64,000 nucleotides of DNA, taken from contig CP092886.1 of NCBI GenBank assembly GCA_030710605.1, positions 166,252,573 through 166,316,572 on the forward strand, read 5' to 3'. Each line of letters begins with the position of its first letter. Within the stretch, counting starts at the first letter, position 1. Of this stretch, positions 1-64,000 are shown piece by piece. The notes under the pieces are model-generated. The model made no database searches. It was not told the origin of the DNA and was given only the letters and a program-made list of their open reading frames with translations. This stretch comes from Cordylochernes scorpioides (Eukaryota; Arthropoda; Arachnida; Pseudoscorpiones; Chernetidae). The position numbers were made by a program, and so were the translations under genes.

Positions 1-150
1 AGAATACGTAGATCGCGTACTTCGCCGCTGAGGAGATGGTGTATTGGGTGGTCCTCGAGACCAACTGGAAAGATCCAGGATTGCAGGTCCGGCGGCCGGC
101 CGATGATGGAGAACGCCTCTCGGATGACAGGGCGGACGGCGCTGCAGGAC
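1..150 (+). repeat. Fragment of a low-copy, GC-rich coding-like repeat
   Basis: This stretch begins inside a segment that recurs at 13054-13140. The two share an AATACGTAGATCGCGTACTT core, a GGAGATGG run and a GTGGTCCTCGAGACCAACT run. The composition is much richer in G+C than the surroundings. In the second copy the plus strand reads through as an open frame, while here the frame is broken. I do not recognise the source. It may be an exon-like piece of a gene or of an uncharacterised element that was copied into several places. Confidence 0.4.
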
Positions 151-170
151 CAGTAGTGATGATATATTAT

Positions 171-2150
171 CATAGATGTAAATTTTAATTTTTAGAATAT
201 ATATTGAAAATATCCCTATCACCAGAAGATATTTTTTCTAAAATGTATACGCGTGAATATTTATAAATATGCAAAATTTCTCACAAACACAAAAGAAACT
301 AAATTTTTAAATTTATAACTATATTTTATCTAATAGTTAGTTATTCTAAGAAAATAAATTAATTAATTACCTGTCAAAAGTTTATAACTTGATATGATAA
401 TAAAGAGAGAGCACACACGCCAATATAAATTTATGGGCAAACTCTTATGTTTTTGTTAAATTTCCCCTTAAACTTAAGTTCAAATATACTCTTACAATTA
501 TATTTAAAATAATGATGCAATTTCCATATTTAATGCATTATTAAATATTTATATATAATTTAATACAATTTAATATATAAATTTTATATTTTTCTATAGG
601 TATAAGAATAATTTATTATAATATAGGGAACCATCGCAAAAATCCAAGAAAAATAACTAAAATCAGGTAATTTTCTAAATTAAGCTTGAAGAAGTTTAGT
701 TTCCAAATATTTGGTATATATCGTTTGCGAATATTTTCCCAAATTGGTAATTCTTTCCAGAGTGGCCGAGCGGCTTCTACATAATTCATCAAGCTAAGCC
801 GAGCGCAGTAAATAAAGCTTTATTTTCTGAGTACACAACGCTGGTTTTATAATTGCTGGCAGCCGTCTCGTTGGAAAACAAGGCCAAAATGTTTGCTTCG
901 GCTTTTCTAATCCAAATAAAAGATGGCGCTTTTAAAAATGGCGCCAAGGTAAGACTCTTCTAATCTGCTGCCATTTATTAGCGCTTTACGCGCCCAGATT
1001 TATAATTGTCGGGGGGTGATTTATTGAAGAGCACACCTCTCAGTTTGCCATTTGTCAGCGTAATTTGGGGAAGAGCATCGCCATTCCAGAAACCAACTTG
1101 AGCTTGGCTAATGCTCCAAATGTAATTTATGGTGAGATATTTGATTCTCGGGTAATTTAAATATGTTGAAGTGGCTTATATTTTATTTGTGGAGCAGGAA
1201 GAGAAATAAAATGACCATTATATATTACATAAAAGGAATTGCTTTTAGAATTATCTACTTTGTTTCCAAAAGTTTCCAAATTGATAATTGCGACAAGCTA
1301 TTATTTCCCCAATGGATTCTTCGTTTCGTTATGGCTCTTGTTGACAACTCGACAAGGATTCATTTTTCATTCGAACTTTGAAATAGTTGGAAACTTTAAC
1401 AATAAAGATTTTGAATAATTGAAGTTCTGAGGAAATATTTTTACTTTTAGAAGATATTTTAGGACTGTTTATAATTTGAATGGAAATATTTCTTAACATA
1501 ATATTTATTTTTACGATGCTATCCTTTTAGTAGTTTTCACCTCTCTGTTCCTATATGTAAATCACGCTTGTTTAACAAATATTCTCTCAATCATCATCTC
1601 TTACATTTTATCTCTCATTTTTACGTATCAAAAATATATATGATCTCTCTCACAATGGCATCTTCTTAATTATATAATTCTTTAATATTTATAATAATTC
1701 AATTATATTTAATGTTATTTTTAATAGTGTTTTATTAATATATAAATAATTAAATTATTTTTAGAGAACGCAAAGCGCTTTTCTTGTCAAAACCTTTCTA
1801 GATATAAAACGCCTCATTCTTGAGCAGCGAATGATATAAGATTTAGTTGTAAATTATGTAATGCTAAATTGATGTTATGTATGTATATGCGCTATGAGGG
1901 GGATAGCAGTATTTCTACATTTAAATTATAATTATTTAATTTTGCGGAAGGAAATGCATCAAAACTATTTCAGTATAAAACGTAATGGTGATAAAAAAAA
2001 TAATGAACCACAACAAGAGGTTTGGAAAATTTGGAAAACTATTAATCTATTTTCAATAATATTGTATGAAGACTGAGAGGAGTAGAACCTACCCCATGGT
2101 GATAGAGACAGACGGTTCGACAAGTTCAACTTTCAGCAGAATAACATATA
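171..2150. other. AT-rich intergenic DNA with one non-repetitive island (about 750-1160)
   Basis: No coding region is supported; open frames here are short and low in complexity. The part from about 750 to 1160 is more balanced in composition and shares nothing with the repeats elsewhere in the window. It contains two close GATGGCGC/ATGGCGCC words and several TTTAT/ATTA words. It could be conserved non-coding DNA, but nothing here proves that. Confidence 0.4.
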
Positions 2151-2372
2151 ATTTTTTGAAAATAGAGCAATCCATAGATAAATCTTTAATTAAAAAGGCA
2201 TATATTGGATTTAAAAAATCATTTATTTTACCAATATTTCAGTTGGCTGAACGCCAACCTTTATCAAGGTGTCATAACATTTTAAAGTGTGTTTAAAATG
2301 TTATAACCCCTTGATTAAGGTTGGCGTTCAGCCAACTGAAATATTGGTAAAATAAATGATTTTTTATCCAAT
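2150..2372. repeat. Foldback of a Penelope-type terminal repeat
   Basis: Two arms face each other. The left arm (about 2165-2290) runs from AGAGCAATCCATAGATAAAT through GTTGGCTGAACGCCAACC. The right arm (2292-2370) is its near-exact reverse complement. The same sequence flanks the Penelope-like ORF at 28.3 kb and recurs near 56.8 and 60.05 kb, so it is read as a solo, inverted terminal repeat of that element family. The right arm stops at the Helitron end at 2373. Confidence 0.7.
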
Positions 2373-3099
2373 ACTAGCCGAATGACCCGGGCAACGCCCG
2401 TGTTTTACCCGATTGAATGTTTTGATTCAAATACTATTTGTTACAATTATAATTTGGCGCCTTAAATAAATGCATATGTTAGTTAATAACTATAGCCTAT
2501 GTGCTTTATCTGTCTTATGTACAGTTGGCTTCCGTAGGCGTCTCTTACTGGGAAAAAGAAAGAGAGGATTCCATTTGGTTATTAACTAATATATGCATTT
2601 ATTTAAGGAGCGACCCACTCCAACACAATAGTTACAGAAATGGGGGGGGGGGGGGGCAAAGGTGGCGTGATCGTAGCCGACCAATAGGAGGGCGCCATTC
2701 AAAAAAAAAAGCAAACCGTGACAGAGGCCGATGAGGAATAATGCTCGTAACTGTATATAGAATGATCTGGCTTTTGTTTTCTGCTCGAATGAATGTTTTT
2801 CTGTTAGAATTTTGTTCCTGAATACAAAATAATGAACTGGTTTCACCCGTGGTCTCTGCTTTTTGGAATTTTTCCCGATATAATTTTGTATTTGATAATC
2901 AAACATGATACAGCAATATCGTCATCATCATTTTCTGACTAAAAATATATAGTTTTAATAATTGATTTATATATTTTTAAAATAGCCTATCGTCTTCCCC
3001 GTATTTTTTTTTACCTATGTATGGATATTTTGGTTTGAATTAGTGAACTACTGCGAATTTGTATACCGGACATACAGACATACAAACATTCATTTATAT
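2373..3099 (-). mobile_element. Helitron-like non-autonomous element, 3' end to near its 5' end
   Basis: Read on the minus strand, the element ends in CTAGT (plus 2373-2377). Just inside the end is a GC-rich hairpin-forming stretch, ACCCGGGCAACGCCCG. The other end carries the TTTGTATGTCTG-rich motif and the TAAATGAATG start typical of arthropod Helitron termini. Two better preserved copies lie at 18100-18629 and 20701-21232. No Rep/helicase ORF is present, so it is non-autonomous. Its first 30 bases are separated from the rest by the ribozyme array at 3100-5027. Confidence 0.7.
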
Positions 3100-3187
3100 T
3101 ATAAAACTATTTTAGAGGCGTTAAATTCTTTTTAAAATAAAACAATTTTTACTGTCCTTACTGCGATGGAAAAATTAAAGGGAGGGC

Positions 3188-3247
3188 CTGGCTCATCAGT
3201 GGTGAACCCTCCCAGCGGTTTCGCCAGTTTAATCTACCATACCGCTG
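3188..3247 (-). ncRNA. Hammerhead core with non-canonical strand order, unit 1
   Basis: On the minus strand three segments follow each other. The first is CAGCGGU-A then UGGUAGA. The second is CUGGC-GAA-ACCGCUG. The third is UUCACCA-CUGAUGA-GCCAG. CAGCGGU pairs with ACCGCUG (stem III, 7 bp). CUGGC pairs with GCCAG (stem II, 5 bp, with the normal G-C closing pair). UGGU pairs with ACCA (stem I, 4 bp, then a mismatch and two more pairs). CUGAUGA, GAAA and the GUA cleavage triplet are all present. The order of the three strands is the reverse of the usual cyclic order, so the fold would be pseudoknotted or need several tandem units. Cleavage is inferred, not shown. Confidence 0.6.
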
Positions 3248-3558
3248 TTATATTGCATTTTTGGAACTTCCTTTTATAGGTGACTGTTGTAAGACTCTTG
3301 GAATGGGTATTTTAGAAGAACTATGGACATAAGCTTTTAGGACAGTAGAATTAAATATATTTATAAATATATAATATGCTTCGAGCAATCGCTCTTCCGC
3401 AAATATCAAATTGTGTCTTTTATTAGAACAATAAGGTTACGATGTACTAGAGCGCCATCTGTTATCAAATTATAAAACTATTTTAGAGGCGTTAAATTCT
3501 TTTTAAAATAAAACAATTTTTACTGTCCTTACTGCGATGGAAAAATTAAAGGGAGGGC

Positions 3559-3618
3559 CTGGCTCATCAGTGGTGAACCCTCCCAGCGGTTTCGCCAGTT
3601 TAATCTACCATACCGCTG
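3559..3618 (-). ncRNA. Non-canonical hammerhead core, unit 2
   Basis: Same 60-nt sequence and pairing as the core at 3188-3247, one 371 bp period later. All core bases are kept. Confidence 0.6.
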
Positions 3619-3920
3619 TTATATTGCATTTTTGGAACTTCCTTTTATAGGTGACTGTTGTAAGACTCTTGGAATGGGTATTTTAGAAGAACTATGGACA
3701 TAAGCTTTTAGGACAGTAGAATTAAATATAATTATAAATATATAATATGCTTCGAGCAATCGCTCTTCCGCAAATATCAAATTGTGTCTTTTATTAGAAC
3801 AATAATGTTACGATGTACTAGAGCGCCATCTGTTATCAAATTATAAAACTATTTTAGAGGCGTTAAATTCTTTTTAAAATAAAACAATTTTTACTGTCAT
3901 GGAAAAATTAAAGGGAGGGC

Positions 3921-3980
3921 CTGGCTCATCAGTGGTGAACCCTCCCAGCGGTTTCGCCAGTTTAATCTACCATACCGCTG
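3921..3980 (-). ncRNA. Non-canonical hammerhead core, unit 3
   Basis: Identical core in the unit that lost about nine bases just before it. The deletion lies outside the three paired segments. Confidence 0.6.
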
Positions 3981-4291
3981 TTATATTGCATTTTTGGAAC
4001 TTCCTTTTATAGGTGACTGTTGTAAGACTCTTGGAATGGGTATTTTAGAAGAACTATGGACATAAGCTTTTAGGACAGTAGAATTAAATATAATTATAAA
4101 TATATAATATGCTTCGAGCAATCGCTCTTCCGCAAATATCAAATTGTGTCTTTTATTAGAACAATAATGTTACGATGTACTAGAGCGCCATCTGTTATCA
4201 AATTATAAAACTATTTTAGAGGCGTTAAATTCTTTTTAAAATAAAACAATTTTTACTGTCCTTACTGCGATGGAAAAATTAAAGGGAGGGC

Positions 4292-4351
4292 CTGGCTCAT
4301 CAGTGGTGAACCCTCCCAGCGGTTTCGCCAGTTTAATCTACCATACCGCTG
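4292..4351 (-). ncRNA. Non-canonical hammerhead core, unit 4
   Basis: Identical core in the last direct unit, which is cut short by the inversion point near 4474. Confidence 0.6.
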
Positions 4352-4483
4352 TTATATTGCATTTTTGGAACTTCCTTTCATAGGTGACTGTTGTAAGACT
4401 CTTGGAATGGGTATTTTAGAAGAACTATGGACATAAGCTTTTAGGACAGTAGAATTAAATATAATTATAAATATGCAATATAA

Positions 4484-4543
4484 CAGCGGTATGGTAGATT
4501 AAACTGGCGAAACCGCTGGGAGGGTTCACCACTGATGAGCCAG
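4484..4543 (+). ncRNA. Non-canonical hammerhead core, inverted unit 1
   Basis: Same core, now on the plus strand because this half of the array is inverted. It lies about 10 bases after the inversion junction. Confidence 0.6.
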
Positions 4544-4854
4544 GCCCTCCCTTTAATTTTTCCATCGCAGTAAGGACAGTAAAAATTGTTTTATTTTAAA
4601 AAGAATTTAACGCCTCTAAAATAGTTTTATAATTTGATAACAGATGGCGCTCTAGTACATCGTAACATTATTGTTCTAATAAAAGACACAATTTGATATT
4701 TGCGGAAGAGCGATTGCTCGAAGCATATTATATATTTATAATTATATTTATTTCTACTGTCCTAAAAGCTTATGTCCATAGTTCTTCTAAAATACCCATT
4801 CCAAGAGTCTTACAACAGTCACCTATAAAAGGAAGTTCCAAAAATGCAATATAA

Positions 4855-4914
4855 CAGCGGTATGGTAGATTAAACTGGCGAAACCGCTGGGAGGGTTCAC
4901 CACTGATGAGCCAG
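4855..4914 (+). ncRNA. Non-canonical hammerhead core, inverted unit 2
   Basis: Same core on the plus strand, 371 bases after the previous inverted copy. The unit ends at 5027, where the target-site duplication begins. Confidence 0.6.
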
Positions 4915-5041
4915 GCCCTCCCTTTAATTTTTCCATCGCAGTAAGGACAGTAAAAATTGTTTTATTTTAAAAAGAATTTAACGCCTCTAAAATAGTTTTA
5001 TAATTTGATAACAGATGGCGCTCTAGTACATTCATTTATAT

Positions 5042-5500
5042 ATATATAGATATATATATATATCTATATTAATAAAATGCAAATTTCATAAGTGTTGTTC
5101 ACTAAAAACTTTCGTTACAATGCATCAATTTCAACCAAATTCTCAACATTTATGTAAAACGAGATGGAGCAGGTTTTGCTTAACATCAAAATATATTTCC
5201 TAACATTAACATGCGTAACTTCGGTGTTATCGATTAAATACAAAAAAAATCAACAGAGTTAATTTTATTTATATATAAATACAAAAGAAAATTCAACAGA
5301 GTTATTTTTTTTACATACTAGCTAATAATCTCAATCTAAAAAAATATTCAAAACAAGCAATTTTAAGATAACACCATATGTAAAACAGTCTGCCAAGAAA
5401 ACAACAACGATATTACATCTTTCTCACATATTCACACACAATATTGATTAATAATTAAAACTAATCTTTAACATTGTTTATTATACTTCATAATACAGGG
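5042..5500. other. Helitron end remnant, then AT-rich DNA without a gene
   Basis: The first about 30 bases continue the Helitron 5' terminus (TA-rich) that was split by the array. The rest is AT-rich with oligo-A runs. I see no gene or recognisable element. Confidence 0.5.
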
Positions 5501-5735
5501 TGATCCAAAAGTCCCGCACTATTTTAAAAATTAATAACTCCGCGAATATTTGCGCTAGAGCAATGCGGTAAACACCATTGTGTTCAGGATGCAATGGGAT
5601 TTTTTATGGCAAATAATGAAAAATTCGAAATTGATTTTAGTTACAATTTTATTCACCAGATGGCGCTCTATCAGAATCAGAGATTCAGCGGCCAAATTGT
5701 TTGATAAATTGAAAAATATAACTGATCGGCATGTA
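5496..5735 (+). mobile_element. Terminal fragment of a mariner/IS630-type transposon
   Basis: It starts with CAGGGTGATCCAAAAGTCCC, a terminal sequence I associate with arthropod mariner-like elements. About 150 bases further on it contains CAGATGGCGCTCTATC, the same box found in the ribozyme repeats. No transposase is joined to it. The related coding relic may be the one at 15068-15769, but that link is inference. Confidence 0.45.
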
Positions 5736-6029
5736 TTTTTCCTTTTTGAATACCAGGAAAGAACCCTAATAATATCAAATAACAAATTAATAAAACATCA
5801 CTTCGCCAAAAGTATGAAGAATTGGTTAACGATTTTCAAATACAATCAGAGATATGTAAAATAGGTAAATGCAAATTAAAACATGTAGCAAAAAGAAAAT
5901 TGATATTTTAGATACGGTTTGTTTCCAAAGATAATAAATTTCTAATATTTTTAATTCAACTCTCACTCAGTATCGATTATATTTATTTTAATTCATTTGA
6001 AAAATATGTATCTATCTCTGATAATTTAT

Positions 6030-6866
6030 TTTACTCTGGAATGCCGTTGTTGTTGTCGTGTCCAATAAAGAGCCTCAGATGTATCCATGTATCTCCATCA
6101 CAGCAGCAGCAATGTCCACTATCTTAGGTGTGTAAAGCTGCTGCTCAGGGTCTATGTCTAATATTTGCAAGGCTGCGGCCATTGCTGGCTATAAGAATAT
6201 GTGGGTAGGTGTAAGTTCCACACCAGGACAATTGTTGCATGTCCTATAGGTTCTTGTGCCATCTGGATGTATTGTCATTCCTTTATAGTGTTTTGTTCTA
6301 AGTCTTGTTATAGTTTTTGTCATTTTTCTCTCAGAGTTTATTTCGCATTTTGATCTTTTCTTATTTTTTCGTTTAATTATCTTGTATTTTGACAAATAAT
6401 CAGCGTCAAATAATGACATTTGTTCTTTCCTTTGGCTCAACTTTCTGGCTTCCTTTGCCAATTCGAATGCCATTTCATTACCCCTGATCCCAGCATGGGC
6501 AGGGATTCATTGTAGAATGCAGTTATTCTCCAATGGTTCCAGTTGGGTAAGTAACGAGTGTATTTTCTGTGTGATTTTAGTATTGCCCTTCTGAATTTCT
6601 TCTAGAGTGGATATGGAGTCGCTGTATATTAAAATTCCTTCTGCTTGATTCAGGGATGGTTGGTTAAGGCATACATCAAGGGCTTTCCAGATAGCTGTCA
6701 GTTCACAAGTGAAGTTTGACGAAATCTGTCCTGCTCCTTCTTTGATTTTGATATTTGTTCCATCTTGCAGTATTATGTTAATTCCGGCCCCTCCATTACT
6801 CAGGGTAAGGTCTGAAGATCCATCTGTATATGCTGTTGAAGGGCGTGGCCTAGCAATTTTAACCAA
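6030..6866 (-). pseudogene. LINE 3' fragment: RNase H and C-terminal zinc motif
   Basis: Read from 6866 downwards, this begins at the RNase H domain. It shows AYTDGSSD, a CELTAIWKAL helix and an IYSDSISTL motif, the usual Asp-Glu-Asp set. It then continues to IPAHAGIRGNEMA, the last conserved RNase H block. A cysteine motif (CNNCPG...H) follows, as in the C-terminus of jockey/I-type LINEs. The frame is interrupted by an in-frame TGA near 6505 (probably once Trp) and a TAG near 6188. The 3' end near 6030-6055 has a short CAA repeat, a normal LINE tail. Endonuclease and RT are absent: the piece is cut at 6866, where another LINE starts on the opposite strand. Confidence 0.8.
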
Positions 6867-7200
6867 GAATTTGTACTATGAGGACATAGCCGTTAATATT
6901 ACAAACACATTAGACCTCGAAGCCCAAGGTATCAAAGTCTACCTCAATCAAAACAAAGCCATCCACATATACAATATGTATCACCCTCCAAACAATACAT
7001 TTATTGACGATGGAACAATGGCTCAATTTTTTACAGACAACACTATTATTGTAGGTGACCTTAATGCCAAACATCAACTATGGGGATGTTCTACGCCAAA
7101 CCCAAGAGGCAAAATACTATCAAACATATTTGACGACAATGCCTTCATGTGCTTAAATGATGGGAATCCTACCCATCATTCCTACAAGCTATAATACTGC
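6861..7200 (+). pseudogene. LINE endonuclease (APE) fragment
   Basis: The plus strand encodes part of an exonuclease-endonuclease-phosphatase domain: IYNMYHPPNN, then IIVGDLNAKHQLWGC and NIFDDNAFMCLNDG with a following THHS. These match the central GDxNA/HxxWG and late segments of jockey-type LINE endonucleases. The catalytic N-terminal part is missing because the element is truncated at about 6861. The open frame stops at 7194 and the homology continues with frameshifts into the linker before the RT. It belongs with the RT at 7575-8690. Confidence 0.75.
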
Positions 7201-8690
7201 ACAAGCCCTTGATATAAGTTTTTACTATCCTGACATTTTCCACAAATGCAAATAGAAAATATTAAAAAGTTTTGGAAGTGATCATTTGCCTAATTTGATA
7301 GAAATTAGCACCAAGAACAAAACTAGCTCAATTAAGAAAAATTCTGGACTTCAAAAAGGCTAATATGATATCTTTGGAAAACACCATTATTAAAGCAGCC
7401 AAAGTTTCAATACCAAGAGGTAATATTAAGAAATGGATTCCAAATTATACACACCAGGCAAAAAATATTCAAAGACTTATAACTAAAAGAAATGAACTAC
7501 AAAAAAGTGCACCCAAAACCAAAAATATTGTAGAACTGAACTGAACATTGTGATTGGAAAAATAAAAAAAGATTATGCGTAAATGTGAAAAGGGAAAATG
7601 GAAACAAACTTGTGAAAACCTGAACCCAAGAAACCCAAATACAAAACTTTGGAATTGGGCAAAACAAATTGACAGAGTCCAGCCACAAACTGAAAACACA
7701 AATATGATTAAGAATACAGATGGTACACCTGCAACTAATGACAAAATTGCTGCCAATCTTTTAGGTAATTCATATCAAATAAGTAGTAAAATCAAGGTTG
7801 AAAAAAGGCCCGAAAGATTATTCATGACTGTAAAAAATGTCACCAGCACTCATAATATTTTCCATGAAAAAAATCAATATGAAAGAGCTAGCTTATGCAT
7901 TAGAAAACACTGACCTAAACAAGACTCCTGGGCCAGATGGAATCCATGGCCGAATGATATCAAACTTGGACAAAATTGGCAAAGAAAGACTTCTTAATAT
8001 TTTCAATAACTCCTGGAAAACTGGAAAATTGCCTCAAGACTGTAAAAATGCAACAATAATTCCCATTAAAAAACTTGACAAATCTGCTGATGACCCAAAA
8101 AAACTACCGACCAATCTCCCTAACAAATATTTGCTGCAAATTAATGGAAAAAATTATACACAGACGATTCACCTACCACCCCGACACAAGAAATCTCTTA
8201 CCAGAAGAACAATATGGATTTAGGAAAGGACATGGGACAATAGACCAACTCTTATTTTTCACACAAAAGGTAAAAGATGCACAAAACGAAAAACCAACTA
8301 ACCACACCATAGCTGCTTTTTAGACCTTACACAAGCTTTTGATAAGGTATGGAAAAACAAGTTAATTACAAAATTATACAAACATTTCAAAATTGATGGA
8401 AAAGCTATCACTTGGATAAATGGTTCTCTTAAAAATATATAAATCAGGATCAAATATAATGGCACTCTATCTAAAACCTTCAAATTGTACCAAGGATTAC
8501 CACAAGGATCAGTCCTTAGCCCAACTCTCTTCACCCTATTTATAGCAGGCATAGAAGAAAAAATTTCACATAAAACCAATATTGGACTTTTCGCTGATGA
8601 CATTATTCTATGGAGCAGCAGCACTAACTGGAAAAAAGCTGAAAGAGATTTAACAAGACTCTTCTCAACCTAGAAAAAATTGCTAATAAA
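7201..8690 (+). pseudogene. LINE reverse transcriptase, frameshifted
   Basis: Several overlapping frames together give a jockey-type RT. The signs are KTPGPDGIHG and TGKLPQDCKNATIIPI, then NYRPISLTNICCKLMEKII and EEQYGFRKGHGT. Next come DLTQAFDKVWKNKLI, YQGLPQGSVLSPTLF and the catalytic block LFADDIILW, where the usual YADD is FADD. Shifts fall near 8100, 8325 and 8450. It continues the endonuclease fragment at 6861 and is followed by the thumb and RNase H parts. The protein cannot be made from this copy. Confidence 0.85.
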
Positions 8691-9935
8691 CATAAATTAG
8701 AATTTAACCCCCAAAAATCTGAAACCTGTCTTTTTACTACCGATAAGAAACTATACAAAATAAGACCAAATATTATTCTGAAAGAACAACAATTGCAATA
8801 TAATAAACATCCTAAATATCTCGGCTACACCCTGGATCCAGAAATCAAATCCAGTAAGCATATTGAAGGAGTTGTTAGAAAAGGAAGAGACCAACTAAAA
8901 ATCTTGAAATATATTTCAGGAAGAGTGGGGAGCTGAAGCAACAACAATAAAATTAACTTACACATCTCTAATGAGACCTATCCTGGAATATGGATATCAA
9001 ATCTATGGTACAGCATCTGAAACAAATCTAAAATCACTGGAAAGGATACAACTAAGTGCAGCTAGAATTATTGCAGGTCTTCGAAAAACCTGCCCTAATA
9101 ATATTGTACCTTACGAGGCAGACATTATGCCCTTGAAGGATAGAAAAGGCTACAATCTGCCAAAATATATAAACAAAATCAAGAGTTATGAAAACAAACA
9201 CAGAACTTTCAATTACATACTTAATTGGGAATCCAATCTAAGACTCAAAAAAGAAGGCCCTCTCCTCCTGGCCAAAAGAAATGAATTTTTAAAACATAAA
9301 GTGGAAAAATATTATTTAGCTGAAAAAAAATATCTCCATGCGAACCACTAAAAAAATGTTATTTTTAATGCCACTTTAAATGAAACCACCAACAGACAAT
9401 ACCAAAATCCAGAATACTTAAAACAATTATCATTAGAAATAATTAATATAAAATTCCTAAAAATGCAATAACTATCTATACCGATGGTAGCAGAGATGAG
9501 TTGGGACACACTGGCAGTGGCTCTCTCATTAAAACCACAAATGGCATTGAGAAAATAAACAGAAGAAACCCAGAATTTTGCTCAGTCTTCAGATCAGAAC
9601 TTATAGCCATCTATGAAGTCTTAAAATCCATCAGAAACATTAAACATCACTATATATGGATTCTTACTGATAGTAGAAGTGCCATACAACACTTGAGTCA
9701 CACAGGGGAACTTAGAGACAAAGTAAGCAGGAACATAATTGGTTATCTCAAAAAACTCTCAATACCTCAAAAATTCACCTTCAATGGATACTCTTACATG
9801 TTAGCATTGAAGGCAATGAAGCTGCTGATGCGCTAGCGAAAAAAGGCACAAAAAACCCTTGCTACAGAAAAATAAACTTACTTTTAAAGAAATAGAAACA
9901 GTAGCCACAATAAACTAGAACTGGAGGATCCCACC
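8691..9935 (+). pseudogene. LINE thumb/connection and RNase H, frameshifted
   Basis: From 8971 an open frame reads MRPILEYGYQIYGTAS and LERIQLSAARIIAGL, the region after the RT fingers in jockey-type LINEs. At 9478 the RNase H domain follows: IYTDGSRDELG, SELIAIYEVLKS and ILTDSRSAIQHL. A shift near 9790 moves the last block (IEGNEAADALAKKGT) to another frame. The element seems to end near 9935, where the 3' part of a different LINE begins on the minus strand. Confidence 0.8.
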
Positions 9936-10211
9936 TAAGCACAGTTGGTATACCCTAGAAGTAGATGGCCACCCAGACCTTTCGGTCCACAAGCCGGCAT
10001 GCGAAGCATCCCTTCGCTGCTATTCTGTTCAACTCATAAGCCAAGTAACGGTATCCAAGCTAGTGATTGGACATTGTACCTTGAAACACCACCTCCCAGA
10101 CAACGTGTCTGGAAGGATTTCTATGCCGGTGGCCTTTAATCACAGCAAAATATGAAACTATCTACTGTGTCCAGCAGGGACCGCGGGGAGGCAGACCTCG
10201 GTCGACTCTGT
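9936..10211 (-). other. Probable 3' untranslated region of the next LINE
   Basis: This GC-rich stretch lies just after the stop codon of the minus-strand LINE that occupies 10212-12540. It has no coding match of its own; the plus-strand frame over 9945-10139 shows no known motif. Its base composition is like that LINE and unlike the AT-rich flanks, so it is best read as that element's 3' untranslated region. Confidence 0.5.
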
Positions 10212-11053
10212 TCACTCACAGCTGAGGAAAAGCTCAGCTGCCACGTCGTGGGCTTTCTCAAGGAGCTTGCTGTGATTTCTCAGCAGCTTACTCTCGATCG
10301 CGCCCCTCGCCCTCCTTCTCTCTTCCTGCACACCCACTACCCTTGGACAATCCAAGACGTAGTGGCGTGCATTCACATCCCTTTCTCCACAGACGCAATC
10401 AGGATTGCTCTTAATTTCAAATCTGTGGAGACTTGGGGAAGAGCCCATGTCCGAACTACCCTAATGAGTTTGTGGGACATTACCTTACAGAGGTACTTGG
10501 GTGTTGTTACCCCATTGAATAACTCTCTCCCCTTCACAATGTTCCTCCATCTGTCCAAACATAAGTCCTGGACGTGCCCCCTGATCCTCCTATAAACTTC
10601 TTTCTTGGTCACTGTGGTCCTCAGTGATCTACCTTTTAAGCATCCTGCCTTAGAGATCCTGTCTGCGAACTCATTACCTTCGATGAGGCTGTGTCTCCTA
10701 AACCAAGGGAGCTCCGGAGCCCGCGTAATCATCTCCAGCTCCTGGATTATTTGATGCCTGAGTTGCCCTTTCTCCAGATTGATGGCGACGAGGGCCGACA
10801 TACAATCTGAATAGAGGCGGTCCGGGCTGAAGTTATTCTCGGCACACACTCTGCGGGCTTCCCTGATCGCAACCAGCTCGGCTGAAAAGACCAATTCGTC
10901 CACTCTGAGTGTTAAACTTTCTTTGAAGATCAGCTCTCCATTAGTGAAAAGCACTACCCCAGCTCCAGTATTGGTTCCAGACTTACTCCCATCAGTGAAA
11001 ACCTCCGTGCCAATCCCTGTCGGCTCTCCAGGACTCCAATTCCACTTTGGCAA
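10212..11053 (-). pseudogene. LINE 2 RNase H and C-terminal domain
   Basis: The minus strand encodes VFTDGSKSGTNTGAG, SAELVAIREARRV, LYSDCMSALVAINL and EGNEFADRISKAG, the four conserved RNase H blocks. Downstream another frame gives CVCGERDVNARHYVLDCP, a CCHC-like cysteine motif typical of I/R1-like LINE C-termini. The frame changes near 10400 where the two open frames overlap. The codon and base use is clearly richer in G+C than the neighbours, which suggests a more recent or separate origin from the AT-rich LINEs on both sides. Confidence 0.85.
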
Positions 11054-11224
11054 CCACTGCGGAGGCTTTCTTGGGTCCCTCTTCCATTCCAGGGCACCCG
11101 CTTCAAGTCCCAGGGAATCTTCCCTGTTCTCTTAGATCTTCTGTCTGATGGTCTCCTCCTCTAGTTTCAACCCCAGGGGAATAAGCCCAGCGAGTACCAA
11201 TAAGGCCTCACTGCTGGTAGTGCG

Positions 11225-11521
11225 TTATCCCCCTGTGATTCTGAGTGCCGCTGTCCTCTGCACTCTCTCTAGAGTAGTCGCCACCTTCTGATCCCTGTTT
11301 CGGCGACACCAAGCCCTGGAAGCATATAGCAGGATTGGCTCGACACAGGAGAGGCAGAGGTTCCTAAAAATAGTACCCTCCTTCTCCCCCCCCTGTTGAG
11401 AGCCAACCAGGACAGGCCTGCACAACGCCTCCCTGCCTCTCGCCACCATCTCCTCCGCCTGGTATTGCCAACCCATCTTGTCATCAATGACCATCCCCAG
11501 GATGGTCATCCTATTGACCAA
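11225..11521 (-). pseudogene. LINE 2 thumb region
   Basis: The frame reads RMTILGMVIDDKMGWQYQ, then VEPILLYASRAWCRR and LERVQRTAALRITGG. These are the post-RT segment that links RT and RNase H in jockey/I/R1-like LINEs. It lies between the RT (11561-12540) and the RNase H (10212-11053) of the same element. The breaks at about 11221 and 11530 separate the three open frames. Confidence 0.8.
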
Positions 11522-11560
11522 CGCTACCCTCCGTCCTTCGATCCCGATAGCCGGCTTGTG

Positions 11561-12540
11561 TTACCATTTGATCCCTTTCCTTTTAGTTCTTATGTCCCTA
11601 GGCTTAAAGCTGAGGGCTTTAGTTTTGGAGACATTGAACTTAAGGCCAGAGTCATGGGCCCAGTTCGAGAGAATTTGGAGAGAAGTTTCAACACACTTCT
11701 CAGCCTTCGCTCTCGAAGCAGCCTCAACAATGAAGAACTGGTCGTCAGCATAGAGAACCAGCCTGGCTCCCTCAGGGAGCTCCTCCTGGAAAACGGTGTT
11801 TACCAGGATATTCCACAGAATAGGTCCGCAGCATGAGCCCTGGGGGCAACCCCTAGCACAGTTTCTTTCCAACTTCCGCCCACCAAAACTGAGGCTAATC
11901 CGTCTATCCCTCAGGAAGTCACGAACCAAGCTGCACAAATTATCAGGACAACCCATGTCCATCAAATTTCTCATCAGCTTGTTCCAGTTCATGGAGTTGA
12001 ACGCGCCATCAATGTCCAGGGCCACGAAAAGAACCCAAGCACCCTTATTTAAGCCCATCTCAACCCCCTCTAACACCTCGTTCAGAGCTGTGGTTGTGGA
12101 CTTCCCTTCCCTAAAACCATGTTGGAAAGAGGAAAGGAGCTCATTACTTTCTAGCCAGTGCTTCAGTCGCTGAGCTAGTAGGCTATCCAGAACCTTACCT
12201 AGACACGCTAGTAAAGAAAGCATACGATAATCATTAGGAGAATTACCCTTTCTACCAGACTTTTCGAGAAGCACTACTCGGGCAACCTTCCATGCCTCAG
12301 GAAAAGTACCAGTGTCCAGGCACCTATTGAATAACCTGGAAAGAAGCGATGGGTGCATCCTTACCAGGGCTTTCACGACCGTGTTATCGATCCCTTCGGG
12401 ACCAGGAGATTTCCTTTTCCCGAACTTGAAAGCCGTCAGTTTCACCTAATTCTCAGAAAAGGGCGGATCTACCAAACCACAAGTGGTCAGAGAGATCTCG
12501 TCCTTTGGTTCCTCGTTTCCGAAGTGCCGATCCAAGTTGT
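11561..12540 (-). pseudogene. LINE 2 reverse transcriptase
   Basis: A 294-codon frame (12445-11561) holds almost the whole RT domain: GKRKSPGPEGIDNTVV, WKVARVVLLEKSGR, NDYRMLSLLACLGKVLDSL, SSFQHGFREGKSTTTAL, LDIDGAFNSMNWNKL, CARGCPQGSCCGPILWNI and the active-site LVLYADDQFF. The CPQGSCCGP form is most like the R1/LOA/I side of the LINE tree; that placement is my judgement. Upstream an in-frame stop near 12447 precedes more coding sequence. The element is cut near 12540, where the tail of another minus-strand LINE begins. Confidence 0.88.
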
Positions 12541-12542
12541 TT

Positions 12543-12875
12543 TTATTTTTTCTTCTGCTTTCGAGCGAGTAGGTCTAGAACACATTCTCTCTGAATTTTC
12601 TCATTGTTGGTGGATGAAACAGCACCAGTGATTATTTTGGCCGCTTTTGCTTGAACACTGTCTAGTCTTACTTTTAGTGATGAGCTTGAGGGAGCCCAGA
12701 CCGGTGTTGCATATTCCATTATCGGCCTTATTAAGGTGGTATATGTTGTTCTGAGAATTCTGGGTTTTGCTCCCCAATTTGTTCCACATAGCCTTCTCAG
12801 AATGTTTAGTTTTCTGATAGTTCTATTTGAGGTGCTAATTATGTGTTCTGAAAATTCCAATTTCTCATCAATAAT
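12543..12875 (-). pseudogene. LINE 3 thumb region
   Basis: The frame contains SNRTIRKLNILRRLCGTNWG, RTTYTTLIRPIMEYATPVW and RLDSVQAKAAKIITGA. This is the jockey-type region downstream of the RT. It continues the RT at 13172-14060 but is separated from it by an unrelated insertion at about 12880-13165. Confidence 0.8.
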
Positions 12876-12879
12876 AATT

Positions 12880-13165
12880 AAAATAATTTTGTTGACATCT
12901 TGTCAATACATGCACAGTCTGCACTATCAAAAAAAGATAATATGCATTATATACACTATGTGCAATGAATATTACGCCTCTTCCAGCGCTGCAGAGTTTG
13001 TGGAGAATCGCCAGTGGGTCTCCAGCGACACCACGCATTTTGCAATCTACGATGAATACGTAGATCGCGTACTTTGCCGCTTAGGAGATGGTGATGGCGT
13101 GGTCCTCGAGACCAACTTAAAAGATACAGGACTGCAGTATCACACCTAGGTATTATGGATTTCTA
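12880..13165 (+). repeat. Coding-like repeat inserted in LINE 3
   Basis: On the plus strand there is an open frame with EFVENRQWVSSDTTHFAIYD and VVLETNLKDTGLQ. Parts recur at 1-150 (the later half) and at 38010-38070 (the earlier half, GTGGAGAATCG and CGGGTCTCCAGC). It breaks the minus-strand LINE between its RT and thumb. I do not recognise the protein. It may be a piece of a host gene or an unclassified element. Confidence 0.4.
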
Positions 13166-13171
13166 ATTTTA

Positions 13172-14060
13172 TCAATCATTTGTTTGTTTATGCTTATTTT
13201 TTTTTATATTTATGCCTTTTTCCCTTTGAGTGGAGAAGACGCATAGGTTTGGTTTTATTGGGTTTATGGTCATTTGGAGTTCCATTGCCCACTTCTCCAG
13301 TCCTCTCATTGATGTGTTCAGTATTTTTAACGATTTTTCTATGCTGCTACTTGTGTGCCATATAGCTATATCATCTGCATAACAGACAACCTTTGTGTCT
13401 TCAGTGAGGTAAGGATGGATGTCGTTAATATATAGCAGGAAGAGTAGAGGACTGAGCACAGATCCCTGAGTTACACCAGCCCATGTTCTTCCTTCCTTGG
13501 AAAATTCTCCATTGACCCGAACCTTTAACCTTCTTCCCCTTTAGAAGTCTGCAATCCAGATTAAGGTTTTTCTCTTACTCCGATGTTGTGCATCTTTTCA
13601 CGTAATTTCTCCCTCCACACTCGATCAAAAGCTGAGGTCATATCAAGGAATATAGCCGTGGTATTCTTTGGCGGTTTTTCCTGGAAAGAATCTATTATTG
13701 ATTGACAGAAGTACAGTCGTACAGTGCTGGGATCTATAGGCAGTTTGGTAGAGGTTTATTTATTATTGTTAGTGAGCCAGACTATGAGCCTAGAGTGGAT
13801 AATTCGTTCTGGTATTTTACAAAGTTTGCTGGTGAGAGCAATTGGCCGATAGTTCTTGTATTCCTTGGCATCTTTGTTTGGCTTCAGTATTGGCACTATA
13901 ATTAATATCTTCCAATTCCTTGGTAGTTTACCAGTTTGCCATGAAATGTTCAGTATTCGTAGGAGTTGATTATTAGCTTTGTCTTCAAAGTGTTTGATCA
14001 TTTAACCAAAGATTACATTATCTTTTGGGGTGACCTCTTGGATTTTTTTATTGATAAGTT
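13172..14060 (-). pseudogene. LINE 3 reverse transcriptase, broken
   Basis: Two open frames carry the RT. The N-terminal one (14001-13756) has WQTGKLPRNWKILIIVPILK and YRPIALTSKLCKIPERII. The C-terminal one (13459-13172) has LSPLLFLLYINDIHPYL and the catalytic VVCYADDIAIW. The stretch between them, with the GFR and DMTSAFDRV blocks, is read only with shifts. The family is jockey-like. The endonuclease lies upstream at 14825-15067. Confidence 0.82.
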
Positions 14061-15067
14061 TAGCTCATTCAGTGTGAAGTCTCTCGAGAAAATATGTTGT
14101 TGATGGAAGTTTCTTGCTTGTTTAACTAACTGGTTTATATTATTTTTAGAGTCCTGTCTTCATTCGTATAGTTGAGTATGGAATTGCTTGAAAGATATTC
14201 AGCAATTATGTCAGCCATCTGTTTGTTCTCGTTCGCGCTGTTCTATTCATATCGGTTAGAGTATTGGAGGATTGGTGTTGGTGTTGATTGTTCTCTAACA
14301 CTCTAATCATATTCCATTGTTGGCTGTCCTTTCTTGGATCCATTTTTTCGCAGAATTCTGCCATTTTTCTTGTTTGCATATCCAAATTTCTTGTTCTAGT
14401 TTGTGACTAATTTCAATGAGTTATTTCTGTTTTTTTCTGTTTTATTTTTTAAGAAGTTCATTCATATTGTCTCTCTCTCTGAAATCACTGCCTCGATGTT
14501 GTGGTCCTTCCAGTAAGGTATCCACAGGTCTTTACGTCTACCTCTAGGTATCGATGCTTTTGCAGATTTTGAAATGTTCGAAGAGAATTTTTCCAAGTTT
14601 TTGTCAAGCGTTCTGTAATTCAATTTTTCGTGGCACAGTTCTTCAAGCTTTTCTGTGAATTTTTTTCAAGTCGGCTTTCCTAAAGTTCCATGTTCTTTTA
14701 TTCTAATGGACGTTCTCAATTTTGAAGTTTAGGGTTGTTAAAATTGGTCTGTGGTCACTGATTGCACCTCTCATGATTTTCCATTGTGTTGTGGGTGCGA
14801 TGTTGTAATTTATCGCTGTGATATCTATTGCGGATTCTGTGCCTGTGGACTTAGATAGGTGTTCTCTCCGTTATTTACCGGTGTAAGGCCGAGGTCTGTT
14901 AGCATGTCCTCAACCTGCTGACTTTTGTTATCCAGGACAGGTGATCCCCAAATTGAACTTTTGGCGTTAAATTCGCCGAGTATGATTGTGATATCCGAAG
15001 ACGCTTCACTTAATGTCTCTATTGTGTGTACCCATACAAAATTCAATGATTTCACGAGCTGAAAGTT
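14061..15067 (-). pseudogene. LINE 3 endonuclease and linker
   Basis: The frame from about 15067 down to 14825 reads ASSDITIILGEFNAKSSIWG and MLTDLGLTPVNNGENTYLSP, the central and late parts of an APE-type endonuclease (GEFNA in place of the more usual GDFNA). The linker to the RT (14061-14824) is coding only in short pieces. The N-terminal half is missing: near 15068 the element meets a plus-strand transposase. Confidence 0.75.
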
Positions 15068-15775
15068 GGCGATTTTGAGATGCGTCAAGAATTCGCTGCA
15101 TGGGTTTTCCGGCGAATTGATATTGATGAAAACTGCCTGTCGAATGTTCTGTGGACAGATGATGCTCACTTTTCTCTAAACGGAGAATTTAACATTCAAA
15201 ACAGCCGCATTTGGGCAACAGACAACCCTAGGATTTTTACAGAAATGCCACTTTACCAGCCTAGAGTTACAGTTTTGTGTGGGTTCACTTCTTTTATTAT
15301 TGGGCCATTTTTCTTTGAAAAATCAATGGAAGAACTTTTTAAACCGTTTTTGTAACTGATGAACGTTATGTCCAACTTTTGAGAGAAAAGGGTATTCCCA
15401 TATTGCATGGCAAAAGCACTAAGCGAAATAACATTCATGAAAGATGGAGGACCTCCTCATATCTCCCGAGGTGCCAAACAATTGCTGAAGGATACGTTCT
15501 GTGAAAATCGTGTGATAAGTCGCCACTTTATATACCAGTGGCCTCCAAGATCACCAGACTTGACGCCTTGCGATTTTTGTTTATGGGGGTACATTAAATC
15601 GTGTGTTTATCGATGCTGGCCTACCACATTGGCCATGTTGAAGGCTTCTATCAGATGGCACTTTTTATCAATTTCAACAGATATGTTATTTAATGCTGTC
15701 CATTCTGTCATTTATCGTCTGCAGGCGGTGATTGAGAATGAAGGGTGCCACATTGAGCAAGGATTGTGACCTAAT
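15068..15775 (+). pseudogene. IS630/mariner-superfamily transposase, catalytic part
   Basis: The frame gives FEMRQEFAAWVFRRI, then VLWTDDAHFSLNGEFN with the first catalytic Asp, and VTVLCGFTSFIIGPFFFE. After a shift near 15353-15410 it continues with FMKDGGPPHISRGAKQLL (second Asp, in the place of DGAPPH) and WPPRSPDLTPCDFCLWGYIK (third Asp). Counting from Asp to Asp gives 42 residues between the second and third, longer than the 34 of classical mariner. The DNA-binding N-terminus is absent. The C-terminus with HIEQGL and a stop looks natural. Confidence 0.8.
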
Positions 15776-16385
15776 ACAAGAGAGAAGGCAGTTACCTCAT
15801 GTGTTATATAAGCCGCCATGTATTATATTATCTACCAATATTTTGCAGCTCTTTGTGTTGGGATATGGGGATAATAAATGCTGTCCTCACATCTTGACTA
15901 TCTTTTTTTATTTGTGAACAGTAATTTTTTGTTTGTCATTTGCTCACATATTATGTCGTGCAAACCAGAGTGTTATAACTTCTCGAATAACACTGGTACA
16001 CACAATTTTTCCCCTTATGTTTAGTTTTCGCTTTTCGCTCATTAGAAGAAATAGCATAAGGAATATTTTCTGTATACCAATATCTTTAGAAATTTTGTGA
16101 AAAAAAATAATACAAAATGATTTTACTACCACGTTTTTCAACGCAAAAGGTCGATTTAAAAATTATTTTTATTTGAGGGGAAACATTTTTTAAAATTGTG
16201 TACAGTATAATAAACAATGATAACATTTGACAAGCCCATAGGATATTTGGAATAAAGTACGACAAATATATTTTGTCACTCCCCTCTATATTTCATTTGT
16301 TGGATCATGACAAATATATATATTATGGAAATAGAGAAAAATCAATTTTAAATAGGTTAAATAATAAAAAGCTTACCTTGGATCA
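15776..16385. other. AT-rich DNA, no gene seen
   Basis: The sequence after the transposase stop may include its 3' flank. No terminal repeat or coding region could be recognised. Confidence 0.4.
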
Positions 16386-16685
16386 ATATCATGGACAAAA
16401 CTTAAATAAGTTAGACCTTTCAGCATATATATCGAATTCAGACAATAACTTTGAAAGATATTACAGTGACCTTTATTGAAGACGCACGAGATAACCAATA
16501 TACACTAATGGATAACACTCAAAGAAGTTTTAGCTTTTACCATGTATATCTGAATTAAGACAATAAATCTGAAAGATATTACAGTGACCTTTTTTGAAGA
16601 TACACGAGATAACCAAATGTGAAAAATAATTGCCTCTGTGACAGGCGATATCAAGGACTTTCCAGTTTTGCCCATGAGTGTAGTT
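16386..16685 (+). mobile_element. Two tandem copies of a ~200 bp MITE
   Basis: The element family runs from TCATGGACAAAACTTAA through ACACGAGATAACCAA to TTTTGCCCATGAGTGTA. Its ends are inverted repeats of each other. Here a partial copy (about 16386-16500) is followed by a second (about 16501-16683). Other copies lie at about 31555, 34480, 39010, 39740 (reverse) and 41540. No coding capacity; it is a miniature inverted-repeat transposon by structure. Confidence 0.6.
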
Positions 16686-17401
16686 TATTCTAAATGTCCA
16701 ATATTTCAACAAGGCAGTTTGTTTATCTTCTTTTGGTATTCAATACTTCTGTTAGAGCACGTATTCAAAGAAAGGTCACATATACCGAATTTTGTAAATT
16801 CTAAAATTTTATTCCCACAGAGAAGCAAACACAGGATAAACATAAAAAAAATATTTCTGGAATGGCGACATCTATATATGTCGAAAATACTATCAATAGA
16901 TACACCACAATCATATCTACAGATAAAACGAAAATATAGTCAAATATAGGATATTTACGTAATATTTCCGTATAGTTAGCGAATTCTGTACGCTCCAGGA
17001 ATCTGAATAAATAATAATAAATACATAATATATTAAATATATATCAATGTGCCCGCTTCATATTGAGTGATTTTGTCACACTGTATCTAAGACATTACTG
17101 CTCGTGAATCATGTGGATGATTTGTTTACAAGGTTTGAATATCAGAAGATGGGCGAAATGTGCCTTTTTGAACTAATGGGCGTTTAGAATAAACAATAAT
17201 AAATCAATATATATGCTTTTATTATTTGATATATATATTCACACACAAAATTATGGAGAGTAAATATAAGAAACAAGATTAGTAAATATATATATAAAAA
17301 AGCAGAGCGCCATTTAGTGGACCAAAAATGCATTAAACGTTTATTTAACTTGCTCCGTGATATTTGGCCAACCCCATTTCTTGATAAATCAAGAGTAGTC
17401 A

Positions 17402-17441
17402 TCCACGAACGCGTTTCGGGCTTTAGCCCTCGTCAGAATGG
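17402..17441 (-). ncRNA. Decaying type I hammerhead ribozyme
   Basis: The minus strand has CUGACGA, a GGGCU-AA-AGCCC stem II, GAAA, then the short ACGCGU stem III and a GUU cleavage triplet. Stem I is weakened: CCAUU faces CGUGG, with a mismatch next to the core. A GCGCCATTT box lies 86 bases away, as in the intact units. Confidence 0.65.
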
Positions 17442-17756
17442 TGCAGACTGTACCTCTAATATATATATATATATTAATAGTAATTTTTTATATTTGGAAA
17501 ATAGAGGAAAAGTAAACTATTAAGAACTACAGATTTTGAATTAATTTTGAGTCAGAACAGCAAGCTAATTCTGTATCAAATAGTATAGTTATGAAAATTT
17601 TATGATTAATATTTTTTTTATTTAAATCAAATTTCCTTTTTTAAAATATAATCTAACTAATTATTTATTACAAAAAAAATAATAAACAAACCTCACACAT
17701 TTGATTTGAATAAAAATATTTATCAATCTTAAAATTTTCATAACTATACTATATAT

Positions 17757-17990
17757 ATCTCTATATATATAAAAATCAATTTCTGTCTGTCTGTCTGTTT
17801 CGCGATAAACTCAAAAACTACTGAACCAATTGGTAACAAATTTGGCATGTCGCTTTTTATAAACCTGAAGAAAATTTTCGGCTGCATTTTGATTAGTATT
17901 TTTGGCTATTTCTTTTTTTCATTTGAAGAACTTTTTTTTACGCGGACTAATCCGGAATGGAATGAATACCTAAATATGGCCATTCTTTTA
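17757..17990 (+). mobile_element. Helitron-type 5' end upstream of the tRNA
   Basis: The start TCTCTATATATATAAAAATC, followed by a CTGT/CTGTCTGT run and CGCGATAAACTCAAAAACTA, is the classic form of an arthropod Helitron 5' terminus. No matching CTAG-type 3' end is seen before the tRNA, so the tRNA may sit inside a chimeric Helitron ending at 18629. Confidence 0.55.
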
Positions 17991-17992
17991 AA

Positions 17993-18063
17993 GCATCGGT
18001 GGTTCAGTGGTAGAATGCTCGCCTGCCACGCGGGCGGCCAGGGTTCGATTCCCGGCCGATGCA
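17993..18063 (+). tRNA. tRNA-Gly(GCC), copy 1
   Basis: A 71-nt cloverleaf. Acceptor stem GCATCGG pairs with CCGATGC. The D-arm carries the A box (TGGTTCAGTGG), and the anticodon loop CTGCCAC has anticodon GCC at 18025-18027. The T-arm GGGTTCGATTCCC is the B box. It is followed by a run of nine T, a polymerase III terminator. No mismatches in any stem, so it looks functional. It lies just before a Helitron-like element and is duplicated at 20594. Confidence 0.95.
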
Positions 18064-18099
18064 TTTTTTTTTAACAATTTTTAAAACTCATTTATATTA

Positions 18100-18629
18100 T
18101 ATCTTCTATATATATAAAAATGAATGTTTGTATGTTTGTTTGTTTGTTTGTTGGTTTGTATGTCCGGTATACAAATTCGCAGTAGTTCACTAATTCAAAC
18201 CAAAATTTCCATACATAGGTAAAAAAATACGGGGAAGACGATAGGCTATTTTAAAAAATATATAAATCAATTATTAAAACTATATATTATTAGTCAGAAA
18301 ATGATGATGACGATATTGCTGTATCATGTAAGATTATCAGATACAAAATTATATCGGGAAAAATTCCAAAAAGCAGAGACCACGGGTGAAACCAGCTCAT
18401 TATTTTGTACGCAGGAACAAAATTCTAACAGAAAAACATTCATTCGAGCAGAAAACAAAAGCCAGATCATCTATCTATAAAAATATCGCTTCTCAGACAC
18501 AAAGTTTGGAGCGGGACGTTTCACAAGAGTGACATCCACGCCGCCAATTTATAATTGTAACGAATAGTATTTAAATAAAAACATTTAATCGGGTAAACCC
18601 GGGCGTTACCCAGGTCATTCGGCTAGTAT
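18100..18629 (+). mobile_element. Helitron-like non-autonomous element, about 530 bp
   Basis: The start is TCTTCTATATATATAAAAAT followed by a GTTT-rich run and GTCCGGTATACAAATTC. The end is a GGGTAA...TTACCC hairpin followed by a CTAGT-type terminus. There are no terminal inverted repeats and no ORF. A second copy sits at 20701-21232 and a reversed copy at 2373-3099. Confidence 0.75.
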
Positions 18630-19999
18630 ACATATATATATATATTTCGATTAGATATTTGCATTATTATATATATATATAATATTAAAGTTACATAAAT
18701 GGAATCAAAATAATTTCAGTTAGGTTTTATTTCTTCTACCTATACTTTTCATATCTTCAATTTATATATATTCCTATTATTATTTTGATTTCAAATCATT
18801 AAAAATTACGAGTATATATAGAAATATAGGTTGCTTTTTCAAACATTTCTCTCTCTCCACACGATATATTTTACTCTTTCTGTCTTAATTCCTTATGAAA
18901 TATAATGAATAATAGTACATTAACTTCACATTTAAATATATTTATATTTTTAAAATTAGGTATCAATGTCAAAATATTATTTTGCAATTTAATGAAATTT
19001 ATCAATTATTTGAAAATATATAAACTATATACAGTATAAGTATAAGTTACAGTATAACTATAATACAGTATAAACTATATACTGTATAAGGATTCCGTTA
19101 TTTATGAGCGAAACAAATAAAATATGCTAGGTACTCCCAATTTTCATCATTTTCGTAAGACCATTAGATATTTTTTTTTCTTCAAAGAGGGAGCGCTTCT
19201 TATAAAATGTTTATATTTTCAAAAAGAGATGGCCCTCTATTACATCATGTTTGAATATACTCTATCAATACATTATTGTTTTCTTCATAAACGGCCCTTT
19301 ATGATAAGAATGATGACCTGTTCAAACTCAAAACGAATCCAAGGGTGAGAACTCTCTATGGAATATCAATATGATTTCAAAAAAATATATACAGCATTTG
19401 AAACAAGTGCATATGTTTTTAAGGAATTCTGGTTTGAGTAATAGCATAAAAATAGTTTGGATAAATATAAATCACCAAGAAAGATATAGATATGCATACA
19501 CCCTAATAAATGTGAAATCATTTATTTATATAGCCAAATATAGGATATTTACGTAATATTTCCGTATAGTTAGCGAATTATGTACGTTCCAGGAACCTGA
19601 ATAAATAATAATAAATACATAATATATTAAATATATATCAATGCGCCCGCTTCTTATTGAGTGATTTTGTCACACTGTATCTATGACATTACTGCTCGTG
19701 AATCATGTGGATGATTTGTTTACAAGGTTTGAATATCAGAAGATGGGCGAAATGTGCCTTGTTGAACTATTGGGCGTTTAGAATAAACAATAATAAACCA
19801 ATATATACGCTTTTATTATTTGATATATATATTCACACACAAAATTATGGAGAGTAAATATAAGAAACAAGATTAGTAAATATATACTGTATATAAAAAG
19901 CAGAGCGCCGTTTAGTGGACCAAAAATGCATTAAACGTTTATTTAACTTGCTCCGTGATATTTGGTTAACCCCATTTCTTGATAAATCAAGAGTAGTCA

Positions 20000-20039
20000 T
20001 CCACGAACGCGTTTCGGGCTTTAGCCCTCGTCAGAATGG
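20000..20039 (-). ncRNA. Decaying type I hammerhead ribozyme, duplicate
   Basis: Same sequence as the ribozyme at 17402-17441, carried over by the duplication. The core is complete and stem I is weakened. Confidence 0.65.
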
Positions 20040-20593
20040 TGCAGACTGTACCTCTAATATATATATATATATTAATAGTAATTTTTATATTTGGAAAATA
20101 GAGAGAGGAAAAGTAAACTATTAAGAACTACAGATTTTGAATTAATTTTGAGTCAGAACAGCAAGCTAATTCTGTATCAAATAGTATAGTTATGAAAATT
20201 TTATGATTAATATTTTTTTTATTTAAATCAAATTTCCTTTTTTAAAATATAATCTAACTAATTATTTATTACAAAAAAAATAATAAACAAACCTCACACA
20301 TTTGATTTGAATAAAAATATTTATCAATCTTAAAATTTTCATAACTATACTATATATATCTCTATATATATAAAAGTCAATTTCTGTCTGTCTGTCTATT
20401 TCGCGATAAACTCAAAAACTACTGAACCAATTGGTACCAAATTTTGCATGTCGCTTTTTATAAACCTGAAGAAAATTTTCGGCTGCATTTTGATTAGTAT
20501 TTTTGGCTATTTCTTTTTTTCATTTGAAGAACTTTTTTTTACGCGGACTAATCCGGATTGGAATGAATACCTAAATATGGCCATTTTTTTAAA

Positions 20594-20664
20594 GCATCGG
20601 TGGTTCAGTGGTAGAATGCTCGCCTGCCACGCGGGCGGCCAGGGTTCGATTCCCGGCCGATGCA
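20594..20664 (+). tRNA. tRNA-Gly(GCC), copy 2
   Basis: Identical in sequence to the gene at 17993-18063, with anticodon GCC, intact stems and a T-run terminator. It comes from the 2.6 kb duplication. Confidence 0.95.
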
Positions 20665-20700
20665 TTTTTTTTTAACAATTTTTAAAACTCATTTATATTA

Positions 20701-21232
20701 TATCTTCTATATATATAAAAATGAATGTTTGTATGTTTGTTTGTTTGTTTGTTGGTTTGTATGTCCGGTATACAAATTCGCAGTAGTTCACTAATTCAAA
20801 CCAAAATTTCCATACATAGGTAAAAAAATACGGGGAAGACGATAGGCTATTTTAAAAAATATATAAATCAATTATTAAAACTATATATTATTAGTCAGAA
20901 AATGATGATGACGATATTGCTGTATCATGTAAGATTATCAGATACAAAATTATATCGGGAAAAATTCCAAAAAGCAGAGACCACGGGTGAAACCAGCTCA
21001 TTATTTTGTACGCAGGAACAAAATTCTAACAGAAAAACATTCATTCGAGCAGAAAACAAAAGCCAGATCATCTATCTATAAAAATATCGCTTCTCAGACA
21101 CAAAGTTTGGAGCGGGACGTTTCACAAGAGTGACATCCACGCCGCCAATTTATAATTGTAACGAATAGTATTTAAATAAAAACATTTAATCGGGTAAACC
21201 CGGGCGTTACCCAGGTCATTCGGCTAGTATAC
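20701..21232 (+). mobile_element. Helitron-like element, duplicated copy
   Basis: Copy of the element at 18100-18629 with the same TC start, hairpin and CTAGT end. Confidence 0.75.
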
Positions 21233-22079
21233 ATATATATATATATTTCGATTAGATATTTGCATTATTATATATATATAATATTAAAGTTACATAAATG
21301 GAATCAAAATAATTTCAGTTAGGTTTTATTTCTTCTACCTATACTTTTCATATCTTCAATTTATATATATTCCTATTATTATTTTGATTTCAAATCATTA
21401 AAAATTACGAGTATATATAGAAATATAGGTTGCTTTTTCAAACATTTCTCTCTCTCCACACGATATATTTTACTCTTTCTGTCTTAATTTCTTATGAAAT
21501 ATAATGAATAATAGTACATTAACTTCACATTTAAATATATTTATATTTTTAAAATTAGGTATCAATGTCAAAATATTATTTTGCAATTTAATGAAATTTA
21601 TCAATTATTTGAAAATATAAACTTTATATATAAGGATTTCGTTATTTATGAGCGAAACAAATCAAATATGCTAGGTACTCCCAATTTTCATCATTTTCGT
21701 AAGACCATTAGAAAATAGTTTTTTTTTTCTTCAAAGAGGGAGCGCTTCTTATAAAATGTATATATTTTCAAAAAGAGATGGCCCTCTATTACATCATGTT
21801 TGAATATATTCTATCAAGACATTATTGTTTTCTTCATAAACGGCCCTTTATGATAAGAATGATGACCTGTTCAAACTCAAAACGAATCCAAGGGTGAGAA
21901 CTCTCTATGGAATATCAATATGATTTCAGAAAAAATATGTACAGCATTTGAAACAAGTGCATATGTTTTTAAGGAATTCTGGTTTGAGTAATAGCATAAA
22001 AATAGTTTGGATAAATATAAATCACCAAGAAAGGTATAGATATGCATACACCCTAATAAATGTGAAATCATTCATTTGA

Positions 22080-22770
22080 GTTCTAAAGGAGAAATCAGGT
22101 TATATTTGTTTACCATTTTCTTTTATTCGCTGAGTTAAAATTAAAGCAATATTCTCCTTTCTCCTGGGTCTTGTTTGTGGAAACCAAACAAAGGTATTTC
22201 TTTAAAGAAATCAACCTAAGAAAAATAGAAGTTGAGATATATATTGCACAAAGATTAGTTATATAAAAATATCTGTCATAAAATATAATAAAGTGAAAAA
22301 TGTCACATAAGAAAAATAGGCTTGTGTGCAAAAAGGAGTTTTGGAGTGGTGAGCGGTTGGACACAAAATCGATGGAAGTTTAATTAGGCGAAGAATGAAA
22401 GGCAGCAGTCATATCGCCGGTGTCATCTGCCGCTTTATTGGCCTTTTAATGTGGGCGAGCAGCTTTCTTGTCTCTTTTGGAATTATTCTCTACATACACT
22501 GATGTTCTCCCAGACTTAATATCGCGCTTAAATTTTGGGACACGAGAATCCTTTCAGGCTCTTTTTGGATTTATAAAAAGGGTATAAAGTATTAATACGT
22601 ACGGCTCTATACTTCAGTGTATTCCTCTTTTTATCAGGTGTGTGTTTTTAATTTTCAGAAACGGTTTATTGGTTTATTATTTAGATCTGTTATAAATAGT
22701 ATTCTCCAATGATTTATGTAATTCAATACAGCTTTTTTGTATAGTTATGGAAGCACCTCGCTGACGTTCA
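22080..22770. other. Non-repetitive intergenic DNA
   Basis: No gene is supported. From about 22330 to 22520 the composition is more balanced and matches nothing else in the window (it includes ATCGCCGGTGTCATCTGCCG and GGCCTTTTAATG). It could be a regulatory island. Confidence 0.35.
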
Positions 22771-22771
22771 T

Positions 22772-22998
22772 GTTATATCGGTATATTTCCTGGGCAAGGA
22801 ATGTGAAATATCGGCATATTTCCTAGGAAAATAATGTGAATTATATCGGTATATTTCTTGGGTAAATAATGTCAAATATATCATTATATATCCTGGGAAA
22901 ATAATGTGAAATATCGGTGTATATTTCCTGGGCAAATGAGGTGAAATATCGGTGTATATTTCCTGGGAAAATAATGCGGAAAATTGGTGTATTTCCAA
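22772..22998. repeat. Minisatellite, about six copies of a ~38 bp unit
   Basis: The unit is roughly ATCGGTATATTTCCTGGG followed by AAAATAATGTGAAAT, repeated with drift. Copies alternate GGGCAAG/GGGAAAAT in the middle. An open minus-strand frame across it is only a by-product of the repeat. Confidence 0.75.
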
Positions 22999-23514
22999 AC
23001 GACCACATAGTTCGAATTCAACGAGGTATCAAGACGATATATATACTCTAGGTTGCTCTCCTAGAAACGAATAAAGTAATTACATTTAGAAAGTCAGATA
23101 TTAACAATAACCTGTGTGTCTTAGAAAGTATTTCAAGCTTTATACTGTGAGATTTAGATATAAATGGTAGGCAACCGACATGTTCTGGATAGAGAATAAC
23201 ACAATATTGAAACGTTGATGAAGCAAGATTGCAGTCACTGTTTGATTGCTTTATACACAAATGTAATTTAAAAGACTTTGAGATAGAAAAGCAGCAGATA
23301 TACAATATATTTCTTATACATGCTTACAACCTTGAAACTCTAAATTCAGTAAGATATCAGAAATAATCTGAATCTTTAATGAGGTAACAATCCTAAACAA
23401 TGATAGGTAGGAAGATGATAGACACAAATACACCATTTATACAAGAACAATATGAGAGGCACTCTTTAAAATACTTAGAAACAAATACAATATTCCCCAT
23501 TGATATACAAGACA

Positions 23515-23895
23515 TATATTAAATTTTGACTCTAACTCTGCCTTTGCCGGTCCCAAGTCCGGATGAAAAAGGAAGAGGGGGAACAGTAACAAGCTCTCTA
23601 AAAAGCCTGGGCTCCGCTGGTCTGGCTGATAGTACCCTGTAAGGGCTCCTAATCCAGGGATACAGGATGAGCAGCGTTTGTACTCCATGTTAGGAGCGGC
23701 TGCACATGGCGTCTGTTCCTCATGTCAGAGGCGGCTATTTATTTTGGAGCTAAGTTGGCCTGCCACTGAGTAGTGCTCCCAGTCTTAATCACAAAGGCAG
23801 ACGCATTCTACTTCACACAGTCATGATGGTTGTCAAACAAGCTTTATAACCTAATATGATTGAATGGAGATAAGAAAGAAGAAGAAGGAAGATAA
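23515..23895. repeat. Dispersed repeat A, copy 1
   Basis: From CTCTGCCTTTGCCGGTCCCA through CATGTCAGAGGCGGC to GGTTGTCAAAC, this matches 32436-32815 at high identity. The GCCGGTCCCAAG-CCGG-ATGAAAA segment and the AAGAAGAAG end look like the 3' part of a non-LTR retrotransposon or SINE. No RT is nearby. Class uncertain. Confidence 0.55.
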
Positions 23896-23899
23896 CGTA

Positions 23900-24425
23900 A
23901 AAGCAATCACCAATTCACATAATAACTCATTATAATTCTTATTAGGTTTTAAATGTATCGTTTGGCCAATATAAGTTCAGGAAAGGATGTAAATCCCTTA
24001 TGGTTGAAGAAGACGATTGACATATCGGAGAACCCCTCAAACCTTCGATAATAATTTATTTCGAAAATGTAATTGATCTCATAGATTTTCTGATAGATCG
24101 ATAAAATAAATTGATTGGTTAATTTTAATTCTCTATATATAGTTGGGAGTCATCTTAGTCGTTCCATATTATATGGATTATCTCATGTCATCTTATATTT
24201 ATTAACTTGACCCGTATGTCTCTTTCTATCCTGAAATTATCTTATTTTATTCCGAGACCAATATGAAAATCTACCTAGCTTAAGTATCTAGCTATGCATC
24301 TCTCTTTTCTGCATATATATTTCTGAAATTGTTATATACTTTATATTTCACGTTATCGATAAATTCATTTCACAATTGGGTTATATTTTAGAGACATTAA
24401 TATTTTTATTATCCCTAGTACACGT
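23900..24425. other. AT-rich intergenic DNA
   Basis: No coding region, terminal repeat or repeat match found. Confidence 0.35.
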
Positions 24426-24600
24426 GATACAAGCCATGATAATCATGAGGCTGTAGTTTTGTCACCGACCTGAGTTCTCTAGTATGCAGAGACGGTCAAT
24501 AGATGGCGCCTAATTTTGACGTACATTTTAACGGGAGAGGTGATTATATATTTATAGATCAATATCCTCCCGCGGCAAAATTTCCAAATTCCGCCCGTTA
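24426..24600 (+). repeat. Family 3 repeat fragment
   Basis: The segment TTTTGTCACCGACCTGAG, GACGGTCAATAGATGGCG and CTCCCGCGGCAAAATTTCCA is a diverged, reverse-oriented match to the family 3 units at 37564 and 53978. A TCTCT/AGAGA hairpin here replaces a CGCT/AGCG hairpin in the 54 kb copy, so pairing is kept although the sequence changed. The canonical ribozyme part is missing. Confidence 0.5.
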
Positions 24601-24699
24601 AAATATTAATTTAATCGAACTATCAGCATAGATTGTATTTATAATAGAAATGCTAATAATTTATTATGCCATTCAAATTGTAGAAACCAGCAAATCATT

Positions 24700-24990
24700 G
24701 AAAGAAGGAATTAATCAACACAAAATAACTTTGATGCATTAGTGCGCCATCTGTTATGGAAATTCTAAGTATTATAGATACGTATGATTCTTTCAAAAAA
24801 AATATAAAAAATTCTACTGCTCTTACTGCAATGGAAAAATTATTCGAAAAATACAATATAACAGCGGTATGGTAGATTAAACTGACGAAACCGCTGGTAG
24901 GGTTCACCACTGATGATCCAGGCCCCCCCCCCCTTTATTTTTTCCATTGCAGTAAGGGCATTTGAAATTGTTTATTTTTTTTATTCGAAA
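24700..24990 (+). repeat. Family 2 repeat fragment with inverted ends
   Basis: It contains the GTGCGCCATCTGTTATG box (reverse) and the TGCAATGGAAAAATTA word, then the family 2 core on the plus strand. An oligo-C run follows, then the reverse of TGCAATGGAAA. A partial inverted arrangement of one unit. Confidence 0.6.
24862..24921 (+). ncRNA. Non-canonical hammerhead core, partly decayed
   Basis: Strands CAGCGGU-A-UGGUAGA, CUGAC-GAA-ACCGCUG and UUCACCA-CUGAUGA-UCCAG are present in the family 2 order. Stem III (7 bp) and stem I are kept. Stem II has lost two pairs beside the core, so this copy is probably inactive. Confidence 0.5.
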
Positions 24991-25685
24991 ATAACTTCAA
25001 ATTTACAAAACAACTTCAACTAATCACAAACCCTTTCAATCCACGTTGACCACGCACTGAAAAATAGCCGTATACCAGAATTTGTGTGACAAAGCATCCA
25101 TCTTATACCAGACGATAAAATCACTGGAGGCCATTTTAGGAAAACAGAGCCTCTGTTGACGACGCAAAAAACCCAAATAGAAAAAAAATACTTGCCAGAA
25201 ATATAGAGAATTTATATATTCCTAAAAATTATTTCCATCATTATTTTTGTATGTATACTTTTTATTCTATATTCATTTATATTTATTAACAATATGTTGT
25301 ACCATATTTTCCATTTTATTCGTATTTAACACTTTATTTTTATTTATATTAAATTATATAGTAATAATTGTATTATTACAGCAAATTTATAGTTTTTTTA
25401 TATATTTAATATACAACGAAATTTTCATCAGTTTCTTTACTTTGGACTTGTATAGCGATAGTAACTCACCTGCTCGCTTGATTTAGTCCAAATAACAAAG
25501 AAAACCTCTATAAAGAGAGATGAATTGCTTATCGAAATATTGGTGAAATAAATTTCTAATAAATCTATTATATGCTGATATTTAATTTATAAATAATAGT
25601 ATTGAGATTGCTCCATTTTCAAAAATCTACATATATATTTTTTTTTTTTAAAGATTGAGCAATCCATAATAATATATATAAATAA
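24991..25685. other. AT-rich DNA without a recognised feature
   Basis: An open frame at 25247-25486 encodes a run of Ile, Leu and Phe, which AT-rich DNA gives by chance. No gene is supported. Confidence 0.35.
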
Positions 25686-25687
25686 AT

Positions 25688-25985
25688 ATAAAGCATATAT
25701 TGGATCTGAATTTATTAAACGGCCAATATATCTAGGGGCACAACACGCCTCTCTTTATCAAGGCTTTTGATTTAAACTAAATCACGTGGGCATGTTATCC
25801 ACTCATGCTATACAAGATCAAAGTAAGGACTTACTTTGATCTTGTATAGCATGAGTGGATCACATACCCACGTGATTTAGTTTAAATCAAAAGCCTTGAT
25901 AAAGAGAGGCGTGTTGTGCCCCTAGATATATTGGCCGTTTAATAAATTCAGATCCAATATATGCTTTATATTTATTTATATATAT
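25688..25985. repeat. Near-perfect 290 bp palindrome
   Basis: Two arms of about 140 bp meet near 25832 (GTAAGGACTTAC). They run from AAGCATATATTGGATC through GGCCAATATATCTAGGGGCA and CTCTCTTTATCAAGGC. The outer CATATATTGGATC word is also at the edge of the Penelope-type terminal repeats, so this is taken as a diverged foldback of that class. Confidence 0.75.
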
Positions 25986-26489
25986 ATATATATATTACTC
26001 TTTATGGAATATATGGTTTCATCTTATGGTATGAAAAGAGAGGGAAAAATCCTATGTGCGCTATATCTAAATTATAGCTATTAAATAAATAATCAAAACA
26101 ACATTCATATATCCAAATCACATCAATAACAGCTACTTTTATAGGTAATCAAATATATTTTTCAAAAATGACAAATAGAAATTCTATTTCCTGTTCCCAT
26201 GTAAAGAATTAAAAACAAAATTCTATAAGAAAGGAGACGGAAATAAATAGCCCAAAATGCGGAAATCCTGAAGGATATCTTTTATTATCAGAGAAGGTTG
26301 GTGTGTGTGAAAGATAATACACACGCCTCTAATCCACGTCTCGCTCGCTGTCTAATTCCTTCGCCACAAATCTGGCTGCTCCGACATTTTAGAGTCGATT
26401 GGTGGTTGGATACATTGTCACACAGATATCATCTACAAGGTACTTTAATCGAATTCCTGGAATTTTTTATAGTAAAAAAATAATACAAG

Positions 26490-26940
26490 ATCAAACGAAA
26501 ATATTATATGGGAATCTTCGAAATAATCCCTTCCACATCTAAACATCTATGCCATCTCACTTCCATATTTTCATAGCATTTTTAATAGTTGTTTTCTTAC
26601 AATCCTCCGAGGAACTTAAGCAATTCTTCTATTATGACCTATCTTGACTAGAATCGCTGCTCTTTAAGAAGTATTTCATTTAACTGACTATAATAAAGTT
26701 ATATGGCGTAAGATTCGGTGAGTATGGGGCCTGAGGAACTATATCTGCCACGGTAATGGCTAATTAATTCAAAACCTGCAACAGCAGTGCGAGTTCTGGC
26801 GTCGTCCTGGTGGAAAACCCAATCCCGAGAAGCTCATTTTATGGTCTCTTTCTCCTTATGACTTCCCATAGTAGCCGCAAAAAAATCGATATAGACATTC
26901 TGGTTTATGTTTGTCCTTCAGGGAAAAAATGGCAGAACAA
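26490..26940 (-). pseudogene. Mariner-like transposase relic
   Basis: Read on the minus strand in shifting frames it gives SHKEKETIK, then VFHQDDARTRTAVAGFELI in the place of the HDNARPH block. PQAPYSPNLTPYNF follows in the place of PYSPDLAPSDY, and then a C-terminal CKKTTIKNAMKIWK. This is the last third of a mariner transposase with stops and shifts. No terminal repeats were found. Long dead. Confidence 0.65.
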
Positions 26941-26944
26941 AATT

Positions 26945-28065
26945 TAATATTAAAAAATATTACCAACAGAACATTGTGTTTGGATTTTGAGAACGAGGTT
27001 TCTTTAGTTTTGATTCTTCTTTATAGCGTTATTATTTTGATTGATGTCTGGTTTCCGGATCAGAACCATAAACCCACGTTTCTTCTATTTTATTACTTCT
27101 TTTAACTATTTATTATTATATGCGAACATTATTGATATTAGATTGATTTTTCTATTTTCTTCTATATAGGTCTTCAGATTCTGGATCATCTCGGATAGCT
27201 GAAACTGTGGTTTTCTCTAGATATGTCTCGCCGAATGTCATTCGAAGCATCAACAACTTTTTCTGTTGCTGGAATCTCTATTTTTCGAACAGAAATGCAT
27301 ACATATTTGTTGTTCAGAAATTTTAGGCATAGGAAAATTCCCGAAAACACTGATAGCAAAAATAAAATTAATATATTATTATAGTGTAAGAATATTTCTA
27401 TAGAAAAGAAAATGTTTGTGATTTCTACGACTTAATGTTCACGAATTGTAAACACCTGTTCCTTTTTTTTTTGGTCCATGGTTAGATTTTTTAAAATCAT
27501 TCTGGGAGTTTGATGCAAGTACCTTGTACAATAAACCCAAGTTTCAAAATGTCTATAAAATGCATAAAGTATGAGAGTCTTTAAACTGTTTAATAAATTT
27601 CATATATTAAAGTTATAAAAAAACTTCGATTGCGTTTTTATTGCACATTGATGATTAGTTGACCAAACGAATGTGTGTTTCATTCATGTGGAATTATGTT
27701 TCAAACATAAGATTTCATATTTACTCACACAAACAGAATGTTTATCCTTTAAAGAGGAAAACAACATTTGACCTGCATAAAGATAAATTTCAGAACGCTA
27801 GTCAAATTTTTATTTTATAAGTTTATTTTATCCAATTTATTTATTTGATAGAGAGAGAGAGAACTCCTGAATATTTAATAGTATACCTGAATTCCTTTTA
27901 CCTTGTTGTAAACTCTGTTTCAACACAGTGAAGTCAGTATATTGGGTAAATTGTTGATAGTTATATAGAGAAATTGGTTTAACAATATATGGATGTATAT
28001 TCTTTATATCGTGAAAAATATAAATTTATTAGTAATGCTAATATTAGTAATATATATATTTAATT
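26945..28065. other. AT-rich intergenic DNA
   Basis: No gene, RNA or repeat match was found. A short GAGAGAGAGAGAG run lies near 27852. Confidence 0.35.
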
Positions 28066-28302
28066 AAAAAGACATATATTGGATCAAAATATCATTTATT
28101 TTACCAATATTTCAGTTGGCTGAACGCCAACCTTTATCAAGGTGTTATAACATTCTAAAGTGTGTCAACAACTGGTTGATGGTTGTTGACACACTTTAAA
28201 ATGTTATAACACCTTGATGAAGGTTGGCGTTCAGCCAACTGAAATATTGATAAAATAAATGATATTTTGATCCAATATATGCATTTTTAATTAAAGATTT
28301 AT
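28066..28302. repeat. Penelope-type terminal repeat, inverted pair
   Basis: Left arm: AATTAAAAAGACATATATTG through AGTTGGCTGAACGCCAACC and GGTGTTATAACATT. Then a CAACAACTGGTTGATGGTTG turn, then the reverse complement ending at TTTTTAATTAAAG. It lies directly before the Penelope-like ORF and is its terminal repeat. On one strand it reads CUUGAUAAAG, then a GGUUGGC/GCCAAC hairpin, then UGAAAUAUUGG. This has the shape of a hammerhead stem II with a decayed core. Confidence 0.7.
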
Positions 28303-29126
28303 CTATGGATTGCTCTATTTTCAATATATATATATTGAACTCCCTACCGTTTCTAGACATAAAATTAACCAGAAACCAAGATAGAATTGAAACTCGAATA
28401 TACCGAAAACCTACCCATACTGGAAGCTATCTGAACTTCAATTCATTTGGTCCCATCCACCATAAAATTTCCGTGGTAAAAACTCTTTCAAAAAGACTAA
28501 CCACACACTTTTCAACAAACGATAACGACACAAAAAAAGAAAGAACCAAGATATTTCAAGAACTACTTAGCAATAATTACCCTAAACCGTTTATCAAAAA
28601 GAATTTCTACAGACTGAGAATATCACCCACAAACAATAGACAAACTTCATCCCAAAACATTTTTTGCTCCCTGCCATACAGCTATGGCTGTGAAAGAATA
28701 GCTAGAAAACTAAAATACTACAATATCACAACAAGATTCCAATCTACCTCGAATCTTAACAACATCCTCCGCCATCCTGATACAAAAAAGGTCACTGAAC
28801 CAAACAATAGAACCAATGTCATATACAAAATACCATGCAAGTCTTGTCAAGCCGTCTACATAGGAGAAACCGGTAAACCATTAATAGAAAGAATCAACCA
28901 GCACAAATCAGCCCTAAAACACCATAACCCGACCTCCTTATTAGTAGATCATGCTCTCATCAATGGCCACATTCCAGACTTTGAAAAAACATCAATAATA
29001 CACCAAGATATAAAAGAAAAGCACAGCAGGCTATTCTTGGAGAGTTGGAGTTCTTTGGAAGACAGAAATAGCATAAACCGAAAGATCGATATACCGGACA
29101 TGTACACACAATTTAGATGCTCCTAG
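28303..29126 (+). pseudogene. Penelope-like element ORF: RT end plus GIY-YIG nuclease, 5'-truncated
   Basis: The 273-codon frame starts inside the RT. LPFLDIKLTRNQDRIETRIY and RKPTHTGSYLNFNS are the conserved end of the Penelope RT. The C-terminal part has VIYKIPCKSCQAVYIGETGK, which is the GIY-YIG nuclease with its CxxC finger, and an RINQHKSALK helix. FLESWSSLEDRNSINR carries the catalytic Glu and the final Asn/Arg block. Full elements have about 800 codons, so two thirds are lost at the 5' side, as is common for this class. The frame itself is intact to its stop. Penelope-like elements carry hammerheads in their terminal repeats and are the proposed partner for retrozymes; that role here is inference. 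Confidence 0.9.
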
Positions 29127-29900
29127 AATAGGAACCTCTATGTATATATGAACTTCAGTGAAATGTCTTCATTCATAATGCAATAGCCGAATATTTATTT
29201 TGTATATATAGATATTTACTTTTCACTCTATTTATTCATTTATTTTAATTGGTATTGTACGATATTTATTTGTATATATTACATTTTCAATTGGATGATT
29301 TTCGCCCGAAGAGATTGTGAGACGCCCGTGTCTCAAGTGTAATGCGCGGCTTGCCGCGAGAGGGGATGAGATCCTTGAAAAAGATGGCCGTTTAGCCCAT
29401 TGAAATATCGGAAATAAAAGATTATTTATTGAATCCAAGATGTGCCCTTTATGAACAAATATAACAATATGGATTGCTCTATTTTCAGAATATATATATA
29501 TATTATAAAAATGATTTCTTCTAATTTTGGAATTAGATATATAGAATTATTAGTTGTGATCTTAATTATTTTGAGAATTGAGCATTTGCTTGAGGTTGGT
29601 ATACATGAGTATTTGAATTATAGTCGTGGTAAAATAATAAAACCTATTATAATCACAATTTGCTTCAATTGTTCTAATAAAGTATAGAATACATAATTTT
29701 GAGAAAGTACTACCTTACTTAAGGCGTGAAGAATGAAGAAAACAAAAGACTTATTTACATATCTACAAAAGATTTGAGCCGGCCAACGGAAAACAACAAC
29801 AATAGGTTTATATAGGGAAAGCGGCGACTTCTGGCGGTCGACTTTACAGAGTAGTTTAAAATTATAATTTAAAAATAAAATAACATTTTTATAATATATA
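29127..29900 (+). repeat. Penelope-like 3' region and terminal repeat family
   Basis: After the stop codon the sequence carries GATCCTTGAAAAAGATGGCC, TTAGCCCATTGAAATATCGG and GGATTGCTCTATTTTCA, matching the terminal repeats elsewhere. A further segment (about 29640-29860) reads TTAAGGCG, GAGCCGGCCAACGG and GGCGACTTCTGGCGG. It recurs at 56990-57240 and around 57470-58250, so it is probably part of the same element or one that often lies beside it. Confidence 0.6.
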
Positions 29901-30348
29901 TACATATATGTAGTTGAAAGTTATATTTGTTTTATATTAAATTATTATATATGTAACTTATATACTATGTGTTTCAAAATATAGAATAAACACATATGTA
30001 ATATTTATATAGATCACAAACCTTTTAACAAGGCAACTTTTAATAAGACTAACCAATGTAGATTCTCTTCATCTTAAACTCACTCACTTCTGGACATGAA
30101 GCTTGGACAATTTGAGAGAAAGATGCGAAAAGATTATTTTCTAAAATTGATGTTTAAAAATATATTTTTGAAAAGAATCTCAGCCACCTTTTTTGTCATA
30201 CTCATATCTCTGACATCTAGAAATAACAAGCCTCAAAAATGGTTTTCTATAAATGTGTTAGTCGTTCTTTTACATCTGTATAAAGCCAATATCAAAGTAC
30301 TATATATATAATAAATATATATGTAAAAAATAATAAAAAATACAAAAA

Positions 30349-30391
30349 CCACGTTGATTGGGGCCAACTCCCCGAAACGCGTAGATATGGA
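30349..30391 (+). ncRNA. Decayed type I hammerhead
   Basis: GGGG-CCAACU-CCCC (stem II), GAAA, ACGCGU and a GUA triplet are still present. The CUGAUGA strand has become UUGAUUG, so activity is not expected. Confidence 0.5.
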
Positions 30392-30507
30392 CTTTTCTTA
30401 TTTATCAAGAAATTTGGTTTGCTTAATATCATGAAACAAGTTAAATCAACGTTTAGTTGAATTTTGTTCCACTAAATGGCGCTCTGTCATCTAAAATGTT
30501 TGTGTGA

Positions 30508-30956
30508 CTCTTTTTCAAGGCTATTTTTCCAAATTAAGATGGCCTTCTAACCTCGATCGAGCCCAGCAAATCAGTCGCAATTCTAAAGGCACAAGTCTTT
30601 CAAGAAGCAGAAAGCCATTAAGATCGCCAGGGTGGATCTTGTGAAGGGATAGCAGGGATCAGCACCAGGTGCAGTGAGGATTGCTCAGGAGACTGGATGG
30701 ACCTGGAGGCCTCTCAATGTATTGGACTAAGTCCAGGTGAAGTCCTCTGAGGGAAGGCTGGTTGAGAAGGCGCAGGACCCCGAAGTGGTTGGAGACGACG
30801 ACCATGTTTTCGACTTTCAGAGCTTCAATGACTATCATGCTTTCAGATGGAATTGTAGTTTGTCTCTTCTTCTTCATAGACGCCATGGCAGGAGAGAGGA
30901 GAAGATGGTTCCTCTTCGAGCGCTAGGAGAGAACTCGCCGGCAAAAAACCCATGCT
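30508..30956. other. 449 bp GC-rich insert flanked by 12 bp repeats
   Basis: The insert is bounded by ATG-T/C-TTGTGTGA at 30496-30507 and 30952-30963 (one mismatch), which looks like a target-site duplication. On the plus strand it begins CTCTTTTTC, like the pyrimidine start of a ribosomal-protein mRNA, and ends near an A6 run. On the minus strand a 75-codon frame runs 30886-30659. Neither strand gives a protein I recognise. It could be a retrocopied host transcript. Confidence 0.4.
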
Positions 30957-31019
30957 TGTGTGAGCGGTCAGGATATGCCTTTTTTTGTTTTAATATATAT
31001 ATATAATTCTCATTGTAAT

Positions 31020-31550
31020 TTAAGGAGTATTATTAATAAAGAGCTATAAAAAAGGGAGCGATCTTTCGAAATACTTAAACTTTTTGTTCCTCATATACTT
31101 TGATCCACTTTGATCTCAGTCTAAAGACAGAGAATCGATTTGTTTTCCATATAGACCTAGGTATGCTTTCCATACTATTGTTCAAGGAGTGTATAAACCC
31201 GGGTTTGAACATAGCGACACAGATTGTATGTTCAATCTTCTGTCACCGATTAGTTAGTCGTTTGTGAGTTAAAGTGGAGACGGGTCACAGTCGTTGACAC
31301 CGATGGACGAACACAGACGGCTATAAGGAAGTTCGCCCGGGGGGTTATCCTGGAGGCCTGAAACATCGGCTGTTTCCTCATTTGGCTTTCATTTCTCTAT
31401 TCAAAACCGTTTCTCCTTTGAAAATTCTACCACATCGTCTTTAACACAGGGTGAATCTTAATAGAATACGCTCAAGGAACTCAAGTTACCTCTATTTCTC
31501 TCTTCTCTATGCAGGGTGAATAATGCGCGAATCATTTCAAATATTTGCAT
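31020..31550. other. Intergenic DNA without a recognised feature
   Basis: A more balanced stretch (31230-31400) has no match in the window. No coding region is supported. Confidence 0.3.
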
Positions 31551-31554
31551 AAAA

Positions 31555-31772
31555 TAAACTCATGGACAATACTTAAAGAAATTGTACCCTTCAGCATGTA
31601 TATAAAGAATCAGATAATAACTCTGAAAGTTATTTGATACACTTCGACCTTTATGAAAGACATACGAGATAACCAAGTGTGAATAAATTTGCCTCTGTCT
31701 CCTTATAAAAATAGACGACTGGCGACATTAAAGACATTCTAATTCGTTAACTGTTGTCCATGAGTGTATTTA
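31555..31772 (+). mobile_element. MITE copy (ACTCATGGACAA family)
   Basis: It runs from AACTCATGGACAATACTTAA through CATACGAGATAACCAAGTGT and CTCTGTCTCCTTATAAAAAT to GTCCATGAGTGTA. The ends are inverted repeats. No ORF. Confidence 0.6.
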
Positions 31773-32119
31773 TTATTTTATAACTAAAAGATTTGAAATT
31801 TCTCGTCGTTCCAAAAATGAAATAGATCTTTAAACCGTAAATTGTTTTGATTTTTCATGTTTATTTATAGATGAAAATAGATGGCGTATAGTTTTGAGGT
31901 TTATTTCGACTGAAGAGAAAGGCGACTTTTATTTCTGTACATTTTTATCTTACTACAATTGTATATTGATATTAATTAGTTATTTTCTCGCTTTTTTAAC
32001 TCTCCACATTAACAATTTTCCTTTTATGTCATTAGTTTATAACTATATACATTTTATTCAATAAATGTATAGAAGTGGGATATCATCCGGATGAATGTAA
32101 AAATAACACTTACGAATAA

Positions 32120-32400
32120 TTTCAAAACCAGGCAAAATTGATTAAGAAGAAAATAGAAGTTATAGACCTATATTGTTGACATCTAATATCGCTAAAATAT
32201 TTGAGAATATAATAAAAAATAATTTAAGTAACTACCATTTAGAGAATGATTTAATGAGCCCAAGGCAACACGGTTTTATGAAATCTAGATCAACAAACAC
32301 TGGAATGAGAAAATAATAGAAACTATATTGAAGCATAAACAAGATGAACTGACTTCTTTGATAACCGTAGATGTAGCTGGTGCATTCAACAACTACACTA
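32120..32400 (+). pseudogene. LINE reverse transcriptase scrap
   Basis: A frame with one shift reads YRPILLTSNIAKIFENII-like residues, NDLMSPRQHGFMKSRSTNTG, then LITVDVAGAFNN. These are the first RT blocks up to the first catalytic Asp region of a jockey-type LINE. The homology stops abruptly near 32395. A LINE C-terminal piece on the same strand lies at 33185-33600 and could be from the same element. Confidence 0.65.
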
Positions 32401-32435
32401 CACACATATGTACTCTTATATTATATATATATATA

Positions 32436-32809
32436 TAACTCCGCCTTTGCCGGTCCCAAGCCCGGATGAAAAAGGAGGAGGGGGAGCAGTAACAAGCTAA
32501 CTAAAAAACCTGGGTTCAGCTGGCCCGGCTGATAGTACCATGCTAGGGTTCCTAATCCAGGGATACAGGATGGTAGCGTTTGTACTCCATGTTAGGAACG
32601 GCTGAACATGGCGTCTGTTCCTCATGTCAGAGGCGGCCATTTATTTTGGAGCTAAATCGGCCTGCCACTGAGTAGTGCTCCCAGTCTTAATGACAAAGGC
32701 AGACGCATTTTACTTCACCCAATCATGATGGTTGTCAAACACCATCAAAAGTCTCAAGCTTTACAAGCTTGATACCTTAATATGATTGAGTAGAGATAAG
32801 GAAGAAGAA

Positions 32810-32815
<6 letters not shown>
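32436..32815. repeat. Dispersed repeat A, copy 2
   Basis: High-identity match to 23515-23895. It ends in AAGAAGAAG and is directly followed by a long TA run (32816-32856). Confidence 0.55.

Positions 32816-32857
<42 letters not shown>
32812..32857. repeat. TA microsatellite
   Basis: More than twenty TA dinucleotides without interruption. TA runs of 8 to 15 units are common elsewhere in the window. Confidence 0.9.
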
Positions 32858-32860
<3 letters not shown>

Positions 32861-33184
32861 CAGAATAGATAAAAGCGAATTTTGTATTCAAAGTAGTATT
32901 CCTCTTATAGACTCCCAAAATTATTACTAATTTTCCTAATGCACCCTGTATATATGAATTTATATTTATATCTATGATATTTATTCCGGCAGATGGAGTA
33001 AACCATAAATAATATTCAGTTGCACGATTGGTATATGCTTTTATAATATATATATATATTGGCATGGAATCTGATCTATTCATTTTAACAAATGTCCTTA
33101 TGATCAATTATTTATTAAGGTATAAAACTGGGGTAAAAATATTATTTCATATATGTATACTCCAATTTTTATGATACCCTGTTT

Positions 33185-33600
33185 ATAACGAACCATGGAA
33201 ATATTAAGGGATTTTTATCAAAAATTGGAGCGTTTGAAGACTCTAGCTGTCATTGTGGCAACGGATTCCAGGACTCGAGACACCTACTGCTGGAATGCCC
33301 ACCTTTCTTCACCGCTAGACAACAGACAATAAATAATGTTGTAGATCTATATCAATTTGTAAATAGCAGAGAGAATTATCATAGATTTAACTATTTTTGT
33401 AGATATATTTATGATTATCTTTCTAACTTGAAAGGTTCAGGTTCCTATTATATATTATTGTTTCTCTTTTTTATTTTTGATAACCTTTTCTTGTATAATA
33501 TGTTTATAACTGTTTCTGTTTTCAAAAAAATATAAATCGACGCAATTATCCCTAGCCGGGATATCGCGTTTTGTGTGCTGAAATAAAATAATAATATATG
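33185..33600 (+). pseudogene. LINE 3' end with C-terminal zinc motif
   Basis: The frame gives HGNIKGFLSKIGAFEDSSCH and CGNGFQDSRHLLLECPPF, a C-C-H-C finger as found after RNase H in jockey/I-type LINEs, then about 45 more codons and a stop. The 3' untranslated region ends with a CCTAGCCGGGATATCGCG hairpin and AAATAAAATAATAAT. A relative lies at 55330-55722. Confidence 0.65.
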
Positions 33601-33689
33601 TATTTTTGTGTGTATTATATTATATAATTAAGTAGGCACATTTTTTCGTAAGGGTTAACAAAAAAAAAGAGAACCAGTATATATATATA

Positions 33690-34240
33690 TATAAAATAAA
33701 AGCATTTAAAGCGCGAATGTTTCTTTTATACATAATACGAGCTTCTACTGTCCTTACTGCGATGAAAATATATTGGGAGGGCTTGGCTCATCAGTGGTGA
33801 ACCCTCCCAGCGGTTTCGCCAATTTAATCCACCAGACCGCTTCTCAGAGCTCTAATACTGTATTGGATCATTCTGCTTTTATATGCTACACTGAAGGATG
33901 GAATCTTAGAAATGGTTTTCAAGTAAACTATGGACATAAGCTTATAGGACAGTAGAATTATATTCAAATTTTCGCATCGAGCAATGCTCTTCAGCAAACT
34001 ATAAGGACAAGGCCAGTTAGGCATAAATTAATACAAAGCAATAACGCGCCATCTATACATATAAAATAAAAGGATTTAAAGCGCGAATGTTTCTTTTATA
34101 CATAATACGAGCTTCTACTGTCCTATATTTTTCATCGCAGTAAGGACAGTAGAAGCTCGTATTATGTATAAAAGAAACATTCGCGCTTTAAATCCTTTTA
34201 TTTTATATGTATAGATGGCGCGTTATTGCTTTATATATAT
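33690..34240. repeat. Family 2b retrozyme-like unit with inverted end
   Basis: One complete unit of about 360 bp starts at 33690 (AAAGCATTTAAAGCGCGAAT). A second partial copy starts near 34065, and the sequence then folds back on itself near 34135. The ends therefore form a 75 bp hairpin around TCCTATATTTTTCATCGCAG. The CGCGCCATCTATAC box is present at both ends. Confidence 0.75.
33783..33842 (-). ncRNA. Non-canonical hammerhead core with GUC triplet, family 2b
   Basis: On the minus strand: AAGCGGU-C-UGGUGGA, UUGGC-GAA-ACCGCUG, UUCACCA-CUGAUGA-GCCAA. Compared with the 3.1 kb copies, stem II changed from CUGGC/GCCAG to UUGGC/GCCAA, a compensatory change. Stem I gained a C-G pair (now five Watson-Crick pairs plus U-G and U-A). 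The cleavage triplet is GUC, the most favoured form. Stem III keeps six pairs. This is the best single piece of support for the proposed fold. Confidence 0.65.
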
Positions 34241-34479
34241 ATATCTCATAACACTTAGATTGATTTCAAATTCCATTATCTCACCACGTACAAACTCGCT
34301 TTTCGAAGTCACCTTTAGATTTTTTTCTATAATGAAAAAAACAATTACACTCACGAGAATGAATCTTTCAACTTTTATTAATCTTTGAAAAGTACAGTTT
34401 TTTTAGAGGATATACAATATCATAATTTCAATTTTATTTTTACAGAAAATCACAAATAGAGAAATAAAGAGAGGTGTTA

Positions 34480-34640
34480 CATTATATAAACACCAATGGA
34501 AAAAAACATAAGGAAGTTGTACCTTTTAGCATATATATCGGGATTCAGACAATAACTTAAGACACGCGAGATAACCAAAACGGATAACCGGCGACATAAA
34601 TACTTTCCACTTGCTTAAGTTTTATCTATGAGGGTATATA
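34480..34640 (+). mobile_element. MITE copy, internally shortened
   Basis: Starts CCAATGGAAAAAAACATAAG, has TTTAGCATATATATCGGGAT and ACACGCGAGATAACCAA, and ends TTTTATCTATGAGGGTA. Parts of the centre are missing. Confidence 0.5.
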
Positions 34641-35350
34641 TTATACATATACATAATATATATATGTATTTATAGGATACAAATGAGAAGACTGCATTTA
34701 TGAAAGGGTAACACTATGCAACACACTGTTGAATAAGTCTTTATTCAGATATTCATCTTAGTGACTATATTTTTATCATTTCCTCCATCTTAATTTTCCT
34801 GCAATAGTTTATGAAGAAGTCTATAATATGATTCTTATATTTTTAGGACGTTTTTTATTATTCTTCATGTTGGTTTTAGGAGGAAATTGTCTGAAAATGT
34901 AGAAAAATATGTCTGAGGAATATAGTTTGGTAGTTTAACAGGGAGGCGGTATGCCATATGGTTTAAATGTATAATCAAATGCTTATTTTTACATTAAAAA
35001 AAGCCTAAATATCTATATTTCTCAATTATACTTTGTTTAAAAAGGGGGTGTAAAGGCATTTCCTAAAATAAAAAGGCATAAAGAGTGTAAAGAAGTTTTC
35101 AAAAAGAGATCTAAGGGTTATATTTTAGAATAACAAAAATATGTAGTTTTGTAGAATGTGACTACTTGATTTGAAGATATGAAGGTTTTAATATTACAAA
35201 GCCTGTGTTTTCTAGCATTTTTTCCGGTAGCAGTTCTTGAGTCAGGGAACAAATCTGTTTATTCTGTTCAGTTATTGGCTAGTTGTTTTTCTTGTCAATA
35301 TTTTCATCTCTTTGTGTAATAACAATAATTTAGATTCATTCAACCTTTCT
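34641..35350. other. AT-rich intergenic DNA
   Basis: No gene or repeat match recognised. Confidence 0.3.
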
Positions 35351-35359
35351 TCTTTATGA

Positions 35360-35640
35360 AAAAAAAGCATCTCCTTTTCGTGCAACTGAAAGTTGCTGAT
35401 GGATTGCGCGATCTAACGGAATAAATATCAACTATTCTCGTTGATTTTTAATTATTCCAGAATTGGCCAAATACCCATTCTTGTTTAATCAAGAAAAGCT
35501 AACCACGGACGCGTTTTGGGCTGTTGGCCCTCGTCAGCGTGGTGCAAGTTGTACCTCAACAACCAAAAAACTGGTCATTCAGGCATCCTGAAAAATCATG
35601 AAACGAGTAACTTTCTTCTTTATCTAGGAAACAACATTTA
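35360..35640 (-). repeat. Family 1b ribozyme unit, single copy
   Basis: It has GCATCTCCTTTTCGTGCAAC at one end, the GCGCGATCT box at 35406, and the TCTTGTTTAATCAAGA hairpin. The ribozyme and the GGTCATTCAGGCATCCTGAA segment follow. The order is that of the family 1 units at 60 kb, but the sequence has diverged. Confidence 0.65.
35502..35543 (-). ncRNA. Type I hammerhead with one core base changed
   Basis: Stem I ACCACG/CGUGGU (6 bp), CUGACGA, stem II GGGC-CAACA-GCCC, stem III ACGCGU and a GUC triplet are all present. The G of GAAA (G12) is now A, which should inactivate it. The stems carry compensatory changes compared with the 60 kb units (A-U for U-A in stem I, G-C for C-G in stem II). Confidence 0.8.
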
Positions 35641-36259
35641 TAAGGCCTCTGATACCAAGATGTACCTTCATACGAAATGTCCCATTATGAATTTTGTCAA
35701 TGAATTGCAACAATTTTAATAGACTCCTAATACGCGTGTTTGTCGCCAAATTTTAACTAGGTGACATATAATTCGAGGAGAGAGGGTCAACTTATGCATC
35801 GAAATTATCAACCTCGTAATTAACATTACTGTCCCAATTGATTTCAGATGAATCAGTCCTCAAACTGGTGTGCATCCTCAATTCCCTGCACAACTCCAAG
35901 GTGATCAATCCATAGTCATATTCTGGTGGTAAGACATAGCCATGGTCCAGTTAGTCAATTCAACTGAAGATTCTCGTAAAAAAATAATACAGTAGTTTAC
36001 CAATGCCTTCCGCATTGCGTTGACTTAAGAGTCTGCCTCAATATAAATACAAACAATATAGGAAGGTCATCACATTATGACATGTATTATATTGTATCTC
36101 CTGAATAACCGCTAGTAAGTATTTGATTTATTTTAGATGGCTATTGGAGGAATATTTACAACATTTGTAAGGCAGCTTGGGAAATTAGTGCTTTTTAATG
36201 TTTTTTCTTACATTACTATAAACCTATAAACATTCGAATTTATATTTATATATAATTAA

Positions 36260-36520
36260 GAAAAAGGCATCTCCTTATCGTGCAAATAAAAGTTTTGCTG
36301 ATGAATTGCGCCATCTATCGGAATATATATCAACTATTCGTTGATTTTTAATTATTACAGAATTAACCAAATACCCATTATTGATTAATAAAGAAAAGCT
36401 AAACAGGTACGCGTTTTGGTCTGTTGCCCTCTTTAGAGTGTGTGTGCGTTGTGCAAGCTTAACCGTAACGACCAAAAAAAACCTGGTCATTCAGGCATCC
36501 TAAAAAACATGAAAAGAGTA
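36260..36520 (-). repeat. Family 1b unit, decayed
   Basis: It keeps GGCATCTCCTTATCGTGCAA, TGCGCCATCTATCGG and the TTGATTAATAAAGAAAAGCT stretch. The ribozyme part (36410-36450) keeps only GTACGCGTTTTGG and scattered bases of the core. Confidence 0.55.
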
Positions 36521-36599
36521 GTTACGGCCAGATGTGCGTGAGATTTATATAATTATTTGCATTTTATAGCCATATATTCTGAAACAATATAATAGCAGA

Positions 36600-36900
36600 A
36601 AAGGTCCCGTGTAGTATATAAAATATGGCCGAAATTATTATTCTCCTCCATTCTGGCTCAGTCAGTGTTTCATTGGAAATTGAAGCAAGGAGAGTGTCCC
36701 ATTTATTTGAGAGGAGAGTTTACATAATTTTATTTCATGGAGGCGATGTGTTTGTTTATGGCGCCGAATGAAGAGGGTTTGAATCGTCAATTCCATTCTC
36801 TCAAACATTTATTCGACACATTGATCAGCACCAACTCACATCCACTTTAGACTTCACATTACTCTCTATAGTCACTCGCGTACAACTTTCTTTTATAAGT
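36600..36900. other. Non-repetitive island
   Basis: More balanced composition, no match in the window and no long frame. It includes TTCATGGAGGCGATGTGTTT and TTTATGGCGCCGAATG. Could be regulatory or part of a gene's untranslated region. Confidence 0.3.
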
Positions 36901-37035
36901 TTATTCTTTATTTATTTTATGGAGCTTTTGTCATTGGAATTTATCTCTCAATATGATATAGTATAGGGGAGAACTATCCATTTAGCATACATTTGTTTAT
37001 AAAGTAATATTCGCACGTTTTGAACAATGGATATA

Positions 37036-37296
37036 CACCCATACCTCGCTTTGCGTCGTTTCGTTTTGCGTTTTTTTCGAAGTTGCGTCGCTGCTTATTT
37101 TTTAATGATTTTCACTGTGCGTCATTAGATTTTCGAAGTTGCGTTGTTTTGGATTCGAGTCTTTAATTATTTATTTTTTTTGAATTTTTTTCCTGAAATA
37201 TGGCAACACCTTTGTTTTTGATTGCGCCTTTACATATTTTCACTTTGCGTCGTGTTTTTTCGGAACGTAACCCCGACGCAAAGCGAGGTATGGGTG
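37036..37296. mobile_element. Pogo-type MITE, 261 bp
   Basis: Terminal inverted repeats CACCCATACCTCGCTTTGCG at the left and its complement at the right, each flanked by TA (37034-37035 and 37297-37298), the pogo/Tigger target. The inside repeats GCGTCG/GTTGCGT words and has no ORF. Confidence 0.8.
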
Positions 37297-37364
37297 TAGT
37301 TGAATAAAGACAATGACAATTAACATAATTTCATCTTGTCAACACATGTAAAAGTTATATTATG

Positions 37365-37506
37365 ATACATTAGTGCGCCATCTGTTATGAATATTCGAAA
37401 TTATTATAGACGCGTATGATTCCTTTGAAAATTAATAAGTGAAGTAGAAATTGTTTAATTTACAGAAGAATCATACGCGTCTATAATAGTTTCGAATATA
37501 CATGTA
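37365..37506. repeat. Family 2 fragment, inverted
   Basis: It carries TAGTGCGCCATCTGTTATGA and ATTATAGACGCGTATGATTC, and the latter is repeated in reverse at 37466-37490. A short inverted pair of family 2c unit ends without the ribozyme core. Confidence 0.6.
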
Positions 37507-37563
37507 AAAGTGCACAGTCTTCACTATTATTGTAAAATAATAATTAGATATACATATACAACT

Positions 37564-37990
37564 ATAGATGGAAAATATGCCGGGAGGAAATTGATCCATA
37601 GAAGCATAGGGCGCCTCTCCCGTCAAAATAAACGTCAAAATATGACGCCATCTATTGACCGTCACCGCAACTAGCGGCCTCGGGTCGGTGACAAAGCCAC
37701 AACACCAGCTTTGGCAAACTGAGAAACGTCCACCTAGAGACCATGGTTTCGGGCTAATGGCCCTCGTCAGTCTAGGGCGGACTTTATTCCATGAGATCCA
37801 CACAGGATCTAATGGAATCTTCACAATCTACCAAAGAGGTGTTTTGCTGGCAAGGTGGCTGGGCAAAATCTATAGCTAGAATATAGATGGAAAAATTGCC
37901 GGGAGGAAATTGATCCATAGAAGCATAGGGCGCCTCTCCCGTCAAAATAAACGTCAAAAGGGCGAGGCTCCCTATGCTTCTATATACAAC
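37564..37990 (-). repeat. Family 3 retrozyme-like unit, 319 bp, with partial second copy
   Basis: ATAGATGGAAAATATGCCGG at 37564 is repeated at 37883, so one complete unit of 319 bp is followed by about 80 bases of the next. An inverted tail GGCGAGGCTCCCTATGCTTC closes it. It contains the ACGCCATCT box at 37645 and a complete hammerhead. Other fragments: 24426-24600 and 53978-54118. Confidence 0.75.
37733..37776 (-). ncRNA. Type I hammerhead ribozyme, intact, GUC triplet
   Basis: Stem I CCUAGA/UCUAGG (6 bp), CUGACGA, stem II GGGC-CAUUA-GCCC, GAAA, then ACC-AU-GGU as a very short palindromic stem III, and the GUC triplet. Every conserved core base is present. Stems I and III differ completely from the 60 kb ribozymes and still pair perfectly, which is strong covariation support. 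Cleavage is expected after 37739 (minus strand). Confidence 0.9.
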
Positions 37991-38004
37991 TATGTATATT
38001 GAAT

Positions 38005-38072
38005 ATGTACATGGAGCCTATGCCATCGCTGCAGTGTTTGGTGGAGAATCGACAGCGGGTCTCCAGCATAGT
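38005..38072 (+). repeat. Small copy of the coding-like repeat
   Basis: GTTTGGTGGAGAATCGACAG and CGGGTCTCCAGC match the first half of the insert at 12967-13025 with a few changes. Confidence 0.45.
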
Positions 38073-38554
38073 TAAATAAAGAGACATAAGGAATATGTAA
38101 AGTGAGAATTTACACATTAAAAGAGGGATATTTACCTAGATTATATATTACCTGTGTTTCCTATAAAATATTATTTATATATTGTACATATAATATCAGC
38201 CCGTTGAAGAGCAGTATATTTGCTCGAAATTTGCAAATTTAAATTAAAATAAACTTTTTACCTGATTTTAATTTTTTTCCTTTTTCAAAAAAAAAAATTA
38301 CCTGTGTGTTTGTATTTCCCGCAATATTTTAGTTCTTTAAGGAGACCTTACACGTGCTATTTATATAATGTATAATAACTAAAATTTCTTTACAACTGAA
38401 TAAAAAGAATTAACGTAAATATGAATAGAGTCAAATATTTTTATTATATATGCGTCGTCAATATTGCTGAAAATAAAAACAATTTAAAATATATACAACT
38501 TTTTATATAGAATTGAATACTATTTATACAGATCTTATGTTGCACAATGAAAAT

Positions 38555-39000
38555 ATTTTAAAATAAAAGGGCATGGCTCATCAGTGTTGAACCTTCCCAG
38601 TAGTTACAACAGCTCAATCTCCTGGCCGCTCTACTGTCTTATTAGATTTAATTTCCTTATATAGTCAACACCTTTTTTTATGGAATACAGGAAAAGCGTG
38701 TTTAAGAAATTTTGGAGATTCTAGCAGAGCTTCTAGGACTTTAATTAATTCAGGTATATATTTTAACAGTTATAGAATCTTATGTCTATATGGGTTTTTC
38801 TCACACACCTTTTCTCTGTATTCAACAATGAATATAAGATCACATATACCAGTCTAAAGCAATAGCAGAGCGGTATAGAGATTAAACTGGCGAAACCGCT
38901 GGGAGGGTTCATCACTAGTTAAACATACGCTCCCGTTTCGAAAATTTATTATTGCAGTAAAATGTCTGTATAAATAATTATAATTATAGAAAAAGGTTAA
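38555..39000. repeat. Family 2 relic in inverted arrangement
   Basis: The left part (38575-38640) has GGCTCATCAGTGTTGAACCT. The right part (38870-38930) has AGCGGTATAGAGATTAAACT and GGCGAAACCGCTGGGAGGG on the plus strand. CUGAUGA has become CUAGUUA in the right copy. Both cores are decayed. Confidence 0.55.
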
Positions 39001-39009
39001 CCAATTTTC

Positions 39010-39135
39010 GTTTAATAAATTTTAAGCAAAGTGTTGAAAAATTGCCTCTGTCTCCTTCAAAAGAAAAAAAGGTTGCCTGCGACATCAAATACGACTTCCC
39101 ACTTCCTTAAATTTTGTCCACGAGTGCATATGTTT
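39010..39135 (+). mobile_element. MITE fragment (ACTCATGGACAA family)
   Basis: GAAAAATTGCCTCTGTCTCC and CTTCCTTAAATTTTGTCCAC match the 3' half of the family. The 5' half is missing. Confidence 0.5.
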
Positions 39136-39234
39136 AAAAGGATAGTGATAAATTTTCAAATCCCATATTTGTATTCCGATATGGCATGTGTGTATATATT
39201 TACTATAAAAATAAAAAATTAAATTATTTCTTAA

Positions 39235-39432
39235 GATGGAAATTTGAAACCGTCTCCTGATCGTGAAACTAAAAATTGCTGATGGTTTGAGCCATCTATC
39301 GGTATAACTATCAATTAATCGCTCATTTTTTTATTATTTAAGAATATTGGTCAAATATCTTTTTTCTTGATTAATCACGATAAGCCTACCACACGCGCGG
39401 CTTTCGGGCTGTTGGCTTTCGTCAGTATAATT
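39235..39432 (-). repeat. Family 1b unit, decayed
   Basis: CGTCTCCTGATCGTGAAACT, GAGCCATCTATCGG, a TTCTTGATTAATCACGA hairpin and CGGGCTGTTGGCTTTCGTCA are all in the family 1 order. The ribozyme core at 39389-39425 keeps CUGACGA and a stem II, but its GAAA/stem III side is damaged. Confidence 0.55.
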
Positions 39433-39734
39433 TGTAGCATTTAAAATTCAGTGATCATTTCATATTATATTATGTTATATTATATATATTCTTATATCAA
39501 TTTTATATATCGTTAAAATATATGCAGCCAAGAGTTGATATTTATTCCTACAGATGGCGTAGGTCATCACCAACGTTTAGTTTTTGCGATTTGTAGATAC
39601 CTTTCAAACTAATGTTTAACAATTCCATTTAATTCTATTCGTGCATGGATCTGCACTTGTTGACATATTTCCTGTACAAAAGTGTATAAATTAATAATTT
39701 AAAAATTTCATTTAATCAATATTCTTCAAGAGGC

Positions 39735-39950
39735 ATGCACTCATGAACAAAACTTAGAGAAGTGAAAAGTATTTTAATGTCGCCGTTCATCAGTTTTTTT
39801 TTTAATACAGAGACAATTTTGTTCATATATGGTTTTCTCGTGTCTTCAATAAAGGTCCTTGTGTATCAAATATTTTACAGAGTTATTGTCTGAATCCCGA
39901 TATACATTCTAAAGTTACAACTTCCTTAAGTTTTGTAAACGAGTGTAAGT
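39735..39950 (-). mobile_element. MITE copy, reverse orientation
   Basis: GCACTCATGAACAAAACTTA at one end and CCTTAAGTTTTGTAAACGAG at the other, with the internal TATTGTCTGAATCCCGATAT in reverse. It is a complete copy of the family. Confidence 0.65.
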
Positions 39951-41030
39951 CTCCAAAAATAAGGCCAAAGGAAATCGTCTGTAGAAAACATTATATTAAT
40001 ATTTATTTTTAATTACAACACTGATAATTCTAAATAATTAGAAGCTCCCTATGAATAGATACAACAGTGCATACAACTTGCTTTTTTTTTGCCGACAGAA
40101 AATACCATTGAATATAAATGTTCAAAAAGAGGTATATTCAGCGCAAAGAAATTCTATAATTAGTAATTCGCCTTAACTTCTATGAAATATTCCAATCTCT
40201 CTCTCTCTTAAAAAGATTTGACCGACGACTACTGTGCTTATCACGTAGTCTTCCACTTGACTATTCTTCCTTTGATCTCCTTTAATGTTCTAATTAACTT
40301 GATCCTCAGTGCGCCGCCAGTACTTTGTTTCCAATTATTTGTCTTTTGTTCCTCTCTGTATTTCTTTCCGACGTTATGTGTATATTTTTTTATATACCAT
40401 TGAAGATACCGCTCTCTTTAAAAGTACGTTAGAACAATATACTTGTGTATCACTCCATTGCATAACATAAAGGTGGCTACAAAATGAATTTGCCACAACA
40501 CCATCTTTGAAAAATTCAGAAATATGCCAAATTATATAAATCTGTTTTGTGTTATCGACCTCATCAGTACTGTGTCGACTCCGATTTCTTAACATACTAA
40601 GAGAAAAGTTATTTAAAAAGTCTAATTAGCTAAACATAATGGTTTACAAGTTGGTATCTGTCTATATTTACCAAATCAAATGTTATTACACATTCATTCG
40701 AGCACCATCTTTGCGTTCGACATTTGGATGATAAATAATTTGGTCTTATTACCTTGTGTTTATAATCTATAATCCAAATTGTGCCTTATCGATTTATGAG
40801 ATTTTGAAGGGAGATCTGTCCCTTTCTGCAATACCATCCTCCCGCAATTTGGCATCTTAAAAGTATATATTTAAGGTCTATAAGCACTATATAAATTCTC
40901 CTTTCATCGCCTTAATGCGACTTTATGTTTATCTGAAGATCAACATGGATGAAAACTTCTGTTCTAATTTGATCGCTTCTTGGTCATTTGGCTAAATTCA
41001 AAGTGTATATATACTAATTTGAAATAAATA
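39951..41030. other. Intergenic DNA without a recognised feature
   Basis: Open frames here show no motif. A CTCTCTCTCTC run is near 40198. Confidence 0.3.
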
Positions 41031-41034
41031 AACG

Positions 41035-41240
41035 ATGAGATGTGCGATGTATTCATTCCTCGTATATTGGAACTTATCGAGGTCCGCACCGCATATTTGT
41101 ACATCTTGTTTGATTAGTATAAATCTCTTCTCTCATTGGAAGTCCGTGACTTCGCTGATGAAATTTCTCCATTTCGTCCCATTTTCGGTTTTTGTTTCTT
41201 TCAGGATCAGCCTAATTATTTGGTCATTCCATCTTTTTCT
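41035..41240 (-). pseudogene. Possible LINE C-terminal scrap
   Basis: On the minus strand it reads RRPRKRWNDQI, then KWRNFISEVTDFQ with a stop soon after. The RPRKRWND block resembles the C-terminus of several non-LTR elements (RTE-like). It is too short to be sure. Confidence 0.35.
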
Positions 41241-41534
41241 AGGTCTTCTTCTCTCTCTCTTTTCTTCTTAAAACTATTTAATGATGTTTTTCTGGGTATA
41301 TCTTCTTAAAATCTTTGTTCATCTCTTTTTTTTATATGAAATATTCAAAAGATATTCAAATGTGCATCCTATAGTAATTCACGTTATCCGCGAAAGCTTT
41401 ATTTATAAAAGAACTTTGGCATATATATATAGCAAAATATTTTGAAATCTATTAAAAAATAAGCGTTTTTGAGGCGGAGAAAACGTTAATTTCTATAGTG
41501 TAATAATTATAGACGATATAAATATATATACCTT

Positions 41535-41738
41535 CATAAAATTACTTAAGTTGTACCTTTTAGCATGTATATCGGGATTGAGACGTTAACTCTGAAAGAT
41601 ATCTGATACACAGTGACCTTTAATGAGGGCACACGAGATAACCAAGTGTAAACTCTGTCTGCTTAAAAAAAAAAACAGATGACCGGCGACATTAAAAAAT
41701 ATTTCACTTTCTTAAGGTTTTTCTCCATGAGTGTACAT
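41535..41738 (+). mobile_element. MITE copy
   Basis: TTAAGTTGTACCTTTTAGCA, GGCACACGAGATAACCAAGT and TTTTTCTCCATGAGTGTAC are present in the family order. The left end is slightly truncated. Confidence 0.6.
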
Positions 41739-41775
41739 GATTATAGATGATTTTTGCAATTTCCTTCACCATTAT

Positions 41776-41973
41776 TGCAGCATCTTGGTACACTTTTATT
41801 TTTTAGCAAATCTTTATTCTCTTAGTAAAGTCTGATACAGCTTTTTTTGTAGTTTTGCGAAACGCCAAAAAGTGACAACAACAAATCAATGATGATGATA
41901 ACCTGCGTCTTGCAGATTAACATTTTCATAGAAACATATATATATATACATATTTATTGCTAGCTATATATCA
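41776..41973 (-). repeat. 3' LTR
   Basis: Starts TGCAGCATCTTGG and ends TATATATCA. The inner flank (41974-41990) reads GAAGAGAGAAGATGG on the minus strand, a polypurine tract for plus-strand priming. Confidence 0.92.
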
Positions 41974-42640
41974 CCATCTTCTCTCTTCAAATCTCACAGG
42001 AGGTCTCCTCGCTCGAGGTGGGTTCCGCCTTAGGACAGGACCCTCCTCTTTCAAGGCCTCGGGGTCCAGCGAGCGAAGAGGCTCCAATGACCTTCCATCG
42101 TCTGTATCACTCTGAACCTCTGAATCTTGATCCGACCGCAGGCTAGTTAGTCCTGGCGACATCGACTCCATATAACCTCTGTCTCGTACAACCTCCGAGA
42201 TTATGGCACTGGGACCTGCTCCTCTTGAGTGCTCGGGTTGACGCTCTCCATCTCCACTCTCATCTTCCTCACCATTCCTCCACCTTTTTCTAATTTGATC
42301 CCTGTGATAGGCCTTTACCTGTCCGTGGATCAAAATGGTGTAGACTCTAGTTCCCTTCTTGCCCACAATTTTTCCTGGGATCCATTTATCACCACCTCTA
42401 AAGTTTTTACACCACACCAAATCATCTATCTGGAATTCTTCCAAATGGGTTCGCCGATCATACCTCATTTGCCTGGCTTGCTGGTCCCTAACTCTAGATG
42501 CCAAGCTGGGATGTATCAACGACACTCTGGTTCGAAGCGCACGCCCAATAAAGAGCTCTGATGGAGTCTTTCCCGTTGTCACATGCGGGGTGCTTCGATA
42601 TGCCAGAAGAACATTTGACAAGGTGTCTTGAATGGTGTGT
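41971..42640 (-). pseudogene. Integrase C-terminal part of the LTR element, frame-shifted
   Basis: The 216-codon frame continues the integrase: NVLLAYRSTPHVTTGKTPSE, then DDLVWCKNFRGGDKWIPGKI (the GPY/F-like module), then an acidic, proline- and arginine-rich tail. It belongs to the same polyprotein as the 943-codon frame upstream. A one-base indel near 42640-42660 separates them. Confidence 0.88.
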
Positions 42641-45410
42641 CCCCAATTTTCCTTTTATTTTTATCCAGGGCAGTCTTAATTGTTCTAACCGCTCTTTCAG
42701 CCAAGCCATTACTTTGCGGGTGGTACGCCGGGATTAATGTTTGTTTAATTCCATTTCCTTCCAGAAAACCTTTCATTTCACTCCCAGTAAACTGAGGTCC
42801 ATTATCAGATACAAGTTCCTCCGGTAACCCATAGGAAATAAAAAGTCGCCGTAGTTGCTCAATGGTTTTGCGTGTGGTGGTCTCTCTCATTGGGATGGCT
42901 TCGATCCACTTTGAATGACTATCTACTACTATTAATAAATTAATGTTTTCCTTATTTGCAAAATCAATGTGAATTCTTTGCCAAGGTCTGGTTGACCATT
43001 TCCAGGGTTGCCATTTTCCTTTATTTGGCCCATCCTGGGATTGCTGACAGCTTCTGCACTTATTTACCAAAAACTCGATTTGGGTATCTAGATTTGGCCA
43101 CCAAAAATGTGATCTTGCTACAGCCTTCATTTTGTTCATACCGGCATGAGTCTCATGAAGACAGTTCAACATTTTTATTCTGAGAGATGGTGGAATGACA
43201 ACTCTCATTCCCCAAACCAAACACTCCCCATCTACAGTTAGCTCAAGTTTCCTTTGAAAATAAGGTCTGAGGTGATCAGCCACCTTTTCAGGCCAGCCTT
43301 GCTGAGTATAAAATTTGGCCAATGAGAGCACTTCGTCTTTTTCAGTTTCCGTGGCAATTTCCTCTGCTGTGATCGGCAATTCTTCCACAAAGGATAAAGC
43401 ATAGACATTATTTAATCTTGGAATTTCTTCACAGCCCACAGGAAAACGTGACAGAAGATCTGCATTCCCATGGTCTTGAGTTCTTCGAAATTTAATATCG
43501 TAAGTATAAGCTGACAAAATAAGCGCCCAACGCTGCAATCTTGAAGTAGATAGGGTGGGGATTCCTGATCTTGAGCCCAAAATGGTCACCAATGGCTTAT
43601 GGTCTGTAATAAGAATAAATTTTCTTCCATAAATAAATTGATGAAACTTGGTAACTCCATATATAATGGCTAGAGCCTCCTTCTCAATCTGAGAATAATT
43701 TTGTTCTGCTTCCGATAAAGTCCGTGAGGCAAACATAATCGGTCTCTCCTGGCCTTCTATAATATGTGACAACACAGCGCCCACTCCAATCTGCGATGCA
43801 TCAGTGGCCAAACACAATGGCAAAGTCGTATCATATGGGACTAGCACCCTCTCAGAGGTAATGCTGTTCTTGCACTTGTCAATGGCCTCTCCACATTCCT
43901 TTGTCCAAACCCAAGGACGTTTTTTGTGAAGAAGCTCATGAAGAGGCTTCAAAAGCTCTGGCAAATTGGGTATGAACTTCCCATAAAAGTTAACTAAACC
44001 CAGAAATGACCTTAATTCAGAGATATTCGTAGGCGTTTTGGCCTTCTGTATTGCTTGTACCTTATGATCTAAAGGTCTGATGCCCTCTCCCGTGACAAGA
44101 TGTCCTAAATATTCAATTTCTTTTTGCAAAAATAGGCATTTTTCTTTCTTTAGTTTGATATTATACTTCGCCAAGCGAGCAAATATAGTCTTCAACAACG
44201 CCAGATGTTCTTCAATTGATGCTGTGGCTATAAGGAGATCATCAATATAACAAATTACGCCTCCTATACCCGACAAAACCCTATCCATTACAGATTGAAA
44301 ATAACTGGGCGCATTTGCCAATCCAAATGGCATTCTCTTAAACCTGAACAGCCCTTTATGAGTATTTATCGTTAGTAACGGTCGGGTGCCTGGGTCCACC
44401 TCTAATTGCAGATAAGTGTTCCTCAAGTCCAATTTAGAAGAGTATTTTCCCTTGGCCAATGTGGAGAATAAATCTTGCTGTGTGGGAAGGGGATAGGCCG
44501 CAGTGTCCAAATATTTATTTAGAGTTACCTTGAAGTCGCAGCAAATTCTGATCTCTTTATTTTTCTTCGGCACTACAACCACTGGAGTGGCCCATTTACT
44601 GCTCGCCACCTCACATAGATAACCCTTAGCCACCATTTTGTCTAATGCTTCAGTAACTGCTGGCCTAATGGCGAAAGGCACCGGACGAGCCTTATGGAAA
44701 ATTGGATTCACATCACACATGTTTACTGAAAATGTGAAACCTTTTATTGGTTCAGTTGTCTCCACAAATAAGGCTTGATTTTCCTTCAAAATTTCCTCAA
44801 TGGTAATTTCCACAGGCATATGTTTTACCGCGAAACAGCCCAATTTCAATCTATTTATCCATTCTCTTCCCATCAACGCCCTCTTTTCTCCTTTCACCAC
44901 CAACGCTCTAAGTTTGTAAGTAATATCTTGACACTCCACTTTGACATTGATTTTACCCAGAATGGGTACCACGGTACCATCATAAGTTCTTACAATAATA
45001 CTCGCTTTTTCCAATTTCAAGTGTTGAAGACTATTTTTAAAATCCTTTTCTGATATCAGTGTTAGACCACTACCCGTATCCATTTCAAATTTAATAAAGT
45101 TTCCTTCTACTTTTAACTCCATCAGATAGGGAGGGTCACTTGAGGCAAAATTAATTTTATACTCAGGTATCGTCACGCTTATAATTTTCTGGACATACTC
45201 TTCCTCCTCTTCTTGGTCTCCTATCTGATGTATATTTCCCGGCTGATTCTGATGTTGCCTTAGATTTCTTCTACTGCTCAATTGAGGAAATGTGTCCTTT
45301 TTTATTACACTTAAAGCATATCGCCTCCTTAAATCTACATGGTTCTTTGTGCGGTTCACCACAATGTTTACATTTGCCATTCTGGAAATTTGATTCAACC
45401 TTGCGTTCAA
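42579..45410 (-). CDS. pol: Pol polyprotein of a Ty3/gypsy element
   Basis: A 943-codon frame. Protease: FEMDTGSGL at about residue 108-116. RT: RICCDFKVTLNKYL, then the catalytic YIDDLLIAT. RNase H: CLATDASQIGVGAVL and EKEALAIIYG, with ILITDHKPLVTILG. Integrase: an H-H-C-C finger (HETHAGMNKMKA to CRSCQQ), then HIDFA, VSDNGPQF and NGLAERAV, the D-D-E triad. The frame leaves the true reading near 42640, so the last residues here are not integrase. The N-terminal part overlaps gag by 140 bases in the +1 frame. Confidence 0.93.
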   Translation of the reverse strand: MNARLNQISRMANVNIVVNRTKNHVDLRRRYALSVIKKDTFPQLSSRRNLRQHQNQPGNIHQIGDQEEEEEYVQKIISVTIPEYKINFASSDPPYLMELKVEGNFIKFEMDTGSGLTLISEKDFKNSLQHLKLEKASIIVRTYDGTVVPILGKINVKVECQDITYKLRALVVKGEKRALMGREWINRLKLGCFAVKHMPVEITIEEILKENQALFVETTEPIKGFTFSVNMCDVNPIFHKARPVPFAIRPAVTEALDKMVAKGYLCEVASSKWATPVVVVPKKNKEIRICCDFKVTLNKYLDTAAYPLPTQQDLFSTLAKGKYSSKLDLRNTYLQLEVDPGTRPLLTINTHKGLFRFKRMPFGLANAPSYFQSVMDRVLSGIGGVICYIDDLLIATASIEEHLALLKTIFARLAKYNIKLKKEKCLFLQKEIEYLGHLVTGEGIRPLDHKVQAIQKAKTPTNISELRSFLGLVNFYGKFIPNLPELLKPLHELLHKKRPWVWTKECGEAIDKCKNSITSERVLVPYDTTLPLCLATDASQIGVGAVLSHIIEGQERPIMFASRTLSEAEQNYSQIEKEALAIIYGVTKFHQFIYGRKFILITDHKPLVTILGSRSGIPTLSTSRLQRWALILSAYTYDIKFRRTQDHGNADLLSRFPVGCEEIPRLNNVYALSFVEELPITAEEIATETEKDEVLSLAKFYTQQGWPEKVADHLRPYFQRKLELTVDGECLVWGMRVVIPPSLRIKMLNCLHETHAGMNKMKAVARSHFWWPNLDTQIEFLVNKCRSCQQSQDGPNKGKWQPWKWSTRPWQRIHIDFANKENINLLIVVDSHSKWIEAIPMRETTTRKTIEQLRRLFISYGLPEELVSDNGPQFTGSEMKGFLEGNGIKQTLIPAYHPQSNGLAERAVRTIKTALDKNKRKIGDTPFKTPCQMFFWHIEAPRM

Positions 45411-45963
45411 TCCTCAACTTATCTACACAATCTTCACCCTGCTCCAAATGGAATAATTTTGTATTTTTCTCAGCCGCTTCCATAGATAATGCTATCTCAA
45501 TTACTTTAGCTAAAGAAATGTCACCCTCCGACAAAATTCTATTTTGTATTTTGGCATTATATAACCCACAAACCATTTTATCACGTAAAGAATCCTCCAG
45601 AAAATTTCCAAAGTTGCATGAGGAAGCCAAACGCTTAATTTCCACCAAGTAATCCGAGATGCTTTCTTCCTTTAATTGCATTCTTTTAAAAAAAATGAAC
45701 CTCTCTACTACAATTGAGCGCCTTGGAGAGAAGTGCCTTTTCAAGATATCTATTAGGTCATCAAAAGTTTTATTTTTAGGTAGAATAGGACTGCACAAAT
45801 TCTTCAAAACACCATAGGTTTTACTTCCCATGAGGGTTAGGAGATAAGCCTTTTTCTTCTCATCCCCTGCCTCCTCCAATATGAGAAACTGTTCCAATCG
45901 TTCATAAAACGTTTCAAAAGTTTCAGTTTCTTCATTATATTCCTTAAATTGGTAACTAGCCAT
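45271..45963 (-). CDS. gag: Gag of a Ty3/gypsy element
   Basis: A 230-codon frame starting about 150 bases inside the 5' LTR. The N-terminal part (FERLEQFLILEEAGDEKKKA, LLTLMGSKTYGVLKNL) and SPRRSIVVERFIFFKRMQL resemble the capsid of arthropod gypsy elements. The C-terminus has two cysteine clusters: CKHCGEPHKEPC and CFKCNKKGH, of which the second lacks its last Cys before the stop. Pol lies in the +1 frame from an A6G run near 45300, so either +1 shifting or a base loss is involved. Confidence 0.88.
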   Translation of the reverse strand: MASYQFKEYNEETETFETFYERLEQFLILEEAGDEKKKAYLLTLMGSKTYGVLKNLCSPILPKNKTFDDLIDILKRHFSPRRSIVVERFIFFKRMQLKEESISDYLVEIKRLASSCNFGNFLEDSLRDKMVCGLYNAKIQNRILSEGDISLAKVIEIALSMEAAEKNTKLFHLEQGEDCVDKLRIERKVESNFQNGKCKHCGEPHKEPCRFKEAICFKCNKKGHISSIEQ

Positions 45964-46096
45964 TTTATTTCACTTTTTTTAACTTTGCATCCTAAAACTT
46001 TGCAATTTTAGTCTTTTAAAAATAACTTTCAATTATATGCAAAAAATCAAAGATAATTTCTAAAAATATTTACTTCAAAATTCGAGGGTACTTACT

Positions 46097-46114
46097 CTTA
46101 TATCCTCGTCGCCA
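46097..46114 (-). promoter_or_regulatory. Primer-binding site of the LTR element
   Basis: Directly inside the 5' LTR the minus strand reads TGGCGACGAGGATATAAG, with TGG matching the CCA end of a tRNA. The tRNA was not identified. Confidence 0.65.
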
Positions 46115-46116
46115 AA

Positions 46117-46313
46117 TGCAGCATCTTGGTACACTTTTATTCTTTAGCAAATCTTTATTCTCTTAGTAAAGTCTGATACAGCTTTTTTGTAGTTTTGCGA
46201 AACGCCAAAAAGTGACAACAACAAATCAATGATGATGATAACCTGCGTCTTGCAGATTAACATTTTCATAGAAACATATATATATATACATATTTATTGC
46301 TAGCTATATATCA
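46117..46313 (-). repeat. 5' LTR
   Basis: Same sequence as 41776-41973 except for one base (C for T) and one T fewer in a T-run. Confidence 0.92.
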
Positions 46314-46318
46314 ATTAT

Positions 46319-47260
46319 ATTTACTAAAATGTCTCTAAAATCACTACTTTATCCGATAGACAAAGGTAAACGTGTCTGTAAAACATCTCCTAAATACGTA
46401 GACGATATGAGAATATTTTCTCAAAAGATATACGATGGCTTTGTTAATTATTATGCTATCGATTCACTAAAAGAAATTGTTTCCCGCGATTATCTTTATA
46501 TCCCATTATTGCACAAAACAAAATATTTCCATATGATACTATAAAATATAAAGCAAGTTTTAGAATAGAAAAACTCTTCTACGGGCCTTATTAAAATAAT
46601 AAGTCAAAATATTATTTTATAATTATATTTTATACAATAAAGAAACTTTATATTGTGTGTGCAGAAAGGAATTAATATTTTAAGAAGTAAATCAAATTTG
46701 TTTGTGTGTTTAAACCAATCCTATTATAAATGTTGGTGCCCTAAATTAGAAAAGTCTCGAATTGGAAAAATATCGATTTCAATTCTGACTTCAGCGATGG
46801 AAGTTGTCGAAAATGAGATAAGCTCCATCCCGGTCAACAGCGAGTAATTAACCGCCATATACCGACCGACCGACCGACGCCAAGCCATGAATATGGAGCG
46901 GCCATTCTGGATTACGGATTCTAAAAGAAGTCGGAACACTCCTGTTTTTACCTCCCCATATCTAGCCGGTCCTACAACCTCCGGATATCTTTGATTGTAA
47001 CAACATCCGCGTCTTTTTGGCTTCTTCGGCTTTTTTCTTCCTTTTCTTGGAGGATAACATAGCAATTCTCGTTATGGTAAAATTTCTTATTCAACATGAT
47101 ATAACCTAAATAAAGAAATTAATGACTTTTTTAATGAAAAATGTTATTTAAAACAAAAGAAGTATTTTTAAAATTGAAAATCAAGGTTCATTCAAGATGA
47201 TAGAAGATAAAAATTAATCAATTATATCTGAATAAATGAAGTTGAAATATTTGTTGATTT
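46319..47260. other. Intergenic DNA with one doubtful minus-strand frame
   Basis: A 113-codon minus frame (47065-46724) begins with a Lys/Arg-rich stretch (RKGRKKPKKPKRRG) and has no motif I know. The CGAC-repeat (46862-46877) lies inside it. I do not call it a gene. Confidence 0.3.
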
Positions 47261-47263
47261 ATT

Positions 47264-47300
47264 TTGTGTGTGTGTGTGTGTGTGTGTTGTTGTGTGTTTT
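47264..47300. repeat. TG microsatellite
   Basis: About 13 TG dinucleotides with one TTG interruption, followed by TGTGTTTTGTGTTGTG. Confidence 0.85.
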
Positions 47301-47723
47301 GTGTTGTGAGAGCATATATATATATCTAATTATATATATATATAAATTGTAATAATTAACATCACTACACGGAAAATACAAATGTTTAACCAATATACAC
47401 ATAGAATTGTTAAATTATCAATCAAATATTATCGCTCAAATGGCAGAACTGAGAAGCCAACAGCATTGACCAGCATTCTAAGTGATGTTTTATATAAATA
47501 GTTTTCCATTGTTATATATATATCTGCACTCAGTAAATTTGCTTTGATTGTTTAATATATTTATATATATATTAAAAATAGTAAAGGCATATCCTGACCA
47601 GGAGCACATGTGCTTTACAGAAGGCAGAGCGCCATCTGGTGAAACAGAAATCAACTAAACATTGATTTAGCCTGTTCCCTGATATTTGGCCAACCCAATT
47701 TCTTGATAAATCAAGAATTGCCA

Positions 47724-47761
47724 TCAACGAACGCGTTTCGCGCTTTTGGCATTCGTCACCT
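47724..47761 (-). ncRNA. Decayed type I hammerhead
   Basis: Keeps GAAA, ACGCGU and the GUU triplet, but CUGACGA has become GUGACGA, and stems I and II are partly unpaired. Confidence 0.5.
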
Positions 47762-47804
47762 GACCTTTTTATCTTTTATTTTTTCTTTGATTTTTTCATG
47801 TGTT

Positions 47805-48098
47805 GAGGGGGGTCGGTGGAAGGCTGGGTAAACCGTTTGGTTTTCGACCACTAGGACCCGGGTTCGATTCCCGCATTGGGCACTTTTTCTGTAAAAAAAA
47901 ATGCTCCATTGGCCCCCGATTCTTGCAAAAGTCCAACCCCACCAGCGAGTGCAAGTAACCAAACGGGGCTCTGGCATTTGTAAGTGCAAAGTCGAACTGC
48001 TTTTCACATGTGTAGACATGTGGTGCGCTTGCAGTAAAAGCAGTCGCTAACTACCCACCATGATTATCATGGCCTGTACCACGTGTACTAGGGATAAG
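47805..48098 (+). mobile_element. tRNA-derived SINE
   Basis: The head has a tRNA-like region ending with a perfect B box (GGGTTCGATTCCCGC at about 47861-47875) and a plausible A box (GGCTGGGTAAACCGTTTGG). A T-run, then a unique body (GCCCCCGATTCTTGCAAAAG, AACCAAACGGGGCTCTGGCA), follows. It interrupts the arm of a ribozyme foldback. No other copy in this window. Confidence 0.6.
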
Positions 48099-48201
48099 CA
48101 AAAAAAAATAAAGAGGAAGTTTGTCCTTAAATACCCATTTCTTGGTTTTTCAAGAAGCCTCTGGGACCAAAATTATTTTTGGACGCAGTGGTACAGTTTA
48201 C

Positions 48202-48243
48202 TCCACGCTGACGAGCGCCAAAAGCGCGAAACGCGTTCGTGGA
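48202..48243 (+). ncRNA. Type I hammerhead ribozyme, intact
   Basis: UCCACG/CGUGGA stem I, CUGACGA, GCGC-CAAAA-GCGC stem II, GAAA, ACGCGU stem III and a GUU triplet. All core bases present. Confidence 0.85.
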
Positions 48244-48869
48244 TGGCTTTTCTTGATTTATCAAGAAATTGTGTTGGCCAAATATCAGGGATTAGGCTAA
48301 ATCAATGTTTAGTTGATTTCTGTTCCACCAGATGGCGCTCTGCCTTCTGTAAAGCACATGTGCTCCTGGTCAGGATATGCCATTTTTATTTTTAATATCA
48401 ACTCCTAGCCTTTTTTTCTTTTTTTTTTCTTTTTTCATATATATATATATTTACGTAAATTTGACAGCATATAGAAAAATACTGTCTTAGTTCATGATAT
48501 TCATATTCTAATTAGTCCATTGTGATAATTAAAAGATTTATCGATATTAATATTTTCAAAATAATTTTTTGTCGTTGTTACTCATAAATATTTTAGAAAA
48601 AGATATATTATCAATATTTGTTCGTGGAACCTGCATATGGATATTATCAATATTCCTTTTATTTATATCAAAATTCTTAATATTGTCCTCACATGCGTAA
48701 AAAAACTTAAAGATAGATTATGGTATTTCACTCGAAAATTAGGCTAAAAGATCATCAAGGCGTGTCAATGACAGATCAAGCGAGAACATATTCATATACG
48801 GCCTCAGAATCACTAACAATATACTTTATATATGAAAATTTGAAACTATTATAGAGAGGTATAATTATT

Positions 48870-49300
48870 TTAAAATAAAAATAAAAATTCTACTGCCCTT
48901 ACTGCAATAGAAAAATTAATAGGAGGGCCTGACTCATCAGCGGTGAACCCTCCCATTTATTTTTCCATTGCAGATAGGGCAGTAGAAATTGTTTAATATT
49001 TAAAAGAATCATACGCGTCTATAATAGTTTCGAATTTCATAAAAGATGGCGCGCCAATGCATCATAATACTTTATATATGAGCTGAAAATATAGTTTTCT
49101 GGACCTAGATGCTAGTAGCAAGGTCGAAAATGAACTCGACATTCCCGGTTTACTTCTTTGACGCTAAAAGAAATCCGTTAAGTTGCCCTTATGTGAATCG
49201 ATCCTAATTTTTCCATTGCAGTAAGGACAGTAGAAATTGTTTTATTTTAAAAAGAATATTACGCCTCTAAAATAGTTTTGTAATTTGATCCTAATAATGT
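48870..49300. repeat. Family 2c fragments, inverted
   Basis: TACTGCCCTTACTGCAATAG and GACTCATCAGCGGTGAACCC on the left face TTTTCCATTGCAGATAGGGC on the right. Another end lies at 49205-49295. Only the CUGAUGA strand of the core is kept. The GATGGCGCGCC box is at 49042. Confidence 0.6.
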
Positions 49301-49302
49301 TT

Positions 49303-49625
49303 CAGAGATGATGATCACATCATATGATCCTTCCCTGCATAGCTGACGAGAATCCTTCAAGTAGTACCGATATTTAGGGCAAACAGAATACACGTATTAG
49401 TTTAACATATACCATATTTCCATATTTAATTATAATACAAATGTTCTTCGACATTTAGTTTAGAACTGCTATTCAAAGTATAACCCTGAAATGATAATTA
49501 TGATGGTATATTGTATATGGTATATTTTAAACTAATACGTGTATTCTGTTATGCCCTAAACTTCGGTAAAACCTACAGGATTCGGGTCAACCATTCAGGG
49601 AAGGATCATATGATGTGATCCATAA
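49303..49625. mobile_element. Foldback MITE
   Basis: GATCACATCATATGATCCTT at 49314 faces its complement AAGGATCATATGATGTGATC at 49602. The arms continue through AATACACGTATTAGTTTAA and its complement. No ORF. Family unknown. Confidence 0.6.
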
Positions 49626-49724
49626 TAACACTTTGTGTTTATCATAATGATTATAATGTTCTACAATCTTATAGTTGAACTAAATTGATGTAAATAATTA
49701 TATGCAAATAATCTATGTCAGGAT

Positions 49725-49950
49725 TAAAATGACGAATCCTGTATGGGACTTTGATTCCAGTAAAAGGCTTGTTGCTGCTGTTGTATATAGTTGCCGTGTA
49801 GAAAATACTATACTATACCTACTACATATAGGTTTCTCTCTGTATTCTTAGTTATCTCCTCTTCAATTACTCTGTAAACTGGCGAATCCTATATAGGACG
49901 AGAGGTCCTCAATAAAGGCTTTTTGTTGTTGTTGTTGTTGCTTATAGTTG
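49725..49950 (+). repeat. Two LINE/SINE tails with TTG repeats
   Basis: GACGAATCCTGTATGGGACT...AAAAGGCTTGTTGCTGCTG and GGCGAATCCTATATAGGACG...AATAAAGGCTTTTTGTTGTTG are two related 3' tails. Such tails mark the ends of non-LTR insertions. Confidence 0.5.
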
Positions 49951-50579
49951 AATTATTCTTGTAAATCTCTTTGAGATGTGTAATTGTGCCGGATGTGACC
50001 CACACCCTTGTAGATAACACGAATCCAACGATCCCTCAAGTGTTAATAACGCCTAAGAATCCTCACCTATGTTTTCGATTTCCAGCAAGTCCCCCTGAGG
50101 TGATAATCACGCCAAGGGATCCACACCCTTGTATTTAACACGGATCCTACGAACCTCCCCCCTAAGTAAGAATCACGCCATAAGGTCCCCAACGCCGCTG
50201 TGCGTGAGTCGATGCCAACCCAATCGTCTGACACACGAAACAATTTGGAGTTATTCATCCGTCATTCCGACATTTCCATGTTCTTTTGATTCATTGAAAC
50301 TCCCCGGGAATCATTATTGCAGATTTTATTGTGTGCAGAAAAAAAAAGATTTAACATCCCTCTACCTTAATCATAAATAAAATATTGTTTTATATTAAAA
50401 CAAAATATAAACCTCCTGAGATGAATTTCTTTTTTGATTTTATTGAATATCTCTACAGGAAGTCCTTCATTTAAGCCCGGAACTAGAGAAATTCAATAGA
50501 ATATCAAAAGAAACCTATTCTTGTATTGCTTATATTAATTTTAATATTTAATATTTTTAAAATGTGTTTTAACATGAAA

Positions 50580-50880
50580 GGCGTATTTACGTAAATTACC
50601 TCAAATAACCATTTCTTGATTTCTCAGGAAACCTCTGGGACCAAATTTTGGTCGTAGAGGTGCAGTCTGCACCACCCTAACGAGGGCTAACAGCCCGAAC
50701 CTCGTTCGTGGTTGACTTATCTTGATTTATCAGGAAATTGGGTTGACCAAATATCACGGAACAAGTTAAATAAACGTTTAGTTTATTTTTATTCCATTAG
50801 ATGGCGCTCTGCCATCTAGAAATGCTCATGTTAGCCTTTTTAGGATATGCCTTTTTTATTTTTAATATATAATACTTGTC
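50580..50880 (+). repeat. Family 1 unit, single, diverged
   Basis: CGTATTTACGTAAATTACCT, CCATTTCTTGATTTCTCAGG, the ribozyme, TTAGATGGCGCTCTGCCATC and TTAGGATATGCC are in the usual plus-strand order. Confidence 0.65.
50672..50711 (+). ncRNA. Decayed type I hammerhead
   Basis: CCAC/GUGG stem I and a good GGGCU-AAC-AGCCC stem II. However CUGACGA is CUAACGA and GAAA is GAAC, so it is expected to be inactive. Confidence 0.55.
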
Positions 50881-51259
50881 TTTTCATATTTTCACCATAA
50901 TTACATATTCACAGGTTAGTGAAATAGATATGTTCAAATTATTGTCTTCCTGGGGAAATTTGACGCTACAAATGTATCTTTCTCTCTCTCTATCACCATA
51001 TCTGTCCTAATATTACTAAATATATACTCCTACATGGCAGTCCTGTTTGCTGCAGCATTATAAAGACAAAAATGACAACACATGATAAGTCTACTCTACA
51101 ATCTGGTATTACATCTTCTAGCTGTCATTTTTTATGTAAGACATCACATGTGTAATTCCTGATAGGAGTACCCGTTTAGGTTTTTTGGATGAGTTTTCAA
51201 AAAATTGTGTTTGTTTTATTTGAAACATGAAAAATGAATGTGAAGAGTATATACGTATA

Positions 51260-53951
51260 CACTTCGTTCTCTTTTTATGCGGTTTTTTTTTATGCGGTTT
51301 TGGAGTTATGCGGTGCAAGAAAAAAAAATTATTCGAATTTCGAATTTTTTTTTTTTTGGTGATTCACTTTTTCTGAAAACGAATAAGAATAACAACTACA
51401 ACTCTACTATTACGCAATCAATACAAAGAAATAATTTTGTAACGTCCTGGTTGTATGTTAAGTTATCCAACAAACAGTAGAGGGGAAGTTCCAATGTCTT
51501 TTATTCCGCGCCTGCCGGTGTCTTACACAACTCGTGCAAAACCGAAATCAAAACTGAAAACCCGCCGGCGTGCCAGCTGCCGTTACAAATTTCTTTTTTC
51601 TTTTATTGACATGTTTTCTCTTGATTTGTTCTTAAAAACAAAAGAGACAAAAACAAAAATACCTCGTTAAAATTGCGTGTTTTTATGCTGCATTTTGTTT
51701 TTGTATGAAACTAATTAAAAAAGCCTGCATATTGGAAAGCATTAGAAAATAAAACTTTGTGAAAGAAGGTTACTACCGAAAACCGGAAGATAAATTTACT
51801 CAAGTGAATTGTAAGTTTTTTTGAATAATTTTAGTGCGTAATTGTACATTAAGTTTTTCTATAATTTTTAGTCCTCTTAAAGAAAATGTGTGACAATAAT
51901 AAAAAACAAAAAAGAAGTGCAATTTCGCTAGAAACCAAAATTATAATTCTCGATTGCTTGGCAACAGCAATAGGTAAACGTTATAATTTAGGCGAATCTA
52001 CTATAAGAGCAATAAAAAAAAATGAAGCGGCAATAAGAAGATCAGTCAGATCTGGTACAAATTTGAGTTCTAAAATTTCATCATATTCAAGAGGCACTTT
52101 AATAGAAAAAACAGAAAAGGCTCTCGTAATTTGGATTGAAGATTTAACTCAAAAAAGAATTCCGTTAGATGGACATTTAATCAAGATGAAAGCCCTTAAA
52201 TTTTACAAGGAGTTAAAAGAATCAGAGCCATCTACATCTTCAGGTGAAAGTAATCCACAATTCTCTGCCAGCACAGGGTGGTTAACTGGTTTTATAAAAA
52301 GAAATTCTTTTCATAATCTAAAAATAAAAGGTGAGGTGGCTTCTGCGGATGAAGAAGCTGCTAGAAAATATCCTGAAAAGTTGGCTAAAATTATTAAAGA
52401 TGGAGGATATTGTGCCCATCAAATCTTCAATGCTGATGAAACAGGATTGTTTTGGAAAAAAATGCCAACCCGTACTTACATTGCAAAGTCCGAAAAAAAT
52501 GCCAGTGGTTTTAAAGCTGCTAAAGATCGAGTTACTTTATTGCTGTGCAGCAATGCATTCGGCGATCGAATGTTAAAACCGCTGCTTGTAAATCGATCTT
52601 TAAAACCACGTGCATTAAAAGGAAAAGACTTAAATACACTGCCCGTACATTGGATGGCAAACAAGAAGGCCTGGGTAACAACGGCTATTTTCACTGAATG
52701 GTTCAATAAATGCTTCGTACCCGAAGTAGAAAATTATATGAAAGAGATGGGTCTCGAATTTAAGATCTTATTAATTCTTGACAATGCACCAGGTCATCCA
52801 AACTTAGAACATCCAAATATAAAGGTATTTTTTTCCCTCCAAACACAACGAGCCTAATTCAACCATTAGATCAGGGAATTATTTCAACATTTAAAAAATA
52901 TTATGTAAAATTCACTTTCCAATTCATTTTCGATAAACTGGAATCCGATACAATAACAGTTACTGAAGTTTGGAAACAATTTAATATCTTGAACTGTGTA
53001 GATCATGTTGCGTTAGCAATTGCCGAGATAAAATCACAAACTTTAAATGCATGTTGGAAAGCTGCTTGGCCTGAATGCGTATCAAAGAGAAATGAATCAA
53101 ATAGAACAACAATAGTAACATCAGATATTATTTCAATTGCTAAGGAAATAGGTGGGGAAGGTTTTGATGATTTTGGCGAGCATGATATAGAAGAATTGCT
53201 TGTGGACGAAGCCCTAAATGATGATGATATTTTGGAAAGTATGGTAGATACTACTAAAGATTTCGAAACAGTAGATAGCGAACTGGAAGATGTTACTCCA
53301 CTGGACGAAAAATTACTTCGGGAAGGCCTTCAACTTTCCGGTAAATTGGACATTTTTTTTATTCAAAATGATAATGATGTAGAACGCGCCTTAAAATTCC
53401 AACGTTATCTGAAATTTTGTATGTCTGGCTACAGAGAACTCTACAAAGAACTAGTCAAGCCATCACAGCGTTTGATTACTGACTACCTTGTCAAAGAAAA
53501 AAAATCACTGAAGTTCCTAAAGAAGCATTACCATGTAGATCTGATGACGTAATTTTATCTTCAAGTGATGAAAGTGATCTTGCACCAATCCACAAACGGG
53601 TTCGCACATTATCAGACAGTGAATAATGATGAAAACATTCTTAATATGATTTTAAATAAAGTTTTGTTTATGTTTTTTTTTTTTTACATATTAAGTTTTG
53701 TTTTTGTTATTAACACACATATGTGCCATTTATTAAAATATGATGAGAAAAAAATTAAATCTTATTATTTATAAATCTTTTTTTATGCGATTTCTGGTGC
53801 ATTTTAAAACATTATTTAGGTTTTATGCGATTTTTTTAATAAATGGAACGTATCCATCATTTTACATATAAATGTATGTCTTTTTTTGTGCGATTTTTTT
53901 TTATGCGGATTCCCCTGGAACGCATCTACCGCATAAAAAAAGAACCAAGTG
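51260..53951 (+). mobile_element. Tigger/pogo-type DNA transposon, 2.7 kb
   Basis: Terminal inverted repeats CACTT(C/G)GTTCT(C/T)TTTTTATGCGG at both ends, each flanked by TA (51258-51259 and 53952-53953). The inside repeats TTTTATGCG words near both ends and holds a single transposase with two frameshifts. Confidence 0.88.
51886..53626 (+). pseudogene. Tigger-like transposase with two homopolymer frameshifts
   Basis: The first frame (51886-52857) holds a psq-type helix-turn-helix (about residues 10-55: LGESTIRAIKKNEAAIR) and a CENP-B type domain with GWLTGFIKRNSFHNLKIKGE. The start of the DDE domain follows: IFNADETGLFWKKMPTRTY and LLILDNAPGHPNLEH, giving the first two Asp. A T7 run near 52830 causes the shift; the next frame continues with PPNTTSLIQPLDQGIISTFK, which carries the third Asp. 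An A8 run near 53500 causes another shift, after which PIHKRVRTLSDSE and a stop at 53624 look like the natural end. Confidence 0.9.
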
Positions 53952-53977
53952 TATTTATAATATTAGGTATAATACAT

Positions 53978-54118
53978 GTATAGATGGAAAATTTTCCGGG
54001 AGGAAATTAATCCATTGAAGCACAGGGCGCCTCTCCCGTCAAAATAAACGTCAAAACCTGACGCCATCTATTGACCGTCGCTGCAACTAGCGGTTTCGGG
54101 TCGGTGACAACATGTATA
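53978..54118 (-). repeat. Family 3 fragment
   Basis: ATAGATGGAAAATTTTCCGG, the GACGCCATCTATTGACC box and GCGGTTTCGGGTCGGTGACA. On the minus strand GACCC-GAAA-CCGCU...AGCG-A-CGGUC looks like one strand of a hammerhead with a longer stem III, but the CUGANGA strand is absent. Confidence 0.55.
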
Positions 54119-54235
54119 TGTTATTGAATTGATCCTATATAGCTGCTAGATCAGAATTGAATCAGGAATAGACGTTTTCGGCTTTCATTTCGGATTTTCA
54201 AAACTAGTTATTTGTTTGGTGGAAAATTTGCGGGA

Positions 54236-54272
<37 letters not shown>

Positions 54273-54509
54273 CTCTCTCGTTAGCCTAATCTATGCGTCA
54301 TGTGTCGACTGTCTCTAAAGCTGGAAAATTCGGGACTATGACAAACCCAAACCCTTATATTTGTAAAATTTATAATATTCATTCAGATAGCCATGTTCTC
54401 CACGTGGCGTTTGGAATTTTCAAAGCTGATGTTAGGACCTTTTTACCGACTCGATCCTGATTGTTTTCAGATATGATCAAGGGATGGCATATAGTTTTGG
54501 TATCAATTC

Positions 54510-54860
54510 TGACAAGAAGACGTATTATATATATATGAGATAAGTATCTCTTAGAAAGAAGGAATCATATATCGCCGCAACTCTTTTTATTATTATAGCG
54601 GTTAAGAAAGCTTTCGGGCAAGCCCTTCTTCAGCTAATTATATTGTACAATTAAAGAGAGATTATATATCGTTTTTAATATAAATCAAAATAAAGGTTTA
54701 TTTTTTGATTTATATTAAAAACGATATATAATCTCTCTTTAATTGTACAATATAATTAGCTGAAGAAGGGCTTGCCCGAAAGCTTTCTTAACCGCTATAA
54801 TAATAAAAAGAGTTGCGGCGATATATGATTCCTTCTTTCTAATTTGTCGAAATCCGCAAA
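54510..54860. repeat. Foldback with Penelope-type CTGAAGAAGGGC motif
   Basis: Arms of about 160 bp, from TTAGAAAGAAGGAATCATAT to TCGTTTTTAATATAAATCAA and back. On the right arm the plus strand reads CUGAAGA, then GGGC-UU-GCCC, then GAAAGCUUUC. This is the shape of the minimal hammerheads of Penelope-like terminal repeats, with stem I not clearly paired. A relative lies at 55905-56310. Confidence 0.65.
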
Positions 54861-55189
54861 CCGTTTACCATGAATAAGTATCTCTATTGAAGAGTATTCA
54901 AAATAGAAAGAGAATTGCTAGAAAATATTTGATCATATTGAAAAGAGGATTAGTAATATGTACGTATATATTTTATTACAATCAGAAAAAACTTACTTAT
55001 TTTTAGATTTTACTAAAGAAGTTTACTGAATTTTTAAAAGAAGCCTCAAACCAGTTATTGTAAGCTTAGATATTTTCGATATTTCTTTAGAATATATAAC
55101 AATCTAATATTTTGTATATAAACTGTATGAAATATTTTAATCTTGTACACACAACACACTTTCACTTAAAACGATGTTCCAGAAATATG

Positions 55190-55850
55190 TGCAGAAGATT
55201 ATACACCATTATCAAAATTCGAAACTTTTATAGACACATATGATTCTTTTTAAAAATATACAATTTCTACTCCCCTTACTGCAATGGAAAAATTAATGGG
55301 AGAACCTGGCTCATCATTCGTCCAAATATTCATAATACTCAATTTGTTACAAACCACGGAAATTTCAAAAGTTTTTTTAAATAGAATAAAGGCAGTGGAG
55401 GATTCAAGTTGCTTTTGAGGTATTGAGGAACAAACCTCAAGACATCTACTGATCGATTGCCCAGCATTTCAAGATTATAGAATGAAGAATGAACTAGTTG
55501 TTTGTGAACTTAACGATTTGATTTCCGATTAAAAAATCATATTTAAAGTTCAATTCATTTTGTAAATACATTCTGAACTTTCTACAAAATCTGAATCTCT
55601 AATGTTTTCATGCGTTGAATAATGTAAATAACTTATGTAAATAAACTTTTCTCCTTGTTTTGCGCAAGTATCCCTTGCGGGATATAGCGCTTTGGAAATA
55701 AAATAATTGTAATTGTAATCATTAATTTTTCCATTGCAGTAAGGACAGTAGAAATTGTTTATATTCGAAAAGAATCATACGCGTCTATAATAGTTTCGAA
55801 TTTTGATAACAGATGGCGCGCTAATGCATCATAATACACCATTATCCTTT
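55190..55850. repeat. Family 2c inverted unit split by a LINE tail
   Basis: Left: TCGAAACTTTTATAGACACA, CTTACTGCAATGGAAAAATT and CCTGGCTCATCATTCG. Right: the complement, from TTTTTCCATTGCAGTAAGGA to GATAACAGATGGCGCGCTAA. Between them lies the LINE tail at about 55320-55722. Confidence 0.65.
55320..55724 (+). pseudogene. LINE 3' end
   Basis: Shifted frames resemble the C-terminal finger region of the copy at 33185 (NHGNFKSFF, then a DRLPSISRL-like block). The 3' end has CCCTTGCGGGATATAGCGC and AAATAAAATAATTGTAATTG, matching the end of that copy. Confidence 0.55.
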
Positions 55851-55899
55851 AAGAAATTGTTCAAACCACTTTTATATTTACTACATAAATAGAGATATG

Positions 55900-56325
55900 T
55901 TAAAATAAAAACATAAAGCCTCCAGGGATAATCTCGAGCTTTCGGGCAAGTAAGCCCTTCTACGGGAGAAAATGCTTTACATGATTAATACGCCAATAAA
56001 ATATGATTTAAAATTAAATAAAGTCCATTCATTGTTTACATTTGTTTTAAGCAATATATATATATATACATAGTAAAATGCTGAGTATACTTGAAGATCA
56101 AACTACCTTCAAACACATTTCCAAAGAAGAGCCTTAAAACAAATGTAAACAATGAACGGACTTCATTTAATTTTAAATCATATTTTATTGGCGTATTAAT
56201 CATTTAAAGCATTTTCTCCCGTAGAAGGGCTTACTTGCCCGAAAGCTCGAGATATTATTTAAATAAAAAATATTTTTAAAAGAAACCTTTACCTGGAGGC
56301 TTTATGTTTTTATTTTAATATTAAT
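55900..56325. repeat. Foldback of a second Penelope-type terminal repeat
   Basis: Arms from AAAACATAAAGCCTCCAGG through CTCGAGCTTTCGGGCAAGTA and AATATGATTTAAAATTAAAT, then reversed after an 80-base spacer. The plus strand of the right arm reads GUAGAAGGGCUUACUUGCCC then GAAAGCUC, a decayed hammerhead-like hairpin. Confidence 0.6.
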
Positions 56326-56765
56326 TCAAGGGATTATTTTATCGAAGAGATATATTAATTGTATCAAATTGAAAGAGGTATGTATATATGTATTCTATTA
56401 ATAATTTATTCAGGTAAAAAAATTAAATGATCACAATATATCTTATTAAAGAAAGATATATTTCTTCAATGTTAAAATATATCGTTTCTCAATCCTTTAC
56501 CGGAGATTTCAATCATTAAAAATTTCCAGAAATATATTTATTGGTGAATTTTATTTTTTCAAAATTTCCATGAATGAAATTTTATATCTTTAAACTTTTA
56601 CAAAAAAGCGATTTATATTTTACAACTTCCAACTATCTAGAAATGATAAAAAAATATATTGAACTTTCAGGAAAATATATTATTATAAACTGGGGAAATA
56701 TATATTTTATCGGAAAATAGTTTATATGATATATAATTTTCATATATATATATTTATTTTGATAA
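56326..56765. other. AT-rich DNA without a recognised feature
   Basis: Nothing beyond TA-rich runs is seen. Confidence 0.3.
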
Positions 56766-57245
56766 TAAAAAGGTATATATTGGAATGAATAAAATATTTA
56801 TTTGCCAATATTTCGGTTGGCTGAACGCCAACCTTTGTCATGGCATTGCATTTTTCAATCTATTATTATCTAAAGATTTAAATATTGATTTCCCTATATT
56901 CAGAACTATATATATATATATATATATTATATTTAAATAAAAAAGATAAGAATTGAGCAGTCGTGGCATAAATATTGAAAGAATAATAATAAAAACAGTT
57001 TTGATATGAGGTTTCTTTAATTGAGCTAAGTGATATATATGAAAAACATAATTTGATTAAAGTACTGCCTGGCTTAAGGCGTAAGAATAAAAAAAAATGA
57101 AAAGCGTATTTATATAATGTACAAATGTTTTGGGTCGACCCACGGGGAACAACAACAATGAGTTTTTATACGGGAAGAGTGACCTCTGGCGGCGATTTTA
57201 GAAGAGTATTTTATCTATGAAATATAATTTTAAAATAAAATAATA
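56766..57245 (+). repeat. Penelope-type terminal repeat and linked segment
   Basis: AAAAGGTATATATTGGAATG and GGTTGGCTGAACGCCAACC at the left. Then, from about 56990, the TTAAGGCG / CCCACGGGGAACAACAACAA / GACCTCTGGCGGCG segment seen also at 29640-29860 and around 57500. Confidence 0.55.
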
Positions 57246-57590
57246 CTTTAATATAACATAATTTTAAATGAAATATTTTAATATAACATTTCCAAATAAA
57301 ACACATCAATACAACATATATATATATATATATATATATTACCTAAAATATTCTGTTGATTTTGCAATATTATTGTGATATAGAATTATTATTTGCTGAT
57401 TATTTTGAGGATATATGATTATTTTATGTTATTGTTTTGCAGTCGTGTGTGTGTGTGTGTGTGTGTGTGGTAAAAATAATAAAACAGTTGTAATCACAAT
57501 TTGCTTTAATTGAGTTGATGAAAATAATTAAGGAAGAAATACCCGACTTAAGGCGTAAAGAAGATAATAAAATATTACATATTTACATAT
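57246..57590. other. AT-rich DNA with TA and GT repeats, then linked segment copy
   Basis: A TA run at 57318-57340 and a GT run at 57448-57470. From about 57480 the ACAATTTGCTTTAATTGAGT / GACTTAAGGCGTAAAGAAGA segment begins again and is interrupted at 57590 by the ribozyme foldback. Confidence 0.45.
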
Positions 57591-57741
57591 TAAAAATAAA
57601 GAAGGCATCTCCTGACCACGAGCACATGTGCTTTTTAGATGGCAGAGCGCCATCTAGTGGAGCAAAAATAAACTAAACGTTTATTTAGCTTGCTCCGTGA
57701 TATTTGGCCAACCCAATTTCTTGATAAATCAAGAAAAGCCA

Positions 57742-57783
57742 TCCACGAACGCGTTTCGCGCTGTTGGCGCTCGTCAGCGTGGA
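57742..57783 (-). ncRNA. Type I hammerhead ribozyme, intact
   Basis: UCCACG/CGUGGA stem I, CUGACGA, GCGC-CAACA-GCGC stem II, GAAA, ACGCGU stem III, GUU triplet. The GCGCCATCT box lies 86 bases away at 57647. Confidence 0.87.
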
Positions 57784-57872
57784 GAAGGCTGTAACCACTG
57801 CGACCAAAAATATTTTTTCGGGAAGCCATTGGGATCAAAAAAATATTTTTGGTCGCAGTGGTTACAGCCTTC

Positions 57873-57914
57873 TCCACGCTGACGAGCGCCAAAAGCGCGA
57901 AACGCGTTCGTGGA
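57873..57914 (+). ncRNA. Type I hammerhead ribozyme, intact, opposite arm
   Basis: Same fold as 57742-57783 on the other strand, with a CAAAA loop in stem II. Confidence 0.87.
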
Positions 57915-58278
57915 TGGCTTTTCTTGATTTATCAAGAAATTGGGTTGGCCAAATATCACGGAGCAAGCTAAATAAACGTTTAGTTTATTTTTGCTCCACT
58001 AGATGGCGCTCTGCCATCTAAAAAGCACATGTGCTCGTGGTCAGGAGATGCCTTCTTTATTTTTAATATCAACACCTGACCCACTTATCTTTTATTTTCT
58101 TCTATTGTTTTTTCATATTTACATATGTACAGAAAGATTTGAGCCGGCCAACGGGAAGCAAAACAATGAGTTTATATAAGAAAATCCGCGACATCTGGTG
58201 GTAGACATAACATAGTAATTTGATCTGAGAATTATAATTTTAAAATTCAATACAATTTTTCTATAACATATATAAATA

Positions 58279-58642
58279 CAGTAAACTCTCCTATAACGCG
58301 ATTAATGTGTTCCGTGTTGTATGAAATCGCGTTATAGGAATTCGCGTTGTACGAAATAAAACTTGTATAACGCGAATGTTGTTAGGGTAAATTGTTAGTG
58401 GCAAATATCGTGTAAAAATGTAGTATACAACACTACTTCGTTCAAAAACAAAAAAAAAAATGAAAAACGCGTGTGCATAAAAATTAAATGTATTATACAG
58501 TTGTCAATAAGGATATTTCCGCATTTTATTTTATAACGCGCTATACGAAAATTCGCGTTGTATAAATAAATTTGCCGCAATTTTTCTTATCGCGTTGTAC
58601 GAAATCGCGTTGTAAAAACTCGCGTTATAGGAGAGTCTACTT
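58279..58642. mobile_element. Tigger-type MITE, 364 bp
   Basis: Ends CAGTAAACTCTCCTATAACG and its complement CGTTATAGGAGAGTCTACTT, flanked by TA. The inside has several GCGTTGTACGAAATCGCG-like words and no ORF. It is unlike the Tigger at 51260. Confidence 0.85.
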
Positions 58643-59815
58643 TATTCAAAACTTGTTCGAAACTTGAAAATAAGTATGTATTTTTAATCGATTTTTAAAA
58701 ATGAAATACGCTCTATAAACAAAAAGATACAAAATCAGTTATAAGCGCTAAATAAATTAATATAAATATTTAAACGTGTTAAGTAAATAATTAATTCAAA
58801 CCATTTTGAAGAATGTTAATTATTAATTTAACACATCTTTCTATAGAGCGTTGAATATTGGGAGGGAGAGCATTAATGAGATAATTCAATAAATTGAAGT
58901 AGAAATAAGATTAGAACGGGCTGCGCTCTCTCATATATGGGAGTAATAAGAAAATTGTAGAGGCCATATATTATTTATGAAGCTGGAAGCATCGATCGAG
59001 CTACAGCATCAAATTGCCCAGGGCGCCTTATTTAGCGTTGTAATATGGGCTCGGATAATTCCCAAACAGCTTGATTACTATTCATGATGAGAAAACAAAA
59101 TGTTCTATTAAAATATTTATAAGTTGGTTAATCTCGATTTATTTGGGATGCTATTTCCCCCAATATTCTTCTCATATATTTAGGACCCAACCTATTTATT
59201 TCTCGGAATGGAATTGTGCGGATTGCCATTTTACTTATATAATGATGGCCGCTTTTTTACTTCTCCTTCTCTCTTAAATTTGAGAAAATAATTTTAATAC
59301 ATATATGGACTCCGAGTTTTTTTCCAGGTTTGGAGTAATAAATGTTAATTTTCTTAGATTTTTTTAAAATCTCCACATGGAATTTATTCGGAGTGAATAT
59401 TTTGGACTATTTGTATAAATGAGTATAATTCAAGTAGAATGTGCAGGTAAATTTATCAGTAAAATATTTGAATATTATTAAAATATATTATCTGAATAAA
59501 TCGGAGAGAATTTGACATAAAATAGTTACAAAATTCATGTCGCATTCTAATTTCCTATTATCTTATTTGATTTCATCGTGGTAGCAAGTGCTTTATATCT
59601 TTGCAGAAATTTTACTATTTAATTTTAAAATCTGCTGGAAAAATTTCACACTATTAAATATCCGTGGTGCTAATTTGATGAACTATAAAGAAACGATAAT
59701 GAAGAAGATAATAGTTTATTAATTGAATGTATTTATTTTTATAATATGTATATATATATCGTATATTTATGAAAATAGTAAAAATGTGAAATTGTACTGA
59801 GATAAAGGGTATAAA
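58643..59815. other. Intergenic DNA with a non-repetitive island (about 58900-59280)
   Basis: The island has balanced composition (GAACGGGCTGCGCTCTCTCA, CATCGATCGAGCTACAGCAT) and no match in the window. No gene is supported. Confidence 0.35.
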
Positions 59816-59817
59816 TT

Positions 59818-60000
59818 AAGAAAAAGGCATCTCCTTAACTGGAAGTTGCTGATGTCTGGCGCCATCTATCGGCGCAAATATAAACTATTCGTTGATTTTT
59901 TAAGTATTCCAGAATTTGGCAAATACCCATTCTTGATTAATCAGAAACTTTCAGTTGCACGATAAGGAGATGCCTTTTTTCTTAATATATATATATATAT
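59818..60000. repeat. Family 1b short foldback
   Basis: AAAAAGGCATCTCCTTAACT and GGCGCCATCTATCGGCG at the left. AAACTTTCAGTTGCACGATA and its GGAGATGCC end at the right. The ribozyme itself is deleted. Confidence 0.6.
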
Positions 60001-60019
60001 ATATATATTTTAAATAGAG

Positions 60020-60165
60020 CAATCCATAGATAAATCTTTAAATAAAAAGGCATATATTGGATCAAAAAATCATTTATTTTACCAATATTGGTTGGCGTTC
60101 AGCCAGCTGAAATTTTGGTAAAATAAATGATTTTTTTATCCAATATTTGCCTTTTTAATTAAATA
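60020..60165. repeat. Short Penelope-type foldback
   Basis: AGAGCAATCCATAGATAAAT ... CATTTATTTTACCAATATTG then the complement, with most of the central hairpin deleted. Confidence 0.6.
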
Positions 60166-60324
60166 TATATATATATATAAAAAATAGCATATCCTGACCA
60201 GGAGCACATGTGCTTTACAGAAGGCAGAGCGCCATCTGGTGGAACAGAAATCAACTAAACATTGATTTTAACCTGTTCCCTGATATTTGGCCAACCCAAT
60301 TTCTTGATAAATCAAGAAAAGCCA

Positions 60325-60367
60325 TCCACGAACGCGTTTCGCGCTTTTTGGCGCTCGTCAGCGTGGA
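60325..60367 (-). ncRNA. Type I hammerhead ribozyme, array unit 1
   Basis: On the minus strand UCCACG-CUGACGA, stem II GCGC-CAAAAA-GCGC, GAAA, then C-GC-G-U-U, then CGUGGA. Stem I has 6 bp and stem II 4 bp. Stem III is only A-U and C-G around a two-base loop, and being palindromic it could pair between two copies. The triplet is GUU. Confidence 0.9.
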
Positions 60368-60675
60368 GTAGGCTGAACCATTGAGACCAAAAAATATTTT
60401 TTGATCCCAATGGCCTCCTGAAAAACCAAGAAATGGGTATTTAAGGCCAAACTTGCGTAAATACGCTTAGCACATTAAAAAACGAAATAAAAAAATAAAA
60501 GATAAAAAGATCAGGTGTTGAAATCAATATAAAAAATAGCATATCCTGACCAGGAGCACATGTGCTTTACAGAAGGCAGAGCGCCATCTGGTGGAACAGA
60601 AATCAACTAAACATTGATTTAACCTGTTCCCTGATATTTGGCCAACCCAATTTCTTGATAAATCAAGAAAAGCCA

Positions 60676-60718
60676 TCCACGAACGCGTTTCGCGCTTTTT
60701 GGCGCTCGTCAGCGTGGA
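60676..60718 (-). ncRNA. Type I hammerhead ribozyme, array unit 2
   Basis: Identical to unit 1. Confidence 0.9.
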
Positions 60719-61026
60719 GTAGGCTGAACCATTGAGACCAAAAAATATTTTTTGATCCCAATGGCCTCCTGAAAAACCAAGAAATGGGTATTTAAGGCCA
60801 AACTTGCGTAAATACGCTTAGCACATTAAAAAACGAAATAAAAAAATAAAAGATAAAAAGATCAGGTGTTGAAATCAATATAAAAAATAGCATATCCTGA
60901 CCAGGAGCACATGTGCTTTACAGAAGGCAGAGCGCCATCTGGTGGAACAGAAATCAACTAAACATTGATTTAACCTGTTCCCTGATATTTGGCCAACCCA
61001 ATTTCTTGATAAATCAAGAAAAGCCA

Positions 61027-61069
61027 TCCACGAACGCGTTTCGCGCTTTTTGGCGCTCGTCAGCGTGGA
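61027..61069 (-). ncRNA. Type I hammerhead ribozyme, array unit 3
   Basis: Identical to unit 1. Confidence 0.9.
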
Positions 61070-61377
61070 GTAGGCTGAACCATTGAGACCAAAAAATATT
61101 TTTTGATCCCAATGGCCTCCTGAAAAACCAAGAAATGGGTATTTAAGGCCAAACTTGCGTAAATACGCTTAGCACATTAAAAAACGAAATAAAAAAATAA
61201 AAGATAAAAAGATCAGGTGTTGAAATCAATATAAAAAATAGCATATCCTGACCAGGAGCACATGTGCTTTACAGAAGGCAGAGCGCCATCTGGTGGAACA
61301 GAAATCAACTAAACATTGATTTAACCTGTTCCCTGATATTTGGCCAACCCAATTTCTTGATAAATCAAGAAAAGCCA

Positions 61378-61420
61378 TCCACGAACGCGTTTCGCGCTTT
61401 TTGGCGCTCGTCAGCGTGGA
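61378..61420 (-). ncRNA. Type I hammerhead ribozyme, array unit 4
   Basis: Identical to unit 1. Confidence 0.9.
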
Positions 61421-61728
61421 GTAGGCTGAACCATTGAGACCAAAAAATATTTTTTGATCCCAATGGCCTCCTGAAAAACCAAGAAATGGGTATTTAAGGC
61501 CAAACTTGCGTAAATACGCTTAGCACATTAAAAAACGAAATAAAAAAATAAAAGATAAAAAGATCAGGTGTTGAAATCAATATAAAAAATAGCATATCCT
61601 GACCAGGAGCACATGTGCTTTACAGAAGGCAGAGCGCCATCTGGTGGAACAGAAATCAACTAAACATTGATTTAACCTGTTCCCTGATATTTGGCCAACC
61701 CAATTTCTTGATAAATCAAGAAAAGCCA

Positions 61729-61771
61729 TCCACGAACGCGTTTCGCGCTTTTTGGCGCTCGTCAGCGTGGA
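61729..61771 (-). ncRNA. Type I hammerhead ribozyme, array unit 5
   Basis: Identical to unit 1. Confidence 0.9.
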
Positions 61772-62017
61772 GTAGGCTGAACCATTGAGACCAAAAAATA
61801 TTTTTTGATCCCAATGGCCTCCTGAAAAACCAAGAAATGGGTATTTAAGGCCAAACTTGCGTAAATACGCTTAGCACATTAAAAAACGAAATAAAAAAAT
61901 AAAAGATAAAAAGATCAGGTGTTGAAATCAATATAAAAAATAGCATACCCATTTCTTGGTTTTTCAGGAGGCCATTGGGATCAAAAAATATTTTTTGGTC
62001 TCAATGGTTCAGCCTAC

Positions 62018-62060
62018 TCCACGCTGACGAGCGCCAAAAAGCGCGAAACGCGTTCGTGGA
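62018..62060 (+). ncRNA. Type I hammerhead ribozyme, inverted unit 1
   Basis: Same sequence on the plus strand, 71 bases after the inversion point. Confidence 0.9.
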
Positions 62061-62368
62061 TGGCTTTTCTTGATTTATCAAGAAATTGGGTTGGCCAAAT
62101 ATCAGGGAACAGGTTAAATCAATGTTTAGTTGATTTCTGTTCCACCAGATGGCGCTCTGCCTTCTGTAAAGCACATGTGCTCCTGGTCAGGATATGCTAT
62201 TTTTTATATTGATTTCAACACCTGATCTTTTTATCTTTTATTTTTTTATTTCGTTTTTTAATGTGCTAAGCGTATTTACGCAAGTTTGGCCTTAAATACC
62301 CATTTCTTGGTTTTTCAGGAGGCCATTGGGATCAAAAAATATTTTTTGGTCTCAATGGTTCAGCCTAC

Positions 62369-62411
62369 TCCACGCTGACGAGCGCCAAAAAGCGCGAAAC
62401 GCGTTCGTGGA
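62369..62411 (+). ncRNA. Type I hammerhead ribozyme, inverted unit 2
   Basis: Same sequence on the plus strand, 351 bases after the previous one. Confidence 0.9.
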
Positions 62412-62632
62412 TGGCTTTTCTTGATTTATCAAGAAATTGGGTTGGCCAAATATCAGGGAACAGGTTAAATCAATGTTTAGTTGATTTCTGTTCCACCAGA
62501 TGGCGCTCTGCCTTCTGTAAAGCACATGTGCTCCTGGTCAGGATATGCTATTTTTTATATTGATTTCAACACCTGATCTTTTTTTATCTTTTATTTTTTT
62601 TATTTCGTTTTTTAATATATATATATATATAT

Positions 62633-63045
62633 ATTAAAAATAAAATGCGCCCTACCTGAGAGTCCACATGAGCATTTTCGTTAGCAGAGCACCATCCACA
62701 GTGGAGAAAAATATAAACTAAACGTTTATTAAACCTTCTCCGTAATATTTGGCCAACCGAATTTCTTGAAAAATCAAGAAAATTCATCCGCGTACGCGTT
62801 TCGGGCTGTTGGCTCTCGTCAGCGTGGTGAAGGCTGTACTTCAACGACCAAAAAGTTGTTCCATGGAGTTTATTGAGAAATCGAGAAATAGTATTTAAAG
62901 CCAAATTTGTGTAATTACGCTAAACATGTGAGAAAATAAGAAAAATATTTTTAAAAAAGGTTAGGTGTTCATATTAAAAATAGGAAGAGCGTTTCCTGAC
63001 CGCTCATCTGAGCATTTCAGATGCCATTATATTTTTATTTTATTT
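62633..63045 (-). repeat. Diverged family 1 unit with start of a second
   Basis: AATGCGCCCTACCTGAGAGT to GGTTAGGTGTTCATATTAAA is one unit. GAAGAGCGTTTCCTGACCGC then begins the next and stops after about 50 bases. It is clearly older than the array just before it. Confidence 0.65.
62788..62827 (-). ncRNA. Type I hammerhead, slightly damaged
   Basis: CUGACGA, GAAA, ACGCGU and a GUA triplet are intact. Stem I (CCACG/CGCGG) and stem II (GAGC/GCCC) each have one mismatch. May be weakly active. Confidence 0.65.
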
Positions 63046-63059
63046 TCATATATACTCTA

Positions 63060-64000
63060 TAACAAAAAAAATCGACGCACCAAGAAGGAGTTGTCAGATT
63101 AGGACAAAAATTGGTGTATGTAAAGAGCATGTATAGGGGAAAAACGATTAAAATTTCAGAACAATTAATTGTTTTATTTTTCAAGTTTGATCGTCACAAA
63201 TTGAGAATGTCAATATGTCGTTGGAACCCCACTGGCCTGGATGCAGGCTGCCACCCGGCGTGTCATGGACTGATAAAGATTCCGGATGGTGTGCTGCGGG
63301 ATTTCTTGCCAAATTGTCTCCAACTGTCGGGCTAAATAGTCAACATTCCGGGAAAGTTGCAATCGCCTTCCCATCACGTCCTAGATGTGCTCAATGGGCG
63401 AGAGACCAGGCGACCTTGCTGGCCACGGAAGAGTTAGGGAAGATTGAAGACAATCCATAGTTACACGTGCCGTGGTGATGTGAGAGGAACGGCAACAAAA
63501 CAGGCCGTAGAATGTCATCCACGTACCGTTGTGCTGTCAGGGTGCCAGGAATGACTACCAATGGGGTCCTGCTATCAAATGAAATGGCACCCCAGACCAT
63601 AACGCCCTGTTGTGGACCTGTGTGGTGTTCGACAGTAAGGCCAGGATCCACACGCTGCCCAGGACGTCTCCAGACAGGTTTGCGACGGTCGTCAGGACAC
63701 AGTAAGAAACGGGACTCGTCACTAAAGAGTTTACGTCCCCCCGACACCACTGTAGTCGGACTTGTCGGTGCACGGGTGTGAGGGGTAAGCATGGTAACGG
63801 TCGGCGAGCTCTTAGATTCCGCTCTCTCAGTCGCCCGTTGATGGTCATTTTGGACACTTGAGTGCCGGTCACACGTTGGATGGTAGATACCGTGGATTCT
63901 GGTGCTGCGACAGCCATTTTGACTATTGCTCTGTCCTCCCGTTCTGTTGTTGCCCTTGGTTGACCGCTGCCGTCCTGACGTTGCATATTTCCGTTGTTGA
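63060..64000 (-). pseudogene. Tc1-like transposon, 3' part, defective transposase, runs off the window
   Basis: The terminal repeat ATCGACGCACCAAGAAGGAG is near 63071. The minus strand encodes an HTH region (REDRAIVKMAVAAPESTVST, VSKMTINGRLRERNLRARRP), then LFSDESRFLLCPDDRRKPVW with the first Asp and GVMVWGAISFDSRTPLVVI. The segment that should carry the second Asp (QQDNARPH in relatives) is deleted near 63480. The final LSPIEHI block with the Glu is in another frame. The element cannot be active. Confidence 0.85.

Follow-up and report, generated by a model that had tools for sequence, protein, structure and literature searches.

A predicted type-SGC hammerhead ribozyme within a retrozyme-like element of the pseudoscorpion Cordylochernes scorpioides

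Results

An inserted array of a 371-bp element

The window, by which we mean the whole stretch of 64,000 nucleotides of the Cordylochernes scorpioides genome under analysis, contains at 3100-5027 an inserted array of a 371-bp element in which a core of 68 nt, here assigned to the type-SGC hammerheads, is repeated six times. Four copies are on the reverse strand (3180-3247, 3551-3618, 3913-3980 and 4284-4351) and two on the forward strand (4484-4551, taken as the reference copy, and 4855-4922), which places an inversion of the array near 4466, a feature absent from the earlier note on this DNA; over their 68 nt the six cores show no difference. The limits of the array are exact because a 14-bp direct repeat, ACATTCATTTATAT, is found on both sides as a target-site duplication (left copy 3086-3099, right copy 5028-5041), so that the boundaries proposed in the earlier note are correct to the nucleotide, and the array is a single insertion. 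The four units measured from cut site to cut site have lengths of 371, 371, 362 and 371 bp, the 362-bp unit being the result of a 9-bp deletion. An TATAAAAG box, located at 4824-4831 (+) upstream of the second forward copy, precedes four of the six array copies (4824 on the forward strand; 4011, 3649 and 3278 on the reverse strand) and also stands at 33883 (-). Near the array ribozyme, a TATA box is situated upstream and a TTTTT run just downstream, and the promoter of the element may be of the Pol III type. The identification of the sequence as a Pol III small-RNA gene was considered and set aside, as it leaves the tandem arrays and the hammerhead boxes unexplained.

Architecture of the core

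The nomenclature of Eckert et al (2023; PMC10085705) recognises three blocks of the hammerhead, S for the site, G for GAAA and C for CUGAnGA, and the order of the blocks in the array core, from 5' to 3', is site, GAAA, CUGAUGA. On the forward strand of the reference copy, the 3' strand of stem III (CAGCGGU, 4484-4490), whose last base is U16.1, is followed by H17, an A at 4491, with predicted cleavage directly 3' of it, then by the 5' strand of stem I (UGGU, 4492-4495), the 3' strand of stem II (CUGGC, 4504-4508) and GAA with the 5' strand of stem III (ACCGCUG) at 4509-4518. The 5' strand of a fourth stem (GGAGGG, 4519-4524) begins 0 nt after stem III and is followed by the 3' strand of stem I (ACCA, 4528-4531), the CUGAUGA box (4532-4538), the 5' strand of stem II (GCCAG, 4539-4543) and the 3' strand of stem IV (CCCUCC, 4545-4550). 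Within the core at 4484-4551, GGAGGGUUC occupies the interval between ACCGCUG and ACCA, and GCCAG is followed by G and then by CCCUCCC. Stem III is formed of 7 bp (CAGCGGU/ACCGCUG), stem II of 5 bp (CUGGC/GCCAG) and stem I of 4 bp (UGGU/ACCA), and the triplet is GUA. The hammerhead pieces and the stems of 7, 5 and 4 or more bp that had been described for each unit of about 371 bp are all present, in the stated order, in the six array copies. The S-G-C order is a non-circular permutation that departs from the cyclic C-G-S order of types I, II and III, as had been claimed. However, the accompanying assertion that no example had been described does not stand, the same order having been reported as type SGC (Eckert et al, 2023; PMC10085705).

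The fourth helix, GGAGGG/CCCUCC, which the earlier note had not mentioned, ties together the tips of stems I and II. The link between these two stems had been given as 5 nt; it measures 8 nt when stem I is counted at 4 bp and is reduced to 5 nt if stem I continues past an A.C mismatch with two more pairs. The lowest-energy nested fold of the 68 nt corresponds essentially to two hairpins, those of stems III and IV, with small additional pairs in the loops (z -3.2, -2.2 and -2.7), and stems I and II are the two hairpin loops paired with each other. On the basis of the sequence, the core is best read as one molecule folded into a pseudoknot, with stems I and II joined at their tips. The predicted two-hairpin fold also speaks for another interpretation, according to which a non-catalytic pair of kissing-loop hairpins would act as a binding site or a replication signal and the hammerhead boxes would be incidental.

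The claim that standard models would miss this core is borne out by the Rfam scan of the array, in which no hammerhead model matches at the gathering score or at E<=10. The top match over the array is a microRNA model with 46.5 of 140 bits, far under its cut-off, which we take to be a chance match on an AT-rich inverted repeat. The patterns of the HDV-like, pistol and twister ribozymes, taken from their consensus, do not fit when compared by eye.

Rarity of the pattern and dispersed copies in the window

A descriptor that combines a legal triplet, GAAA, CUGANGA and at least 4 bp per stem in the S-G-C order matches the window seven times, namely at the six array copies and at a diverged copy at 33835 (-). 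The same descriptor returns three matches in 60 Mb of random sequence generated by a first-order Markov model with the composition of the window, and none of these three has a stem III of at least 6 bp, a stem II of at least 5 bp and a fourth stem of at least 6 bp; a separate Markov-1 sequence of 10 Mb contains one match.

Five relatives of the core are dispersed in the window at E<=1e-5, in addition to a weaker one near 55300. The copy at 33775-33842 (-), which belongs to a subfamily B, is intact and diverged. The copy at 24862-24929 (+) has a broken stem II (CUGAC/UCCAG) and is probably decayed, and two further copies look decayed through the loss of CUGAUGA (38868-38934, +) or of GAAA (38565-38624, -). 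The last, at 48921-48970 (-), is a palindromic derivative that possesses only the CUGAUGA hairpin, i.e. stem IV with block C. The 371-bp unit also has long palindromic relatives, located at about 34037-34230 and 48831-49067 and, in one of the genomic stretches described below, at L040:7220-7316; some of them are devoid of the ribozyme and some have the CUGAUGA hairpin alone, in a central position.

The intact copy at 33775-33842 differs from the array copy at 5 of 68 positions, and its stems I, II and III have 8, 5 and 6 bp, the first two being separated by a link of 4-5 nt. Stem III has lost its outer pair, A17 is replaced by C to give GUC, which is again a legal triplet, a change of A to G converts the mismatch of stem I into a pair, and a C-G pair of stem II is replaced by U-A, so that UUGGC/GCCAA is compensated. 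In total, 24 of 25 pairs form in both copies, and 1.0% of the trials with five substitutions placed at random equal this pairing and leave the core intact. The flanks of this copy have changed at 76 of 293 aligned positions, compared with 5 of 68 in the core (Fisher p 6e-4). Over five rows, comprising the array core and the four dispersed copies other than the partial one, covariation is not significant, the value being reached in 236 of 500 shuffles. It could be argued that short motifs have been grouped by chance within a repeat, and CUGANGA by itself is indeed common in the window. We regard this explanation as scarcely credible in view of the seven descriptor matches in 64 kb set against three in 60 Mb, the compensated changes and a core that diverges more slowly than its flanks.

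Copies across the genome

The search was extended to the chromosome-scale 2.62-Gb assembly, which comprises 24 contigs. It contains at least 150 matches to PF00379, a cuticle domain that marks arthropods, compared with none in 14 control genomes, as expected of an arthropod. A DNA query gave at least 54 matches, with 40 of 244 candidates scored, and thirty loci (L001-L030) were chosen from it by their likeness to the array copy. These were complemented by 20 stretches of 10 kb (L031-L050), of which 4 adjoin the window and 16 are spread over the contigs. A scan of these fifty sequences with a two-hairpin model yielded 81 matches at E<=0.01, including 11 in 7 of the 16 spread stretches. The exact sequence GAAACCNCTGNNAGGGTTCANNNCTGATGAG, which represents the G-C half of the core, is found 61,168 times in the genome (30,604 forward and 30,564 reverse), compared with 0 for the reversed pattern. 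The 67-nt core of subfamily B is present in 10,069 exact full-length copies, and the first places listed for it include 372-bp tandem runs with strand flips, for example at C1:7156388-7161972. Sequence patterns had 0 matches in four scans of the viral_contigs and genome_contigs collections.

Among the thirty loci, cores are arranged singly, in tandem at about 371 bp or in head-to-head inverted arrays. These layouts bear on the proposal of the earlier note that the RNA either folds as a pseudoknot or assembles from several units, the second option being equivalent to a canonical type III hammerhead formed across tandem units, with the site and CUGAUGA provided by one unit, GAAA by the next, and a giant loop II of about 300 nt. 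A tandem transcript does have the strands in the order that such an assembly needs. However, intact cores also exist at loci where one core alone was found (L004, L010, L021 and L026), GAAA is located at a working distance inside the same 68 nt, and stem IV connects stems I and II within one unit and has a compensated change. We consider the type III assembly to be very improbable; it is unneeded in view of these loci and of a fold that closes within 68 nt, and it is the pseudoknot half of the proposal that is retained as the best reading.

Direct repeats of 12-14 bp are present near both ends of 12 of 34 element runs, as in retrotransposition, to which we would compare them by analogy. These runs are those of L001 (the window), L002, L006, L009, L011-L015, L024 and L025 and one run of L027; the repeats of L009 and L014 consist of A/T only and are weaker. 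One direct repeat is common to L012, L024 and L025, which are probably one insertion copied later. In 16 of the 48 starts in L001-L030, a share that is biased upward because the query held such a junction, a sequence different from the usual upstream one of the unit, either host DNA or another part of the element at a junction, directly precedes (T)ATGCAATATAACAGCGG. This boundary precedes the predicted cut by about 23 nt and comes shortly after the position of the TATAAAAG box in complete units, and we infer that a transcript start fits it better than a ribozyme end. That many copies start about 23 nt upstream of the cut site, and not at the cut site, speaks against the explanation favoured in the Discussion.

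The circular minimum free energy of one 371-bp unit corresponds to a z-score of -0.7, i.e. there is no unusual self-pairing, compared with -7.1 for the unit of a second array in the window. This low predicted self-pairing of the unit circle speaks against a full likeness to retrozymes.

An ORF with a GIY-YIG domain is present at 28305-29126 in the window, where other reverse transcriptases are also found; we take this domain to be typical of Penelope-like retroelements.

Covariation and subfamilies

The main alignment (A4) comprises 80 matches at E<=1e-9 from the window and the loci, which reduce to 34 distinct rows; the weaker matches at E<=0.01, of which the loci contribute 10 and the window 2, are excluded, and the alignment model is blind to stems I and II. 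As L001-L030 had been selected for their resemblance to the array copy, one sequence accounts for 40 of the 80 matches. In this alignment 90.6% of the cells pair, 19 cells are changed on both sides and the covariation score is 0.116, values each reached by 0 of 500 shuffles, a comparison in which relatedness alone can beat the shuffles. Two further measures are not significant, namely the count of pairs in which both sides are changed (234 of 500 shuffles) and that of pair types (400 of 500). Stem IV is paired in 96.1% of its cells, with one compensated change. Stem III has G-U changes that affect one side at a time, and a single row has both sides of the outermost pair changed; that pair does not form in 13 of the 34 rows.

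Three subfamilies can be distinguished, namely A (the array), B (the copy ending at 33842) and C (L032:5362-5428, L039 and L029). Subfamily C differs from the array by nine substitutions and one deletion, and six of the nine substitutions make three compensated pairs: pair 10-47 of stem I (G-C to A-U), pair 21-60 of stem II (C-G to U-A, a change common to subfamily B) and pair 36-67 of stem IV (G-C to A-U). Random draws of nine substitutions yield three or more compensated pairs 267 times in 1,000,000, subfamily C having been tested after it was seen. The covariation signal of A4 is that of three events common to subfamilies. When the covariation check suggested in the earlier note was run on the homologues, a single compensated double change separating subfamilies was seen in each of stems I, II and IV, and stem III has the changes described above. 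A copy at L047:4417-4501 has a poly-A expansion within the link between stems I and II.

The whole core is kept in 73 of the 80 matches, corresponding to 27 of the 34 distinct rows, the other seven being damaged or gapped. In the 73 whole cores, position 17 is A in 64 and C in 9, so that the triplet is GUA or GUC, and G17 is found in none of the 80 matches. These observations bear on the non-catalytic pair of kissing-loop hairpins, which would also account for the palindromic derivatives that retain the second hairpin alone (48921-48970, L034 and L040). However, such a pair offers no reason for the joint retention of GAAA, CUGAnGA and a legal triplet in 73 of 80 matches, for the presence of A or C and never G at position 17, or for boxes located exactly where the three stems demand them, and we judge it to be improbable.

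Discussion

The sequence evidence leads us to propose, with high confidence, that the 68-nt element is a self-cleaving hammerhead of type SGC, cut at the predicted site and carried by a retrozyme-like, non-autonomous mobile element. In every defining feature that can be tested from sequence, the core agrees with type SGC, the exception being the longer link between stems I and II in the array copy. The type-SGC hammerheads were found via RNAs with hairpin ribozymes, and the type SGC or HRIMA-1 motif and its variants encompass 583 predicted sequences, five of which cleaved as expected in vitro; in one type-SGC RNA, each of the four stems was broken and restored experimentally (Eckert et al, 2023; PMC10085705). 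In these RNAs, a helix ties stems I and II, the linker between which typically has three nucleotides, and a few members have 0 nt between stem III and the tip-joining helix (PMC10085705). The array core has in common with them the S-G-C order, all conserved core nucleotides, stems I-III, the tip-joining helix and the 0-nt link after stem III, and differs by its link of 8 nt between stems I and II, compared with typically 3 (PMC10085705). A pseudoknot that fixes the side of helices I and II of a hammerhead core, as here, has been described by Zhan et al (2024; PMC11300833), where it joins a loop at helix II to a stem-loop on helix I, which is not the arrangement observed here; the string 'permut' is absent from the article.

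The setting is also different. Nearly all motifs of Eckert et al (2023) are exclusive to metatranscriptomes, and no RNAs were found in the genomes of known organisms, save one candidate of another order (PMC10085705). Type SGC had no known host in that work (PMC10085705), whereas here it is located in arthropod chromosomes, in at least ten thousand full copies and within a mobile element. In the open-access literature searched, none of the matches listed describes type SGC in the genome of an animal, and the articles that cite or name PMC10085705 are the paper itself and two on structure-alignment tools. The strand order is already known, and the animal-genome setting is new within the literature searched.

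A possible life cycle can be outlined as follows. Stem III would constitute the 5' hairpin, whose 21-nt loop would pair with the loop of the stem IV hairpin via stems I and II, so that the core would close as a pseudoknot with the tips of stems I and II clamped by stem IV. Cleavage after GUA or GUC in tandem transcripts would be expected to release unit-length RNAs of about 371 nt, which may then be ligated and are probably circularised, as proposed for animal retrozymes by Cervera and de la Pena (2020; PMC7229834). Reverse transcription by the reverse transcriptase of another element could be followed by reinsertion, and the reinserted copies would be single, tandem or inverted and bordered by target-site duplications of 12-14 bp. 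The metazoan non-LTR retrozymes have type I hammerheads and tandem repeats of about 170-400 nt (PMC7229834). On this description, they share with the present element short tandem units, one hammerhead in each unit and an invertebrate genome; the element is unlike them in that its hammerhead is of type SGC and non-circularly permuted, and in that its predicted unit circle is not highly self-paired (PMC7229834).

If this proposition is correct, type-SGC hammerheads would acquire a host organism, a known form within a genome and a wealth of variants from which to trace their evolution. The functioning of the permuted fold in an animal cell, and the origin and spread of the non-circular permutation, would become directly testable. 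It would also point to a blind spot, namely that the Rfam hammerhead models are silent on a predicted ribozyme with at least ten thousand complete copies.

A second array with canonical hammerheads and other features of the window

The second array, at 60175-62600, consists of 351-bp units with a canonical type I hammerhead in inverted tandem, and seven copies match Rfam HH9 with 38.0 bits (E 1.9e-7; cut-off 52). Elsewhere in the window, a descriptor of canonical order matches at 37739 (-), 48237, 57748 (-) and 57908; the site at 37739 (-) has the canonical order with different stem sequences. The type I hammerheads of the array at 60175-62600 and the dispersed descriptor matches are all under the Rfam gathering score. 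The two arrays share the same genome, the inverted layout and one AGATGGCGC motif per unit, and they differ in that the second has the C-G-S order of type I and a strongly self-paired unit; no sequence similarity is found between them beyond an AT-rich stretch. It can be tentatively hypothesised, at a little below an even chance in our estimation, that a single retrozyme-like platform exists in two versions, type I and SGC, that the topology of its ribozyme is exchangeable, and that permuted hammerheads are native to animal genomes and highly amplified in them, beyond a presence in RNA replicons of unknown nature.

The window contains 28 occurrences of the AGATGGCGC motif or its complement (e.g. 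at 4642, 5013, 60229 and 62147), compared with 0.14 expected. Each unit of either ribozyme family contains the motif once, and it is also situated near the ends of palindromic elements. It presumably resembles the insect CTCF motif, and the 15 of 407 matches listed in the literature search on the motif contain nothing on repeats. Two identical tRNA genes, at 17993-18063 and 20594-20664, lie 2.6 kb apart in a duplicated stretch, with an anticodon read as GCC.
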